NCBI GenBank assembly: GCA_035645145.1
Contig: DASQNC010000073.1
Span: forward strand, 102,955-166,954
Length of the DNA stretch: 64,000 bases
Reading direction: 5' to 3'
DNA from: Azospirillaceae bacterium
GTDB taxonomy: Bacteria; Pseudomonadota; Alphaproteobacteria; Azospirillales; Azospirillaceae
The notes under the pieces are model-generated. The model was given only the letters and a program-made list of their open reading frames with translations. It had not been told where the DNA came from and made no database searches. Positions 1 to 64,000 of this stretch are shown in pieces (within the stretch, counting starts at the first letter, position 1; the number at the start of each line of letters is the position of its first letter). A program made the position numbers and the translations under genes.

Positions 1-172
1 GATCCAGCACCGGCCAGTTCTTCACCAAGCGTTGGCCGGGAGGAAGACGTTGCTCGGGTTCGGCCGTCGCGCCGGTCAGGTGGCGCCCCTCCCGGGCCCA
101 CTTTTCCTTGCTGTCGATCAGGCGCTGCTTGTACTGGCCGCCCGGATCCCCGTCCTGCATTCCACCCCCCAT
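1..172 (-). CDS. Sulfite-oxidase-like molybdopterin oxidoreductase, N-terminal part only
   Basis: The minus strand encodes the first 53-57 residues of a protein that runs off the left edge. The readable part contains KEKWAREGRHLTG and RLPPGQRLVKNWPVLD, which I recognise as the conserved N-terminus of the short cytoplasmic sulfite-oxidase-like (YedY/SuOx fold) oxidoreductases of alphaproteobacteria. No signal peptide is present. Two in-frame ATGs, at 172 and 160, are possible and neither has a clearly better ribosome site. It lies 51 nt downstream of upp on the same strand. The catalytic cysteine domain is outside the window, so the family call rests on the N-terminal block alone. Confidence 0.7.
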   Translation of the reverse strand, partial: MGGGMQDGDPGGQYKQRLIDSKEKWAREGRHLTGATAEPEQRLPPGQRLVKNWPVLD

Positions 173-223
173 CCCATCGCGCCTGAAGCCGCGGACCCCC
201 GCCGGCCGGCAGGGTCGTCCGTT

Positions 224-874
224 TCACTTCGTGCCGAACATCCGGTCGCCGGCATCGCCGAGGCCGGGAACAATGTAGGCATTCTCGTCCAAATGGCTGT
301 CCAGCGCGGCGGTGTAGACCTTCACCTCCGGATGCGCGGCCTGGAACACCCGCATGCCTTCCGGGGCCGCCACCAGGGCCATGAACCGGATCCGGTCGCC
401 CGCCGCGCCATGGCGCTTCAGCACGTCCACGGCATGGACCGCGGAGTGGCCGGTCGCCAGCATCGGGTCCACCACGATGAACATGCGCCCTTCCGCATCG
501 GGCAGCTTCACCAGGTATTCCACCGGCCGCCTGGTCTCGTGGTCGCGGTAAAGGCCGATGTGGCCCTCGCGCGCCAGGGGCACAAGCTGGACCAAACCTT
601 CGGCCATCACCAGGCCGGCCCGCAGGATCGGCACGACGGCCAGCTTCTTGCCCTCGATCACCGGGGCATCCATCGGCTCCAGCGGCGTTTCGATCCGCTC
701 CTTGGTCAGCGGCAGGTCGCGCGTGATCTCGTAGCCCATCAGCAACGAGATCTCCTTCAAAAGGGCCCGGAACTGGCCGGTCGAGCGCTGCCGGTCCCGC
801 ATCTTGGTCAGCTTGTGCTGAATCAGCGGATGGTCGACGACGTACAGGGAAGGGAATTCGGGGTGCGAGCGCAT
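224..874 (-). CDS. upp: Uracil phosphoribosyltransferase
   Basis: Cytoplasmic pyrimidine salvage enzyme that makes UMP from uracil and PRPP. The 216-residue product has the family length. It shows the PRPP loop [12 protein letters not shown] and the C-terminal uracil-binding block [16 protein letters not shown]. The ATG at 874 gives the usual N-terminus ([19 protein letters not shown]); a longer frame to 985 adds low-complexity residues with no family counterpart. mscL lies upstream on the same strand, 118 nt away. Function is certain by family; the start is well supported. Confidence 0.96.
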
Positions 875-992
875 CGGCGGCGGTCCGGGGCTGTCGGACG
901 GGAACGAGGATCGGAGTCTATAAAGCCCGCCTTGGGCGGCGCCAAGCCCTCTGGAACCGGCTCCAGGCACGCAGGCGGACGTCATGCCGTGT

Positions 993-1415
993 TCACGGGG
1001 TGATCCCGGGGCCGCGGGTCTTCAGCAGATCGCGGATTTCCGCGAGAAGCCGCACCTCCTCCCGGGGCGCCGGCTTGGCGGTGCCCCACAGGCGGTTGAC
1101 CTGGCGGACCAGCAGGAAGACGGCGAGGGCGACGATCAGGAACTGGATCAGCGCGTTCAGGAACTTGCCGTACGCGATGGGGGCCGCCCCCGCTTCGCGC
1201 GCCTGCTCCAGGGTGGCGTAGGTGCCGCCGTCCAACGGGATGAAGTAGTTGGAGAAATCGACGCCCCCGATCAGGACGCCCAGCGGGGGCATCAGGATGT
1301 CATTGACCAGGGAATTGACGATGCCGGTGAACGCCGCCCCGATGATGACGCCGACCGCAAGTTCGACGACGTTGCCGCGCGCGACGAACCCCCGGAATTC
1401 CCTCAGGAAAGACAT
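993..1415 (-). CDS. mscL: Large-conductance mechanosensitive channel MscL
   Basis: Inner-membrane homopentameric channel that opens under membrane tension during hypo-osmotic shock. The 140 residues begin with the MscL N-terminal helix and TM1 signature [25 protein letters not shown] short periplasmic loop follows, then TM2 (about residues 78-100, [19 protein letters not shown]) and a charged C-terminal helix. The ATG at 1415 is preceded by a strong AAAGGAGG ribosome site about 5 nt upstream, which excludes the longer upstream frame. It is oriented towards upp and away from the nucleotidase gene on the other strand. Confidence 0.96.
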
Positions 1416-1664
1416 TCCGCCTCCTTTCCACCCGCCGATGGTCCCCGGTTCCCCGGCCGACGCCCCAACCTGTCGCAGGCGCCGCTTCGCAGGCAACCGG
1501 CGGGATTGGGGGAGCGTCCACAAACGCCGGACTCGGGACGCACGGGCACGCCTCACCCGTTGGGGGTAAATCCAAGGCCTCCAATCCGTGGCGAACGCCT
1601 GCTAGGGTGCACCGCGCAAGGGATCCGGCCCCGACCCCGGGACTCCACAAGGAACGAGACCGTC

Positions 1665-3287
1665 ATGACGTTGAAGCTCGCGTTGCGCGCCGGCGCCGCC
1701 GTAATCGCGCTGGGTGCCGCCGCCCCCGCCTTTGCCCAGGACTATACGCTCTCCATCATCCACACGAACGACGTGCATTCGCGCGTCGACCAGGTGACGG
1801 CGCAGGGCAGCTTCTGCACGCCCAAGGACGCGCAGGAGAACAAGTGCTTCGGCGGCTATCCCCGCCTGATCGGCAAGATCCGCGAGTTGCGGCAGGCGCA
1901 ACCGAACCCGCTGGTGCTGGACGCCGGCGACGTGTTCCAGGGCTCGTTGTTCTACACGCTCCTGAAGTCCGACGCGGTCAAGCCGTTCGTGGAGATGGCC
2001 GGCTACCATGCCATGACGATCGGCAACCACGAGTTCGACGACGGCCCGGCGGAGCTGGCCAAGTTCCTGGACGGGCTGAAGACGCCGGTGGTGACGTCGA
2101 ACATCGACACGAGCCGCGAGCCGCGCCTTCAGAACAAATGGAATGCCTACCGGGTCGTCGAGATCGGCGGCCAGCGGATCGGCATCATCGGCCTGACCAC
2201 CAGCGAAACCACCATTTCCTCCAGCCCCGGCCCCACCGTGTCGTTCGGCGACCATGCCGAGGCGCTGCGACGCAATGTGCGCGAATTGCAGGGCCAGGGT
2301 GTCAACAAGATCATCGCCCTGACCCATGTGGGCACGGCCGTGGACCGTGAACTGGCCAAGCAGGTGGACGGCATCGACGTGTACGTGGGCGGGCACAGCC
2401 ACTCGCTGCTGCACAACGGCGAGGACCGCCGCAAGGAAGGCCCCTACCCCATCGTCGAACGCACGCCGTCGGGAGCGCCGGCGCTGGTGGTCCAGTCCTA
2501 TTACGCGGGGATTTTCCTGGGCAACCTGCAGGTCACCTTCGACAAGGACGGCGTGCCGGCCAAGTGGCAGGGCGACACCATCCTGATGGACTCCAAGGTG
2601 CCCCAGGACGCCCAGGCGCAGGAGCTGGTGCAGAAGATGGCCGGCCCGCTGGCCGAACTGCGGGCCCGCCAGATCGGCACCGCGGCGGTGGCGCTGGACG
2701 GCGACCGCGTGGCCTGCCGCCACGGCGAATGCACGATGGGCAACCTGATCGCCGACGCCATGCTGGCCGCCGCCAAGGAGCAGGGCGCCCAGATCGCCAT
2801 CCAGAACGGCGGCGGCATCCGCACCTCCATTCCCCAGGGGCAGATCAGTTTCGGCCAGGTGCTGGAGGTCCTGCCCTTCTCCAACGCACTGGCCACCTTC
2901 AAGCTGACCGGTTCGGAAGTGGTCGAAGCCCTGGAAAACGGCGTCGGCCGGGCCGAGAACCCGCAGAACGAGGGCACCGGGCGCTTCCCACAGGTGGCGG
3001 GGCTCCGCTTCACCTGGGACGCGTCCAAGCCCACCGGCCAGCGCATCGACAAGGTCGAAGTCCGGCAGGCGAACGGCACCTTCGCGCCTCTGGACCGGAA
3101 CGCCACCTACACCGTCGTGACCAACGACTTCATGCGCAAGGGCGGCGACGGCTACGCGGTCTTCCGCGACAAGGGCAGGAACGCCTACGACGCCGGCCCG
3201 AACCTGGAAGACGTGCTGGCGGCGTACATCCGCCAAACCGGCACCGTCGAACCCAGGATCGAGGGGCGCATCACCCGGGCGAACTGA
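1665..3287 (+). CDS. Secreted bifunctional metallophosphatase / 5'-nucleotidase
   Basis: Periplasmic UshA/SoxB-type enzyme that dephosphorylates nucleotides and possibly other phosphoesters. A Sec signal peptide occupies residues 1-24 (hydrophobic core, AFA cleavage region). The metallophosphoesterase domain shows TNDVHSR (D36, H38), LDAGDVFQGS, IGNHEFDDG, LTHVG and YVGGHSHSLL, which is the full set of di-metal ligands. The 5'-nucleotidase C-terminal substrate domain starts near residue 345 and holds TMGNLIADAM and the NGGGIR loop. The 540-residue length is typical. The ATG follows AAGGAACGAGACCGTC. A strong hairpin terminator lies just downstream, so this is a single-gene transcript. Substrate preference cannot be read from the sequence. 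Confidence 0.92.
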   Translation: MTLKLALRAGAAVIALGAAAPAFAQDYTLSIIHTNDVHSRVDQVTAQGSFCTPKDAQENKCFGGYPRLIGKIRELRQAQPNPLVLDAGDVFQGSLFYTLLKSDAVKPFVEMAGYHAMTIGNHEFDDGPAELAKFLDGLKTPVVTSNIDTSREPRLQNKWNAYRVVEIGGQRIGIIGLTTSETTISSSPGPTVSFGDHAEALRRNVRELQGQGVNKIIALTHVGTAVDRELAKQVDGIDVYVGGHSHSLLHNGEDRRKEGPYPIVERTPSGAPALVVQSYYAGIFLGNLQVTFDKDGVPAKWQGDTILMDSKVPQDAQAQELVQKMAGPLAELRARQIGTAAVALDGDRVACRHGECTMGNLIADAMLAAAKEQGAQIAIQNGGGIRTSIPQGQISFGQVLEVLPFSNALATFKLTGSEVVEALENGVGRAENPQNEGTGRFPQVAGLRFTWDASKPTGQRIDKVEVRQANGTFAPLDRNATYTVVTNDFMRKGGDGYAVFRDKGRNAYDAGPNLEDVLAAYIRQTGTVEPRIEGRITRAN

Positions 3288-3303
3288 CCGCGAATCCTGT
3301 GGC

Positions 3304-3340
3304 AGCCCCGTGCCCCTCGGCGGCACGGGGCTTATTCTTC
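3304..3340 (+). terminator. Rho-independent-like terminator after the 5'-nucleotidase gene
   Basis: A perfect 11-bp stem (3304-3314 AGCCCCGTGCC with 3322-3332 GGCACGGGGCT) closes a 7-nt loop and is followed by a short T-rich stretch (TATTCTTCC). It starts 16 nt after the stop codon. Confidence 0.8.
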
Positions 3341-3560
3341 CACCCCCATGCTCCAACGCTTGCCTGTCCCTGCCGGATGTGACGTGGTCCCGGACGCACG
3401 TTGTCGCGGCAGCGGGCCATGACAAGCGGCCTCGCGCACCGCCTTTCCCCCGCTTCAGCCCAAACCACCCAACTTGCGCCTGTGACGGCAAAGCAGAAAT
3501 CGCATAAGAATGCGGTACGTCCCCCACCCGTTTGGAAGCTGCGACCGAAAGGACCAGTCC

Positions 3561-6500
3561 GTGACCGCCGTCCAGGCTACCCCGTTTGATACGCGATTTC
3601 TTGCAGGCGGTGGAAAATCCGGGGAGCTCATTGCCGCACACGATTGGGCCGCCACACCGCTTGGGCCGATCGAAAATTGGCCGGCATCGCTCCGGATCGC
3701 GCTGGGGATGATTCTCAATTCCGGGTTCCCCAGCTTCCTGGCATGGGGGCCGCAACTCATCAGCTTCTACAATGACGCCTACCGGCCGTTCCTGGGCAGC
3801 AAACCCGAAGGGATCGGGCGTCCCCTGCCCGAGGTATGGGCGGAAATCTGGGACGAGATCGGCCCGATCACGGCCCGGGGGATGGCCGGGCATGCGAGCT
3901 TCCACGAGAACGAACCCCTGCTCGTGCCGAACGACTCGGCCGGCAAGCAGATCTGGCGGACCTTCTCGTGTTCGCCGGTGCGCAACGAGGACGGCACGGT
4001 GGGCGGCGTGCTCTGCACCATCCTTGAGACGACGCCGACCGTTCTTGCGGAACGACGCCTCCGCTTCCTGGTGGAACTGGGGGACACATTGCGTGCGGCC
4101 GAAGGTCCGGTCGCCATCACCCAGGCGGCGGCGGCGGCTCTAGGCCGTTACCTGGGCGCGAACCGGACCGGCTACGGTGAATTCGATCCGTCCGGCGAGG
4201 TGGTTTCGGTCAAACGCGATTGGACCGACGGGACCGTGGCCTCGCTTGCGGGCGAGACGCGCACGATCATGGCATTCGGACCGGCCCTGGTCTCCGAGCT
4301 GCGCGCCGGACGCACCCTGGTGGTCGAGGACTGCCATACCGACCCGCGGACCTCCGATCCGAGTCATCAGGCCGTATGGGACCGCACCGGCGTGCGGGCC
4401 GCCATTGTCGTCCCATTGATCCATGGCGGGCGGCTGAGTGCCGCCCTCTACACCCATTCCTCCCTGCCACGGACATGGACTGCGGCCGAAGTGGCGCTTG
4501 CCGAGGATGTGGCGATGCGCACCTGGGCCGCTTATGCCCAGGCCCGGGCCGAGGCCGACCTGCGCGAGAGCGAGGCGCGCATGGAGCTCGCCGTGTCCGC
4601 GTCCGGAGGCGGCATCTGGGACTGGGATCTGCTGACCAACCGCTTCACCTGTTCGCCCCGGGCCAAGGCGATCTACGGCTTCGCCCCGGACCAGGAGGTG
4701 ACCTACAAGGGTATCCGCAGGGTCATCCACCCGGAAGATCTCCCGCTTGTGGCTGCCGCGGCCCGGCGTGCCCTGGACCCCGCCATCCGGGCCCAGCCCA
4801 TCTTCGAGTACAGGATCGTGCGGCCGGACGGGGCCGTGCGCCATGTGGTCGCGCACGGCAAGGTGGTTTTCGCCCTGGTCGACGGCCAGGAACGCGCGGT
4901 CCGGTACGCCGGCAGCTTGCAGGACATCACCGAGCGCTGGTGGTTGCAGCAGGAGCGGGTCGCCAACGAGGCGCGCCTGCGGCTTGCGCTCGGCGCCGGC
5001 CGGATGGCGGCCTGGGAAGCCGACATGGAGACGGGCGCGCTGGTCGGCACGCCGGAACTCAAGCGGCTGCTCGGCTTCGCCGACCACGAGAATCCGACCG
5101 TTTACGACGTGATGAACCGCTATTACCCCGGCGAACGGGAGCGGCTCCAGGCGGTCGGCAAGGCGGCCCGGGAGCGGGGCGAACAGTTCGCGGAGGCCGA
5201 GTTCCGATACGTCCGGCCCGACGGCTCGCTTCGTTGGATGCTGCTGCGGAACCAAGCGGTTCTGGACCCGGAAGGACGGATGTTAAGGGCGGTCGGTGTC
5301 CTGATGGACATCACCGAGCGCAAACGGATCGAGGAGGTTCTGCGCGAGCAGGAGCGCCGGCAGGCGTTCCTGCTGGAACTCGGCGACAACCTGCGCAAGC
5401 TGACCGAACCCGCGGCAATCATGGGGGCCGCGGCCGAAGCGCTGGGCCGGCATCTCGGGGCCTCGCGGGTCGGCTACTGCGAAGTGGAGCCCGGCCAGGT
5501 CCACTTCACGGTTCCGAGGGATTGGACCGACGGCACGGTGGTCAACCTGACCGGCCGCTTCCGCATGGACGACTTCAGCCCCTTGCTGGCCGCGGAGATG
5601 ATGCACGGCCGAACCGCGGCCCAGGACGACGTCGCGACCCACCCGCTGACGGCCGGCGCCAAGGATTCGTTCGCCGCCATCCAGATCCGGTCGAATCTTG
5701 CCGTCCCGCTGATCAAGGGCGGCATCCTGACCGCGATGATGTTCGTGAACTATCGCGACACCCATGCCTGGACCACCGACGAAATCTCGCTGGTCGAGGA
5801 TGTGGCCGAGCGCACATGGTCGGCCGTGGAGCGCGCGCGGGCCGAATCGCTGCTGAAGGAAAGCGAGGCCCGATTCCGCGGCGTGTTCGAATCCGACCTG
5901 ATGGGCTTCAGCATCCTCGACACGCGCACGGGCGAGACGCTTGCCATCAATGACAGCCTCCTCCGGATGACAGGCTACACCCGCGCCGACTTCGAAGCGG
6001 GACGGGGCGACCGGCGGGCGTTCACGCCCGAGGAATACCGGGCCATCGACGAGGCTGCGATCGCCCTGGCACGCAGCCGCGGCTGGTGGGATCCCTACGA
6101 AAAGGAATATCTCCGGCCGGACGGCACCCGCCTGCCGGTCCGTGTCTCGTCCGCCCCCCTGCCCGGCGAACCCGGCCGCGTGGTGGTTTCGGTCCAGGAC
6201 ATAACCCAGGAGCGGGCCGCGCTCGCGGCGCTGCGGGAGTCGGAGGAGCGTTTCCGCACCATCGCGGACTCCGCCCCCGCGCTCATCTGGATGACCGACA
6301 CCGAGGCGCAGGTCACCTTCGCCAACACCCACCATGAGCGGAAATTCGATCTTCCGCCCGAAGCGATCCTGCGGAACGGTTGGCGCCAGGTGGTCCATGC
6401 CGACGACGTGGAGGCGTTCTCGGCCCTGTTCGCCAACGCCATCCGAACGCGAAAGCCGTTCGTCTCGGAAATCCGCGTCTGGGACAAGAAGGGACGCCTG

Positions 6501-7880
6501 CGCTGGTTGAGCTGCCAGGGCGTGCCCCGCTTTGACGGTGCGGGCACCTACCTCGGCCATACGGGTACCAATGTCGACATAACCGAGGCCAGGATCGCCC
6601 GCGACGAGCTCGAGCGGCTGATCGAGGAGCGCACCGCCGAACTCGCCGCCGCCAATCGGCAGCTCGTGGGGCAAATCGAGGAGCGGGAGAAAGTCGAGGC
6701 CACCTTGCGCAAGATGCAGCGGCTGGAAGCGGTGGGCCAGCTGACATCCGGCGTCGCGCACGACTTCAACAACCTGCTCACCGTGGTGCTCGGCAATATC
6801 GGCTTCGTCGAGCGCGCCGTCGCCAAGGCGGGCGTGGACGACAAGATCCTCGACCGTCTCGGCTACATGCGAACCGCCGCCGAGCGCGGGGCCACCCTGA
6901 CCGCACAGCTCCTCGCCTTCTCCCGCCGCCAGCGGTTGGAGGCGAAACCGGTCGACCTCAACGAAACCGTCGCCGGAATGCGCGATCTGCTCCAAAGTTC
7001 GATGGGCGGATCGGTGCAGTTGCAGACCGTCCTGGAGCCGGGGCTCTGGCCTGCGCTGGTCGACCCGACCCAGATCGAACTCGTGATCCTGAACCTCGCC
7101 ATCAATGCGCGCGATGCCATGGAGGTGGGCGGCTCACTGACGGTGGAGACGGAAAACGTCACCCTGGGCGAGCCCATCCGGCCCGAAGAGCCGCCGCCGG
7201 GCGATTATGTGATGGTGTCGGTTGCCGACACCGGCACCGGCATGACGGACGAGGTTCTGGCCAAGGCCTTCGAACCGTTCTTCACCACCAAACCGGTGGG
7301 CAAGGGCTCGGGCCTGGGCCTGGCCCAGGTCTACGGCTTCGCCAAACAGTCGGGCGGCGGTGTGCGGATCGAGACCCGCCTCGGCGCGGGCACCACGGTA
7401 AAGGTGTTCCTGCCGCGCGCGGCCCAGCCGAACGCGGTCGCGCGCGAGACGGAGACCTTCGATTCCGGCGACCGCATTGAGGGGCCTCCGCGCCGCGTGC
7501 TGCTCGTCGACGACGACAACGCCGTGCGGGAGGTGACCGCGATCATGCTGCAGGACCTCGGCTGCGAAGTGGTGGAAGCCGGGAGCGGCGGAGCTGCGCT
7601 GGACATCATCGAACGGGACCCGCAGCCCTTCGATTTGATGGTCGTCGACTTCGCGATGCCCGGCATGAACGGGGCGGAGGTGGCCCGCGAGGTTGCCGTG
7701 CGCCGGCCGGGCCTGCCGGTTCTGTTCGTCACCGGGTACGCCGACCTGACCGCATTGGGCGACGTCGCAGAGGACCGCATCGTGCAAAAGCCCTTCCGCG
7801 GGGACGTGCTGACGGCGAAGGTGCGCCGCCTTCTCGGCGTTGCGGAACGGATGATCGATGCCGTTCCGCTTTCACGCTGA
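3561..7880 (+). CDS. Hybrid sensor histidine kinase with five PAS and two GAF domains
   Basis: Large soluble hybrid kinase of 1439 residues with no membrane segment. Approximate order: PAS-like 25-150, GAF 165-323, PAS 337-458, PAS 469-585, GAF 597-760, PAS 767-880, PAS 893-1006, coiled coil to 1045, HisKA with phospho-acceptor H1067 in [11 protein letters not shown], HATPase with NARDAM, DTGTGM and GKGSGLGL boxes, and a C-terminal receiver with acidic pocket DDD and acceptor D1363 (VVDFAMPG). The HDFNN box and C-terminal receiver place it with the class of kinases that phosphorylate their own receiver. The start chosen is GTG 3561, preceded by GAAAGGA at 7 nt; an ATG at 3510 is possible but lacks a ribosome site. 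It appears monocistronic. Ligand unknown. Confidence 0.93.
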
Positions 7881-8160
7881 ACCTCCGCCGGCGGGGCATT
7901 CGGCCGGCGGGCTCCAGCGCGGCAATCCGGTGCAACGCACAATGGTGTACCTCGAATGAGCAGATCCGCCGGCTTGCCGCCCGTGCTGGCGGAAACCCCA
8001 GGATCCCCAACAATGCCCGGCCAATTCGGCAGCAAACCGCGAGGAAAGCCGACTATCAAAAGGGTTGCTGAGTCCCCCCTTCCGTCTGCTATCCAGCCTT
8101 GGAGAACATGCGGCACCCCGAATATTCACGTCGGGGAAATTCCATCGGGGTTTTCCTAAA

Positions 8161-8715
8161 ATGCAAAACAACAAGCCTGCCCGGAATGCCGTTTCGGAAT
8201 TGGACCTGCCTCTGGAAAGGGATGTGTTTCTGCGATCCCTGATCCGCGAGCTCGCCGGGACTTTGGAGGGCGTGGTCGGGATTGACGAAGCCTCGGGCTA
8301 CATCAGCGTGGTTGGCAGTGTCATTGGCGAGCAGATCAACAACCACTACCGGAACGCGCTCGCCGTGGAGGGCTTGTCCCGCGACCAGGTGCGGGATGTT
8401 CTGGTCGACCTGAAGCGCCGGATCCAGGGCGACTTCTACGTCGTCGAGGAGACGGAGGACAGGATCGTGCTCGGCAACAGGGCCTGCCCCTTCGCCGAAA
8501 AGGTCATCGGCCGTACGTCCATGTGCATGATGACGTCCAACGTGTTCGGCCGCATCGCGGCGGACAACCTCGGTTATGGCAAGGTGGAGCTGCGCCGCAC
8601 CATCGCCGCGGGGCACCCGGGGTGCACCGTGGTGGTCTATGTCAAGCCGACCGAGGAGGCCTTGGCGGCGGAGGGGCGCGAGTACGTCCGAGCCGACGAG
8701 CCGGACGGCGCGTAA
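8161..8715 (+). CDS. Methanogen output domain 1 (MetOD1) protein
   Basis: A 184-residue soluble protein. The C-terminal half (about residues 100-162) matches, from memory, the methanogen output domain 1 family: LGNRACPF, SMCMMTSNVFG, DNLGYGKVELRR and GHPGCTVVVYV. Three conserved-looking cysteines (C109, C122, C155) could bind a metal or act as a redox switch; that is inference. The N-terminal half is predicted helical and carries no other recognisable domain. ATG 8161 was chosen because the upstream extension to 8065 has no family-like sequence. Its stop is 11 nt before the start of a HisKA_2 kinase gene, which in turn overlaps a response-regulator gene, so it is probably the sensory or output partner of that pair. 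Confidence 0.8.
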   Translation: MQNNKPARNAVSELDLPLERDVFLRSLIRELAGTLEGVVGIDEASGYISVVGSVIGEQINNHYRNALAVEGLSRDQVRDVLVDLKRRIQGDFYVVEETEDRIVLGNRACPFAEKVIGRTSMCMMTSNVFGRIAADNLGYGKVELRRTIAAGHPGCTVVVYVKPTEEALAAEGREYVRADEPDGA

Positions 8716-8726
8716 GCAAGCGCCCG

Positions 8727-10148
8727 ATGACCGTTTCGCCCCAAGTCGTCATCGACCTGTTACCCGAACCTGTCCTGCTCTTGAGCCGGGAGGGCGTCGT
8801 CCTCCATGCGAACGACGCGTTCGAACGCGCGACCGGCGGGCGCCGGCCGGTGGTTGGGCACCACCTCCAGGACATGGTCGTCACGCCCGCCGACGATGTG
8901 GCCGCCTTTCTCCGGCGCTGCGCGGGTTCCCTGCAACCCGTGCCCGGTGGCCTGACGTTCGCGGTGTCCGGTCAGCCGCCGGTTCGTATGCGGTGCGACG
9001 GCGCAACGGTCAGACGGGACGATGGCGGACCGGGCCCGATCATGCTGCGGTGCATTGCCCACCGGCAGGCCGTCTCCGAGTTCCAGATCCTGACGGAAAA
9101 GGTGAAGCAGCTCAGTCAGGAGGTGCTCCGGCGCAGGCAGACCGAGAAAATGCTGCGGGCCAGCGAGGAAAGGCTGCGCCTGGCGGTCGATGCGGCGGAA
9201 ATGGGAACCTGGGACTTCGAGGTCCGGTCGCGGAAACTGGAGATCTCGCCCCGCCTGAACGAATTCCTCGGACTTTCCGCCGATACCGAGGCCGGGTACG
9301 AGGACATCCTTCCTGCGATCCACCCCGAAGACCGCGAACGGGTCGATCGGTTGATCCGGTCCGCACTCGCATCGCCCGGAACGGGTTCGTACAAATTCGA
9401 ATTCCGCACGCACGGCGGCATGGGCGGCACGGAAAGATGGCTTTCCGCCAAGGGCCGGACGATGTTCGAGGGTGGGCGCGCCATCCGGTTCACCGGTGCC
9501 GTGCTCGATGTGACGGAGCGCCGAAGGTCGGCGGAACACCAGAAGCTCCTGATCAACGAGCTCAACCACCGGGTCAAGAACACGCTTGCGACGGTGCACT
9601 CCATCGCGGCGCAGACCCTGCGCCACTCCGATTCGCTCGATGCGTTCGGCCGTGCCTTCATCGACCGCGTCATGGCCCTGTCGCAGACCCATAATCTGCT
9701 GACCCAGGCCAAATGGCGGGGAATGGAGCTCCGCAAGTTGCTGGAAGCCGAACTCCGCCCCTACGGGAACATCGACGGGCACCGCCTCTCCCTGCGCGGC
9801 GGCCCGGTTCATGTCGGCCCGAAGGCGGCAGTCGCCCTCGGCCTGTCCATCCACGAGCTGGCGACCAACGCCGCCAAGTACGGCGCGCTTGCCACCGCGG
9901 ACGGTCGGGTGGAGGTGGATTGGCGGGTGGAACCGGGGGGCCCCACCGGCGCCCGCCTGCTGCTGGAATGGCGGGAGCGGGACGGGCCGCCGGTTGCACC
10001 ACCGCAACGCAGGGGCTTCGGCTCGCGTTTGATCGAGCGCGGACTGGCGTACGAGCTGGGCGGGGAAGTGCGGTTGCTGTTCGACCCCGAAGGGGTGCGA
10101 TGCCTGGTGTCGCTCTCGGACTGGATGCTGGAGCAGAGTGGGGAATGA
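8727..10148 (+). CDS. PAS-PAS sensor histidine kinase, HisKA_2 type
   Basis: Cytoplasmic kinase of 473 residues with no transmembrane segment. A divergent PAS occupies about 5-110, a coiled linker 115-150 and a typical PAS 148-265. The HisKA_2 dimerisation helix carries NELNHRVKNTLATV with acceptor H281, and the ATPase domain has HELATNAAKYGAL near 376 and GFGSRLIER near 430. This is the HWE/HisKA_2 class common in alphaproteobacteria, which usually signals to single-domain receivers or PhyR. The ATG sits 11 nt after the MetOD1 gene and the stop overlaps the next gene, so all three should be co-transcribed. Confidence 0.92.
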   Translation: MTVSPQVVIDLLPEPVLLLSREGVVLHANDAFERATGGRRPVVGHHLQDMVVTPADDVAAFLRRCAGSLQPVPGGLTFAVSGQPPVRMRCDGATVRRDDGGPGPIMLRCIAHRQAVSEFQILTEKVKQLSQEVLRRRQTEKMLRASEERLRLAVDAAEMGTWDFEVRSRKLEISPRLNEFLGLSADTEAGYEDILPAIHPEDRERVDRLIRSALASPGTGSYKFEFRTHGGMGGTERWLSAKGRTMFEGGRAIRFTGAVLDVTERRRSAEHQKLLINELNHRVKNTLATVHSIAAQTLRHSDSLDAFGRAFIDRVMALSQTHNLLTQAKWRGMELRKLLEAELRPYGNIDGHRLSLRGGPVHVGPKAAVALGLSIHELATNAAKYGALATADGRVEVDWRVEPGGPTGARLLLEWRERDGPPVAPPQRRGFGSRLIERGLAYELGGEVRLLFDPEGVRCLVSLSDWMLEQSGE

Positions 10149-10540
10149 TGGACGTTGAGCCACGCCAGGTGCTGGCAGGCCGCCGCATCCTGGTGGTCGA
10201 AGACGAGGCGCTGGTGGCCATGCTGATCGAACACGCGCTTCTCGCCCTGGGCTGCGAGGTGGTGGGGCCGGTGGCGAGCACGAAGGAAGCGATCAGCCTG
10301 ATCCAAGCCGGCCGGGTGGATGCCGCCACGCTCGACATCAATCTTTCCCGCGAGGAGGTCTATCCCGTCGCCGAGGTCCTGGAAGCCCGGGGAATCAAGT
10401 TCATACTCATCACGGGATACGACGAGGAGAACGTCCTGCGACGCTACGGCCGGTGGCCGTTGATGCAGAAGCCGTTCACCGACGAGCGCCTCGCCGCACT
10501 TCTCGCCTGCGTCGTTTCCGAACCCCGCGGCTCCGCTTAG
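10145..10540 (+). CDS. Single-domain response regulator
   Basis: A stand-alone receiver of 131 residues. It shows the acidic pair in VVEDEAL, phospho-acceptor D64 (ATLDINLS), the ITGY switch region and K109 (LMQKPF). There is no DNA-binding or enzymatic output domain. Its ATG overlaps the stop of the kinase gene in an ATGA junction, with a second in-frame ATG immediately after, which implies translational coupling. The receiver is therefore the likely cognate partner of the HisKA_2 kinase upstream. Confidence 0.93.
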   Translation: MMDVEPRQVLAGRRILVVEDEALVAMLIEHALLALGCEVVGPVASTKEAISLIQAGRVDAATLDINLSREEVYPVAEVLEARGIKFILITGYDEENVLRRYGRWPLMQKPFTDERLAALLACVVSEPRGSA

Positions 10541-10665
10541 GGACGTGCGTTCGGACGGCCCAGTGCCTCCGCAACGAGCCAGCGACATCCTTCATGCCAA
10601 GGTCGGGGGCGCGGCCATGCCTCGACCTTCCTTGTGGCGGCCAAAGGCAGCCACCCCCGTGGTCA

Positions 10666-12300
10666 TCAGCGCCGTTCGCCGTCCACCCGGAACCAACGGT
10701 AGGCATAGCCGTCCAAGCGGAGCGGATCGGAAGCCGGCCGGATCCGGTACGCGTCGGTGTCACCGAACAGGGGAGCAAGGCGGGTCGCCCCGTCGAGGCG
10801 CGGCCTCGCCTCGACCGGCCGGTCGGACAGGTTGTGCAGTGTCAGCACCGTGTTGCCCCGCCATTCGTACGCGAGCCCCAGCACCTTGTCGGCGCCGGTG
10901 TCCACCAGCCGGAACGCCCCCCACCCCACTTCGGGACAGGCCCGGCGGGTGCGGATCAACCGCTGCATGCGCCCCATCAGGGCGTCCATCCGCTCGCGTT
11001 GCGCCGCGACGTTGACGTCCTGGAAGCGGAAGCGGCCGTCGGACACCACGGGGCGGATCAGCCGGTCCGCCGGGGCTTTGGAAAATCCGGCGTTCGGCTC
11101 GTCGGCCCACTGCATGGGTGTGCGGACCGGCATCCGCTCCGGCAGCGAGAGGTCCTCGCCCATGCCGATCTCCTCGCCGTACCAGAGCACCGGCGTGCCC
11201 GGCAGGGCGAACATCAGGCTGTAGGCCATCATCAGGCGCCGCTCGTCGCCGCCGAGCATGGGCGGCAGGCGGCGGCGGATGCCGCGGCGGTACAGGCGCA
11301 TGCCCTCGTCCGGTGCGAAGGTGGCGAAGACCTCGGCCCGCTCGGCGTCGGACAGGCGGCCAAGGTCCAACTCGTCGTGGTTGCGCAGGAAGGCCGCCCA
11401 TTGGGCGTTGCCCGGAATGCGGGGCATTGCCGCCAGGGTTTGCGCGACGGGGGCCGGATCCCCGCGGGCAAGGGCCAGGAACGTGTGCTGGTTGAGCATG
11501 AAGTTGAACATCATGTGCAGCCGGTCGCCGCGGCCGAAATATTCATCCGCCTGGTCGAAGGGGATGTTCGCCTCCGCCAGCAGGATTCCCTCGGCCTTGC
11601 GCCAGGAGATGAACTCCCGCATCTCGGTCAGGTAGGCGTGCGGATCCTCGCGCCCCGGTGGCACGTCCACACCCTCGTACTCGATGAGGAAGGGCACGGC
11701 GTCGACGCGGAAACCCGACACGCCGAGCTGCAGCCAGAACCCCATGATGCTCTCGATCTCGTCGCGCACCGCGGGGCAGGCGATGTTGAGATCCGCCTGA
11801 TGCTCGTAAAAACGGTGGTGGTACCAGGCACCGGCCACCTCGTCGTACGTCCAGGTGCTGTCCTGGACGCCGGGAAACACCACGCCCTCCTCGGCATTGG
11901 CCGGTTTCTCCGTCGCCCACACGTACCAGTCGCGGTACCGGGACGCCGGGTCGCACCGCGCCGCCTGGAACCAGGGGTGGTCGATCGAGGTGTGGTTGAC
12001 CACGAGGTCGATGATGATGCGCAGACCCCGGTCGCGCGCCGCATGGGTGAAGCGGACGAAGTCGCCCAGGGTGCCGAGGCGCGGGTCGACGCCGTAGAAG
12101 TCGGTGATGTCGTAGCCGTTGTCCCGGTTCGGGCTGGGGTAAAACGGCAGCAGCCAGATGCAGGTGGCGCCCAGCGCCTCCACATGGTCCAGCCGGTCGG
12201 TCAGGCCCTGGAAGTCGCCGATGCCGTCGCCGTCGGAGTCCATGAAGGTCTCGACGTCCAGGCAGTAGACGACGGCGTTCTTGTACCAGAGGTCGGCCAT
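10666..12300 (-). CDS. GH13 trehalose-synthase-like alpha-amylase family enzyme
   Basis: A 544-residue cytoplasmic (beta/alpha)8 barrel enzyme of GH13. Region I is IIIDLVVNHTS. The nucleophile is D200 in GFRVDAV, the acid/base is E243 in LLAEAN, and the third acid is D309 in FLRNHDELD. The FLRNHDEL block and the N-terminal WYKNAVVYCLDVETFMDSD resemble trehalose synthase (maltose alpha-D-glucosyltransferase, TreS). It lacks the maltokinase part fused to some TreS proteins, and no other trehalose or glycogen gene is nearby. The exact reaction (maltose-trehalose isomerisation or alpha-glucoside hydrolysis) is not decided by sequence. An M19 dipeptidase gene lies 83 nt upstream on the same strand. 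Confidence 0.82.
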   Translation of the reverse strand: MADLWYKNAVVYCLDVETFMDSDGDGIGDFQGLTDRLDHVEALGATCIWLLPFYPSPNRDNGYDITDFYGVDPRLGTLGDFVRFTHAARDRGLRIIIDLVVNHTSIDHPWFQAARCDPASRYRDWYVWATEKPANAEEGVVFPGVQDSTWTYDEVAGAWYHHRFYEHQADLNIACPAVRDEIESIMGFWLQLGVSGFRVDAVPFLIEYEGVDVPPGREDPHAYLTEMREFISWRKAEGILLAEANIPFDQADEYFGRGDRLHMMFNFMLNQHTFLALARGDPAPVAQTLAAMPRIPGNAQWAAFLRNHDELDLGRLSDAERAEVFATFAPDEGMRLYRRGIRRRLPPMLGGDERRLMMAYSLMFALPGTPVLWYGEEIGMGEDLSLPERMPVRTPMQWADEPNAGFSKAPADRLIRPVVSDGRFRFQDVNVAAQRERMDALMGRMQRLIRTRRACPEVGWGAFRLVDTGADKVLGLAYEWRGNTVLTLHNLSDRPVEARPRLDGATRLAPLFGDTDAYRIRPASDPLRLDGYAYRWFRVDGERR

Positions 12301-12383
12301 GTCGGACGCTCCATCGGCGAGACGCACCCGAACACGTCAACAAGACCGATGGATTTCCGACACGGCCCCGGGGCCGGCCGGCC

Positions 12384-13469
12384 CTATGCCTTCCAGGTGC
12401 GCTCCAGCACCGAAACCCAGTTCCGCCAGCACAGCTTTTCCAGCGTCGCGTCGTCGTAACCGTGGCGGCGCAAGGCCTCGATCAGGCGGGGCAGGCCGGC
12501 GACGTCCTTGATCTCCGCCGGGATCTGCGCCCCGTCGAAGTCGGACCCGAAACCGACCCCGTCCACGCCCACGCGCTCCACCAGGTAATCGACGTGGCGG
12601 ACCATCTGCTCCAGCGGCGTATCGGTGTCGACGCGCCCGTCGGGGCGGATGAAGCAGGTGGCGAAGTTGACGCCGACCATGCCCCGGCTTTCCCGGATCG
12701 CGGCCAATTGCTTGTCGGTCAGGTTGCGCGCATGGGTGCACAGCGCATGCGCGTTGGAATGGGTGGCCACCAGCGGCGCGTTGGTGATCCGCGCCACGTC
12801 CCAGAAGCCCTGTTCGTTGATGTGGGACAGATCCACCATGATCCCGCGCGCATTGCAGGCGCGCACAATGGCCTTGCCCGCCTCGGTCAGGCCGGGACCG
12901 ATGTCGGGGGTGGACGGGAAGCGGAAGGGCACGCCGTGGCCGAAGGCGGTCGGACGGCTCCACACCGGCCCGATGGACCGCAGGCCCGCCTGGTACAGCA
13001 CTTCGAGCGCGTCGAGGTTGGTGTCGATGGCCTCGGCCCCCTCGAAGTGCAGGACCGTCGCCAGCACCCCGGTCTCGATGCACTGGCGCAACTCGGCGGC
13101 CGTGCGGCAGACCTTCACCCGGCCCGCCGACGCGCGCTCGATCCGGAACAGGATGGCGGACATGGCCAGCGCCGCTTCCTGCGCCTCGCCGAGCGCCAGC
13201 GGGGGCGGCAGCGGCACGTCGTATTCCGGCCGCTTCATCATCTCGTCGACGCGGGCGAAATCCTCCTTGGACGGCACGAACACCGCGAACATGCCGCCGG
13301 CGAACCCGCCCTGGCGCGCCCGCGGCAGATCGAGCTGGCCGCCGTCGCCGCCCTCCAGGAACGAGGCGGCGGGATCGCGCTCCGCACGGCGCCGCCAGAC
13401 GCGCAGCAACACGTCGTTGTGGCCGTCGAAGACGGGAATGTGCGGGCCGTTTGGGGAGGCGTCGGTCAT
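12384..13469 (-). CDS. Membrane-dipeptidase-type peptidase, family M19
   Basis: A 361-residue zinc dipeptidase homologue (renal dipeptidase fold, amidohydrolase superfamily). Visible metal ligands are H17-N-D19 in FDGHNDVLL, the glutamate of LHFEGAEAI and the histidines in VATHSNAHAL; VGFGSDFDG near the C-terminus is also typical of the family. There is no signal peptide, so a cytoplasmic location is expected. Family members cleave dipeptides, including D-amino acid-containing ones, and some act on other amides. A 22-nt repeat element lies just upstream at 13511-13532. Confidence 0.9.
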   Translation of the reverse strand: MTDASPNGPHIPVFDGHNDVLLRVWRRRAERDPAASFLEGGDGGQLDLPRARQGGFAGGMFAVFVPSKEDFARVDEMMKRPEYDVPLPPPLALGEAQEAALAMSAILFRIERASAGRVKVCRTAAELRQCIETGVLATVLHFEGAEAIDTNLDALEVLYQAGLRSIGPVWSRPTAFGHGVPFRFPSTPDIGPGLTEAGKAIVRACNARGIMVDLSHINEQGFWDVARITNAPLVATHSNAHALCTHARNLTDKQLAAIRESRGMVGVNFATCFIRPDGRVDTDTPLEQMVRHVDYLVERVGVDGVGFGSDFDGAQIPAEIKDVAGLPRLIEALRRHGYDDATLEKLCWRNWVSVLERTWKA

Positions 13470-13510
13470 CGGGGCGGGCCGTCGTGGAAAGGAGGGGAGG
13501 GCCAGCCTAA

Positions 13511-13532
13511 AGCAAATTCCGGCCAGGCGGAA
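13511..13532. repeat. Dispersed intergenic repeat, copy 1
   Basis: 22 nt, AGCAAATTCCGG-CCA-GGCGGAA, lying between the ubiB stop and the dipeptidase start. It matches the copy at 26105-26126 at 20 of 22 positions and contains the inverted repeat TTCCG-N6-CGGAA. Confidence 0.55.
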
Positions 13533-13545
13533 TCGGCGGACCCCG

Positions 13546-15105
13546 TCACCAGGCGGCGTACGCCAGGGCGGCCAGCCCGACCATCGTCGCCGCCCACAGC
13601 GACCAGTTCAGACGCGCCCGGCGCCGCAGGCTGCCCTCCAGCATCAGGCGCACCGTGTCCGGGTGCAGCCGCAATCCCCCATGGGCGATCTGGGATGCCG
13701 CCACCTCGGCGTTGCGCAGCAGGGCGGGCAGGCGTTCCAGCGTCTCGATCATGTCGGCGATATGATCGGCGGCGCGCGCTTCGACCCCACGGTTCTCGCG
13801 CATCCAGCGCTCGATCAGGGGGCGCGAAAGCTCCCACATGTTCACGGTCGGGTTCAGGCGCCGCCCCACGCCCTCGGCCGTCAGCATGCTCTTTTGCAGA
13901 AGCAGCAGCTGCGGCTGGGTTTCCATCCGGAACTGTTCGGTCACCTGGAAGAGCTGGGCCAGCAGGCGGCCGACCGAAATCTCGTTCAGCGGTTTGTTCT
14001 GCAACGGCTCGCCGATGGCGCGCAGGGCCTGCGTGAACAGGTCCAGGTCCTGGTCGGCCGGCACGTACCCGGCCACGAAATGCACCCGTGCCGCGCGGCG
14101 GTAGTCGCGGCTGAGGAAACCCAGCAGCATGTCGGCCAGGAACCGGCGGGTGCCGAGGTCGAGCCGGCCCATGATGCCGAAATCGACCACGCCGATGCTG
14201 CCGTCCTTCAGCACGAACATGTTGCCGGGGTGCATGTCGGCGTGGAAGAAGCCGTCGCGGAAGACCTGGTTGAAGAACGCCTCGGACGCGGCGGCCAGGA
14301 TCGGGTCGAGGTCGATGCCGGCGGCGGTGATCGCCTCCACATCGTCCACCCGCCATCCGTGCAGACGCTCCAGCGTCATCACCCGGCGACCGGTCAGGTC
14401 CCAATCCACCGCCGGAACGCGGAACATCGGATCACCGCGGAAATTCTCGCGCAGCTCGGCGGCGGCCGATGCCTCCATGCGCAGGTCCATCTCCAGGCGC
14501 ACGGTGTCGGCCAGGACCTGCACGACTTCCCGCGGCTTCAGGCGCCGCGCGGCCGGCCACCAGACCTCCACCATCTCCGCCAGCCACAGGAACATGTCGA
14601 GGTCGCGGCGGAAGCGGTGCTCGATGCCGGGCCGCAGAACCTTGACCGCCACTTCGCGGCCGTCGGCGGTGGTGGCGAAATGGACCTGGGCGATCGACGC
14701 GGCGGCCACCGGAACATCGTCGAAGGCGGCGAACAGCTCGCAGAGCGGCCGGTCGAATTCCGCTTCGATGGTGGCGCGCGCCTGCTCGGCCGGGAACGGC
14801 GGCAGCCTGTCCTGCAAACGCGCCAGATCGACCGCGATGGCCTCGCCCACCAGGTCCGACCGGGTGGACAGCGCCTGGCCCAGCTTGATGAAGCTGGGTC
14901 CCAGCTCCGTCAGCGCTTCGGCCAGACGCTCACCGGGGCGCTTGGCCCCGGTCGCGCCCGGACGGGTGCGGCGGGTGAACAGGCGCGCGAGCCAGCCGAG
15001 GCCGGGGGCCACGTCCCCCAATTCCTCGGCGAACAGGGCGTCGTGACGGCCCAGCGTGTGGGCGACGCCCACCAGCCGGGCAAGGTTGCGCAGGCTCCGG
15101 AACAT
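13546..15105 (-). CDS. ubiB: Ubiquinone biosynthesis protein UbiB (ABC1/ADCK family)
   Basis: Membrane-associated protein kinase-like ATPase needed for ubiquinone assembly. The 519 residues contain the KxGQ signature (K74-L-G-Q), the alanine-rich nucleotide loop AAASIAQVH (about 134-142), the VAIK-like lysine K155, the HADMHPGN catalytic loop and VVDFGIMG. A C-terminal hydrophobic helix (about 499-517) anchors it in the membrane. It starts 18 nt downstream of ubiE on the same strand, a common alphaproteobacterial pairing that supports co-expression. Confidence 0.95.
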   Translation of the reverse strand: MFRSLRNLARLVGVAHTLGRHDALFAEELGDVAPGLGWLARLFTRRTRPGATGAKRPGERLAEALTELGPSFIKLGQALSTRSDLVGEAIAVDLARLQDRLPPFPAEQARATIEAEFDRPLCELFAAFDDVPVAAASIAQVHFATTADGREVAVKVLRPGIEHRFRRDLDMFLWLAEMVEVWWPAARRLKPREVVQVLADTVRLEMDLRMEASAAAELRENFRGDPMFRVPAVDWDLTGRRVMTLERLHGWRVDDVEAITAAGIDLDPILAAASEAFFNQVFRDGFFHADMHPGNMFVLKDGSIGVVDFGIMGRLDLGTRRFLADMLLGFLSRDYRRAARVHFVAGYVPADQDLDLFTQALRAIGEPLQNKPLNEISVGRLLAQLFQVTEQFRMETQPQLLLLQKSMLTAEGVGRRLNPTVNMWELSRPLIERWMRENRGVEARAADHIADMIETLERLPALLRNAEVAASQIAHGGLRLHPDTVRLMLEGSLRRRARLNWSLWAATMVGLAALAYAAW

Positions 15106-15123
15106 GGATCGCGGGCGCCGTCC

Positions 15124-15894
15124 CTAGATCCGCCAGGCGGTGTGGATCGCGGCGATGCCGCCGGTCAGGTTGGTCCAGCGGGCCCGGTGCAGCCCGGCCG
15201 CCTCCATGCGCTTGGCGAGGGTAGGCTGGTCGGGGAACTGGCGGATGCTTTCCGCGAGATACCGGTACGCCTCCGCATCGCCCGCCACCATGCGGCCGAG
15301 GCGCGGCAGCACGGTGAAGGAATAGGTGTCGTACAGCTCGCGCAGCAGCGGCAGGCGCACTTGGCTGAATTCCAGGCAGAAGAAGCGGCCGCCGGGCCTG
15401 AGGACGCGCCGGGCCTCTTCCAGGGCCGCATCGATACGGGTCACGTTGCGCAGACCGAAAGCGATGGTATAGGCGTCGACCGAACAGTCCTTCAGCGGAA
15501 GCCGTTCCGCATCGCCCACGATGACGTCCAGACCGCACAGGATGCCGCGGTCGATGGCCCGGTCGCGCCCCACCCGCAGCATCTGTTCGTTGATGTCCAC
15601 CATGTGGACGTGCGTGCCGTTCCCCCCGGGACCGGTTCCACCGGCACGCGCCAGGATGCGCAGGGCCACGTCGCCGGTGCCGCCCGCCACGTCGACGAAC
15701 GTCTCGCCGGGGCGCGGGCGCACCTGGGCGACCAATTGGTCCTTCCACAGGCGGTGGATGCCGCCCGACATCAGGTCGTTCATCAGGTCGTACTTCGGCG
15801 CGACCGCGTCGAAGACCTGGCGGACGAGGCCGGCCTTCTCGCGGGGGTCGACCTCGCGGTAGCCGAAGAAGCGGGATTCGGGGTTACGGTCCAT
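15124..15894 (-). CDS. ubiE: Ubiquinone/menaquinone C-methyltransferase UbiE
   Basis: SAM-dependent methyltransferase acting on the benzoquinol ring during quinone synthesis. The 256-residue protein begins GYREVDPREKAGLVRQVFDAVAPKYDLMN, the standard UbiE N-terminus. It contains the SAM motif VDVAGGTGDVA and the YTIAFGLRNVT and ARRVLRPGG blocks. The ATG at 15894 was chosen because it begins the conserved region; the longer frame to 15966 is not conserved-looking. The next gene upstream is divergent. Confidence 0.96.
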   Translation of the reverse strand: MDRNPESRFFGYREVDPREKAGLVRQVFDAVAPKYDLMNDLMSGGIHRLWKDQLVAQVRPRPGETFVDVAGGTGDVALRILARAGGTGPGGNGTHVHMVDINEQMLRVGRDRAIDRGILCGLDVIVGDAERLPLKDCSVDAYTIAFGLRNVTRIDAALEEARRVLRPGGRFFCLEFSQVRLPLLRELYDTYSFTVLPRLGRMVAGDAEAYRYLAESIRQFPDQPTLAKRMEAAGLHRARWTNLTGGIAAIHTAWRI

Positions 15895-16066
15895 GGCGCG
15901 CACCATAGCGTGCCGCCCCGGCCTCCGCCACCCGCGGCCGCTGTGGCGCTTTGCAGCGCCCGTCACGTCCGAGCCGTGGGTTTTCGGCCCGCCCGCCCTT
16001 TCGCGCTGCGGAATCGCCGCCTACATTCGGTTGCCCGCCCAAGCCCGAACCGGTTGCCCGCCCCGC

Positions 16067-16936
16067 ATGACCGAAACGCCAGACCCGCAACGCTTCGCCG
16101 ACATGGGCCGGCCCCGCCGCGTTTGGGCGGTTGCCGCCATCCATGGCGAGGCGGATCGGCTGAAGGCGCTGCACGGGGCCTTGCGCCCGGCCGTGATCCC
16201 CGGCGACCGCATCATCTATTTGGGCAACATGCTGGGCCGCGGCGCCCAGGTGCGGGCGACGGTGGACGAGCTGCTGGCCTTCCGGCGCGAGGTGATCGCG
16301 CAGCCCGGCATGCTGGCGGACGATATCGTCTACCTCCGCGGGATGCAGGAGGAGATGTGGCAGAAGCTGTTGCAACTCCAGATGGCGCCGAACCCGTCCG
16401 AGGTCCTGAGCTGGATGCTGACCCAGGGATTGGATGCGACGTTGGCCGCCTATGGCGCCGACCCGCGGGAAGGTTTGATCGCCGTGCGCGGGGGGGCCAT
16501 GGCCATCACACGTTGGACGATGGGCCTACGGGCGGCGCAGCGGGCGGCGGCGGGACACGACGCGCTCATGACCGCCCTGCGCCGGGCGGCGTTCACTCGA
16601 CCCGACCAGGGGGCCGACCAGGGGGCCGACCAGGGGGCCAACCAGGAGGGCGACCCGGGGAACGGTCTCCTGTTCGTGAACGCCGGCCTGGATCCGACCC
16701 GCTCGCTGTTCGACCAGGGCGACCGGTTCTGGTGGACGTCCGGCCGTGCCTTCCAGCGGGTCACGGCCCCGTACGAGGGGTTCGCACGGTTGGTGCGCGG
16801 CTACGATCCGGCCCGTGGCGGACTACAGGTCGGCCCAACGGTGGTAACGCTCGATGGCGGCTGCGGCTTCGGCGGACCGCTTGCCTGCGGGCTTTTCCAT
16901 CCGGACGGCGAAGTCATTGAAATCCTGGAGGCCTGA
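16067..16936 (+). CDS. Calcineurin-like phosphoesterase homologue with degenerate metal site
   Basis: A 289-residue protein with the layout of small PPP/ApaH-type phosphoesterases, but the ligand motifs are altered. GDxHG reads A24-I-H26-G, GDxVDRG reads G53-N54-M-L-G57-R-G, GNHE reads G92-M-Q-E, and VHAG reads VNAG near residue 205. Only H26 of the usual metal ligands survives. A low-complexity stretch, DQGADQGADQGANQ, near 182-193 is encoded by a 12-bp tandem repeat. I infer a non-catalytic or altered-function homologue. It sits immediately upstream of rpoH on the same strand (162-nt gap). Alternative: an active enzyme with a different metal geometry, which I consider unlikely. Confidence 0.7.
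   Translation: MTETPDPQRFADMGRPRRVWAVAAIHGEADRLKALHGALRPAVIPGDRIIYLGNMLGRGAQVRATVDELLAFRREVIAQPGMLADDIVYLRGMQEEMWQKLLQLQMAPNPSEVLSWMLTQGLDATLAAYGADPREGLIAVRGGAMAITRWTMGLRAAQRAAAGHDALMTALRRAAFTRPDQGADQGADQGANQEGDPGNGLLFVNAGLDPTRSLFDQGDRFWWTSGRAFQRVTAPYEGFARLVRGYDPARGGLQVGPTVVTLDGGCGFGGPLACGLFHPDGEVIEILEA
16603..16638 (+). repeat. 12-bp tandem repeat, three units, inside the phosphoesterase-like gene
   Basis: Three exact head-to-tail copies of GACCAGGGGGCC, followed by a partial variant copy (AACCAGG). Each unit encodes four residues (DQGA in-frame), so copy number can change without breaking the frame. Confidence 0.9.
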
Positions 16937-17098
16937 GCCTCCATCCCGTTGCTCCCGCAGGCCCATCCCCTCGGCCCGGGGCCCCTGCCGGCGCGGTGAT
17001 CCACCGCGCCGACCGGACCGTACAAACCCCCACGAAACGGACCGCAAGTGTCCCGGCCGGGAGCATCCCCCCGGAGCGGGGGCAGGACGGAGGGGGGC

Positions 17099-17986
<888 letters not shown>

Positions 17987-18051
17987 GGCGTGCGGTTGGC
18001 CGGGAGAGTTTCCAAACCGGCCTTACGTGAAGATCGAAATCGGACCACACG

Positions 18052-19983
<1,932 letters not shown>

Positions 19984-20047
19984 GGGGCGGCGGATTCCTG
20001 ACGGAGGCATTGCAGTGCGGACCGGAGGGGCAAGCGCACGCCCCGGG

Positions 20048-20692
20048 CTACAGGGCGGAAGCGGCGGCGAGGAAACGCCGGACCAGGGCCGGGTCCTTGT
20101 GCCCGGGCCGGTCCTCCACCCCCGACGACACATCCACCTCCACCGCTCCGGTGGTGCGGACCGCCTCGACCAGATTGTCCGCGTTCAAGCCGCCCGACAG
20201 CATCCAGGGCCTGCCCCATGTCCGTCCCGCCAGGAGCGACCAGTCGAAGGGGATCCCGTTGCCACCCGGCAGGGCCGCGACCTTGGCCGGCGGGCGGGCA
20301 TCGAACAGCAGCCGGTCGGCAACGGCCTCGTAGGCCGGGACCTGCGCCAGATCCCCGGCCGACCCGACCTTCACCGCCTTCATCACCGGAATGCCCCATG
20401 CCCCCCGGATCTCCCGGACGCGGGCAGGTGTCTCCTCGCCGTGCAACTGGATCAGGTCCAAGGGCACCTGGGTGACCACCCGCTCCAGCCAAGCCTCGTC
20501 CGGTTCCACGAACAACCCGACCGTGCGCACGCCGGTGGGCACCATCCGGGCGAGCTGGCAGGCCAGTTCAGGCCCCACGGCCCGCGGGCTTTTCGGGTAG
20601 AACACGAGGCCGATCCAGCGGGCGCCACCCTGGACGGCCGCGTCCATCGCCTCGGGCGCGTTTACCCCGCAGATCTTCACACGTACGCTCAT
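20048..20692 (-). CDS. trpF: Phosphoribosylanthranilate isomerase
   Basis: Third step of tryptophan synthesis, an Amadori rearrangement of N-(5'-phosphoribosyl)anthranilate. The 214-residue TIM barrel starts VKICGVNAPEAM with the catalytic cysteine and ends with EVDVSSGVED carrying the catalytic aspartate; LIQLHGEE and LSGGLNADN are also family blocks. Its ATG overlaps the pyrF stop in an ATGA junction, so the two are translationally coupled. trpB and trpA are not in this window. Confidence 0.96.
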   Translation of the reverse strand: MSVRVKICGVNAPEAMDAAVQGGARWIGLVFYPKSPRAVGPELACQLARMVPTGVRTVGLFVEPDEAWLERVVTQVPLDLIQLHGEETPARVREIRGAWGIPVMKAVKVGSAGDLAQVPAYEAVADRLLFDARPPAKVAALPGGNGIPFDWSLLAGRTWGRPWMLSGGLNADNLVEAVRTTGAVEVDVSSGVEDRPGHKDPALVRRFLAAASAL

Positions 20693-21390
20693 GCCAGCTC
20701 CGCGTTGATCCGGGCGGCGGCTTCGGCGGGATCGCCGGCACCGGTGATCGGCCGCCCCACCACCAGATAGTCCGCCCCGGCCGCGATTGCCTGTGCCGGC
20801 GTCATGACGCGCTTCTGGTCGCCGGCCACGGCCCAGGCGGGCCGGATGCCCGGCACCATCAGGACCATGTCCGGCCCCAGGTCGGCCCGCAGCGCCGCCA
20901 CCTCGTGCGGGGCGCACACGACGCCGTCCATCCCGGCCTCCCGGGCCAGCGCGGCCAACCGACGCACCTGGTCCGCCACCGGGCCGCGCTGGCCCACGGC
21001 CGCGAGATCGCCATCGTCCAGGCTGGTCAGGACGGTGACCGCCAGCAGCCGCATCCGGGGGCGCCCCATCCGCGCCGCCGCATCGTCGGCGGCGTCGCGG
21101 GCGGCGCGCAGCATGTCGGACCCGCCGGCCGCATGCACGGTCAGGAACGTCGGGGAAAGCTGGGCGACCGCATTCACGCCGCCGGCGACGGTGTTCGGGA
21201 TGTCGTGCAGCTTCAGGTCCAGAAACAGCGGCGCCCGGGGGGGCAGCACGCTCAGCACCCCCGCCGGACCGTTCGCCAGATAGAACTCGAGCCCGAGCTT
21301 GACGCCGCCGACCTTGTCGGCCAGCAGCCCGGCCAAGGCGCGGGCGCGTTCGTGGTCGATGGTGTCGATGGCGGCGAAGATGCGGCTCAT
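20689..21390 (-). CDS. pyrF: Orotidine 5'-phosphate decarboxylase
   Basis: Last step of de novo UMP synthesis. The 233-residue barrel contains the catalytic DLKLHDIPNTVAGG block, with the DxKxxD pattern, AAIDTIDHERARALAG at the N-terminus and DYLVVGRPITGAGDP at the phosphate site. ATG 21390 begins the conserved sequence. It overlaps trpF downstream by four bases. pyrF-trpF adjacency fits the alphaproteobacterial pattern of pyrimidine and tryptophan genes near the ihfB-lapA region. Confidence 0.96.
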   Translation of the reverse strand: MSRIFAAIDTIDHERARALAGLLADKVGGVKLGLEFYLANGPAGVLSVLPPRAPLFLDLKLHDIPNTVAGGVNAVAQLSPTFLTVHAAGGSDMLRAARDAADDAAARMGRPRMRLLAVTVLTSLDDGDLAAVGQRGPVADQVRRLAALAREAGMDGVVCAPHEVAALRADLGPDMVLMVPGIRPAWAVAGDQKRVMTPAQAIAAGADYLVVGRPITGAGDPAEAAARINAELA

Positions 21391-21489
21391 GATGGTCTCC
21401 GAGGGCCTGCAAGCGAGGCCGGGCATGCGGTATCGGGCTTCAATTTAGCCCCTATACCCCCATGGACGCGAAGCGCAAACGCCGTGGCT

Positions 21490-21975
21490 TCACTTGCGCA
21501 GGAACGGGTTCGTATAGGTGTTCTTCGGCGCGAAATGTTCGGCGAGGTAGCCGAGGATCCGTTCGCGGTCCTCGCCTTCGAGCCGTTGCATGCCATGGGT
21601 GTCGGTCATCCAGGTGATCAGCTGGTCCCAACGCTGACGGCTGAAACCCGACCTGCGGATCACCGCGCTCGAGTGGCAGGCGGTGCAGGCATAGAAGGTC
21701 TCGTCGCGTCCACGCCCCTGCGGCAGCACGTCGGGGGTTTCCACCTCGTCCGCGGCAGTGGCGGATGTGGATGGGACCGGCGCCGCCGGGATCGGCGTGG
21801 AGGGGGCCGGTGCGGGCGGAGCGGCCGAAGGCGCGGGCCCGCCGCCGGTCTGGGCCATGGCGGCACCGACCATGCGGGGCGACCGGTCGCGGAGGTGGCC
21901 GCCCTTGTCGAGGGCGAGCGTCACGGTGGCCAGGGCCAGCGAAGCCATCACAGCCGACGAAAGCGACAAACGCAT
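21490..21975 (-). CDS. Periplasmic c-type cytochrome, probable sulfite dehydrogenase subunit (SorB-like)
   Basis: A 161-residue protein with an N-terminal hydrophobic signal segment (about 5-22), a long Ala/Pro/Ser linker (about 43-76) and one heme c site, C97-T-A-C100-H101. A methionine in TWMTDTHGM could be the distal ligand. It lies just downstream of a Tat-exported molybdenum sulfite oxidase on the same strand (74 nt apart), which suggests that it takes electrons from that enzyme, as in SorAB. The pairing is inferred from gene order and the FYACTACHS region. The linker length looks unusual for SorB. Confidence 0.82.
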   Translation of the reverse strand: MRLSLSSAVMASLALATVTLALDKGGHLRDRSPRMVGAAMAQTGGGPAPSAAPPAPAPSTPIPAAPVPSTSATAADEVETPDVLPQGRGRDETFYACTACHSSAVIRRSGFSRQRWDQLITWMTDTHGMQRLEGEDRERILGYLAEHFAPKNTYTNPFLRK

Positions 21976-22049
21976 GGGACGAACCGGATGCTCGGGGACA
22001 TGGGTGCGGGGATGACCGGGGCCGCGCGGCCCCGGTCATCCGGCCGGCT

Positions 22050-23378
22050 TCAGGACGGGACCAGCACCGCGACCCGGTGAAGGGCGTTCCCGCCATAGCC
22101 CTGCGGGTTCCAATTCGCGGCCACGTGGGGCTGCATCACCCCCTCGCTGTCGGTCGCCCTCACCCAAAGCTCGTAATAGCCACGGGTCGGCAGGTGCACG
22201 GAGCCGCGCCAGGACTGCCAGGCGTACTTGTTGGCGGGCTGGCCGACCTCCGCCGCCTGCCAGGTCTGGCCGTAGTCGGCGGAAACGTGGACGGCGCGCA
22301 CCGTCCGCTCCCCCGCCCAGGCATGGCCGCGCAACGGGATCTCGCGCGTTCCGGCCGGCAGTTCGGTGCCGTTCGGGACATTGGTGATGATCGCCCGGAC
22401 CGGCATGGATTCCAGGATGCGGAAGCCCTCGCCCTGGCTTTCGCTGCCGGGAATGATCGGGACCGTCGGCACCCGGTAGGCGGTCCCGGTCATGCCAGGG
22501 CCGTCGTGCTCGCGGTCGCGGATCCAGATCCGGCTCAGCCATTTGTGCGAGGCGGACCCCGCCCACCCCGGCACGACCAGACGCACCGGACCGCCGTGGA
22601 CATGGGGGATCGGCTCGCCGTTCATGGCGAACGCGACGAGGGTGTGCTCCTCCATCGCCTTTTCGATGCGCACGCCGCGTGACAGCGGCACGCGCCCGGC
22701 TTCGCCCGACAGGTGGGTGTCGGCCCCGTAGTGGGCCGTATAGACCGCGGATGGCCTCGGGCCCGCCGCCTGAAGCAGGTCCCGCAGCCGCACCCCGGTC
22801 CAGCGCGCACAGCCGGCGCCGCCGTTGGTCCACTGGTTGCCCCGCGCCTGGGGGACAAAGGCGCTGCGGCCGTTGCCGCCGCACTCCAGCATGAGCTGGT
22901 AGGTGACGCTGGGGAAGCGGCTCTTCAATTCGCCGACCGTGAGCCTGAGGGGCGAATTGACCTCACCGTCGACGACCAACTCCCACGCGTCGGGATTGGC
23001 GACCGGTTCGGGCGGATTGCCGTTGTTGCGGATGAAGAACCGGTCGTTGGACGTGACGTCCTCGTCCAGCAGATGTTCGGGCGTTTCCGCCACCAGTGGC
23101 CGGTCGCCGAGCATCACCAAGGCCGCCTTGCCGGGCATTTGCAGGAGCTTCGGGCCGCCACCCGCACCCTGGGCCAGTGCGGCGGGGATCAGGCCAGCCG
23201 GCATGTTGGCGGCAAAGGGAATGCCGATCCCGCCGAGCGCCGCGCCCATGGCCGCCAGGCCGGCGCCCTGCAGGAAACCGCGCCGGCCCGGACCGGTCCG
23301 GCGCCCGAACACGACGGCATCGGCGCGCTCAGGATCATCGACGTAAAGTTGCAACAGACTGGGGTCGAAACCGCGCAT
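22050..23378 (-). CDS. Periplasmic sulfite:cytochrome c oxidoreductase, molybdenum subunit (SorA-like)
   Basis: A 442-residue sulfite oxidase family enzyme that oxidises sulfite to sulfate. A Tat signal is visible at residues 30-70 (GRRGFLQGAGLAAMGA), which implies export of the folded, cofactor-loaded protein. The Mo-pterin domain contains the molybdenum-ligand cysteine C166 in QLMLECGGNGR and family blocks FFIRNNGNPP, HYGADTHLSG and VPGWAGSASHKWL. The C-terminal part is the Mo-co dimerisation domain. The ATG at 23378 has an AGGGGAGG ribosome site. The next gene encodes a monoheme cytochrome, the likely electron acceptor. Confidence 0.92.
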   Translation of the reverse strand: MRGFDPSLLQLYVDDPERADAVVFGRRTGPGRRGFLQGAGLAAMGAALGGIGIPFAANMPAGLIPAALAQGAGGGPKLLQMPGKAALVMLGDRPLVAETPEHLLDEDVTSNDRFFIRNNGNPPEPVANPDAWELVVDGEVNSPLRLTVGELKSRFPSVTYQLMLECGGNGRSAFVPQARGNQWTNGGAGCARWTGVRLRDLLQAAGPRPSAVYTAHYGADTHLSGEAGRVPLSRGVRIEKAMEEHTLVAFAMNGEPIPHVHGGPVRLVVPGWAGSASHKWLSRIWIRDREHDGPGMTGTAYRVPTVPIIPGSESQGEGFRILESMPVRAIITNVPNGTELPAGTREIPLRGHAWAGERTVRAVHVSADYGQTWQAAEVGQPANKYAWQSWRGSVHLPTRGYYELWVRATDSEGVMQPHVAANWNPQGYGGNALHRVAVLVPS

Positions 23379-23517
23379 GACGTTGACCTCCCCTTGCAAT
23401 CGGGCGGTTTGCCGCCCTTGCTCTTTGCCGAAGAGCCTACCCGCATTCGGCGGGGAAGTCCCAACCTCCATTTGCAGGTACCGTCAGGAAGGGCCTGGCC
23501 GCGCCGGGCGTCGGTGG

Positions 23518-24660
23518 TCACGCCGACGGCAGCCCTGCCCCGACCAGCGGCCCCTCGGTGCGGCCCGCGGCCCAGTCGGTGATCCGTCCGGCCGCAACCG
23601 AATCCGACAGGGCCGCGGCCATGGCCTCGCCCATGACGGCGCCGAACTTGAAGCCATGGCCGGAACACGGACTCATCACCCAGGCATTCGGGCCGATGGG
23701 CTCGACCACGAATTCCTCGTCGGGCTGGGCCGTATAGAAGCAGACCTTCCCCGCCGCCGGCCGGTAGCGCTCGAAATCCCGGATGCGGCGGCCGGCGAGG
23801 GCCGCGACGGCCGCGGTTTCGTCCGGCGCGGCTTCGCGCCCATGGTCGGGATCGCCGGCCAGCGAGAAGCGGTGGTCGCCGATCTTCAGGCCCGTGCCGC
23901 CGACCGGCGGCACCAGATAGAACCCCTCGGCCGGGTCGATCTCCATGATCGCCGGCATCCGGGCCCAGGCGTCGGCAAGTCCGGCCGGCGGATCGAGATA
24001 GGCCACCACCTGCCGCGACGGCTTGACCCTGGCCGCCATGGTGGGCAGCAACCGGTCCACCCACGCCCCGGCCGCCACCACCAGGGCGTCGGCATCCTCG
24101 ACCGTTCCATCGGCAAGCACCACGCGGGCCCGGTCCGGGTCCACCCCGGCCACCCGGGTCATGGCGCGAATCCGCACGCCACGGCCTTCCAGATGGCGGG
24201 CCAATGCCTCGACGATGCGTCCGGCGAACAGCACGCCACCGGCGGGCAAAAGGAAGGCGCTGCGGAGGCCATCGGTGTTCAACGGAGGGAAGCGCCGGCC
24301 GACCTCGTCGGCGGTCAACCACGGCACATCGCGGCCAAGGTCGCGCAGGGTGGCGGCCGTCCGCTCCACCCAATCGCCCTGGGCCTGGTTCGAGAGGACC
24401 AGGACGCCGGCTTCCGCATACAGCCGCTCCCCCAGATCCGCCCACATGCGGTCCCAGGCCCGGAACGCCTGGTCGACCATGAGGGTGTAGCCGCGACTGG
24501 TGCCGTAGGCATGGCGGATCAGCCGGTGCTGGTCCACCGAGGCGCCGAGCGGATTGGGAACCGGCCCCTGCTCGAAGACGCGCACATCATGCCCGGCCCG
24601 GACCAAAGCCCAGGCGGTGGACAGCCCCACGATCCCGGCGCCGACAACGATCACCCGCAT
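23518..24660 (-). CDS. FAD-dependent amine oxidase of the sarcosine / N-methyltryptophan oxidase type
   Basis: A 380-residue flavoprotein of the DAO family. The N-terminal dinucleotide fold VIVVGAGIVGLSTAWAL is clear, and a C-terminal PCSGHGFKFGAVMGE block matches the region that anchors FAD covalently by cysteine in monomeric sarcosine oxidases. Such enzymes oxidise secondary amines such as N-methyl amino acids and release hydrogen peroxide. It lies 23 nt downstream of an ornithine-cyclodeaminase homologue on the same strand, so the two may act in one amino acid or imine pathway. The substrate is not determinable here. Confidence 0.85.
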   Translation of the reverse strand: MRVIVVGAGIVGLSTAWALVRAGHDVRVFEQGPVPNPLGASVDQHRLIRHAYGTSRGYTLMVDQAFRAWDRMWADLGERLYAEAGVLVLSNQAQGDWVERTAATLRDLGRDVPWLTADEVGRRFPPLNTDGLRSAFLLPAGGVLFAGRIVEALARHLEGRGVRIRAMTRVAGVDPDRARVVLADGTVEDADALVVAAGAWVDRLLPTMAARVKPSRQVVAYLDPPAGLADAWARMPAIMEIDPAEGFYLVPPVGGTGLKIGDHRFSLAGDPDHGREAAPDETAAVAALAGRRIRDFERYRPAAGKVCFYTAQPDEEFVVEPIGPNAWVMSPCSGHGFKFGAVMGEAMAAALSDSVAAGRITDWAAGRTEGPLVGAGLPSA

Positions 24661-24683
24661 CGGCCGCCCCCTTCCCCCACCCG

Positions 24684-25628
24684 TCAGGCCCCGACCGCCA
24701 GTTGGGCTGCGGCCAGATCCTCCAGCGCGGTGCCCACGGACTTGAAGAACGTGATCTCGTCCGCACCGCGTCGGCCGGCGACCGTGCCGCGGGCAAGCTC
24801 GTACAGGTCGCCGCGCACGTCCGCTTCGGACAGGACGCCGGATCGGAGCGGCTGCACGATGTCCCCGGCCTCCTTGCAGGCCCCCTGGCGGGTATCGACG
24901 AAGACGGACGCCCGGCGCACGGCCTCGTCGTCGGCCTCGCGCATCTCGGGCGTGAAACCGCCCACCAGGTCCAGGTGCGCACCGGGCTTGAGCCACCCAC
25001 CCTGGACCAGCGGCGACCTGGACAGCGTGGCACAGGAAACCACGTCCGAACCACGCACCGCGGTGGCCAGATCCGCAACCGCCATGATGGCCGGCCCCTG
25101 CGCCGCCCGTTCGGCCGACAGGCGGGCGGCCAGCGCCTCGGCCTTGTCCGCCGAACGGCCCCAGATCCGCACCTCGCGGATCGGTCTCACGGCACGGTGC
25201 GCCCGGACCAGGTGCGGGGCCAGGGCGCCGGTCCCCACCATCGCCAGCACCGACGCGTCCGGCCGCGCCAGGAACCGGGCCGCGAGCGCGGAGGCGGCCG
25301 CCGTGCGCCGCAGGGTCAGCATGGTGCCGTCCAGCATCGCCAGGGTCTGCCCGGTGGTGCCGTCCAGCAGCAGGTAGGATCCCAGGACCGACGTCAGGCC
25401 CCGGTCGGCATTGCCGGGGAACACGGTCACGATCTTGATGCCCAGGTGGCGGCCCTGCTGCCACGCCGGCATCAGCAGCAACGTGCCATCGGGCCCGCCG
25501 GGAACGGGGACCGTGTGGTGGTGGCGCAGCGGAACGTCGCAGCCGTCCCGGAACATGGCCTGCAGCCGGTCGACCAGCCCCGGAATCGGCAGGGCCGCAT
25601 CCACCTCGGCGGCGGCCAGGATCCGCAT
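24684..25628 (-). CDS. Ornithine cyclodeaminase / mu-crystallin family protein
   Basis: A 314-residue NAD(P)-binding protein. The family blocks HLGIKIVTVFPGN near residue 62, LDGTMLTLRRTAAASALAARFLA near 100 and GTGALAPHLVRAH (the Rossmann turn) are visible. Members deaminate ornithine to proline, reduce cyclic imines such as pyrroline-2-carboxylate, or make alanine and opine-type products. Its neighbour downstream is an FAD amine oxidase, which would generate imines, so an imine-reducing role is plausible but inferred. The start is 3 nt after the lapA stop, which suggests co-transcription. Confidence 0.85.
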   Translation of the reverse strand: MRILAAAEVDAALPIPGLVDRLQAMFRDGCDVPLRHHHTVPVPGGPDGTLLLMPAWQQGRHLGIKIVTVFPGNADRGLTSVLGSYLLLDGTTGQTLAMLDGTMLTLRRTAAASALAARFLARPDASVLAMVGTGALAPHLVRAHRAVRPIREVRIWGRSADKAEALAARLSAERAAQGPAIMAVADLATAVRGSDVVSCATLSRSPLVQGGWLKPGAHLDLVGGFTPEMREADDEAVRRASVFVDTRQGACKEAGDIVQPLRSGVLSEADVRGDLYELARGTVAGRRGADEITFFKSVGTALEDLAAAQLAVGA

Positions 25629-25631
25629 GGG

Positions 25632-26042
25632 TCAGCGCACCGCGACGGCGGTCGAGCGGGACGAGCCGGTGTCCGCGGCGGCGGAGGGCGCAGCGGAGGG
25701 GACGGGCGCGTCCGCCGGCCGGTTGGCGGCGAGCCGCTTTTCCGCGGCGTCGGCACGGGCCTCGGTCTCCGCCAACGTGCGCTCCAGCTCCCGCACACGC
25801 CGCTCCAGGCGGTGGCCGCGCACCCGGCGGGCGTGTCCGCCCAGCCACGATACGAACCCGCCGGCGGCAAAGCCCACCACCAACGCCGAAAGCCCCAGGA
25901 ACCAGACCGGCATTTCGAGCGCGGACGGCAAGGGCCAGAGGCCCACCGCCGTCTCCTGCCGGTTGGACAGGGCGAACGAGATCACGGCCAGGGTGAGCGG
26001 GACGGTGACCAGAAGCGAGAGGAGGCGGAGCACGCTTGGCAT
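25632..26042 (-). CDS. lapA: LapA-domain (DUF1049) membrane protein
   Basis: A 136-residue inner-membrane protein with two hydrophobic segments (about 5-27 and 41-62), then a coiled-coil stretch (ERRVRELERTLAETEARADAAEKR) and an Ala/Pro/Ser-rich tail. The hairpin-plus-coiled-coil form and its position downstream of ihfB match LapA (formerly YciS), which in enterobacteria works with LapB in lipopolysaccharide assembly; no lapB is present here. The ATG at 26042 was chosen because it starts the first membrane helix cleanly. Confidence 0.82.
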   Translation of the reverse strand: MPSVLRLLSLLVTVPLTLAVISFALSNRQETAVGLWPLPSALEMPVWFLGLSALVVGFAAGGFVSWLGGHARRVRGHRLERRVRELERTLAETEARADAAEKRLAANRPADAPVPSAAPSAAADTGSSRSTAVAVR

Positions 26043-26104
26043 CCCCAAGGTTCGGATGTCGGCGGGCGGCATTCCTCCGCCCCGGTCCGGTTGCCTGTAT
26101 CTAG

Positions 26105-26126
26105 AGCAAATTCCGGTCCGGCGGAA
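26105..26126. repeat. Dispersed intergenic repeat, copy 2
   Basis: 22 nt, AGCAAATTCCGG-TCC-GGCGGAA, in the 201-nt gap between ihfB and lapA. It is 20/22 identical to 13511-13532 and shares the TTCCG-N6-CGGAA inverted repeat. Confidence 0.55.
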
Positions 26127-26243
26127 ACGCCCGACCGGCCAATGCACCCGACCAAACAGATGAAGGGAGCATAATCACCCGACCCGTGGACCGGATCACA
26201 CCCGAACGGGCATGCCCGCCCGCGTGCGCAAGCCTGTTGGTGG

Positions 26244-26543
26244 TCACTCGTCCGTGTTCAGGCGGTCGCGGAGCTGCTTGCCCGTCTTGAAGAACGGGAT
26301 GTGCTTGGCGCCGACCTGGACGGCATCGCCGGTGCGCGGGTTGCGGCCGACACGGGCATCGCGCCGCTTGACGGAAAAGGCGCCGAAGCCCCGCAATTCC
26401 ACACGGTCGCCGCGGGCCAGCGCCTCGGTGATCTCGTTGAAGATGGTGGCGACGATCCTCTCCACGTCGCGCTGGTAAAGGTGCGGGTTCTTTTCCGCCA
26501 GGCGTTGGATCAAATCGGACTTCGTCATCGCCACGCGGCTCAT
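26244..26543 (-). CDS. ihfB: Integration host factor beta subunit
   Basis: Nucleoid protein that bends DNA as a heterodimer with IhfA. The 99-residue product shows [29 protein letters not shown] and the arm [23 protein letters not shown], all standard for IHF-beta. The ATG at 26543 has AAAGGGGTG at good spacing; a second ATG at 26528 would give the common MTKSDL start (94 residues). It lies downstream of rpsA and upstream of lapA, the widespread order, but a strong terminator separates it from rpsA. Confidence 0.95.
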
Positions 26544-26718
26544 CACCCACCCCTTTGAAAGGCCGTGCGCGACGGGTGCTCCGCCGGCCCCCGGTACGCC
26601 CACGGCGATCCGGAGCGTGCCAAGACCGGCCTACAGCGTCAAGGGGCAGGCCAATGGTAAGTGCTTCAACTATCTTACGTTTTCCAGCACGGCCGCAGGC
26701 GCGGAGTGGCCGGTGCAC

Positions 26719-26758
26719 GGGAAAGGAAAAGGGCCGCCGCGGTGTCCCGCGGCGGCCC
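26719..26758 (-). terminator. Rho-independent terminator after rpsA
   Basis: Perfect 12-bp stem (26731-26742 with 26747-26758) around a 4-nt loop. Read on the minus strand it is followed by CTTTTCCTTTCC. It begins 28 nt after the rpsA stop and should separate rpsA from ihfB. Confidence 0.88.
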
Positions 26759-26786
26759 GATCCTTGGCCGGATGCGATCGCGCCGG

Positions 26787-28526
26787 TTACGACGCGCCGC
26801 CGTCCTTCTCGCGCTCGCGGGCGCGGCGGAGCGCCGCCCCCAGGATGTCGCCGAGCGACGCGCCGGAGTCCGACGAGCCGAAGTCCGCGATGGCCTGCTT
26901 GTCCTCGTCGAGCTCGCGGGCCTTGATGGACAGGCTGACCTTGCGGCTGCCGCGCTCGACCGAGACGACCTTGGCGTCAACCTTCTCGCCCACGGCGAAG
27001 CGGTCGGGGCGCTGCTCCGCCCGTTCGCGCGACAGGTCGTTCTTGCGGATGAAGCCCGTCAGGCCGTCGCCGACCGACACCTCGAGACCACCGTCGGTGA
27101 CGGCGGTGACGGTGCAGGTGACCACTTCGCCCTTCTTCAGGCCGGCCGACGCACCCTCGAACGGGTCGTTGGACAGCTGCTTGATGCCGAGCGAGATGCG
27201 CTCCTTCTCGACGTCCACGTCCAGGACCTTGACCTTGACGCGGTCGCCCTTCTTGTAGCTCTGGATCGCCTCTTCACCCGGCTTGTCCCAGGCGAGATCG
27301 GACATGTGGACCATGCCGTCGATTTCGCCGGGCAGGCCGACGAACAGGCCGAACTCGGTGATGTTCTTGACCTCGCCTTCCAGCTCGGTGTTCTGCGGGT
27401 GCTTCTCGAGGAAGCCTTCCCACGGGTTCTGCATGGTCTGCTTGAGGCCGAGCGAGATGCGGCGCTTCACCGGATCCACGTCGAGCACCATCACCTCGAC
27501 CTCCTGGGAGGTGGAGACGATCTTGCCCGGGTGGACGTTCTTCTTGGTCCAGCTCATCTCGGACACGTGCACCAGGCCTTCGATGCCCGGCTCCAGCTCC
27601 ACGAAGGCGCCGTAGTCCGTGATGTTGGTGACGCGACCCTTGAACTTGGCATTGGCCGGGTACTTGGCCTGGACGCCGTCCCACGGATCCGCCTCGAGCT
27701 GCTTCATGCCGAGGCTGATGCGCTGGGTCTCCGGGTTGAAGCGGATGACCTGCACCGTGACCGACTGGCCGATCTGCAGCGCTTCGGACGGGTGGTTGAT
27801 GCGGCGCCACGCGATGTCGGTGACGTGCAGCAGGCCGTCCACACCGCCCAGGTCCACGAAGGCGCCGTAGTCGGTGATGTTCTTCACCACGCCCTGCAGG
27901 ATCTGGCCTTCCTTCAGGTTGGCCACCAGCTCCGAGCGGGCCTCGGCGCGGCTCTCCTCGAGCACGGCGCGGCGCGACACCACGATGTTCCCGCGCGAGC
28001 GGTCCATCTTGAGGATCTGGAAGGGCTGCGGCGTGCCCATCAGCGGGCTGATGTCGCGCACCGGGCGGATGTCCACCTGGCTGCCCGGCAGGAACGCCAC
28101 GGCGCCGTTCAGGTCGACCGTGAAGCCACCCTTCACGCGGCCGAAGATCACGCCGGCGACACGCTGGTTGTCCTGGAACTGCTTTTCCAGCGCCGTCCAG
28201 GCCTCTTCGCGCTTCGCCTTCTCACGGGACAGGACGGCCTCGCCGTTCTTGTCCTCCATGCGGTCGAGATACACCTCGACCGTGTCGCCCACCTTCAGTT
28301 CGGCGGGCTGGCCGGGCTGCGCGAATTCCTTCAGCGCCACGCGGCCTTCGGACTTCAGGCCCACATCGACCAGGGCGTAGTCGTTCTCGATCGCGACCAC
28401 ACGGCCCTTGACGACGGTGCCTTCCAGGCCGTCGGACGCGCCAAGGCTCTCATCGAGGAGGGCCGCGAAGCTCTCGGCGGCGTTGCCGGACTTCTGGTCG
28501 TTGGCCCGGAGTGCTGCTGTTGCCAT
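26787..28526 (-). CDS. rpsA: 30S ribosomal protein S1
   Basis: RNA-binding ribosomal protein that helps load mRNA onto the 30S subunit. The 579 residues contain six S1 repeats, recognisable by recurring blocks such as VKNITDYGAFVDLGGVDGLLHVTDIAW, TNITDYGAFVELEPGIEGLVHVSEMSW and VKNITEFGLFVGLPGEIDGMVHMSDLAW. The ATG at 28526 begins MATAALRANDQKSG; an AGGAACC site sits about 9 nt upstream. It is flanked by cmk upstream and ihfB downstream, the conserved order. Confidence 0.97.
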   Translation of the reverse strand: MATAALRANDQKSGNAAESFAALLDESLGASDGLEGTVVKGRVVAIENDYALVDVGLKSEGRVALKEFAQPGQPAELKVGDTVEVYLDRMEDKNGEAVLSREKAKREEAWTALEKQFQDNQRVAGVIFGRVKGGFTVDLNGAVAFLPGSQVDIRPVRDISPLMGTPQPFQILKMDRSRGNIVVSRRAVLEESRAEARSELVANLKEGQILQGVVKNITDYGAFVDLGGVDGLLHVTDIAWRRINHPSEALQIGQSVTVQVIRFNPETQRISLGMKQLEADPWDGVQAKYPANAKFKGRVTNITDYGAFVELEPGIEGLVHVSEMSWTKKNVHPGKIVSTSQEVEVMVLDVDPVKRRISLGLKQTMQNPWEGFLEKHPQNTELEGEVKNITEFGLFVGLPGEIDGMVHMSDLAWDKPGEEAIQSYKKGDRVKVKVLDVDVEKERISLGIKQLSNDPFEGASAGLKKGEVVTCTVTAVTDGGLEVSVGDGLTGFIRKNDLSRERAEQRPDRFAVGEKVDAKVVSVERGSRKVSLSIKARELDEDKQAIADFGSSDSGASLGDILGAALRRAREREKDGGAS

Positions 28527-28725
28527 CAAAATGGTTCCTCGGATCCCCGCGGATGCGGTTGGGGTTGATGCGGCCGGCGCGCTGCCGGGATCCGGTACGC
28601 AGCGCCCGCGCCGCCGCGGCGGGCACCATGCCCGTCGGCTTTGCGCAACAGTCCTGCCCCTGGTGGACCCTGTTCGCCTTGGGCCGGACCTGTTGACCTG
28701 GGGTTTGAACCCGCGGACGCCCCGC

Positions 28726-29385
28726 CTAAAGGCCGGTTTCGCGCCGCACGATCGACAGGGCCGCCTCGAACGCCTGTTCGGCGTCAAGATCGGACGTGTC
28801 CAAAACGAATGCGCCCGCAGCAACCATGAGCGGTGCTACCGCCCGTTGGCTGTCGCGCGCGTCGCGTTCCTTCATGTCCGCCAGGACAGCCTCATAATTA
28901 GCGGGAATCCCGCGCCCCTGCAACTCCCGCAGCCGCCGGGTGGCCCGGACGCCGGTCTCGGCCGTCACGAACAGTTTCACATCGGCGTCCGGGCAGACCA
29001 CGGTGCCGATGTCGCGGCCGTCGATCACGGCCCCCCGCCCGCCCGGCGGGTTGACCGCGAACTGGCGCTGGAAGTCAAGCAGTGCCGCCCGGACCGCGGG
29101 CACGGCCGACACCTTGGAGGCCGCCGCCCCGGTCGCATCCGTGCGGATCTCCGGGTCGGTCAGCAGCGCCGTGTTCGCCGGATCGAGGGCCAACGCCGCG
29201 GACGTCGCGGCACCGGCGTCGGCGGGATCGTGCCCGGCCCGCACCACCGAAAGCGCCACCGCGCGATAGAGCGAGCCCGAGTCCAGGTGCGCGAACCCCA
29301 GGTGGGCGGCGATGCGGCGGGCCAGCGTGCCCTTGCCGCTGGCGGCCGGTCCGTCGATGGCGATCATGATCGGGCGGCTTTTCAC
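28726..29385 (-). CDS. cmk: Cytidylate kinase
   Basis: Phosphorylates CMP and dCMP. The 219-residue P-loop kinase contains IAIDGPAASGKGTLARRIA, AHLDSGSLYRAVAL and VIDGRDIGTVVCPDADVK. The start shown is a GTG at 29385; an ATG at 29367, directly before IAIDGP, is also possible. It sits between aroA (135 nt upstream) and rpsA (199 nt downstream), all on one strand. Confidence 0.96.
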   Translation of the reverse strand: MKSRPIMIAIDGPAASGKGTLARRIAAHLGFAHLDSGSLYRAVALSVVRAGHDPADAGAATSAALALDPANTALLTDPEIRTDATGAAASKVSAVPAVRAALLDFQRQFAVNPPGGRGAVIDGRDIGTVVCPDADVKLFVTAETGVRATRRLRELQGRGIPANYEAVLADMKERDARDSQRAVAPLMVAAGAFVLDTSDLDAEQAFEAALSIVRRETGL

Positions 29386-29520
29386 CAGTGGGCACCTTCA
29401 TCCTGCAGACGGGGGTTACTCCGGAAGACAGCGGAGCGCGCGGAAAGTGGCCATCCGCCCCCCCCCGGTCAAGTCCGGGAAGGGGGCGGCCCGCCGCAGC
29501 CCCCCCTTAGGCCGGTGTCG

Positions 29521-30852
29521 TCAGGCGGGGGCGCCGATCCGCGCCCCCAGGCCGTTCATCAGGCCCACGAAGCCGGGGAAGCTGGTGTCGATGAAGGTGC
29601 CGTCGTCCACCTGCACCGGCGCCTCCGCCGCGAGGCCCAGCACCAGGAAGCTCATGGCGATGCGGTGGTCCATGGAGGTGGCGACCGTCGCCCCGCCCGG
29701 AACCCGCCCGCCCCGCACCGTGAGCGTGTCGCCGTCCACCTCGGCCCGCACGCCGCAGGCCTGCAGCCCCCCGGCAACCATGGACAGCCGGTCGCTTTCC
29801 TTGACCCGCAGTTCGCCCAGCCCCTGCATCACCGTCGCGCCTTCGGCCACCGCCGCGGCCACGCCCAGGATCGGGTACTCGTCGATCATGGAGGGCGCAC
29901 GCCCGGCCGGGACCACCACACCCTTCAGCGGCCCGCCACCGCGCACCCGGAGGTCGCCCACGGGCTCGCCGGCCTCCTCGCGCCGGTCAAGCACCGCAAT
30001 GTCGGCGCCCATCTCGGCCAGGGTCTCGTACAAGCCGGTCCGGCGCGGGTTCAGCCCGACGCCGCGGATCGTCACATCCGACCCCGGCACCAACAGGGCC
30101 GCCACGACCAGGAACGCGGCGGAGCTGGGATCACCCGGCACCCGCACCTCGCGGCCGCGCAGGCGGGGCTCGCCCACCACGGACACGGCGAGGGCGCCGT
30201 CGGGCAGACGCTCGGTGCGGACCTCGGCCCCGAAGTGGCGCAGCATCAATTCGGAATGGTCGCGCGTCGGCTCGGACTCGACGACCGTGGTCGTGCCCGG
30301 CGCGTTCAGACCGGCCAGCAGCACCGCCGATTTCACCTGGGCGGACGCCACCGGCAGGCGGTATTCGATCGGCACCGGCCGGCCGGCGCCCAGCACCGCA
30401 AGCGGCAAACGCCCGCCCGAGCGTGCCGTGAAACCGGCCCCCATGCGCTCCAGCGGCGCGATGACACGCTGCATGGGCCTGCGCACCAGCGAGGCGTCAC
30501 CGGTGAAGAAGGTGGTGAACGGGTGGGTCGCCACCACGCCCATCAGAAGCCGCGCGGCGGTGCCGCTGTTGCCCATGTCCAGCACCTGGGCCGGTTCGGC
30601 GAGCGCCCCCACGCCCGGGCCGAGCACCCGCCAAGTGCCGTCCGCGCCCCGTTCGGCCTCCGCCCCCAAGGCGCGCACGGCTGCGGCGGTATGCAGCACG
30701 TCCTCACCCTCGAGCAGACCATGGATCACGGTCTCCCCCGACGCCAGGGCGCCAAACAGCAACGCCCGGTGGGAGATGGATTTGTCCCCCGGGACGCGGA
30801 CATCGCCCTTCAGTTGCGGGACCTTCGACGAGACGAGCGGCTTGGATGTCAT
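29521..30852 (-). CDS. aroA: 3-phosphoshikimate 1-carboxyvinyltransferase (EPSP synthase)
   Basis: Shikimate pathway enzyme joining phosphoenolpyruvate to shikimate-3-phosphate. The 443 residues include [18 protein letters not shown] at the N-terminus, [18 protein letters not shown] (the PEP site), and [13 protein letters not shown] and [15 protein letters not shown] near the C-terminus. The alanine in GNSGTAARL (rather than the GNAGTAMR form of class I) resembles class II, often glyphosate-tolerant, EPSP synthases; that is a family-level inference. It precedes cmk and rpsA. The TIGR02300 gene is divergent, with a 162-nt gap holding the promoters of both. Confidence 0.95.
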
Positions 30853-31014
30853 GGGGCGATCGGGTGGCGTTGGTGGGGCGCCATCGTTACCACGCCAGCG
30901 CGCGCGCAAAGAAGCGGCCACTTTGCTTTTGACAAGGCGGCCCGCATCTGGCACACGGCGCGCCTTAATCAGCCAACCCACAACCGCGGCTCTTCTGCCG
31001 AATACGGAGGTCCC

Positions 31015-31422
31015 GTGGCGAAACCAGAATGGGGCATCAAGCGGATCTGCCCGAACTGCGGCACGCGCTATTACGATATGCGCAAGGACCCGCCCGTTTG
31101 CCCTTCCTGTGCAACGACGTTCGACCCCGAGGCCCTGCTGCGTTCGCGCCGCGCCCGCCCGGTCGTGGTGGACGAGCCGAAGCGGGCTCCCGCCGCGTCC
31201 GAGGAGGAACTTGAGGACGTCGAGGTCGAGGAGATCGGGGACGAGGAGGTCGAGGGCATCGAGCCCGGGGCCGACGACCTGGATACCGAGGACCTGGAAG
31301 AAGACGCCGATGTGGCCGAGGAGGACGAGGAAGACGTCCTCATCGAGGACACGTCCGAACTCGGCGACGAGGACGATGTGGGCGAGGTCGTGGACCTCGA
31401 GGAAGGCGACGAGGAGCGCTGA
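31015..31422 (+). CDS. TIGR02300 family zinc-ribbon/acidic protein
   Basis: A 135-residue alphaproteobacterial protein of unknown function. The N-terminus carries a zinc-ribbon pair, [11 protein letters not shown] and [12 protein letters not shown] (Cys12/15 and Cys29/32). From about residue 62 it is an extremely acidic tail of Asp/Glu runs. It starts at GTG 31015, preceded by ACGGAGG. The same gene sits next to aroA and an Ala tRNA in many alphaproteobacteria. Acidic tail and ribbon suggest a nucleic-acid- or protein-binding accessory factor, but no function is established that I know of. Confidence 0.88.
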
Positions 31423-31428
31423 TCCGAA

Positions 31429-31470
31429 GCCGGTCCGGAAAATGAAATTTTTCTCTTGATCCGGACCGGC
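31429..31470. repeat. 11-bp perfect inverted repeat over the tRNA-Ala promoter
   Basis: GCCGGTCCGGA (31429-31439) and TCCGGACCGGC (31460-31470) are exact reverse complements separated by 20 nt with a T-rich centre. The right arm covers the last bases of the predicted -35 box of tRNA-Ala. It begins 6 nt after the TIGR02300 stop codon, so it could also be part of that transcript's 3' end, but no T-tract follows the second arm. Confidence 0.6.
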
Positions 31471-31484
31471 GACCTAAGCATATT
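31456..31484 (+). promoter_or_regulatory. Probable sigma-70 promoter of tRNA-Ala
   Basis: TTGATC (31456-31461), a 17-nt spacer and CATATT (31479-31484). The expected start would be about 31491, 34 nt before the mature tRNA. Confidence 0.6.
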
Positions 31485-31524
31485 CCCGACCCGCCGGGCA
31501 CCCCAGACGCCCGGTGAACACTGT

Positions 31525-31600
<76 letters not shown>

Positions 31601-31608
31601 AGTTTCAG

Positions 31609-31646
31609 CAAGGGCCCCGTCGGCAACGGCGGGGCCCTTGTTCTGT
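31609..31646 (+). terminator. Terminator of tRNA-Ala
   Basis: 11-bp perfect stem CAAGGGCCCCG (31609-31619) with CGGGGCCCTTG (31630-31640), a 10-nt loop and a trailing TTCTGTT. It lies 8 nt after the CCA end and in front of the convergent kinase gene. Confidence 0.8.
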
Positions 31647-31730
31647 TCGGGTGTGCTGTTCGGGTCAGTACCGGATAGGAACGCGGAGCGCGGTTGCCGC
31701 CCCGAAGGCGTCCGGCAGCCTGCCCGGCCC

Positions 31731-34481
31731 TCAGCTCCTTGCCCGCACGCGGGACTTCGGCCTCCCAAGGGCCGCCTCGAGGGCTTCGACCAACTCCTCG
31801 ATTCGATAGGGCTTGGCCAAGACGCGCAATCCTTCGTTGGCGGCCATGCCCTCGCTGTAGCCCGTCGTCAGGACCACCGGCAGGTCTGGCCGACGACGAC
31901 GAAGCTCGCGCGCCAGATCCAACCCATTCCGCTCACCCGGCATCACCACGTCGGTGAACAGGAGGTCCACCTTCGCCCCGCTCGCCACCAGTGCAAGCGC
32001 CTCATCCGCGGTCGTCGCGCGCAGGACCGAGTATCCCAGATCCGTCAAGGCGGCGGCCATCATGCCGCCTACGATCGGATCATCCTCAACCATGAGGATG
32101 CGTCCGCCGGCAGCTTCCGAAGCAGCCTGTTCCGGCGGCGACGATGTCGGCACGCCCCTTGAACGCGGCAGCAACAAAGCCACCGTCGTGCCCTTTCCGA
32201 GCGCGCTCTCGATGCGCGCGGCGCCACCGGACTGCCGTGCGAAGCCATAGATCTGGGCAAGGCCCAAGCCGGATCCCTTGCCGATCTCCTTGGTCGTGAA
32301 GAACGGTTCGAAGGCCCGGTCCAAGACCTCCGGGGACATGCCGGAGCCGGTGTCGGCGACCGCGATCTCCACGAACTCGCCGGCCAACCCCAACGCATGG
32401 TCGCCCGGGGCGAGGATGCGGCCGCGACCGCGAATGCGGAGACTGCCGCCGGCCGGCATGGCGTCACGGGCGTTCACGGCCAGGTTCAGCATGGCCATCT
32501 CGAACTGGGTCGGGTCGACCTCGATCGGCCAAAGGCCGGACTCCAGGTCGACTTCAAGGGCGATGTCCGCCCGAAGCGCCCGCGCCAGCAACTCCGACAT
32601 GCCGAGCACGGCATCACGCACGTCGATCGGTTCCGGGCGCAACGCCTGCTGCCGCGCGAAGGCCATGAGCTGCTTCGTCAGCTTGCCTCCCCGATCCACC
32701 GCTTGCCGGCCGGCATCCAGCAGCGGTTCGATCGCGGGATCCTTGACCCGTCGGCCGACAAGGTTCAGGCAGCCCGAGAGCGCCTGGAGGAGGTTGTTGA
32801 AGTCGTGGGCCACGCCACCGGTGAGCTGGCCGATGGACTCCATCTTCTGGGCCTGCAGCAAGGCCGCCTGGGCTTTTTCCCGTTCGGCCACCTCCACGGA
32901 GACCCGGGCCTCCAGGGAGGTGTTCAGGTCGCGCAGCGCCGCCTCGGCCATCACCCGGTCGTGGATATCGGTGGACGTCCCGAACCAGGCGGTGACCCGG
33001 CCGCTTTCGTCGCGCAGCGGCTCCGCGCGTGCGAGATGCCAGCGGTACACCCCATCCCGGCGACGGTATCGCACCTCGATTTCGTACGGCAGGCCCTGCG
33101 AGCGGGCGTCCTCCCCTGCGGCACCGGTGCGCGCACGGTCGTCCGGGTGGACGGCGTCGGCCCAGCCGGTCGGCAGCGCCTGGTCGGGTGTCTGCCCGGT
33201 ATAGGCGTACCAGCGGTCGTTCAGGTATTGGACGCCTCCGTCGGGGGCGCCGAACCAGACGAAGGCCGGCGCCAGGTTGGCAAGGGTCCGGAACCGGTCC
33301 TCGCTCTGGCGCAGGGCCGCCTCGACCTCCCGACGCTCCTTGATTTCCGCCTGCGCCTCTTCGTAAAGGCGCGCATTGTCGATCGCGATGGCCGCCTGGG
33401 CCGCGATACCGGCGGCCAGCATCTCCGCATGCGCGTCGAAGACCCCGGGCTGCCCGTGCCCGAGAAAGAGGCCGCCGAGAACGTCACCGGACCGGGAGAT
33501 GACAGGGACGGCGAGATAGCTGCGGACGGGCAGGTGTCCCGCAGGCATTCCCTTGTGCGGCGGGTTCCTTCCGTAACGCGGGTCACGGGTTATGTCGTCG
33601 GAGCGGATGATGCCCTCGCCCCGGAAGGTTGGGGCGAACACCCCTGTGCTGCGGGGCAGCGGAAAGGCCGCGAACGCCTCGCGCGGCGCGCCGGACAGAG
33701 TGTGGAGCGTATAGGTGTCGCCCTGCTCGTCCCGACGGTTGTAGAACAACGCTCCGAACTCGGCCCCGGTCAGCTCTGTGGCGGCATCGGTCACGACCTG
33801 GACCAGCCTCTCGAAATCGAGTTCGGCACTGATGAGGCCGCCGATCCTGTTGAGGATCTCGAGGTGGCGCGCCGTTGCACGCAATTGCTCCTCATGCCGG
33901 CGGAGCGCGTCGTTGAGGCCGGCGGCTTCGTCGAGGGCGCGTGCCAGATCTGCCGCCTTGGCCGCATTCTCCGAACGGGCCACGTCGAGCGCACCGGCAA
34001 GCGCGCTCGCCCGGGCCGTCGCATGCCGCGTCTCGGCAACCAGCGCCGCCGAGGTTTCCAACTTGGCCTCCGCACGGAGCAGGGCCGACAGCAGGGGGAA
34101 GCCGATTCGCTCCAGGTCCGCAGCATCCAAGGCCGGCCGTCCCCCGATGAGCACCAGGACGGAGCCGTCGGCATCCACCAAGGCCCGCGCGGGAGTGAGC
34201 GTCGCGGCGTCCGGATAGCCGACCATGCCATCCACCTCGCGCGCGCGCCTGCACCGGGCGATCAGGTCGCGCCAGGTCGGGCCGCCGGGAAGGGTACGGG
34301 GAAAGCCGGGCGCCGGTAGGAGGACGTCAAGCTCCGGATCCCGGATCAGGACCAGGACGGCTTGCGCCCCCCAGTGCGCGGCCAACGCCGCGGCGGCGGC
34401 GGGCCGATGCGCGGGATCGGCCATCGCATTGGCCAGCCGCAGGACGGTGTCGCCCGTCGGCGCCTCGGTCGCTCCCGGCAT
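31731..34481 (-). CDS. GAF-PAS hybrid sensor histidine kinase
   Basis: Soluble hybrid kinase of 916 residues. The first 200 residues hold no domain I recognise and end in an Ala/Glu-rich coiled coil. A GAF domain follows (about 208-400), then PAS with a PAC tail (about 412-530, ending [10 protein letters not shown]). The HisKA acceptor is H559 in [13 protein letters not shown], the ATPase has [16 protein letters not shown] and GKGSGLGL, and the C-terminal receiver has D844 (FTDVVMPG) and a conserved LAKPY lysine. The start ATG 34481 lies one base after the stop of the FIST gene, with GGGGTGAG as ribosome site, so the two are coupled. The FIST protein is the likely signal input or partner. Confidence 0.92.
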
Positions 34482-34482
34482 C

Positions 34483-35640
34483 TCACCCCGGCAGAAGGCA
34501 GACGACTGCGGTGCAGTTGTGGAAGCCCTCGAACTGGCCATCCGCCCTCGCGATCTGTCCGTGGGTGTTGCAGCCGACCAGCGCCGCCCCTTCGATCCGT
34601 GACTTGACCGTTGCGAGCTCGGCCTCGAACTCCTGCCCCATGCGCAGTCGGGTCGCGACACAATCAAAGAACATCGCAGCCTTCGGCTTGGCGCCACCGA
34701 GGCCGGCCAGAGCCGCCTCGATGGCACGCTCGGCGGCCACGACGCTCGACTGTACGGTGCTGCGCATGATGTGGACGCGGCTGCCAGTCGGGATCTCCGA
34801 GGCGCAATGCACCGCTCCGTCGGCATCGATTGCCAGCGGAACGCGGAGGCGGTAACCGGTCCCGGTATCGATACCAAGGATGTTATGGAGGAAGAACGGG
34901 ATCGGCGCCTGCAGGTCGATCACCTGCCCGAGCCGCTCCGCGTGCGCCTGGAAGGCCTCGACAGCCGGCAGGCCGTTGAGGCTGATCAAGCGCAGGCCGT
35001 CCGCCTCCGTCACGCGAAAGGCATCGCTGGCGGGTTCCCAGCCATGGCCAACTCCGACACCTATCGGCTTCGGCGACAGGATCTCCAGCCCGACGGTGGC
35101 ATCGGTCAGCACCTCGGTGCCATGGAACACCACCGTGCGCTGGAATTGCGCGTCATCCCCGGCGCCGCCACCGAAGAACTGGTACTGGCCCGCCGTTGCG
35201 AGCGTCAACTCTTCAAGCAACGCGTGGGCATAGCCGGCCAGGGCGTCGGTCAGCACCAGGGCGGAACGATAGGGACTGTAGCCCGAGAGCCCACGGAACG
35301 CCGCCAGCATTTCGGCAGCGGCCGCTGCCGGATTGCGGCTGATGTTGCGTCCCACCCCGGCAGCAAAGCGCATTTCCCGGCTTCTGAGAGCCAGGACGCA
35401 CGCCATGCCTTCGCCTTGCGCGTCGTGCGTGAACTCTCCCGACGACGAGGCGCCGACGAGCACCGCCGCAGGACATTCGCCGCACAAGGCTTCAAGCAGC
35501 TCCCGATGGGCATACCGTGGCGAGGCAAACACCACCAGGGCATCGGGCGGCCCCGCCAACGTGTTGCGGAGGTCGCGCCCCAAGGCGCGCCCGGCGTCGG
35601 CGCTCCTCTCTATCCTGGTGTAGGCGACCGCGGTTTCCAT
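34483..35640 (-). CDS. FIST-domain sensory protein
   Basis: A 385-residue soluble protein with an N-terminal FIST domain (about 25-230; [36 protein letters not shown]) and a C-terminal FIST_C domain (about 235-380; [14 protein letters not shown] and LLPG end). FIST domains are predicted small-ligand, possibly amino acid, sensors found with kinases and chemoreceptors. ATG 35640 was preferred over 35646 because GAGGAG lies at proper distance. It overlaps functionally with the hybrid kinase that begins one base after its stop. Confidence 0.9.
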
Positions 35641-35975
35641 CCTCATCTCCTCGGTCGTATGGCGGGGTGCCAGGATGGCCACGGGGGGACCCGACGCCAC
35701 CAACCGATTTGACGTCTTATTAATCATCTGCCGGCGGCGATGCCAACAGTGCAACAGGCGGGTTGGGGCGGGTTGCACCAACCGGTTTCCTGGCTTCGGC
35801 CCGGAGGAACAATTGCCTCGGGCCTCGGCACTGGTCATGATGCCGCAGCGACACGGCTCCGGCCGTTTTGATCGGAGCCACCGGGAAACGACGGGGCGCC
35901 CCGGTTCCGAGCACGATCCGCGCGGATCCTTGTTAATACTTGGTCGCCCACCGTCGCCAGCGAGACCCCTCCGGC
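35641..35975. other. 335-nt divergent intergenic region (FIST / nhaA)
   Basis: No gene found. It must hold promoters for the FIST-kinase pair and nhaA. It contains an AT-rich patch (35706-35728) and a direct repeat CACCAACCG-A/G-TTT at 35698-35710 and 35776-35788 (12/13 identical), which could be regulator sites. I could not assign convincing -10/-35 boxes. Confidence 0.5.
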
Positions 35976-37184
35976 ATGACGTCCAGCATCACCAGACAAG
36001 GACGCCCCCTCTCCCTGCTCCGGGGTTTCCTGGACAGCGAGGCGTCGGGCGGCCTGATCCTCATGGCTGCCGCGGTGCTGGCCCTGGTGGTCGCCAATTC
36101 GCCTTTGGCGGATGCCTATTTCGGAGCCCTGCACGTCCACGTGCTCGGGCTGAGCATCGAGCACTGGGTCAACGACGGGTTGATGGCCGTCTTCTTCCTG
36201 GTGGTCGGGTTGGAAATCAAGCGCGAGGCCCTTGACGGACAGCTCTCGACCTGGTCCCGCCGGATCCTGCCCGGAGTTGCGGCGGCCGGCGGTATGCTGG
36301 TGCCGGCCCTTGTCTATGTCGCCTTCAACCTGGAAACACCTGGAACCCTGGCCGGCTGGGCCATCCCCGCGGCCACGGACATCGCCTTCGCGCTTGGCGT
36401 CCTGTCACTGCTGGGGCCCCGTGTGCCGGTCTCGCTGAAGGTGTTCCTGACGGCCCTGGCGATTCTCGATGATCTCGGCGCGGTGGTGGTCATCGCCATT
36501 TTCTACACCGCCGATCTGTCCTTGGCTTGGCTCGGGCTGACGGGTCTGATCCTGGCATGCCTCGCCGGGCTGAACCGCCTGCGTGTGGAGCGGCTGTGGC
36601 CATACCTGGCGCTTGGTGCCGTTCTGTGGGCATGCGTCCTGCAATCCGGTGTCCATGCCACACTGGCCGGTGTGGCCGTGGCCCTTACGGTTCCGATGCG
36701 CCCGGCCCCTGGCCGCCCCGACGACCCCGGCTCCCCGCTGCACCGGCTGGAGCATGGCCTGCATCGTTGGGTCGCCTTCCTTGTGATCCCAATCTTCGGT
36801 TTCGCCAACGCGGGCGTTTCCCTTTCCGGGGTGGATGCCGCGGTGCTCACGAGCCCGGTGCCGCTGGGCATCGCACTCGGCCTGTTCGTCGGCAAGCAGG
36901 TGGGAATTTTCGGCGCCGTCTGGGGATTGGTCCGGCTCGGCCTGGCCGATGTCCCGGCCGGAGCGACCATGGCCCAGGTCTACGGAGTCGCGGTTCTGTG
37001 CGGCATCGGCTTCACCATGAGCCTGTTCATCGGTGCCCTGGCGTTCCCCGGACGGCCCGAGCTTGTGGACGCGGTCAAGTTGGGTGTGCTCGGCGGATCA
37101 ATTCTGTCGGGCTTGGCGGGATGGGCGGTCTTGAGGGTGGCACCAAGGGAGTGTGTGCCGGCGCCCAGCCGGCAGACCGGTTGA
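35976..37184 (+). CDS. nhaA: Na+/H+ antiporter NhaA
   Basis: Inner-membrane antiporter exporting Na+ in exchange for protons for pH and salt homeostasis. The 402 residues give about 12 hydrophobic helices. Signature blocks are [23 protein letters not shown], the [22 protein letters not shown] segment, [17 protein letters not shown] with the helix IV Asp, and the [12 protein letters not shown] aspartate pair that binds the cation. [15 protein letters not shown] near the C-terminus is also typical. ATG 35976 begins the conserved N-terminus. It appears to be a single gene. Confidence 0.95.
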
Positions 37185-37342
37185 GGCAGCGATGGACAGG
37201 GCGCATTCCCGCCCGTGTTGGCGGAGACATGCAAAGGTCCGGTTCCAGGCCAAGGGGCCGTATGCACTCTCCGGTGGGACGATTTCATTGCCCACCCGAG
37301 GGGGTCGGCTACCATCGCGGCGAATGGACCGGAGCCGCGCCC

Positions 37343-37996
37343 ATGTATGTGCCGAAACCCTTTGTCGAAACCCGGACCGATGTCCTGCACGCGGCCATTC
37401 GCGGAACCGGTCTCGCCACCCTGGTGACTCTCAACGGCAGCGGGCTGGTGGCGAGCCACATGCCGATGATTCTGGACGATACGGTTTCCGAGACGGCCCC
37501 CCTCGGCCGCCTGTTCGCCCACGTGGCCCGCCCCAATCCGCAGTGGCGCGATCCGTCGGCGGAGGTCGAGGCGTTGGCGATCTTCATGGGGCCGGATGCC
37601 GACATCTCGCCCAACTGGTACCCGTCCAAGGCCGAAACCGGACGGGCGGTGCCGACTTGGAACGACACGGCCGTGCATGCCTATGGCCCGCTGCGGATCA
37701 TCGACGACGAGGATGGCCTGCGCGACGTCATCTCCCGCCTGACCGACAGGCACGAGGGCGGCCGGCCGAAGCCCTGGCGGGTGGAGGATGCGCCGGAGGA
37801 CGACCTGCGCCCCTTGCTGAGGGGCATCGTCGGCCTGGAGATGCGGATCACACGCCTGGAAGGCGCCACCAAAATGAGCCAGAACAAATCGGCCACGGAC
37901 CACGCCGGTGTGGTGCAGGGGCTTCGCGCCGAAGGCACCCACAACGCCGAAGCCGTGGCGGCGGTGATGGAAGCCACCGCACCGGCCAGGGTCTAG
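37343..37996 (+). CDS. PaiB-like FMN-binding protein
   Basis: A 217-residue protein of the FMN-binding split-barrel family related to Bacillus PaiB, which was described as a negative transcriptional regulator. It opens MYVPKPFVETRTDVLHAAIRG, typical of the family, and contains SHMPMILDD, FAHVARPNPQW, FMGPDADISPNWYPSKAE and VPTWNDTAVHAYGPLR. No DNA-binding motif is evident, so an enzymatic or flavin-binding role is equally possible. The Lys/Asn-rich residues at the C-terminus (KMSQNKSATDHAGV) follow the conserved REMRI-type helix. Confidence 0.88.
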   Translation: MYVPKPFVETRTDVLHAAIRGTGLATLVTLNGSGLVASHMPMILDDTVSETAPLGRLFAHVARPNPQWRDPSAEVEALAIFMGPDADISPNWYPSKAETGRAVPTWNDTAVHAYGPLRIIDDEDGLRDVISRLTDRHEGGRPKPWRVEDAPEDDLRPLLRGIVGLEMRITRLEGATKMSQNKSATDHAGVVQGLRAEGTHNAEAVAAVMEATAPARV

Positions 37997-38071
37997 GTCC
38001 AATCCGCTCCACCATTCTTTCCAATCTCGAAAGTTCGGAGTACAACCATTGGACCCTGCAACCGGGAGGAC

Positions 38072-38254
38072 ATGATGGACTTGACCGGAGTTGGTGGTGC
38101 GAAGGCCGAACTTGCGATGGTCGGCATGCGCATTGAAAAGCAGTCCAAGGCCGTGGCGGTGCAAGTCGTCGGTCAGGCCCTGGAAAACAGCCGCGAAGTC
38201 GCCAAGGCCGCCCCGACGGGTGGCCGGGGCGCCCGCGTGGACATCTTCGCCTAA
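38072..38254 (+). CDS. YjfB-family putative motility micro-protein
   Basis: A 60-residue protein preceded by GGGAGGA with good spacing to ATG 38072 (a second ATG follows directly). The sequence is AVGMRIEKQSKAVAVQVVGQAL-like (residues about 15-38) with a single amphipathic helix, matching small alphaproteobacterial proteins annotated as YjfB/putative motility protein. No flagellar genes are in the window. Its last 4 bases overlap the end of the convergent methyltransferase gene. The role is not established. Confidence 0.72.
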   Translation: MMDLTGVGGAKAELAMVGMRIEKQSKAVAVQVVGQALENSREVAKAAPTGGRGARVDIFA

Positions 38255-39138
38255 AGGGACGGCCCGCCACGTCGGCGGGCCAACTCCCACGCCAGTACGG
38301 CCGCGCTCGCCGACACGTTGAGCGACTGCACGGCCCCGGCCCCCGGAATTCGCACCACGGCATTGCACGCATCCAGGGTGGTGGCCGGTATCCCCGTTTC
38401 CTCGTTGCCCAGCACGAGGGCGATCGGCTTCGGCCCGGCGGGAAACCGCTCGAACGGCCGTCCACGCTCCAACGCCGTTCCGACCACCAGGTAGCGCTCC
38501 CGCAGGATGCGCAACGTGTCGGCCAAGCCGCGGGCACGCCAGACCCCTACGACGAACAGGCCGCCCTCGGACACCCGGTAGGCGGAGTCCGACGGCATGG
38601 CTTGGGCGGGATGGTCGGACAGGATGATGCGGGGCAGGCCGAAAAAGGCCGCCGTGCGCGCAATGGCCCCCAGATTGTGGGGATTGCCAATGCCGTCCAG
38701 CACCAGAAGCGGCGCCCCGTCCGCAGCCCAGTCCAGCGCGGCCACGGGATCCAGGTCGGGGATCGGGCGAGGCTTTGCCACGGCCACAATGCCGCCGTGA
38801 TGGACGCTCCCCGCCAGCTTGGCCAGTTCTTCGGGCTCGACCAGACGGTAGGGGCGGCGCGTCTGCGCCATCGCACGGGACAGGTCGCCGGCATGCGGGG
38901 CGGTGCGCGCGTCGAAGTAAAGGCGCAGCACCGATTCGGGAGCCGCCGCGAACAGGGCCCGGACCGCCTGCATGCCGGCGATGCGCAGGGGTTCAGGGCG
39001 GGGTTCGGGCCGCGGTTCGGATCGGCCCGCCGGCTGCGCTGGCGTGGGCGTCGGACCGCGCCCGGACGCCTCGGCCAACCGGTTCCGCACCGGCCCCCTG
39101 GCCGGCGGTGGCCCACCTCGGGTCGAGCGATCCGTCAT
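38251..39138 (-). CDS. TrmH/SpoU-family RNA 2'-O-methyltransferase
   Basis: SAM-dependent methyltransferase of the SPOUT fold, 295 residues. A Pro/Arg-rich N-terminal tail (1-50) is followed by a substrate-binding domain (IAGMQAVRALFAAAPESVLRLY) and the knotted catalytic domain: GIGNPHNLGAIARTAAFFG (motif 1), LVLGNEETGI (motif 2) and IPGAGAVQSLNVSASAAVLAWEL (motif 3). It acts on rRNA or tRNA; RlmB-type 23S G2251 methylation or a tRNA target cannot be separated from sequence. It converges on the YjfB gene. Confidence 0.9.
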   Translation of the reverse strand: MTDRSTRGGPPPARGPVRNRLAEASGRGPTPTPAQPAGRSEPRPEPRPEPLRIAGMQAVRALFAAAPESVLRLYFDARTAPHAGDLSRAMAQTRRPYRLVEPEELAKLAGSVHHGGIVAVAKPRPIPDLDPVAALDWAADGAPLLVLDGIGNPHNLGAIARTAAFFGLPRIILSDHPAQAMPSDSAYRVSEGGLFVVGVWRARGLADTLRILRERYLVVGTALERGRPFERFPAGPKPIALVLGNEETGIPATTLDACNAVVRIPGAGAVQSLNVSASAAVLAWELARRRGGPSL

Positions 39139-39244
39139 CAGTTCCCACCCGTATGGTTCAATTCACCAATCCCTCGTAAAGGCCGCCCCCATCTCGATGC
39201 AAGCGGCGATCGTCCGCCCCGCCCGGACGGCTTGAGGCCGTTGG

Positions 39245-40198
39245 TCAGGGTCTCAGCACCTTGAAACGTTCCGTGGCGGCCACCAGGGCCGCGCGGATAC
39301 CGGGATCCATGGCGGCGTGCCCCGCATCGGGCACCATCTGGAACTCGGCCTCGGGCCAGCGACGATGGAGCTCCCAAGCGGAGATCGCGGGACAGACGAC
39401 GTCGTACCGGCCTTGGATGATGATGCCCGGGGTCCTGCGGATCCGGTCCACATTGCGCAGCAACAGGTCGTCCGGGTCGAACAGGTTGTTGCGGAAGTAG
39501 TGCGCCTCCAGCCGCGCCAGTCCCAGTGCCAACACGTCCTCGCCCGACGCCGCCACCATGTCGGGGTTGGGCAGCAGGGTCGAGCAGGTGCCCTCGTAGA
39601 TGCTCCAGATTTTGGCCGCCTCGGCCTGCACGGCGGGATCGGGGTCGTTCAGCCGGCGCCAGTAGCCCTCCAGCAGATCGCCGCGTTCCTCGGGCGGCAG
39701 GAACCCGGCGAAGCGCTCCCACGCATCGGGGAAAACCATCCGCGCGCCATGAAGGAACCAGTCAATCTCCATCCGGCGCATCAGGAAGATGCCGCGCACG
39801 ATCAGCCCGATCACCCGGTCCGGATGGGTCTGGGCATAGGCCAGTGCCAGCGTCGATCCCCAGGAGCCGCCGAAGACGTGCCAACGCCCGATGCCGAGAT
39901 GCGTGCGCAGCCGCTCCAGGTCGGCGACCAGATCCCAAATGGTGTTGGCACGGGTTTCGCCCAGCGGGGTCGACCGCCCTGCACCCCGCTGGTCCAGGAT
40001 GACGATGCGGTAATGCGCGGGGTCGAAGAAGCGGCGGTGGGCCGGCGAGGCCCCCGCCCCCGGCCCGCCATGCAGGAACACCACCGGCACACCCGCGGGA
40101 TTGCCGCACTGCTCCCAGTACAGGGTGTGGATGGGATCGACCTTGAGGAGGCCGGTCTCGTACGGCTCGATCGGCGGGAACAATTCGCTGCGCGCCAT
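39245..40198 (-). CDS. pip: Prolyl aminopeptidase (proline iminopeptidase)
   Basis: Alpha/beta-hydrolase of peptidase family S33 that removes N-terminal proline. The 317 residues include the oxyanion block VVFLHGGPGAG, LDQRGAGRSTP, the nucleophile S112 in FGGSWGSTLALAYAQTHP, the aspartate in QGRYDVVCP and the histidine in PDAGHAAMDP. ATG 40198 begins the conserved MARSELFPPIEPYETGLL. It is transcribed alone, downstream of hpd, whose terminator precedes it. Confidence 0.94.
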   Translation of the reverse strand: MARSELFPPIEPYETGLLKVDPIHTLYWEQCGNPAGVPVVFLHGGPGAGASPAHRRFFDPAHYRIVILDQRGAGRSTPLGETRANTIWDLVADLERLRTHLGIGRWHVFGGSWGSTLALAYAQTHPDRVIGLIVRGIFLMRRMEIDWFLHGARMVFPDAWERFAGFLPPEERGDLLEGYWRRLNDPDPAVQAEAAKIWSIYEGTCSTLLPNPDMVAASGEDVLALGLARLEAHYFRNNLFDPDDLLLRNVDRIRRTPGIIIQGRYDVVCPAISAWELHRRWPEAEFQMVPDAGHAAMDPGIRAALVAATERFKVLRP

Positions 40199-40340
40199 GG
40201 GGGCTTTCGGCTCGGGATGGAGATCCCGGCACCGGGAGGGGCCGGGGGCGTGCCCGCCCTTATGCCCCGCCCGGCGCAAGCGGGCAACGGACACCTCCGC
40301 CGGTCCTCGGCGCTTGCGCGCCGACAGGAGCCATCCCCGA

Positions 40341-40376
40341 ACAAAAGAGGCCGCGCCGTCGATGAACGGCGCGGCC
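40341..40376 (-). terminator. Rho-independent terminator after hpd
   Basis: Perfect 11-bp stem (40349-40359 with 40366-40376) and a 6-nt loop. Read on the minus strand it is followed by TCTTTTGT. It starts 21 nt after the hpd stop. Confidence 0.88.
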
Positions 40377-40396
40377 CGTAACCGGTGCCCGGTTCC

Positions 40397-41521
40397 TTAT
40401 GCCGCCGCGTCCCGCTTCAGAACGCCGCGCCGGATCTGGTCCTCCTCCATGCTCTCGAACAGGGCCTTGAAGTTGCCTTCGCCGAAGCCCTCGTCGCCCT
40501 TGCGCTGGATCACCTCGAAGAAGATCGGGCCGATCATCGTCTGGGTGAAGATCTGAAGCAGACGGCCACCGTCGGGCGTGGGGGCGCCATCCATCAGAAT
40601 GCCGTTGCGCTTCAACCGGCCCACATCCTCGCCGTGGCCCGGCAGGCGGCTGTCGAGTTTCTCGTAGTAGGTGTCGGGCGGCGGAGCCATGAACGGCGTG
40701 CCGCGCGCACTGCCGGTCTCGACCGTCGCATAGATGTCGTCGGATCCCAGCGCAATGTGCTGGATGCCCTCGCCGTTGTAGGCCTTGAGGTATTCCTCGA
40801 TCTGGTCGACGCGGTCGGTGTTGCCGGCGCTTTCGTTGATCGGAATGCGGATCTTGCCGCAGGGGCTGGTGAGCGCGCGGGACTTCAGGCCCGTCAGCTT
40901 GCCCTCGATGTCGAAGTACCGGATTTCGCGGAAGTTGAAGAGCTTGTTGTAGAACGCGTACCAGTGGTCCATGCGGCCGCGGTAGACGTTGTGGGTCAGG
41001 TGGTCGATCACCGTGAACCCGATCCCGCCGGGCTGCTCGTCCAGCGAATGGCCGTCAACCGGCACGAAATCGACGTCGTAGATGCTGCCCTTGGGCCCGA
41101 AGCGGTCGACGAAATAGAGGATGCTGCCGCCGATGCCTTCGATGGCGGGGATGTTCAACTCCATCGCACCGGGCCGGTTCTCCACCGGCTTGGCGCCCAG
41201 TTCAATGGCGCGCTTATAGGCGTGGGCCGCGTCCACCACCCGGAATGCCATGGCGCAGGCCGACGGCCCGTGGGCCTTTGCAAAGGCCTCGGCGGCACTG
41301 CCCGGCTCGTTATTGACGATGAAGTTGATTTCACCCTGGCGGAACAGGGTCACGTCCTTCGACCGGTGCTTGGCGATCCGGACGAAGCCCAGCTTTTCGA
41401 ACGTGTCGAACAGGATCTTGGGATCGGGTGCCGCGAACTCGACGAACTCGAACCCGTCGGTCCCCATCGGGTTGACGTCGGAGATGACGGACGGCGGTGC
41501 GTTGCGCGGATAAGGGCCCAT
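40397..41521 (-). CDS. hpd: 4-hydroxyphenylpyruvate dioxygenase
   Basis: Fe(II) enzyme converting 4-hydroxyphenylpyruvate to homogentisate in tyrosine breakdown. The 374 residues form two glyoxalase-like halves. The Fe ligands are visible as the first His of IDHLTHNV, the His of [11 protein letters not shown] and the Glu of [18 protein letters not shown]. The N-terminal block [18 protein letters not shown] and [16 protein letters not shown] are family hallmarks. No other homogentisate pathway gene is nearby. It ends at a good terminator. Confidence 0.97.
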
Positions 41522-41762
41522 GGTTTTCCTCCCGGTCTTTGTCTTTCCCCCGGCCGATCGCGGATGGATCGCGTCTGGCGTCTGATGCGGGACTATAGCG
41601 CCAAGATCACAGCGGTTCCGTGCAAAATGCCCCCCAATTCCGGCCTACCGCGCAGGATTCCCGCTCCGGGCACGCGCACCGTGGTGGAGTCCTGCCCCTA
41701 CGTCGCAGGCGCGCGCAGCGTCTGGAACCCGGCGGCGCGTCCTGCTATCTGTAGGCGCGAGT

Positions 41763-41839
41763 GGCCCCGTAGCTCAGCCGGATAGAGCAACAGTTTCCTA
41801 AACTGTGGGTCGGGTGTTCGAATCACCCCGGGGTCACCA
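41763..41839 (+). tRNA. tRNA-Arg (anticodon CCT)
   Basis: 77-nt cloverleaf with encoded CCA. The acceptor GGCCCCG pairs with CGGGGTC (one G-T), the D arm holds AGCTCAGCCGGATAGAGC, the anticodon stem ACAGT/ACTGT has the loop TTCCTAA (anticodon CCT) and the T arm has GGTGTTCGAATCACC. It lies between divergent hpd and the convergent CHASE3 kinase gene. Confidence 0.96.
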
Positions 41840-41888
41840 ATCTCCCCAAGGCCGAACACCGGCCGAACCCGAGGCATGGCCAAGGCCT

Positions 41889-44054
41889 CTAGGCATCGGC
41901 ACTCCGCCCGATACGGGCCTCGGCATCCAGCGCCGCGGCCCCGGCACGCGCATGGGCGGCCAGGGCGCGCGCCTGATTGGACCAGCCGTCCTCGCCCGAC
42001 CGCTGCATGACCACACGGGCGCGCGCCGAAAGCGCGTCCAAGCCGACATTGCCGGCCAGGGACACCAATATGTGCGCCGCCTGGGTCGCCTCCACCGGCC
42101 CGGCCGCCGTCTCGAGCGCATCCGCGCGCTCCCGCAGCCCGGCCGCAGTGGCGTTCAGGAACGCCGAGGCCTCGTCCAAGCCCAGCACCTCCGCCAGCTT
42201 GGCCAGGCGACCAGGATCGCGATGCGCCACGGGCGGTTCCGGATGGTCCAGCCCGCACTCCCCCTCCGTTTCCGCAACCACGGCCGTGAGGTCGCGCACC
42301 TGCGCCACCAGCGCCGCGGGCTCGAACGGCTTGGCCATGTGCGCATCCATGCCGGCTTCCCGGCAACGGACAGCCTCGGAGCGCAACGCGCCGGCCGTGA
42401 GCGCCAGGATCGGCACGGCGCCGGCCGCCCCGCCCAGCGCCCGGATGTGCCGCGCGGCCTCCACTCCGTCCATCACGGGCATCTGGACGTCCAGCACCAC
42501 CACGTCGAACCCGCCGCCCCTCGCCGCCTCCAGGGCCTCGGCCCCATCGGCCACCGCCACGACGGCATGCCCGGCGCGCTCCAGGACGCGGGCGGCCAGC
42601 ACCCGGTTCGGCTCCACGTCGTCGGCCAGCAGCACCCGCAGCGGCCGCCCCGCAGCCTCCGCACTCGACTTGGAGCGCGCGACCCTGTCCGGACATCCTG
42701 CCGGCAGCGGCAGGTCGATCCAGAAGGTCGCCCCCGCGCCCTCGACGCTGGACACGCCAATGGAGCCGCCCATGCGTTCCGCCAGACGCTTGCTGATGGC
42801 AAGGCCCAGCCCGGTGCCGCCCTCGCCGCGTGTGCCCGTGCGCGCGGCCCGGCTGAAGTCCAGGAACAGGGCTTCCATCTTGTCGCCGGGCACACCGGCC
42901 CCCGTATCGGACACGGCGAAACGCACACCTCCGGCGGAGGCCGGGGAAACCTTGAGCGTCACCGAGCCGGCTTCGGTGAACTTGACCGCATTCGACAGGA
43001 AGTTCAGCAGCACCTGCCGCACCCGGGCGGCGTCGCCACGCAAGGCGGCGGGGACGGCCGGATCCACGCGAACCGTCAGCACCAGCCCCTTGCCCGCAGC
43101 CGCGTGGGCCACCAGTGCCCGGCACCCCTCGGCGAGGTCGCGCGCATCGAAGTCGGCCTCTTCCAGATCGAGCTGGCCGGCCTCGATCTTGGAGAAGTCC
43201 AGGACATCGCCGATGAGGGTCAAAAGCCCGCGTCCGGCATCCCGTTGGTAGAGCACATAGCGGGTCTGCTCGGCGTCGAGCGGCGTGCTCAGCAGCATTT
43301 CGGAAAAACCGATGACAGCGTTCAACGGCGTCCGAAGCTCATGGCTGACCGCAGCCAGGAAATCCGTCTTCGCCCGGTTCGCCGCGTCGGCGGCGGCGGC
43401 CAGATCGGCGCGACGCAGCGACTCCGCCGATGTCACGCGCAGGGCCCAGGCCGCCACCGCCAGCGAGAGCGCGGACGCGGCGCCCAAGGCCAGAAACGCC
43501 CATTGCTCCAACGCCTCCGCACGTGCGTGGCGGGCGTCCAGAAGATGCCGCTCCTCCGCCGCCATGACACGCGCGCTGTCGCGCACGGCGGACATCAACA
43601 GCCGCCCGCGTGCGCGCATTTCCGCGGCCGCGACATCCGTCCCCACGGCGCGTCCGGCCTCCAGCGTGGTGCGGAGTTCGGCCGTCTTGGCATCGGTGAG
43701 TTCGGCGAGTTCCACGGCGCGGGCGTTCTGGGCGGCATTGCCGGCCGTCAGGCGCACCAGACGCGTGGCATGGGATGGCGCCGCAGCCAGGGCCTCCTCG
43801 TAGGGGACGAGGAAATCGGCTTCGCCGGTCAAAAGGAAACCGCGCTGGCCGGTTTCGGCGTCGGCCAGGTTGGCTTCGATCAGGTGGAGCGCCCCCATCA
43901 CCTCGTATGTGTGGTCCACCTGGTTGCGCGCGCCGTCCATCTCGGCCACGAGGACCCAGGTGATCACGGCGGTGGCCGCTGCGAGCAGCGTGAGGGAAAT
44001 GCCCCCGAGCCACGCGGCACGGCTGGAGGTACGGGAGAGGAAGGACGCATCCAT
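41889..44054 (-). CDS. CHASE3 hybrid histidine kinase with receiver and Hpt domains
   Basis: Membrane-bound kinase of 721 residues. TM1 (about 15-37), a CHASE3-type periplasmic domain (40-180, with ANLADAETGQRGFLLTG), TM2 (about 183-205), HisKA acceptor H238 in LAAVSHELRTPLNAVIGF, ATPase with NFLSNAVKFT, DTGAGVP and GGTGLGLAI, receiver (about 473-590) with D522 in LDVQMPVMDG, and a C-terminal Hpt-like domain (600-715) with H661. The Hpt box reads AHILVSLAGNVG: the usual HxLKG Lys and Gly are replaced. It is a single gene between a tRNA and the divergent PAS gene. Likely a phosphorelay input for extracytoplasmic signals. Confidence 0.93.
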   Translation of the reverse strand: MDASFLSRTSSRAAWLGGISLTLLAAATAVITWVLVAEMDGARNQVDHTYEVMGALHLIEANLADAETGQRGFLLTGEADFLVPYEEALAAAPSHATRLVRLTAGNAAQNARAVELAELTDAKTAELRTTLEAGRAVGTDVAAAEMRARGRLLMSAVRDSARVMAAEERHLLDARHARAEALEQWAFLALGAASALSLAVAAWALRVTSAESLRRADLAAAADAANRAKTDFLAAVSHELRTPLNAVIGFSEMLLSTPLDAEQTRYVLYQRDAGRGLLTLIGDVLDFSKIEAGQLDLEEADFDARDLAEGCRALVAHAAAGKGLVLTVRVDPAVPAALRGDAARVRQVLLNFLSNAVKFTEAGSVTLKVSPASAGGVRFAVSDTGAGVPGDKMEALFLDFSRAARTGTRGEGGTGLGLAISKRLAERMGGSIGVSSVEGAGATFWIDLPLPAGCPDRVARSKSSAEAAGRPLRVLLADDVEPNRVLAARVLERAGHAVVAVADGAEALEAARGGGFDVVVLDVQMPVMDGVEAARHIRALGGAAGAVPILALTAGALRSEAVRCREAGMDAHMAKPFEPAALVAQVRDLTAVVAETEGECGLDHPEPPVAHRDPGRLAKLAEVLGLDEASAFLNATAAGLRERADALETAAGPVEATQAAHILVSLAGNVGLDALSARARVVMQRSGEDGWSNQARALAAHARAGAAALDAEARIGRSADA

Positions 44055-44189
44055 GCGCGCCAGGGTGGCACCCGGACACTTATGGAACGGTAAACGCGCC
44101 TGTCGCGAAATTTTTCAACGGCGCCTTTCATCCCCTGACCCACCGGACGTGTACTGGACTTCCCACCGGCCCTGCCCCAACATCCGCCC

Positions 44190-44717
44190 ATGGGGACGCC
44201 AGAAAACCAGTATGTCCTGGGACCGCCGCCTCCGGCGGAAGCGATGGGCGAGAAGGTGGCGGCCCTCTACCAGTACTGGCTGCGGATCGCTCCCGGACCG
44301 GGGCTTTTGCCCGGGCGGCAGCACTTTGATCCATGCGACCTGCCGGGCAGCCTTTGGCCGCACCTGTGGCTGCTGGACGTTCTGCGCGACCCGGTGCGCT
44401 TTCGCTACCGGCTGGTGGGGGGCGCCAGTGCCGAAGTCGGCGGGCAGGGACAGGTCGGGCGGTATGTCGACGAGATTGAACTGGTCGGCGATGCGCCGTT
44501 CCAGTTCACCGGGCGGCTGCAGCGAATGCTGGAAACGCGCGAGCCCGAATACTATCGGGGCCCGCCGCTGCAGCGGCACCTCACCCGGCTGGCGACGCTG
44601 GAGCGGTTGAGCCTGCCCCTGGCCCGCGACGGCATCCTGGTCGACATGATCCTGAACGCAACCGTGTACGAGTTCCATCCGGGCTTCCGCCCGGCCCCGC
44701 GTGCCTTGTGGGATTGA
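44190..44717 (+). CDS. PAS_5-like (DUF1488-type) PAS domain protein
   Basis: A 175-residue soluble protein. The N-terminal part begins EKVAALYQYWLRIAPGPGLLPGRQHFDP, then WPHLWLLDVLRDPVRFRYRLVGG and LSLPLARDGILVDMIL, which match the short single PAS-type proteins frequent in Rhodospirillales. It carries no output domain and no membrane helix, so a ligand- or protein-binding sensor is inferred. It is divergent from the CHASE3 kinase (135-nt gap) and may be functionally linked. Confidence 0.78.
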   Translation: MGTPENQYVLGPPPPAEAMGEKVAALYQYWLRIAPGPGLLPGRQHFDPCDLPGSLWPHLWLLDVLRDPVRFRYRLVGGASAEVGGQGQVGRYVDEIELVGDAPFQFTGRLQRMLETREPEYYRGPPLQRHLTRLATLERLSLPLARDGILVDMILNATVYEFHPGFRPAPRALWD

Positions 44718-44921
44718 CCGCGCACCGGACTTTCCAGACCCATGATCCCGGTTCGGGTTGGGGTCCCCGGCGGACAGCCGACCACAGGCCCAAGGCGCGG
44801 AGCGGTCCGGTGTCGAACACCGTCACGCGCCTCGGTTGAGGAACCGGAGCGGATTTGGCATCATGACGGCGCCGGACAACGAATTGTCCTGGCACCACTC
44901 CGCAGCAGAAGGAAAACCGGC

Positions 44922-45131
44922 GTGTCCGAAAGCCGAAAGCCGCCCGTGCTCGCGGTGCCCGCGCGCGCGCCCGGATCCCGCCCGCCCGCGTCCAACCTGG
45001 CACGCAACGTCCTGAGCCTTGCCGAGCGGCAGCGTCTGAACGGCCGCAACCCGCTGACCCGCGAGGAAGCCACCCACGCCCGGTTCCCGGCCCACGAGAT
45101 CGAGGCCTGGTTCGCCGCACGGCCCCATTGA
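44922..45131 (+). CDS. Small hypothetical protein
   Basis: A 69-residue product starting at GTG 44922 with AGAAGGA about 8 nt upstream. A basic, Pro-rich N-terminus (SESRKPPVLAVPARAPGSR) is followed by a conserved-looking helical block SLAERQRLNGRNPLTREEA and AHEIEAWFAARPH. I do not recognise the family. The helix-turn arrangement and length fit a small soluble protein. Codon use matches neighbours; no antisense ORF here looks better. It could be non-coding, so the confidence is moderate. Confidence 0.5.
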   Translation: MSESRKPPVLAVPARAPGSRPPASNLARNVLSLAERQRLNGRNPLTREEATHARFPAHEIEAWFAARPH

Positions 45132-45440
45132 TCGGCGCCGTGCGGCAAAGGGCCCGATGCCCCTGCCGCATTTTCCAGAGATCTGCGCACCGTCGCCAAT
45201 CCGCAACACTGTTGCATTTTGCCCTTGACGGCATCCGGCCACGTCGCGGTTGTGCGCCCCCGCTTCGGCCCGCGCGGACTCTCGCCTCCCACAGGGTTTT
45301 CCACAGAGTTGCGCACTGATTCTGGGGACAAGTCGCTGCGCGACCCCACGTGAATGCTGAGGTCCCGCTGGACTCCGCCGCTGCCCGGGGTCATTCCAGG
45401 CATGTTTTCCACAGGCCATGCAGCCACTTGGGGGATCGCC

Positions 45441-45469
45441 TTGACACCCAGTCATAGAGGCGAATGAAA
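45441..45469 (+). promoter_or_regulatory. Possible promoter of the protease gene
   Basis: A perfect -35 TTGACA (45441-45446) and, 17 nt later, a weak -10 ATGAAA (45464-45469). Start would be near 45476, where the palindrome begins. The -10 is poor, so the promoter may need an activator. Confidence 0.35.
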
Positions 45470-45475
45470 GGATAT

Positions 45476-45499
45476 TGATCCGCGGGTATCCGCGGATCA
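45476..45499. promoter_or_regulatory. 10-bp palindromic operator-like site
   Basis: TGATCCGCGG (45476-45485), GTAT spacer, CCGCGGATCA (45490-45499): perfect inverted repeats. It lies 55-78 nt before the protease start codon and at the predicted transcription start, where a repressor would block transcription. A short hairpin in the 5' UTR is the alternative. Confidence 0.5.
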
Positions 45500-45553
45500 C
45501 CCCCTCTTGCTCCGCTGTTGCGCTTGTGGTGAAGCGGCAGGAAGGGGGGCAGG

Positions 45554-46471
45554 ATGGTTGCGTTCGCAAGTCTCGATGGACGCCCGGTGGAGGCGTCGCG
45601 GGAAGCCGTGTCCTGGACGGACACGGGTGTCGTCCACATCCAGGCCACGGCCGCTCCGGTGGACTACAGCGGAACGGGCACGCTGCTCTATTCCGGACGC
45701 CATGTGCTCACCGCGGCCCACATCGCGGAGAACATGGCGATCGGCGACATCGTGGCCTTCCACACAGCGGACGGGCAATCGGTCTTCACCGTGCCCGTTG
45801 GGTCCGTGACCCTGCATCCCGGCTGGTCGCGCACCACCGCCGAGGACGATATTGCGATCCTGACCCTCGCGACGGAAGCCCCGACCTGGGCCATCCGCCA
45901 CGACATCAACCGCAACGGCGGTGAGATCGGGCAGATGTTCAAGATCACGGGCTACGGGGTCGCCGGCAACGGCCAGGGCGAGTACCCCGACGACCCGTTC
46001 TTCCCCACCAAGCGCGAAGGCCTGAACCGTTACGACGCGATCTCGGAGGACGGCGAACTGCTGTTCTACGACTTCGATTCCGGCAATGCGGCGAACGACG
46101 CCGGAGCCTTGCTGAACGCGCCCGATCTGGGACTGGGCCCCCGCGAAGCCAACGCCACGCGCGGGGATTCCGGCGGCCCCGGCCTGCTGCTGAGCGATGA
46201 CGGCACCCATGTGCTGTCGGGCGTCGTCAGCCACGGCCTTTCGGGCCTTCGGACCGACATCGATCCCGAACCGGACTCCAGCTTCGGCGAATTGACGGCC
46301 GAAACACGTGTCTCGGCCTATGCCGACTGGATCGACACGCTCGTTCAGGGCAGCGCCACGGTCGCCGCTCCGGCCCCCGCGCCGGCAGCCCCGGCCGAAC
46401 CCTTGGCTTTCGTACCGGCATCCGAGGATTGGATGGCCCCCGGCCGGGAACTGGGCGGCGAGTGGATGTGA
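45554..46471 (+). CDS. Trypsin-like serine protease (S1 family)
   Basis: A 305-residue chymotrypsin-fold protease. The catalytic triad is visible: H56 in VLTAAHIAEN, D99 in AEDDIAILTL, and S206 in RGDSGGPG. The N-terminal MVAFASLDGRPVEASREAVS contains no hydrophobic signal, and the C-terminal 30 residues form a Pro/Ala-rich tail. ATG 45554 follows GAAGGGGGGCAGG. Export might use another route (for example type I secretion), or it acts in the cytoplasm; neither is shown here. The preceding palindrome suggests repressor control. It ends 7 nt before the convergent lyxose isomerase gene. Confidence 0.87.
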   Translation: MVAFASLDGRPVEASREAVSWTDTGVVHIQATAAPVDYSGTGTLLYSGRHVLTAAHIAENMAIGDIVAFHTADGQSVFTVPVGSVTLHPGWSRTTAEDDIAILTLATEAPTWAIRHDINRNGGEIGQMFKITGYGVAGNGQGEYPDDPFFPTKREGLNRYDAISEDGELLFYDFDSGNAANDAGALLNAPDLGLGPREANATRGDSGGPGLLLSDDGTHVLSGVVSHGLSGLRTDIDPEPDSSFGELTAETRVSAYADWIDTLVQGSATVAAPAPAPAAPAEPLAFVPASEDWMAPGRELGGEWM

Positions 46472-46478
46472 CCCGCCC

Positions 46479-47168
46479 TCAGGCGTGCCGGTACCAACGG
46501 TCGTAATCGGACACCAGCAGTGCGCGGGGTGCTTCGTCCTCGTCCACGGTCGGGAACCGCCCGATCGGGTCCAGGAAGAAGTTGTCGGTGGCGTCGTCGT
46601 TGACGGACGAGACCTCGCCGATCAGCACCCGCGCCCGCTCACCCCAGAACTTGTGGTAGACGCCCGGCGTAAGCGTGATGCTTTCCCCGGGCTTCAGCAC
46701 CACCACCTCGCCGGCCTTGAAGGTCCGCTCGACACCGTCCATCCACTGGACCACCGGCGTGTCGTCCAGGTTCCCATTGGGCGTGGCGTTGTAGACCTGG
46801 ATCGCCAGGTCGCCGCCACCGCGGTTGATGATGTCCTCGGTCTTGGATTTGTGGAAATGCATCGGGGCGACCTGGTTCGCGTCGGAGATCAGCAGCTTTT
46901 CCGCGTAGACCTTGCCGCCGCCCGCCGCCACCGCGGCCGGATCACCGTTGCGCAAGGTGAACAGGAACAGCCCGACCTCCGCGAAGCGGCCGACCCCGTA
47001 GTCGGTGATATCCCAGCCCAGCCGCCGTCGGACGATCTCGGCCACCTCGGGACCGCGGGATCGCCAGGACTCCGCACTCCAGTACGCGAAAGGCGGCAGG
47101 ACGAACCCATGCCGACGGATGAATTCGTCCGCCTCGGCCATGATCGCGTTGATTTCCGACCGTTTCAT
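46479..47168 (-). CDS. D-lyxose ketol-isomerase family protein
   Basis: A 229-residue cupin-type sugar isomerase that interconverts D-lyxose and D-xylulose (and D-mannose with D-fructose in some members). The metal-binding block HFHKSKTEDIINRGGGD and PGVYHKFWGE are visible, with LKPGESITLTPGVYH before it. The N-terminal MKRSEINAIMAEADEFI is the family start. It is convergent with the protease gene and has no sugar transporter nearby, so its physiological substrate is unclear. Confidence 0.88.
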   Translation of the reverse strand: MKRSEINAIMAEADEFIRRHGFVLPPFAYWSAESWRSRGPEVAEIVRRRLGWDITDYGVGRFAEVGLFLFTLRNGDPAAVAAGGGKVYAEKLLISDANQVAPMHFHKSKTEDIINRGGGDLAIQVYNATPNGNLDDTPVVQWMDGVERTFKAGEVVVLKPGESITLTPGVYHKFWGERARVLIGEVSSVNDDATDNFFLDPIGRFPTVDEDEAPRALLVSDYDRWYRHA

Positions 47169-47355
47169 GTCACCCCCGCTTGTCGAATGCGGCAGTCTAC
47201 CGCCGTGCCCGCGGCCTATGGGGCAAAATCAGTGGCCCACGGAACGTCACCCGAACACGGGCGGGATCCGCGCGGCCGGTTGAAACCGGCTGTGCGCAAC
47301 CGCCTATCCGAACGAGCCAATTGTCCCGCAAGAAAAACAAAAGCATTTTAGATGA

Positions 47356-47766
47356 ATGCTATCCAATCCGCCGATCCGCACCATCCTGCTTGTGGAAGAC
47401 GAGGACATGGTCCGCACCGTCCTCGCCGTCGCCTTGGAGGATGCGGGATTCCGGGTGATCGAAGCCCGCAACGGCATCGAGGCTTGCGAGCGTCTGGACC
47501 AGGGGGCCGACCTGGTGCTGACCGACATCATCATGCCGGAAATGGATGGCATCGAACTGGTCAACCATATCCGTGACCGGCACCCCCGGATACCGGTCAT
47601 CGGGATGACCGCTGGCATGCGGGACCTGGTCCATCCCCTGGTCTCGGTCCTGGCGGCGCGGGGGGTGGACCCGGTCCTGCTCAAGCCATTCGACCCGGAA
47701 GTTATGGTGGATGCGGTCCGCAGGCGCCTGTCCCAGTGTCGGATCCCGGTCCGGGCGGACGGTTGA
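47356..47766 (+). CDS. Single-domain response regulator
   Basis: A 136-residue stand-alone receiver. It has VEDEDMVR for the acidic pocket, phospho-acceptor D53 in VLTDIIMPEMDG, the GMTAG switch region and the conserved Lys in VLLKPFDPEVM. There is no output domain. Its 3' end overlaps the convergent EamA gene by 65 nt. No kinase is adjacent, so its partner is one of the hybrid kinases or elsewhere. Confidence 0.92.
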   Translation: MLSNPPIRTILLVEDEDMVRTVLAVALEDAGFRVIEARNGIEACERLDQGADLVLTDIIMPEMDGIELVNHIRDRHPRIPVIGMTAGMRDLVHPLVSVLAARGVDPVLLKPFDPEVMVDAVRRRLSQCRIPVRADG

Positions 47767-48697
47767 TTGGGTTTCCGCCACCAGCGGATGGCGGCCTGTT
47801 CACCAGGTGGATGCCCATGCAGACCAGGGCGACGGCGGCGAACAGCCCCAGCCCCACCGGCTCGCCCAACAGCAGCGCACCGGCCGCGACCCCGAACAAA
47901 GGCGTCAGGAACGTGAAGGATGCGAGCTGCGGCGCAGGATAGCGGACCATCAGCCAGAACCACGCCAGGTAGCTGGCGAACGCGACCACCACGGCTTGAT
48001 AAAGAACGGACAGGACCACGACCGGCGACAGGTTGGTGACGCCGGTTTCCCCGAGCATCAGCGACAGCACTGGCAGAACCGCGGCCGACACCCCCAACTG
48101 GTAGGCCAAGGTCTTGTCGGGGCTGGCACGGATCAAGGAGGTGGTCCGCACCACAAGGGTGGTTGCTCCCCAGAAGAATGCCCCGGAGAGGGCCAGAAGG
48201 TCGCCGAGGAGCTGCTGCGGGTCCGGGAACGCCAGGGCGTCGCCGAAGGCCGCCACGATCCCCAGGAACGCGCAGACCAAACCTGCCGCCTGCACCGGCC
48301 GTAACCGTTCGCCGGGAACCAGCAGATGGCAGCCGAGAGCCACGAAGAACGGGGAAGTGAACAGGAACACGACCGAGCGTGCGGCGGTGGTGTAGCGCAA
48401 CCCCAGATAGATGCAGACGAACTCCAACGCGAACAGCAGGCCGGCGGCGATCCCGGGCCACAATGTCCCGTCCCGCCCGAACAGGGGCACCCGCCGCCGC
48501 GACGCCCAGGCCACTATGCACACGAGCGCGATCGCCGAGCGGATGCCGGCCTGCAGGACGGGCGAAATGCCGGCGCTGGCCAATTTGATGGTGACCTGCT
48601 GCAGGCCCCAGATCGCGCAGCAGACCACCAGCATGGACACCGCGGTGCGATCGAGACGATCCCGGCGCCCCATCATGGCCGTTCCGGCAACGGGCAT
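47702..48697 (-). CDS. EamA/DMT-family inner-membrane transporter
   Basis: A 331-residue exporter with about ten hydrophobic helices in two EamA repeats. Recognisable pieces are CCAIWGLQQVTIKLASAGISPVL, FLFTSPFFVALGCHLL (repeat 1) and GAFFWGATTLVVRTTSL, SFTFLTPLFGVAAGALLLGEPVG (repeat 2). Family members export amino acids or other small metabolites. The ATG at 48697 has a strong GGGAGGGGGGGCGG ribosome site. Upstream on the same strand lies a decayed LysR gene whose frame enters this one without a stop codon; that regulator probably controlled the exporter once. Confidence 0.87.
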   Translation of the reverse strand: MPVAGTAMMGRRDRLDRTAVSMLVVCCAIWGLQQVTIKLASAGISPVLQAGIRSAIALVCIVAWASRRRVPLFGRDGTLWPGIAAGLLFALEFVCIYLGLRYTTAARSVVFLFTSPFFVALGCHLLVPGERLRPVQAAGLVCAFLGIVAAFGDALAFPDPQQLLGDLLALSGAFFWGATTLVVRTTSLIRASPDKTLAYQLGVSAAVLPVLSLMLGETGVTNLSPVVVLSVLYQAVVVAFASYLAWFWLMVRYPAPQLASFTFLTPLFGVAAGALLLGEPVGLGLFAAVALVCMGIHLVNRPPSAGGGNPINRPPGPGSDTGTGACGPHPP

Positions 48698-49488
48698 TCC
48701 GCCCCCCCTCCCGCTCCGGGTCCCGGCGCCGATCCGCTGCCGCCAGGCGTGGAACACCGCCACCTCGGGCGCGTCGAACCGGTCGATGGGAATGTAGGCG
48801 CAATAACCCCGCGCCGGCAGCACCAATTCCGGAAACGGTGCGGTCAGGGAGCCTTCCGCCAGTTGCGTCCGCGCCATCGTGACCGGCGCCAACGCCAGCC
48901 AATCGCTCCAGCCCCGCGGGAAGGTCGCCGCGTGGAGCAGCGTGGGCACCCGCAGATCGTCCGGTCGGTCGAGCGGCGTGCGGCGTGCCAGCCGGGGGGC
49001 GCAGACAGGCGTGCGACCCTCGTTCAGGAACGGCAACGTCCGGTAGCCGTAATAGGTGTCCGGGCCACCCCGGATCACAAGGTCGTGGGGCATGGTGATG
49101 GAGTCCACCGGCTCGTTCCCGGTGGTCACGCGCACTTCGCAATCGGGGTGGGCGTCCTGGAAATCCGCCAGGAATCAACCAGCAGACCGTGAACGTCGGC
49201 AAGGCGTTGATCCGCAGGGGCGTGCGCGGTCGGCGGGAGCGATACCGCTCGGTGGCGGCGGCGATGCGGTCGAAGGCCGGACGGATTTCGGCAAGGTCGG
49301 CCGCGCCGGCGTCGGTCAACACGATCCGGCGGTGGATCCGCTCGAACAAAGGGGCGCCGAGCCATCCCTCCAGCAACCGGACATGACGGCTCACCGCCCC
49401 CGGTGTGACGTTGGTTTCCGCCGCGGCCGCCTTGATGCTGCCGAGGCGGCGCACGCGGCGCGTTGAGCGGGGGCAGGCGTCGCGTCAT
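48698..49488 (-). pseudogene. LysR-family transcriptional regulator, degraded by several deletions
   Basis: Pieces of a GcvA-type LysR regulator are spread over two frames. The start MTRRLPPLNA (ATG 49488) shifts frame near 49449-49460, where about 14 nt are missing. The HTH part (GSIKAAAAETNVTPGAVSRHVRLLE, LFERIHRRIVLTDAG) runs until near 49168-49172, where about 5 nt are missing between short direct repeats, and the effector domain resumes as DAHPDCEVRVTTGNEPVDS. About 35 codons seem missing in frame near 48860-48880 (DWLALA joins VTMARTQLAEG). No stop is found before the transporter start. I infer an inactive gene; sequencing error cannot be excluded for the two frameshifts. Confidence 0.75.
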
Positions 49489-49593
49489 CGTTGATTTTCC
49501 GGATGTACTACCCAGCAAAACTTGGTTTGCACCCGCGGGTTGTTTGCAAAATCCTGATGCACTGGAGACCGGATTTCAAAGGCGACCCGACCC

Positions 49594-50802
49594 ATGACCA
49601 CAAACGCCGAAGCGTCCGACCTGCCGGATGTCCGGACGCCGCGGCGGGTGCTGGGGACGACCTGCGGGGCCCATGCCCTGCACGACGGATACATGGATGC
49701 GTCGTACGTTCTTCTGCCCCTGTGGCAGGCGGAATACGGCCTGGCGTACGGCGCGGTCGGCCTGCTCCGCGCCGTCCACCTGTCCTTGATGGCGGCTTGC
49801 CAGATTCCCGCCGCCACGGTTGCGAAACGGGTGGGATCCGCCCGCATCCTGGCCCTGGGCACGCTGATCGTGGGCCTGGGCTACGTGATCGCGGGCCTGG
49901 ATGGAGGGCTTGTGTTCCTTGTCGTCGGTCTGGCCGTGTGCGGACTTGGAGCGAGCGTCCAGCACCCCATCGGTTCGGATCTGGTCGCCCGGACCTTCCC
50001 GGGACGGCGGTCGCGGTCGGCACTGGGCACCTATAATTTCGCCGGCGACATCGGGAAGGCCGCCGTCCCCGCCGCCCTGGCGGTCCTGCTGACGTGGGTC
50101 GAGTGGCCGGCGGCCATGACCCTTCTGGGGATTGGCGGCGCGGTGGCGGCGATGGCGATCCTGGCCGTTCTGGGCGGGCTGGACGGACCGCGGGTGGACC
50201 GGCCGGTGTTGATCACGCTTCCGCCGGCCGCCGCACCCTCGGGGATCCGGGTGCCAACCCCCGGCTTCGCCCTGCTGCTGTCCAGCGGCATGCTGGATAC
50301 GGCGATCCGGACGGGGTTTCCGACCCTGCTTCCTTTTCTTCTGGTGTCCAAAGGGGCCGACACGGCGTTGGTCGGTGTGGCCTTGTCGCTGCTGTTCGCA
50401 GGTGGTGCCGGGGGAAAGCTGGCCTTCGGCTTCGTGGCCGAACGCTTTGGGATCGTCCGCACGGCCGGACTGGCGGAAGTCGTCACGGCCGTGGGCATTC
50501 TTGCCGTTCTGGCCGCCCCGCTTGCGGTCGCCGTGGTCCTGTTGCCGTTGCTGGGCTTGGTGATGAGCGGCACCTCGTCGGTGCTGTACGGCACCGTGCC
50601 CGAACTGGTGCCCGCCGAACAGCGCGCACGCGCCTTCGGCGTCTTCTACACCGGCATTGCCGTCAGCGGCATGGTGGCGCCGGTCGTCTTCGGGCAGATC
50701 ACCGACGCCGCCGGTCTCCCCACGGCCATGGCCGTGGTTGCCGCATCGGCCCTGGTGATGTTGCCCCCGCTCCGGGTGCTGGCGCCCCGCCTGAACCGCT
50801 GA
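49594..50802 (+). CDS. MFS exporter, fosmidomycin-resistance (Fsr) type
   Basis: A 402-residue membrane protein with about 12 helices. The N-terminal helix contains AHALHDGYMDASYVLLPLWQAEYGL, typical of Fsr-like MFS proteins. The G-x-x-x-D-R/G-x-R/K-like loop is reduced to AATVAKRVGSARILALG, and VQHPIGSDLVARTFPGRRSRSALGTYNFAGDIGKA follows in the middle. The ATG at 49594 follows AAAGGCGAC. It is divergent from the decayed LysR gene (105-nt gap), so loss of that regulator may have left its expression constitutive. Substrate is unknown. Confidence 0.88.
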   Translation: MTTNAEASDLPDVRTPRRVLGTTCGAHALHDGYMDASYVLLPLWQAEYGLAYGAVGLLRAVHLSLMAACQIPAATVAKRVGSARILALGTLIVGLGYVIAGLDGGLVFLVVGLAVCGLGASVQHPIGSDLVARTFPGRRSRSALGTYNFAGDIGKAAVPAALAVLLTWVEWPAAMTLLGIGGAVAAMAILAVLGGLDGPRVDRPVLITLPPAAAPSGIRVPTPGFALLLSSGMLDTAIRTGFPTLLPFLLVSKGADTALVGVALSLLFAGGAGGKLAFGFVAERFGIVRTAGLAEVVTAVGILAVLAAPLAVAVVLLPLLGLVMSGTSSVLYGTVPELVPAEQRARAFGVFYTGIAVSGMVAPVVFGQITDAAGLPTAMAVVAASALVMLPPLRVLAPRLNR

Positions 50803-50832
50803 GGTTCAGACCGGGGCGCGCATCCACCCATG

Positions 50833-50864
50833 GCCCGCCGGTCCCCGGCCGGGCGCCGGCGGGC
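50833..50864. terminator. Hairpin between convergent MFS and oppF genes
   Basis: 9-bp perfect stem GCCCGCCGG (50833-50841) with CCGGCGGGC (50856-50864), 14-nt loop. No T-tract on either side, so it may be a weak bidirectional terminator. Confidence 0.4.
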
Positions 50865-50875
50865 GTGTCGCGATG

Positions 50876-51931
50876 TCAGGCGGCGGGCGGAACCAGCGGG
50901 CCGCTGGCCTCGTCCCGGAAATGGCAGGCGGCGCGGTGGCCCGGATGGACCTCCAACGGTTCCGGCACATCGCGGGCACAGATGGCTTCGGCGCGCGGAC
51001 AACGGGTGCGGAAGACGCAACCCGACGGCGGGTTGAGCGGCGACGGCAGGTCGCCGGTCAGCACGATGCGCTTCTTGGCCCGCTCCAGGTCCGGGTCGGG
51101 GATCGGCACGGCCGAAATCAGGGCCCGGGTATAGGGGTGGCGGGGGTTGCGGTAGATCTCGTCCCGGTCCGCCATCTCCATCAGCCGGCCCAGGTAGAGC
51201 ACCAGGATCCGGTGGCTGATGTGGCGCACCACGGACAGGTCGTGGCTGATGAAGATCAGCGACAGGCCGAATTCGCGCTGGAGGCGCATCAGCAGGTTGA
51301 CGATCTGCGCCTGGATCGACACGTCCAGCGCCGACACCGGCTCGTCACACACGATCAGCTTGGGCCGCAGCACCATCGCCCGGGCGATGCCGATGCGTTG
51401 GGCCTGCCCGCCCGAGAATTCGTGCGGGTAGCGGTTCACCATCTCCGGCGACAGGCCGACCTTGGCCATGATGTCCCGGACCTGCGCGCGCCGCTCGGCG
51501 GCGGACATTCCGGGCGCATGGGTGACCAGCGGCTCGGCGATGATGTCGCCCACCGTCATGCGCGGGTCGAGCGAGGCCAGCGGATCCTGGAAGATGATGG
51601 TCATGTCCTTGCGGCGCGGACGCATCGCGCCTTCGGACAGGCGGGTCAGATCCTCGCCCAGCCAGGCCACCGTGCCGGCGGTCGGCGGGATCAGCCGGAG
51701 CACCGCCCGGCCGAGCGTGGACTTGCCGCAGCCGCTTTCGCCGACCACGCCCAGGGTCTCGCCCTCGGCCAAGTCGAAGCTGACGCCGTCCACCGCCTTC
51801 AGATAGTCCGGGCGGCGGAACAGTCCGCGCTTCATTTCGAAATGAACCTTCAGGTCCCGCACCGACAACAGCGTCCGTCGGGGGCTCCCGGTGGGCAGGG
51901 ACGAATTCGGCGTGTCGAAGACGGCCGTCAT
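50876..51931 (-). CDS. oppF: Peptide ABC transporter ATP-binding protein (OppF/DppF)
   Basis: Second ATPase of the importer, 351 residues. Walker A is [15 protein letters not shown]-loop [12 protein letters not shown], signature SGGQAQRI, Walker B LIVCDEP and the switch H in FISHDLS. The C-terminal oligopeptide domain has four Cys in [17 protein letters not shown], the known iron-sulfur/zinc-like motif of Opp/Dpp ATPases. The ATG overlaps the oppD stop by four bases, so translation is coupled. Confidence 0.94.
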
Positions 51932-52941
51932 ACCAGCGCCTCCAGATGGCAGGCCTTGAAGCGTTCGGGTGCGATGTCGCGCAGGACCGGGCGCTCGTCC
52001 CGGCAGCGGTCGAAGGCGTGTCGGCAGCGCGGGGCGAAGGCGCAGCCCCTGGGCAGGCGTTGCAGGTTCGGGGGCTGGCCCGCGATGGTCTGCAACTCGG
52101 CCCGGTCGGTCTCGTCGACCCGCGGCATCGAGGCGAGCAGGCCCGCCGTGTACGGGTGCTGGGGCGCGTAGAAGATGTCGCGCACGGGCCCCTGCTCCAC
52201 GATCCGGCCGGCGTACATGACCGCGACCCGGTCCGCCAATCCCGCGATCACACCCAGGTCGTGGGTGATCATGACGATGGACGTGTTCAGCTCGCGCTTC
52301 AGATCCTGCATCAGGTCCAGGATCTGCGCCTGCACGGTGACGTCGAGCGCGGTCGTCGGCTCGTCCGCGATCAGCAGGTCGGGCCGGCACAGGAGCGCCA
52401 TGGCGATCATCACACGCTGGCGCATACCGCCCGAGAACTCGTGCGGGTACATGTGGATGCGGCGCTTGGCCTCCGGAATGCGGACGAGGTCCAGCATCTC
52501 GATGGCACGTTGCAGCGCCTGCGCCTCGCTCATCTTCTGATGCAGGACCAGCACCTCGGTGAGCTGCCGGCGCACCGTCAGGTACGGGTTGAGCGAGGTC
52601 ATGGGGTCCTGGAAGATCATGGCGATCTGCCGGCCGCGGATCTTGTTCAGCTCCCGCGGCGGTAGGCCCAGGATCTCGCGGCCCTGGAACCGGACCGACC
52701 CGGTGGCGCTGCCGTTGGACGCCAGCAGCCCCATGATCGTCATGAAGGTCTGGCTCTTGCCGGACCCGCTCTCGCCCACCACCCCCAGGGTTTCGCCGGG
52801 GGCGATGGACAGGTTGATGTCGGTGACCGCCTGCACCTCGCCCTCGGGCGTGGCGAAGCGGGTGGTCAGATTGGTGATTTCCAGGACGGGAACGGCCACC
52901 TCGGGTGCGGCGGCTCCCGCGGTCTTGTGCAGGGCGACCAT
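51928..52941 (-). CDS. oppD: Peptide ABC transporter ATP-binding protein (OppD/DppD)
   Basis: First ATPase of the importer, 337 residues. Walker A GESGSGKSQTFMTIM, signature SGGMRQRV, Walker B LLIADEPTTALDVT and H-loop ITHDLGV are intact. The C-terminal oligo_HPY domain with CAFAPRCRHAFDRCRDE is present. It starts 2 nt after the oppC stop, with AGGACCGCTGACC just upstream. Confidence 0.94.
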   Translation of the reverse strand: MVALHKTAGAAAPEVAVPVLEITNLTTRFATPEGEVQAVTDINLSIAPGETLGVVGESGSGKSQTFMTIMGLLASNGSATGSVRFQGREILGLPPRELNKIRGRQIAMIFQDPMTSLNPYLTVRRQLTEVLVLHQKMSEAQALQRAIEMLDLVRIPEAKRRIHMYPHEFSGGMRQRVMIAMALLCRPDLLIADEPTTALDVTVQAQILDLMQDLKRELNTSIVMITHDLGVIAGLADRVAVMYAGRIVEQGPVRDIFYAPQHPYTAGLLASMPRVDETDRAELQTIAGQPPNLQRLPRGCAFAPRCRHAFDRCRDERPVLRDIAPERFKACHLEALV

Positions 52942-52943
52942 GG

Positions 52944-53840
52944 TCAGCGGTCCTTTGGATCAAGCGCGTCGCGCAAGCCGTCGCCGATGAAGTTCAGGCA
53001 GAACAGCGTCGCGGCGAGGAAAACCGCGGGAAAGATGAGCATCCAGGGCGCGGACTCCAGATTCTGCGCCCCTTCGCTGATCAGCACACCCCAGCTTGTC
53101 CACGGCTCCTGGACCCCCAGGCCCAGGAACGAGATGAAGCTTTCCAGCAGGATGACCCGGGGAACCGTCAGGGTCATGTAGACGATCACCGGCCCCAGCG
53201 TGTTCGGCACGATGTGCCGCAGGATGATGGCGCGGTGGGACACCCCCATGGCGCGTGCGGCTTCCACGAATTCCCGCTGCTTCAGGCTGAGGGTCTGGCC
53301 CCGGACGATGCGGGCCATGTCCAGCCATTCGATGGCCCCGATCGCGACGAAGATCAGGAAGATGTTCCGGCCGAACACCACCATCAGCATGATCACGAAG
53401 AACATGAACGGCAGCGAGTACAGGATGTCGACCAGGCGCATCATCACGCTGTCGACCCGGCCGCCGAAATAGCCCGCCGTGGCGCCGTACAGGACACCGA
53501 TCACCAGACTGACAATGGTGGCGATCAGGCCGACCAGCAGCGAGATGCGGCCGCCGAACATGGTGCGGACCAGAAGGTCGCGGCCGTTGCCGTCGGTGCC
53601 GAACGGGTGGCTCGCCTCCGGCCCGGTGCGGATGTTGTCCCAGTCGATCTCGTCCAGCGGCCAGGGACTGACCCACGGCACGACGATGGCGGCCAGCGCG
53701 ATCAGCGACAGCACCACCATGCCGGACACGGCCGCCTTGTTGCGCAGCAAGCGCCGCCAAGCGTTCGCCCACAGGCTGCGGCCCTTGATCGGCGCCTCGG
53801 AGGGGGTTTGGCCGATCGGAGGGAATGTGACTTCGGTCAT
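52944..53840 (-). CDS. oppC: Peptide ABC transporter permease (OppC/DppC)
   Basis: A 298-residue inner-membrane permease with six predicted helices and a long N-terminal tail. Blocks seen: ANAWRRLLRNKAAVSGMVVLSLIALAAIVVPW (N-terminal helix), FGTDGNGRDLLVRTMFGGRISL (the OppC N domain) and the EAA-type loop EFVEAARAMGVSHRAIILRHIVPNTLGPVIV, which contacts the ATPases. It starts 18 nt after oppB. Confidence 0.94.
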   Translation of the reverse strand: MTEVTFPPIGQTPSEAPIKGRSLWANAWRRLLRNKAAVSGMVVLSLIALAAIVVPWVSPWPLDEIDWDNIRTGPEASHPFGTDGNGRDLLVRTMFGGRISLLVGLIATIVSLVIGVLYGATAGYFGGRVDSVMMRLVDILYSLPFMFFVIMLMVVFGRNIFLIFVAIGAIEWLDMARIVRGQTLSLKQREFVEAARAMGVSHRAIILRHIVPNTLGPVIVYMTLTVPRVILLESFISFLGLGVQEPWTSWGVLISEGAQNLESAPWMLIFPAVFLAATLFCLNFIGDGLRDALDPKDR

Positions 53841-53858
53841 TGCGCGGCGCTCCTCCGG

Positions 53859-54782
53859 TCAGCCCAGCTTCACCTTCGGGTCGAGCAGGCCGTAGACCAG
53901 GTCGACGATCAGGTTCATGATGACGATGAGGGTGCCGTAGAAGATCACCGTCCCCATCACCAGCGTGTAGTCGCGGTTCAACGCACCCTGGACGAAATAG
54001 CGGCCGATCCCGGGAATGCCGAAGATCGTCTCCACCACCACCGAGCCGGTGAGGATGCCCGCGCTGGCCGGCCCCAGGTACGACACCACCGGCAACAGCG
54101 CGGCCTTCAGCGCATGGCGCGACAGCATCACCCGATCCGGCAGGCCCTTGGCCCGCGCGGTGCGTATGAAGTTGGACCGCAGCACCTCGATCATGCTTCC
54201 GCGCGTCAGGCGCGAGACGTAGGCGATCTGGGGCAGCGCCAGGGTCAGGATCGGCAGCAGGACGAACTGGAAGGCGCCGCCGCCCCAGCCGCCCACCGGC
54301 AGCCATCCCAGATAGACGCCGAAGACCAGCGTCAGGATGGGGGCCGTGACGAAGGTGGGGATGGTGATGCCCGTCATGGACCCGGCCATGACCGCATAGT
54401 CGGTGCCCGTGTTCTGCCGCAGGGCGGCGATGGATCCCAGCGTCATGCCGACCAGCACGGCGATCAGCATGGCCGTGCCGCCGACGCGCAGGCTGGCCGG
54501 GAACCCGGACCACAGGAGCTGGGTGACCGTGAAATCCTTGACCTTGTACGACGGGCCGAAATCACCCCTCAGCACATTGCCCATGTAGATCAGGTACTGC
54601 TGGTGCAGGGGCTTGTCGAGGTGGTAGGCCGCCTTGACGTTCGCCTCGATCTCCGGCGGGAGCACGCGCTCTTCCGACAGCGGACCGCCGGGCGCCAGCC
54701 GCATCATGAAGAACGCCACCGTGATGATGATCAGCAGCGTCGGTATCGAGCCGAGTATCCGGCGGATCACATAGGACAGCAT
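53859..54782 (-). CDS. oppB: Peptide ABC transporter permease (OppB/DppB)
   Basis: A 307-residue permease with six predicted helices. MLSYVIRRILGSIPTLLIIITVAFFMMRLAPGGP is the canonical OppB N-terminus, which fixes the ATG at 54782. The EAA loop reads RSNFIRTARAKGLPDRVMLSRHALKAALLPVV, and the C-terminal VVETIFGIPGIGRYFVQGALNRDYTLVMG is typical. It lies 164 nt downstream of oppA, behind a stem-loop. Confidence 0.95.
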   Translation of the reverse strand: MLSYVIRRILGSIPTLLIIITVAFFMMRLAPGGPLSEERVLPPEIEANVKAAYHLDKPLHQQYLIYMGNVLRGDFGPSYKVKDFTVTQLLWSGFPASLRVGGTAMLIAVLVGMTLGSIAALRQNTGTDYAVMAGSMTGITIPTFVTAPILTLVFGVYLGWLPVGGWGGGAFQFVLLPILTLALPQIAYVSRLTRGSMIEVLRSNFIRTARAKGLPDRVMLSRHALKAALLPVVSYLGPASAGILTGSVVVETIFGIPGIGRYFVQGALNRDYTLVMGTVIFYGTLIVIMNLIVDLVYGLLDPKVKLG

Positions 54783-54866
54783 GTTCCAAGTCTCCCGGGC
54801 GGAAACGTCCCGCCCCCCGCGTGTCGCGTGGGAAACTGCCACGCGGGCCGACTGCTCCGAAAGGGA

Positions 54867-54894
54867 ACGGGCGGAGCATTACCGCTCCGCCCGT
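54867..54894 (-). promoter_or_regulatory. Intercistronic stem-loop between oppA and oppB
   Basis: Perfect 11-bp stem ACGGGCGGAGC (54867-54877) with GCTCCGCCCGT (54884-54894) and a 6-nt loop. Only a weak T-rich stretch follows on the minus strand (TCCCTTTCGG). It probably reduces read-through into the permease genes or protects the oppA 3' end. Confidence 0.6.
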
Positions 54895-54946
54895 GATCTT
54901 AGTCCGTTCGCAGGGCGGCGACCGGCCGCCCTGCCCGTCCGGAATG

Positions 54947-56536
54947 TCAGCGGAGCGACATCCAGCGGACGCGGTGGACGTCCCGGGTGTTGTCAACCCA
55001 GCCATCCAGCTTCTGCGACACAAGGTTCTTGGAGACGTAGTAGTAGATCGGAATGTTCGCGTAGGCGCCCAGGGCGATGCTTTCCGCCTCGCGCAGGATC
55101 TTCGCGCGGGCTTCCATGTCCCGGGTCTTCGCCGCCTGCTGCATCAACTCCTCGAACTTCGGGTCCTTGAAGCGGGCATAGTTCTGCTGGTTGCTCTGCT
55201 CGTACAGGAACAGGAAGTTCTGGGCATCCGGGTAGTCGGCGATCCAGGCGGCGCGGCCGATCTCGTAGTTGCCCTGGCGCAGGTTTTCGTAGTGGACGGC
55301 CACTTCCGAGTTGGACAGCTCGGCCTCGACGCCGAGCTTCTTCCACATCTGGGCGAGCGCCACAACGATCCGGCGATGATTTTCGCTGGTGTTGTAGGAC
55401 AGCTGGACCTTCAGCGGCTTGTCCGGGCCATAGCCGGCCGCCTTCAGCAGTTCGGCGGCCTTCTTCTCACGGTCGGCCTGGCTGTCGCGGAAGCCGGGGA
55501 CTTCGGCGGGCTGGCCGTAGTTGGGCACGTTCGGCGGCACGAAGCTGACGGCCGGGATCTCGCCGGTCTTGATGACCTTGTCGGTGATCGTCTGCCGGTC
55601 GACGGCCAGCGCCAACGCCTGGCGGACGCGGACGTCATCGAACGGCTTCTTGGTCGTGTTGATGGTGAAGTAGTAGATGCCGAGGTACGGCGCGATGCGC
55701 GTCTCCTTCGGCAGGGTCTGGCGCAGCGTGTCGATCTGGTCCGACGGGAAATCGGCCGCATAGTCGATCTCGCCGGCGCGGAACTGGCGCACGACGGCGC
55801 TGCGGTCCTCGTTCGGGATGAAGACGACCCGGTCGATCTTGACGTTGGCGGCGTCGAAGAAGCGCGGGTTCTTCTCCATCACGATCTGGGTCTGCGGCGT
55901 CCACTCCTTCAGCACGTACGGGCCGTTGCCGACGTAGTTGCCGGGCTTGACCCAGTCCTTGCCGAGCTTTTCGACCGCATGCTTGGGCACCGGCCACGCG
56001 GTGTAGTGGGTCAGCAGCTCAAGGAAGAAGGGGGTCGGGTTTTCGAGGGTGATCTGGAGGGTGTTGGCGTCGATCGCCTTCACGCCCAGGTTTTCCATCC
56101 CCTCCATCTTCTTGCTGTTCAGCGCCGCGGCGTTCTTGATCGGGTACATGATCGAGGCGTACTTGGCCGCGCGCGCCGGATCCAGGATCCGCCGGTAGGC
56201 GTACACGAAATCCTCGGCCGTGACCGGCTGGCCGTCCGACCAGGTGGCGCCCTGGCGCAGCTTGAACGTGTAGGTCAGGCCGTCGTCGCTGATGGTCCAG
56301 CTTTCGGCGGCGCCGGGGATGGCTTTGCCTTCCTTGTCCTCTGTCAGCAGGCCCATGAGGAGTTCGCCGACCGGACGGTTCTCCCACGTGCCGGAGACGT
56401 CGTGCGGATCGAGCGAGGTGGGTTCGCCCATGTTGGCGATGCGGATGGTCGTCTGGGCCTGGGCGGCCGAGGCGCCGATCGAGGCCAGCGCGAGAGCGAG
56501 CGCCGTGCCTGCGAAGACTGTGCGGAGGCTGGTCAT
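54947..56536 (-). CDS. oppA: Peptide ABC transporter substrate-binding protein (OppA-like)
   Basis: Periplasmic binding protein of 529 residues, SBP family 5. A signal peptide (1-27, ending SAAQAQ) precedes TTIRIANMGEPTSLDPHDVSG, the classic OppA start. Further blocks are GLTYTFKLRQGATWSDGQPVTAEDFVYAYRR, GNGPYVLKEWTPQTQIVMEKNP and IPIYYYVSKNLVSQKLDGWVDN near the end. Length and layout match binding proteins for oligopeptides. It is the first gene of oppABCDF. Confidence 0.95.
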   Translation of the reverse strand: MTSLRTVFAGTALALALASIGASAAQAQTTIRIANMGEPTSLDPHDVSGTWENRPVGELLMGLLTEDKEGKAIPGAAESWTISDDGLTYTFKLRQGATWSDGQPVTAEDFVYAYRRILDPARAAKYASIMYPIKNAAALNSKKMEGMENLGVKAIDANTLQITLENPTPFFLELLTHYTAWPVPKHAVEKLGKDWVKPGNYVGNGPYVLKEWTPQTQIVMEKNPRFFDAANVKIDRVVFIPNEDRSAVVRQFRAGEIDYAADFPSDQIDTLRQTLPKETRIAPYLGIYYFTINTTKKPFDDVRVRQALALAVDRQTITDKVIKTGEIPAVSFVPPNVPNYGQPAEVPGFRDSQADREKKAAELLKAAGYGPDKPLKVQLSYNTSENHRRIVVALAQMWKKLGVEAELSNSEVAVHYENLRQGNYEIGRAAWIADYPDAQNFLFLYEQSNQQNYARFKDPKFEELMQQAAKTRDMEARAKILREAESIALGAYANIPIYYYVSKNLVSQKLDGWVDNTRDVHRVRWMSLR

Positions 56537-56709
56537 GGGAGTGCGGTCTCTTCCCTGCGTTTCATCCCAATGCCGATCTGGGCGCGTTTTGCCGGCCCGT
56601 GTGTTTCGGCATTAATTTCTAGCTTTAAGGGGGGCCGCGCCGGCCGGCAACGCATTTTTATTCCTTCGCCCCTCATCTAAAGATCCACTTTGGAGCCCGT
56701 TCGCGCCGC

Positions 56710-57435
56710 ATGTCCCAAATCGATCGGCCTTCCGCCTTCCGCGTCGTCACGTGGAACATCCACAGTTGCGTCGGCACCGACGCCCGGTTCGATCCGGCCC
56801 GCACCGCCCATATCCTGCGCATGCTCGATGCCGACGTCGTGGGCTTGCAGGAGGTGGGCTGGCACCACCGGGGCGAACGCGGCATCGACCAGTTCGCCTA
56901 TCTGGCGGAGAAGGCCGGCTACACGGCGGTCCCCGGCCCCACCAAGGACCACGAGACGGCGCACTACGGCAACGCGCTCCTGACCCGCCATCCGGTGTTG
57001 GCCGTGCGGCCGGTCGACCTGAGTGTTCCATTCCGCGAACCGCGCGGCGCCATCGACGCCGACCTGGAGGTGGGTGGGCACAAGGTGCGGGTGGTGGTGG
57101 CGCACCTGGGGCTCGATCCGTGGGAACGCGCCGCGCAGGTGACGCGCATCCTGGACGGGCTGGGCCAGGCGGACGGGTGCCCGGCCCTGCTGATGGGCGA
57201 TCTGAACGAATGGCAGCCGGACAGCCCCCGGATCCGCCGGCTGCGCGCACGGCTGCCCGAGGTCGCCGCCCCCCGCAGCTTCCACGCCCGCCTGCCGACG
57301 TTGCGGCTCGACCGCATCTTCGTCTGCCCGCCCCTGGAGATCCGCCACGTCGAGGCGGTCCGGGGCAAGCTGACCAAACAGGCGTCCGACCACCTGCCCG
57401 TGCGCGCGACGATCGGCTGGACGGCCGGCGAATGA
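56710..57435 (+). CDS. Endonuclease/exonuclease/phosphatase (EEP) family hydrolase
   Basis: A 241-residue metal-dependent phosphodiesterase-fold enzyme. Active-site blocks: VVTWNIHSCVG, VVGLQEVGW (Glu ligand), the central His in VVVAHLGL, LLMGDLNEW (Asp/Asn) and the catalytic His in SDHLPVR. No signal peptide. Substrates in this family range from DNA to phospholipids and inositol phosphates. It is divergent from oppA (173-nt gap). Confidence 0.88.
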   Translation: MSQIDRPSAFRVVTWNIHSCVGTDARFDPARTAHILRMLDADVVGLQEVGWHHRGERGIDQFAYLAEKAGYTAVPGPTKDHETAHYGNALLTRHPVLAVRPVDLSVPFREPRGAIDADLEVGGHKVRVVVAHLGLDPWERAAQVTRILDGLGQADGCPALLMGDLNEWQPDSPRIRRLRARLPEVAAPRSFHARLPTLRLDRIFVCPPLEIRHVEAVRGKLTKQASDHLPVRATIGWTAGE

Positions 57436-57575
57436 GCGAAGGGGAGGCGTGATTCCGCCGGGTGAGGGTTCCAACAGGGCGCACAAGCCAAGTCCCACCG
57501 GGATGCCGGCGATTCAAGGAAATGCCGAATGCATGGAAACATGCGCCCGGCGGTACGAGGGCGGCGGTGCCGCGC

Positions 57576-58634
57576 TCAACCCCGCCGCGGCCCGCGCATC
57601 TCGTAGAGCATCCAAACGAACAGGGCCACCAGCACCATGGCGTTGGCCTGGTGCAGGGCCGCCACGGGGATGGAGACCTGCGACTGCACGGTCCCGATGC
57701 CCAGCGCGAACTGCGCCAACGTCGCCAGCAGCAGCGCCCGGGCGGCCCATGCCACGCGGCCCTCGCCCGATTTGGCGCGGGCCCAGAACGCCGCCACCGC
57801 CAAAAGCGTGCCGGCGGCCAGCACCCGGTGCGCCCACTGCACGGCCACGGCCTCCTCCACCAGGCTGATCCACCCGCCGAAACCCACCTCCGGCGGAATC
57901 CAGTGTCCGTTCATCGTCGGGAAGTCGGCGGCCGCGAGCCCGGCGTCCTGCCCGGCGACGAAAGCCCCCCAGCAGATGGTCGCGGCCAGGAGCGCCAGCG
58001 CGATATGGCCGTGGACCTTCAACCCCTTGGGCGCCGCCGCCCACTGGTGGGGACGGCGGTCCTCCAGCAGGCCGAGCGCGGTCCAGATCAGAAGCGCGTA
58101 GATCAGGATGGCGAGGCCGAGGTGCATGGCGAGGCGGTAGGGGCTGACGTCCACCCGGTCGGCCAGGCCGGATTGCACCATGTACCAGCCGACCACCCCC
58201 TGAAGGCCGCCCAGTGCGAACAGGCCGGCCAGCCGCGGGCGCAGCGGGCGCGGGATGCGGCCCTTGGCCCAGAACCAGACCAGCGGAACCAGGAAGGCCA
58301 AGCCGATCAGCCGGCCCCACAGGCGGTGCAGCCATTCCCAGAAATAGATCCGCTTGAAGTCGTCCAGGCTCATCCCCTTGTTGACCAACTGGTACTCGGG
58401 GATCCGCTGGTACTTCTCGAACTCGGCCATCCACTGCGCCTCGTTCAAGGGCGGGACGGCGCCGGTGACGGGCTGCCATTCGACGATGGACAGCCCGCTT
58501 TCGGTCAGGCGCGTGATGGCCCCGATCACGGCCATCGTGAAGACCATGCCGGCAACGAACAGAAGCCAGGAGGCGATGGCGCGGAGGTCGGCGCGCCCCT
58601 CGGCGCGGCCCCCCGCATCGGCAAGCGTGGTCAC
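57576..58634 (-). CDS. ctaA: Heme A synthase (CtaA/COX15)
   Basis: Inner-membrane enzyme oxidising the C8 methyl of heme O to give heme A for cytochrome oxidase. The 352 residues have eight hydrophobic helices. Family blocks: GAITRLTESGLSIVEWQPVTGAVPPLN at the N-terminus, EYQLVNKGMSLDDFKRIYFWEWLHRLWGR, QGVVGWYMVQSGL, NGHWIPPEV and VQWAHRVLAAGTLL with heme-binding histidines. Start ATG 58634 follows AAAGGACGACC. It is divergent from the fused oxidoreductase gene. Confidence 0.95.
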   Translation of the reverse strand: MTTLADAGGRAEGRADLRAIASWLLFVAGMVFTMAVIGAITRLTESGLSIVEWQPVTGAVPPLNEAQWMAEFEKYQRIPEYQLVNKGMSLDDFKRIYFWEWLHRLWGRLIGLAFLVPLVWFWAKGRIPRPLRPRLAGLFALGGLQGVVGWYMVQSGLADRVDVSPYRLAMHLGLAILIYALLIWTALGLLEDRRPHQWAAAPKGLKVHGHIALALLAATICWGAFVAGQDAGLAAADFPTMNGHWIPPEVGFGGWISLVEEAVAVQWAHRVLAAGTLLAVAAFWARAKSGEGRVAWAARALLLATLAQFALGIGTVQSQVSIPVAALHQANAMVLVALFVWMLYEMRGPRRG

Positions 58635-58830
58635 CGGCGGTCGTCCTTTCGCGTGTTCCGCGCACTAGATGGCACGGTCCGCGCGCACGTCAAATGCGGC
58701 GCGTCCGCCCCGCGGGGCCGGTCCCGCCCGCGGCCACGCCGCAACCGCCGCATGGGCATGCGCGATACGAATTCCCATTTCCTGGACGTTTGCGCTAGCA
58801 GTTGCGCGCTCCCGCCGGCCCGGACCCGAC

Positions 58831-61800
58831 ATGACCGTACTCCACCTCGCCTTCGGCCTTTCCTTCCAGGACCTGTACGCCCGCGACGGGCTCGTGCGCC
58901 TCGACCGCGAATTCCTGGCCTGGCTGGGGGATCGCGACACGGACCTGGCCAACCGCCTGCTCGCCGCCCGCGCCGCGCCGCCGGAAGGCAAGGCGGAAAG
59001 CGACCTTCTGGTCGAGCTCGGCCCCCACCTGGACGATTTCCTGGCCGAGCTGTTCGGCGTGCGGGCCGAGGTGGCGGAGCTGCGCGCCCGGCACCATGCG
59101 CTCGCGCCGCTCTACACGGTGAAGCGCAACTTCGTGCAGCGGCGCGCCGCCAAGTCGGTCAAGCCGGAGGACGCGGCGGCGCTGGACGGCGACACCCTCG
59201 CGGCGGGGCTGCGCCTCTTCGGCGCCGATCCCCTTGACGAACTCGCCTTCGCCCGCGCGGTGGAGGGCTGGATGTCGGACGAGGCCGCCAATGCGCCGGC
59301 TTTGGATCTGGCCGCCCGCTACGCCGCCTGGGCGCTGCATTCGGAGGCCGGCCGCCATCGCCATGGCAAAGGCGTGCTGTTCCAGGTGCCCCGCAAGCTG
59401 GATCCGATGCGCCTGGTGCCGGTTGAGACGGTGGAGATTGCCGGCGTCACCATGATGCGGCTGCCGGAGACCGAGCTGCGTCTGCGCGAAGGGTTCGGGC
59501 TGACCGACCAGGGCACCGACCTGAAGGGGGCGCTCGACGAGACCAACTACTGCATCTGGTGCCACCACCAGGGCAAGGACAGCTGCTCCAAGGGGATGCG
59601 CGACCGCAAGACCGGCGCGTTCCAGAAGAACACCTTCGGCGCGACCCTGGCGGGTTGCCCGCTGGAGGAGAAGATCAGCGAGATGCACGAGCTGAAGACC
59701 AAGGGTCTTCCGCTGGGCGCGCTCGCCATGACCACGGTCGACAATCCGATGTGCGCCGCGACCGGCCACCGGATCTGCAACGACTGCATGATGTCCTGCA
59801 TCTACCAGAAGCAGGAGCCGGTCGACATCCCGCAGGCCGAGACGCGCATCCTGAGGGACGTGCTGGCCCTGCCGTGGGGGTTCGAGATCTACGGGCTTCT
59901 GACGCGCTGGAACCCGCTGAACCTGCGCCGGCCGCTGCCGCGGCAGGAGACCGGGTACAAGGTGCTGGTGGTCGGCCTGGGTCCGGCCGGCTTCACGCTC
60001 GCCCACCACCTGCTGAACGACGGCCACACCGTGGTCGCGGTGGACGGGTTGAAGATCGAGCCGTTGCCGGCCGAGGTGTCGGGCGTGGACCTGCACGGCA
60101 ACCGCGCCCCCTTCCAACCCGTGCACGACCTGTCGCGACTGGTCGAGAATCTGGACGAGCGGGTGCTGGGCGGCTTCGGCGGCGTGGCCGAGTACGGCAT
60201 CACCGTCCGTTGGGACAAGAACTTCCTGAAGGTGGTCCGCCTGCTGCTGGAGCGGCGGTCGTCCTTCGCCATGTTCGGCGGCGTGCGGTTCGGCGGCACC
60301 GTCACGATCGACGGGGCCTTCGCCTACGGCTTCGACCATGTGGCGCTGTGCGCCGGCGCCGGGCGGCCCACCGTCATCTCGATGCCCAACAACCTGGCCC
60401 GCGGCGTGCGCCAGGCCTCGGACTTCCTGATGGCGCTCCAACTGACCGGGGCGGCCCGCACCGACACCATCGCCAGCCTGGAGATGCGCCTGCCCGTGGT
60501 GGTGATCGGCGGGGGCCTGACCGCCATCGACACCGCCACCGAGAGCCTCGCCTACTATCCGGTCCAGGTGGAGAAGTTCCTGGCCCGCTACGAGGTGCTG
60601 GCGGCCGAACGGGGCGAGGCGGCCGTGCGCGCCGACTGGACGGAGGAGGAGCGGCTGGTCGCCGACGAGTTCATCGCCCACGCGCAGGCGCTGCGGACGG
60701 AACGCGCGGCCGCCGCGGCCGAGGGCCGCCCCCCCCGCATCCTGGACATGCTGAACCGCTGGGGGGGATCGACCATCGCCTACCGCCGCCGGCTGCAGGA
60801 TGCGCCCAGCTACACCCTGAACCACGAGGAAGTGGCGCTCGCCATGGAGGAGGGCATCCGCTTCGTGGAGAACGCCACCCCGGTCGGGGTGGAGGTGGAC
60901 CGGTTCGGGCACGCCGCGGCCCTGAAGGTGCGCTTTGCCGACGGGGCCGAGGCCACCCTGCCCGCCCGCACGGTGCTGGTGGCGGCCGGCACGCAGCCCA
61001 ACACGGTCCTGGCGCGCGAGGCGCCGGGGTGGGTGAAGCTGGACGGCAAGTACTTCCGCGCCCTCGACGAGGACGGCCGGCCGGCGGTGCCCGAGCGGGT
61101 GTCGAAGCCGGCGGAGGTGCGCGTGCTGACCGCGCGGACGCCGGACGGCCGCGGGGTGAGCTTCTTCGGGGACATGCATCCGTCGTTCGCCGGCAACGTG
61201 GTGAAGGCCATGGGCGGGGCGAAGCAGGGCTATCCGGTGATCAGCCGGCTGCTGGCCCGCCGTCCGCCGGCACCCGTCGAAGGCGGCGACATCATCGCCC
61301 GGATGACGGACGAGCTTCGGCCGGTGGTGCATTCCGTCGAGCGGCTGACGCCCACCATCGTCGAAATCGTGGTCAAGGCGCCGGCGGCCGCACGGGCGTT
61401 CGAGCCCGGGCAGTTCTACCGCCTGCAGAACTTCGAGACGCTGGCGCCCCGGGTGGAGGGGACCACGCTCGCCATGGAAGGGCTGGCGCTGACCGGCGCC
61501 TGGGTGGACAAGGACAAGGGCCTGCTGTCGGCCATCGTGCTGGAAATGGGCGGGTCGTCCGACCTGTGCGCCCACCTCAAGCCGGGCGAGCCGATCGTGC
61601 TGATGGGGCCGACCGGAACCCCGACCGAGATCGGGGCCGGCGAAACCCTGTGCCTTGTGGGCGGGGGTCTTGGCAACGCGGTGCTGTTCTCCATCGGGCA
61701 GGCGGCGCGTGCCAAGGGCTGCCGGGTGGTCTATTTCGCCGGCTACAAGCGGAGGGTCGACCGCTACAAGGTGGAGCAGATCGAAGCCGCGGCCGATGTC

Positions 61801-62295
61801 GTGGTCTGGGCCTGCGACGAGGCGCCGGGCTTCCGGCCCGCGCGGCCGCAGGACAAGGCCTTCGTCGGCAACATCGTGGCGGCCATGCGCGCCTATGCGG
61901 CGGGCGAACTGGGCGAGCCGGCGATCCCGCTGGCCAAGGCCGACCGGATCGTCGCCATCGGGTCCGACCGCATGATGGCGGCCGTGGCCGCGGCCCGGCA
62001 CGGGGTGCTGGCCCCGTACGTGAAGCCGGGGCACTTCGCCATCGGATCCATCAACAGCCCCATGCAGTGCATGATGAAGGAGATCTGCGCGCAGTGCCTG
62101 CAGCGCCAGATCGATCCGGTCACGGGCGAGGAGAGCATCGTCTTCTCGTGCTTCAACCAGGACCAGGCGCTGGATGCGGTGGACTGGACCTGTCTGAATG
62201 AGCGCCTGCACCAGAACGCGGTGCAGGAGAAACTGACCCGTCAGTGGATCGACCGGACCCTGCGTCTGGCCCGGATCCGCACCGCGGCGGAATGA
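58831..62295 (+). CDS. NfnB-NfnA-like fused iron-sulfur flavoprotein oxidoreductase with an extra N-terminal domain
   Basis: A 1154-residue, cytoplasmic multi-cofactor protein. Residues 1-235 form a helical part I do not recognise. An iron-sulfur region follows with CIWC (C241/C244), C252, C276 and NPMCAATGHRICNDCMMSCI (C308, C316, C319, C323). Next is a GltD/NfnB-type flavin reductase: FAD fold VLVVGLGPAGFTLAHHLL (378-395) and NAD(P) fold VVVIGGGLTAIDTA (556-569). Residues 825-1150 resemble the NfnA/PyrK small subunit: flavin site PGQFYRLQ (859-866), nucleotide site CLVGGGLGNAVLF (941-953) and [2Fe-2S] cysteines C1080, C1086, C1089 and C1107. This is the arrangement of NADH-dependent ferredoxin:NADP oxidoreductase in one chain; bifurcation is inferred. 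The start is ATG 58831; a longer frame exists to 58669. Confidence 0.82.
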   Translation: MTVLHLAFGLSFQDLYARDGLVRLDREFLAWLGDRDTDLANRLLAARAAPPEGKAESDLLVELGPHLDDFLAELFGVRAEVAELRARHHALAPLYTVKRNFVQRRAAKSVKPEDAAALDGDTLAAGLRLFGADPLDELAFARAVEGWMSDEAANAPALDLAARYAAWALHSEAGRHRHGKGVLFQVPRKLDPMRLVPVETVEIAGVTMMRLPETELRLREGFGLTDQGTDLKGALDETNYCIWCHHQGKDSCSKGMRDRKTGAFQKNTFGATLAGCPLEEKISEMHELKTKGLPLGALAMTTVDNPMCAATGHRICNDCMMSCIYQKQEPVDIPQAETRILRDVLALPWGFEIYGLLTRWNPLNLRRPLPRQETGYKVLVVGLGPAGFTLAHHLLNDGHTVVAVDGLKIEPLPAEVSGVDLHGNRAPFQPVHDLSRLVENLDERVLGGFGGVAEYGITVRWDKNFLKVVRLLLERRSSFAMFGGVRFGGTVTIDGAFAYGFDHVALCAGAGRPTVISMPNNLARGVRQASDFLMALQLTGAARTDTIASLEMRLPVVVIGGGLTAIDTATESLAYYPVQVEKFLARYEVLAAERGEAAVRADWTEEERLVADEFIAHAQALRTERAAAAAEGRPPRILDMLNRWGGSTIAYRRRLQDAPSYTLNHEEVALAMEEGIRFVENATPVGVEVDRFGHAAALKVRFADGAEATLPARTVLVAAGTQPNTVLAREAPGWVKLDGKYFRALDEDGRPAVPERVSKPAEVRVLTARTPDGRGVSFFGDMHPSFAGNVVKAMGGAKQGYPVISRLLARRPPAPVEGGDIIARMTDELRPVVHSVERLTPTIVEIVVKAPAAARAFEPGQFYRLQNFETLAPRVEGTTLAMEGLALTGAWVDKDKGLLSAIVLEMGGSSDLCAHLKPGEPIVLMGPTGTPTEIGAGETLCLVGGGLGNAVLFSIGQAARAKGCRVVYFAGYKRRVDRYKVEQIEAAADVVVWACDEAPGFRPARPQDKAFVGNIVAAMRAYAAGELGEPAIPLAKADRIVAIGSDRMMAAVAAARHGVLAPYVKPGHFAIGSINSPMQCMMKEICAQCLQRQIDPVTGEESIVFSCFNQDQALDAVDWTCLNERLHQNAVQEKLTRQWIDRTLRLARIRTAAE

Positions 62296-62315
62296 GACGG
62301 GTGGACCGGGGGACC

Positions 62316-62606
62316 ATGAGCGAACAGACTTTCGTCGATTGGGCCAAGGCGCAGAAGGGCAAGTCCTTCGCCGAGGTCTACGCGGACACCTTCACCCTGC
62401 TCGAGAAGAGCGTCCCGCACACGATCGCCCCGGCCGATCGGGATTTCTTCCAGTCCGTGGCGCAATTCTTCATGTGGATGGACACGGGGGGGAAGCCGGA
62501 CCTCGCCCGCCCGGAGGATTGGGCGGCCGCCCGGCAGTTGGCCCGCGGTTTCATCCAGCGTCGGGACATGAAACCCGAGGCCATCCGGATCCTGGCAGGT
62601 CCCTGA
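62316..62606 (+). CDS. Small uncharacterised protein, partner gene of the fused oxidoreductase
   Basis: A 96-residue soluble protein starting at ATG 62316, 20 nt after the large oxidoreductase gene, with GGGGGA upstream. The sequence is mainly helical: FVDWAKAQKGKSFAEVYADTFTLLEK and FFQSVAQFFMWMDTGGKPDLARPEDW are visible. No cysteines or known motifs. The tight spacing suggests co-transcription and a possible regulatory or assembly role for the flavoprotein. Family not recognised. Confidence 0.68.
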   Translation: MSEQTFVDWAKAQKGKSFAEVYADTFTLLEKSVPHTIAPADRDFFQSVAQFFMWMDTGGKPDLARPEDWAAARQLARGFIQRRDMKPEAIRILAGP

Positions 62607-62652
62607 CGGCCGCCGGCGCCGCCAGGGCCGAGCCGCGGGGGCCGAACCGCCG

Positions 62653-63045
62653 TCAGGCCGGCCGGCCGGGCCTGCCCACCCCCGCCGCGGCCTGGACCAG
62701 GACGGCAAGGAGCTGTTCGCGCGTGTAGGGCTTGACGATCAGCGCCGCCGCCCCGCATTCGGACAGGGCCGAGCGCACCTCCCCGTCCGCATGGCCGGTG
62801 GTGAGCACGGATACCACCCCATGCCGGTCGCGCAGGCTGCGCACCACCGCGTCGCCCTGCACGGGACCCTTCAGCGAGACGTCCACCAGGGCCAGGGCCG
62901 GACGGTGCGCATCCGCAAGCCGCAGCGCGTCCTCAGCCGACTCGGCGACCCCGACCACCCGGTAATCCGAACCGTTCAGGACCTCTTCCAGGTACATGGC
63001 GATCAACGCATCGTCTTCGACGATCAGCAACGGGTGCTGGGGCAA
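62653..63045 (-). CDS. Single-domain response regulator
   Basis: A 130-residue stand-alone receiver: VEDDALIAMYLEEVL for the acidic pocket, phospho-acceptor D54 in ALVDVSLKG, TTGH switch and LIVKPYTREQLL lysine. No output domain. It is convergent with the 96-residue gene (46-nt gap). Its kinase partner is not adjacent. Confidence 0.92.
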   Translation of the reverse strand: MPQHPLLIVEDDALIAMYLEEVLNGSDYRVVGVAESAEDALRLADAHRPALALVDVSLKGPVQGDAVVRSLRDRHGVVSVLTTGHADGEVRSALSECGAAALIVKPYTREQLLAVLVQAAAGVGRPGRPA

Positions 63046-63194
63046 CGCGGGTTCCTCGACTCTTCGAAATACATACCGTTCGAATCAATATGGAACCCGG
63101 TTCCGATCGGATCGATGGCCTGAATGGTTACACCTTCGGGCGGTGAAGCCGATGGGGCGGGGGTGGATGGGCGTTTCGCCCCGCCCGATGGGTC

Positions 63195-63458
63195 TCAGTT
63201 CAATCTGAGTTCATGTCCGACCAGCCGCACGTCCCCCGGCGTGATAACGCCCATGGACGCAACCTTCACAGAGTGCAGTTTCCCTTCGAGTTCGCGGGTC
63301 CAGAAGTCCAGGAACCCCCGGAGGACGGGATAGCGCGGCGCGATATCCAGATCCTGCCAAATGAATGTTTGAAGCAGGTCGGGATGGTCCGGCATGTGGT
63401 ACAGGATTTCCGCCGTCGTGAGCCTGTAGTCCATCAGCTGTCGTTTCAGGTCCGCCAT
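63195..63458 (-). CDS. usg: Usg-family protein
   Basis: An 87-residue cytoplasmic protein. MADLKRQLMDYRLTTAEILYHMPDHPDLLQTFIWQDLDIAPRYP- at residues 1-45 and FLDFWTRELEGKLHSVKVAS match the alphaproteobacterial Usg proteins, which are often found near tryptophan genes and have no known function. ATG 63458 starts the conserved sequence. Confidence 0.85.
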   Translation of the reverse strand: MADLKRQLMDYRLTTAEILYHMPDHPDLLQTFIWQDLDIAPRYPVLRGFLDFWTRELEGKLHSVKVASMGVITPGDVRLVGHELRLN

Positions 63459-63662
63459 TCGACTGCTCCGTTGCCGTGGCCGGCCTGGGTCCACCCAGGG
63501 CCCCGACTTGCCAGAGCCCTGGGTCGGGCCAAGCGTCTTCTTCCCCAACGAGTGTGTGGGCGGAAAGTTCGCCCGACAAGATTTTTTCTTTTCTTTTCAG
63601 GAACTTAGCACTCATTGATCGGCCCTGCTGCCAGAATGTGGCGCGGTCGCCCACTTGCCCGC

Positions 63663-63691
63663 TTGATCCCGCGGCAGGGTTCGACTAGGTC
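63663..63691 (+). promoter_or_regulatory. Candidate groES promoter
   Basis: TTGATC (63663-63668), 17-nt spacer, TAGGTC (63686-63691). The -10 is weak, but the CIRCE starts 2 nt later, which is the usual placement for HrcA control. Confidence 0.4.
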
Positions 63692-63692
63692 T

Positions 63693-63719
63693 CTGGCACT
63701 CGCCAGGCGGGAGTGCTAA
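63693..63719. promoter_or_regulatory. CIRCE element (HrcA operator) upstream of groES
   Basis: CTGGCACTC (63693-63701), a 9-nt spacer and GAGTGCTAA (63711-63719). The right arm is a perfect CIRCE half; the left arm differs at two positions from TTAGCACTC. It lies 48 nt upstream of the groES start, so heat-shock control by HrcA is expected. Confidence 0.9.
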
Positions 63720-63767
63720 CAAGCCCGCCGGCCTCTCCCGCAATGCGGAACACCCCAGGAGGCATCA

Positions 63768-64000
63768 ATGCGTTTCCGTCCGCTGCATGACCGCGTGGTC
63801 GTCAAGCGCGTCGAGCAGGATCAAAAGACCGCCGGCGGCATCATCATCCCCGACACCGTCAAGGAAAAGCCGATGGAAGGCGAAGTCCTGGCCGTCGGTC
63901 CGGGTGCCCGCGACGAGAACGGCAAGGTCGTCCCGCTGGACGTCAAGGTCGGCGACCGCGTCCTGTTCGGCAAGTGGTCGGGGACCGAGGTGAAGCTCGA
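63768..64000 (+). CDS. groES: Co-chaperonin GroES, partial at the right edge
   Basis: The first 77 codons of the 10-kDa co-chaperonin that caps Gro[37 protein letters not shown] and the mobile-loop region [11 protein letters not shown] are diagnostic. ATG 63768 follows AGGAGGCATCA. A CIRCE lies just upstream. groEL is expected next, beyond the window. Confidence 0.97.

Follow-up and report, generated by a model that had tools for sequence, protein, structure and literature searches.

What does a single polypeptide do that seems to carry both halves of an NfnAB enzyme, and in what kind of bacterium does it do so? We addressed this question with a stretch of 64,000 nucleotides from an Azospirillaceae bacterium (hereafter the window), in which one long open reading frame encodes such a chain.

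Architecture of the fused protein

The gene lies on the forward strand (58831..62295), opening with an ATG at 58831 and ending with a stop codon at 62293-62295, and encodes an Nfn-like oxidoreductase of 1154 residues. An in-frame ATG further upstream, at 58669, is disfavoured; ATG 58831 is the likely start, because the matches to the best 80 relatives begin at residue 1-9 of the protein. The AF2 model of the full chain, a check already proposed in the first-pass annotation, reached a pLDDT of 93.3 and a pTM of 0.92. Family scans gave matches that are weak or split on the whole: Pyr_redox_2 was above its cut-off at residues 376-571, Fer4_20 stayed under its own, and NF005128 reached 748.6 bits, short of its 1072-bit cut-off.

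That annotation had read both Nfn halves in one chain, in the order B then A, and both statements are borne out by sequence and structural alignments, with the NfnB-like part preceding the NfnA-like one. Alignments and model show an NfnB fold with two [4Fe-4S] ligand sets and FAD and NADP motifs, followed by an NfnA fold with a four-Cys set for a predicted [2Fe-2S] cluster. Conservation was read from 71 sequences that are 33-75% identical to the window protein, a set from which the aberrant member L146 (see below) was excluded. The two predicted [4Fe-4S] sites (59551..59841, forward strand) comprise Cys 241, 244, 252, 276, 316, 319 and 323 together with Glu 337; they are invariant in 71/71, and positions 276-337 align with NfnL of 5jca and 5vj7. 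The NfnB/GltD-like part for FAD and NADP(H) then covers residues 376-811 (59956..61263, forward strand), and all its motif residues checked (382, 384, 387, 560, 562 and 567) are invariant in the same 71 sequences, so that in sequence and model this half has the fold, both cluster ligand sets and the nucleotide sites by which NfnB of NfnAB is recognized. Inside the NADP part, DSSP of the model delimits a long helical insertion at about residues 573-645 (60547..60765, forward strand), unaligned to NfnL between profile positions 576 and 649.

The NfnA/PyrK-like part occupies residues 825-1143 (61303..62259, forward strand). It has the NfnA fold and the ligand set of a predicted [2Fe-2S] site (62068..62151, forward strand), formed by Cys 1080, 1086, 1089 and 1107 (C-x5-C-x2-C-x17-C), which is invariant in 71/71 and lines up with the corresponding stretch of 5jca_S, the Cys spacing being one residue off. 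The flavin motif R-x-P-L-T, however, is not kept: 5jca_S and 4ylf_A carry ERIPLT, whereas the Arg is missing from all 71 homologs, the aligned position 884 being Gly in 66, Ala in 3 and Pro in 2. Because this Arg is absent throughout, the second flavin is not assured, and its replacement is the reason why we do not file the family under NfnAB; judged from sequence, the family probably works like NfnAB. The earlier claim that the cofactor motifs of both subunits are present is thus upheld for all Fe-S ligand positions, which are conserved, but not for the altered NfnA flavin site. In G039 and G319, two genomes that belong to one genus, the match stops after the NfnB part and the NfnA half is absent. 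A single frame of 1129 aa at L146 (3109-6495, reverse strand) consists of the head and the NfnB part and then a whole AnmK kinase domain (766-1113); from its domain order it seems to be fused to anmK, with the NfnA half gone.

A helical head of about 184 residues (1-184; 58831..59382, forward strand) precedes both halves. It had been described as matching no domain, which agrees with our own searches: residues 1-212 gave zero family matches in the Pfam copy searched, 60 homologous heads gave 18 scattered matches against it, each in a single member (best E 0.0012), and the predicted helical fold has no counterpart among the solved structures searched. However, newer precomputed Pfam labels do name the region, assigning PF27156 to the best 120 full-length proteins listed and also to 120 head-length fragments among the matches listed. 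The head might be a docking or regulatory module for ferredoxin or an acceptor.

Downstream, a 96-aa frame (62316..62606, forward strand) starts at 62316, 20 nt past the stop of the fused gene, and is possibly co-transcribed with it. Its codon score of 0.348 per codon is coding-like, near the bottom of the range seen in true windows (minimum 0.251, 5th percentile 0.356, median 0.621) and above wrong-frame windows (median -0.92, maximum 0.22). The product has one other homolog in the protein set searched (87% identical); across 59 genomes a convincing match occurs in its own genome only, the next best having E 0.002 at 32% identity, and tblastn against the loci of 80 relatives gave no E better than 0.38. 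Of the coupling claimed at first, the 20 nt spacing stands and a constant pairing does not; by these searches, the gene is a young or fast-evolving, lineage-specific one and not a partner of the family.

Distribution of the family and its redox setting

All 7999 candidates scored in the protein search had E <= 0.001, and the best 120 of them are 69-97% identical across 99-100% of the query. On genome contigs, a relative is encoded at no fewer than 582 of the 590 pattern matches listed, and the best 80 of these at least 582 relatives are titled Alpha- or Betaproteobacteria, Gallionella, Nitrotoga, Acidobacteria, Planctomycetales and a few others. The gene occurs in 65/289 genomes of the class sample, some copies being in pieces at contig ends, and a long match was obtained in 35/82 genomes of the order sample (the copy in G009 in two pieces); it is absent from G001, the sole other genome of its own genus there. 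The deepest branches of the midpoint-rooted FastTree tree, whose long branches make depth unsure, are genomes of the class that are mostly reduced in size, while most betaproteobacterial sequences form one clade, inside which Acidobacteria and Planctomycetes form another. A gene of the COX1-family (haem-copper) oxidases is found in 60/65 carriers of the class sample and was not seen in the carriers G174, G191, G214, G294 and G311. On sequence grounds, the family is a widespread, unassigned, headed form of Nfn whose carriers mostly encode an oxidase.

Would such a protein be a true bifurcating NADH/NADPH/ferredoxin transhydrogenase like NfnAB, serving mainly to balance both nicotinamide pools? 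The presence of all Nfn Fe-S ligand sets and of both nucleotide-binding halves argues for it; against it speak the missing NfnA flavin Arg, the proton-translocating PntB, which occurs in 58/65 carriers and 181/224 non-carriers and hence is not replaced, and a survey by Poudel et al. (2018), by whose account bifurcating enzymes are nearly absent from aerobes except for Fix (PMC6085437). We regard this role as rather doubtful.

The gene is also not a simple substitute for the FPR-type ferredoxin reductase. In the class sample, 5 genomes have both, 60 the gene only, 53 FPR only and 171 neither (n=289; p 0.0044 with no kinship correction, three of the five double carriers being of one genus). The corresponding numbers for the Azospirillaceae order sample are 27, 8, 45 and 2, and it is from these that we draw the conclusion, since 27/35 carriers have FPR and just 2/47 non-carriers have neither. 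Fer2 ferredoxin domains are present in 7/7 genomes tried.

Nitrogen fixation, put forward at first as an example of use, has two points in its favour: nifH is found in 32/35 Azospirillaceae carriers against 33/47 non-carriers (p 0.027, no kinship correction), and a variant of the Nfn-like AadN is described as sustaining nitrogenase in a suppressor strain of R. palustris (PMC9973337). However, nifH was not found at E <= 1e-80 in the genome of the window itself, an assembly of 74 contigs rated 100% complete, so the example is not supported here, and electron supply for nitrogenase is a most improbable role.

Neighbouring genes and a proposed role

On the opposite strand upstream lies ctaA (57576..58634), encoding a haem A synthase of the COX15-CtaA kind (Pfam PF02628, E 1.6e-105). 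The same divergent arrangement is seen in 29/69 named loci with enough upstream DNA, in 26 of them within 740 bp; in a wider set, where some pairs are identical sequences under two labels and 12 rows are not eligible, ctaA is within 1 kb in 41/114 loci, the window counted. The pairing extends to L148, a member 56% identical, and as a trait requires 11 changes on the tree. It may nevertheless be inherited order, because it occurs in none of the eligible loci titled Beta-, Acidobacteria or Planctomycete; L010, titled Anaerolineae, has an adjoining ctaA and its sequence groups among Alphaproteobacteria. Electron supply to the mitochondrial counterpart of ctaA is described as running through ferredoxin and ferredoxin reductase (PMC13213658). 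No ferredoxin gene emerged as a fixed neighbour in the neighbour counts of relatives' loci.

Other neighbours raise the possibility of an electron donor for sulfate assimilation, namely for sulfite reductase. At L153 (8630-12267, reverse strand), cysH, cysD and cysNC stand directly upstream, the last one 8 bp away, and at L155 a cysNC gene is upstream (names from scans). This arrangement, however, occurs in just 2/14 reduced-genome loci inspected and the cys cluster is not among the most frequent neighbours in 80 named loci, which makes the role an unlikely one. L153 also has a ctaA-like sequence about 4 kb upstream of the gene. At L143 (3778-8132, forward strand), a gene for an Mrp/ApbC-type Fe-S carrier stops 5 bp ahead of the fused gene, and at L152 (3797-5383, forward strand) a TLC ATP/ADP transporter gene lies immediately upstream, hinting at an intracellular lifestyle.

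In the window itself, a stand-alone receiver domain (62653-63045, reverse strand) was found in its own genome only among the loci fetched (tblastn E <= 1e-5), and a small Usg-like protein (PF06233; 63195-63548, reverse strand), encoded between the fused gene and groES (63768), has tblastn matches in 22 other fetched loci, mostly of Azospirillaceae. Farther away are peptide-type ABC transporter genes (50876-56536, reverse strand; SBP_bac_5 and an OppC-type permease by scan, ATPases and a second permease by eye) and a 1456-aa hybrid sensor kinase with GAF, PAS, kinase and receiver domains (3510-7880, forward strand).

The reading we prefer, with confidence about evenly balanced, is that of a single-chain headed relative of NfnAB, likely a NADPH-dependent ferredoxin reductase, in bacteria mostly with genes of oxygen respiration. 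In this scheme NADPH would donate its electrons to the NfnB-half flavin; one of them would then pass through the two [4Fe-4S] clusters to ferredoxin, and its partner would reach NAD+ by way of the [2Fe-2S] cluster and a second flavin. The reduced ferredoxin may then feed aerobic biosynthesis, for instance the assembly of Fe-S clusters or the making of haem A by CtaA, the product of the divergent neighbour. A bolder and fairly improbable extension is an overlooked aerobic branch of bifurcation, in which a single-chain headed Nfn that arose in Alphaproteobacteria and later reached Beta- and Acidobacteria would provide low-potential ferredoxin under air, its new-fold head gating the ferredoxin branch and its activity being linked to the synthesis of haem A and Fe-S clusters. 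The family matters since the survey cited above leaves aerobes nearly without bifurcating enzymes, whereas this family has the full Fe-S ligand set in carriers that mostly encode an oxidase. If the preferred reading is true, the protein would be a candidate for the electron source of bacterial CtaA.

Comparison with known systems

By its NCBI name the protein would be either a glutamine-using enzyme or a part resembling the beta subunit of glutamate synthase, which we consider extremely improbable. Glutamate synthase (GltBD) was rejected as a match, its amidotransferase and FMN large-subunit domains being absent among the families listed for the chain. NF005128/PRK06567 (1031 positions) is homologous, head included, with window residues 5-700 aligned to 2-679 and L150 matching 2-1025; as an equivalog it was rejected, the window protein and six relatives all falling under 1072 bits (7/7; 544-821). 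The glutamate-synthase name is applied in a Neorickettsia paper (PMC5481527), and our reading, if true, suggests re-examining this label in the metabolic reading of an intracellular bacterium.

Among fused Nfn proteins, the B-then-A order is already known: the patterns reported by Liang et al. (2019) include a B-then-A 'Pattern C', described as exceeding other fused Nfn by about 200 residues and as present in some Alphaproteobacteria (PMC6405883). By that description the type, from Mobiluncus curtisii, shares with the headed protein the single gene and the C-terminal NfnA half, both of which we found here, but has about 950 aa against 1154. The head has no match at E <= 1e-5 in NCBIfam NF009415 (944 aa), taken to be the Pattern C type from its length and order. 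AadN of Rhodopseudomonas palustris, which is Pattern B, at least 51% identical to PfNfnI and reported as required for anaerobic aromatic degradation, is likewise a fused Nfn-like protein from an alphaproteobacterium; genetics gives it a part in supplying electrons, for which ferredoxin is the proposed route (PMC9973337).

The closest comparison remains NfnAB, or NfnI, of Pyrococcus furiosus (5jca, 5jfc), which has in common with the headed protein both folds and, within each half, the sequence in which Fe-S, flavin and nucleotide motifs follow one another. A second reference is 4ylf/4yry, which we take to be NfnAB of Thermotoga maritima. Adrenodoxin reductase/FprA is not known to have Fe-S clusters or an NfnA half. 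Compared with NfnAB, an enzyme of anaerobes, the headed protein is one chain in the order B then A with an extra head, has a helical insertion of about 70 residues and a C-x5-C-x2-C motif at the [2Fe-2S] site, is 19-29% identical in structural alignments, and is accompanied by a terminal oxidase gene in nearly all sampled carriers (60/65).
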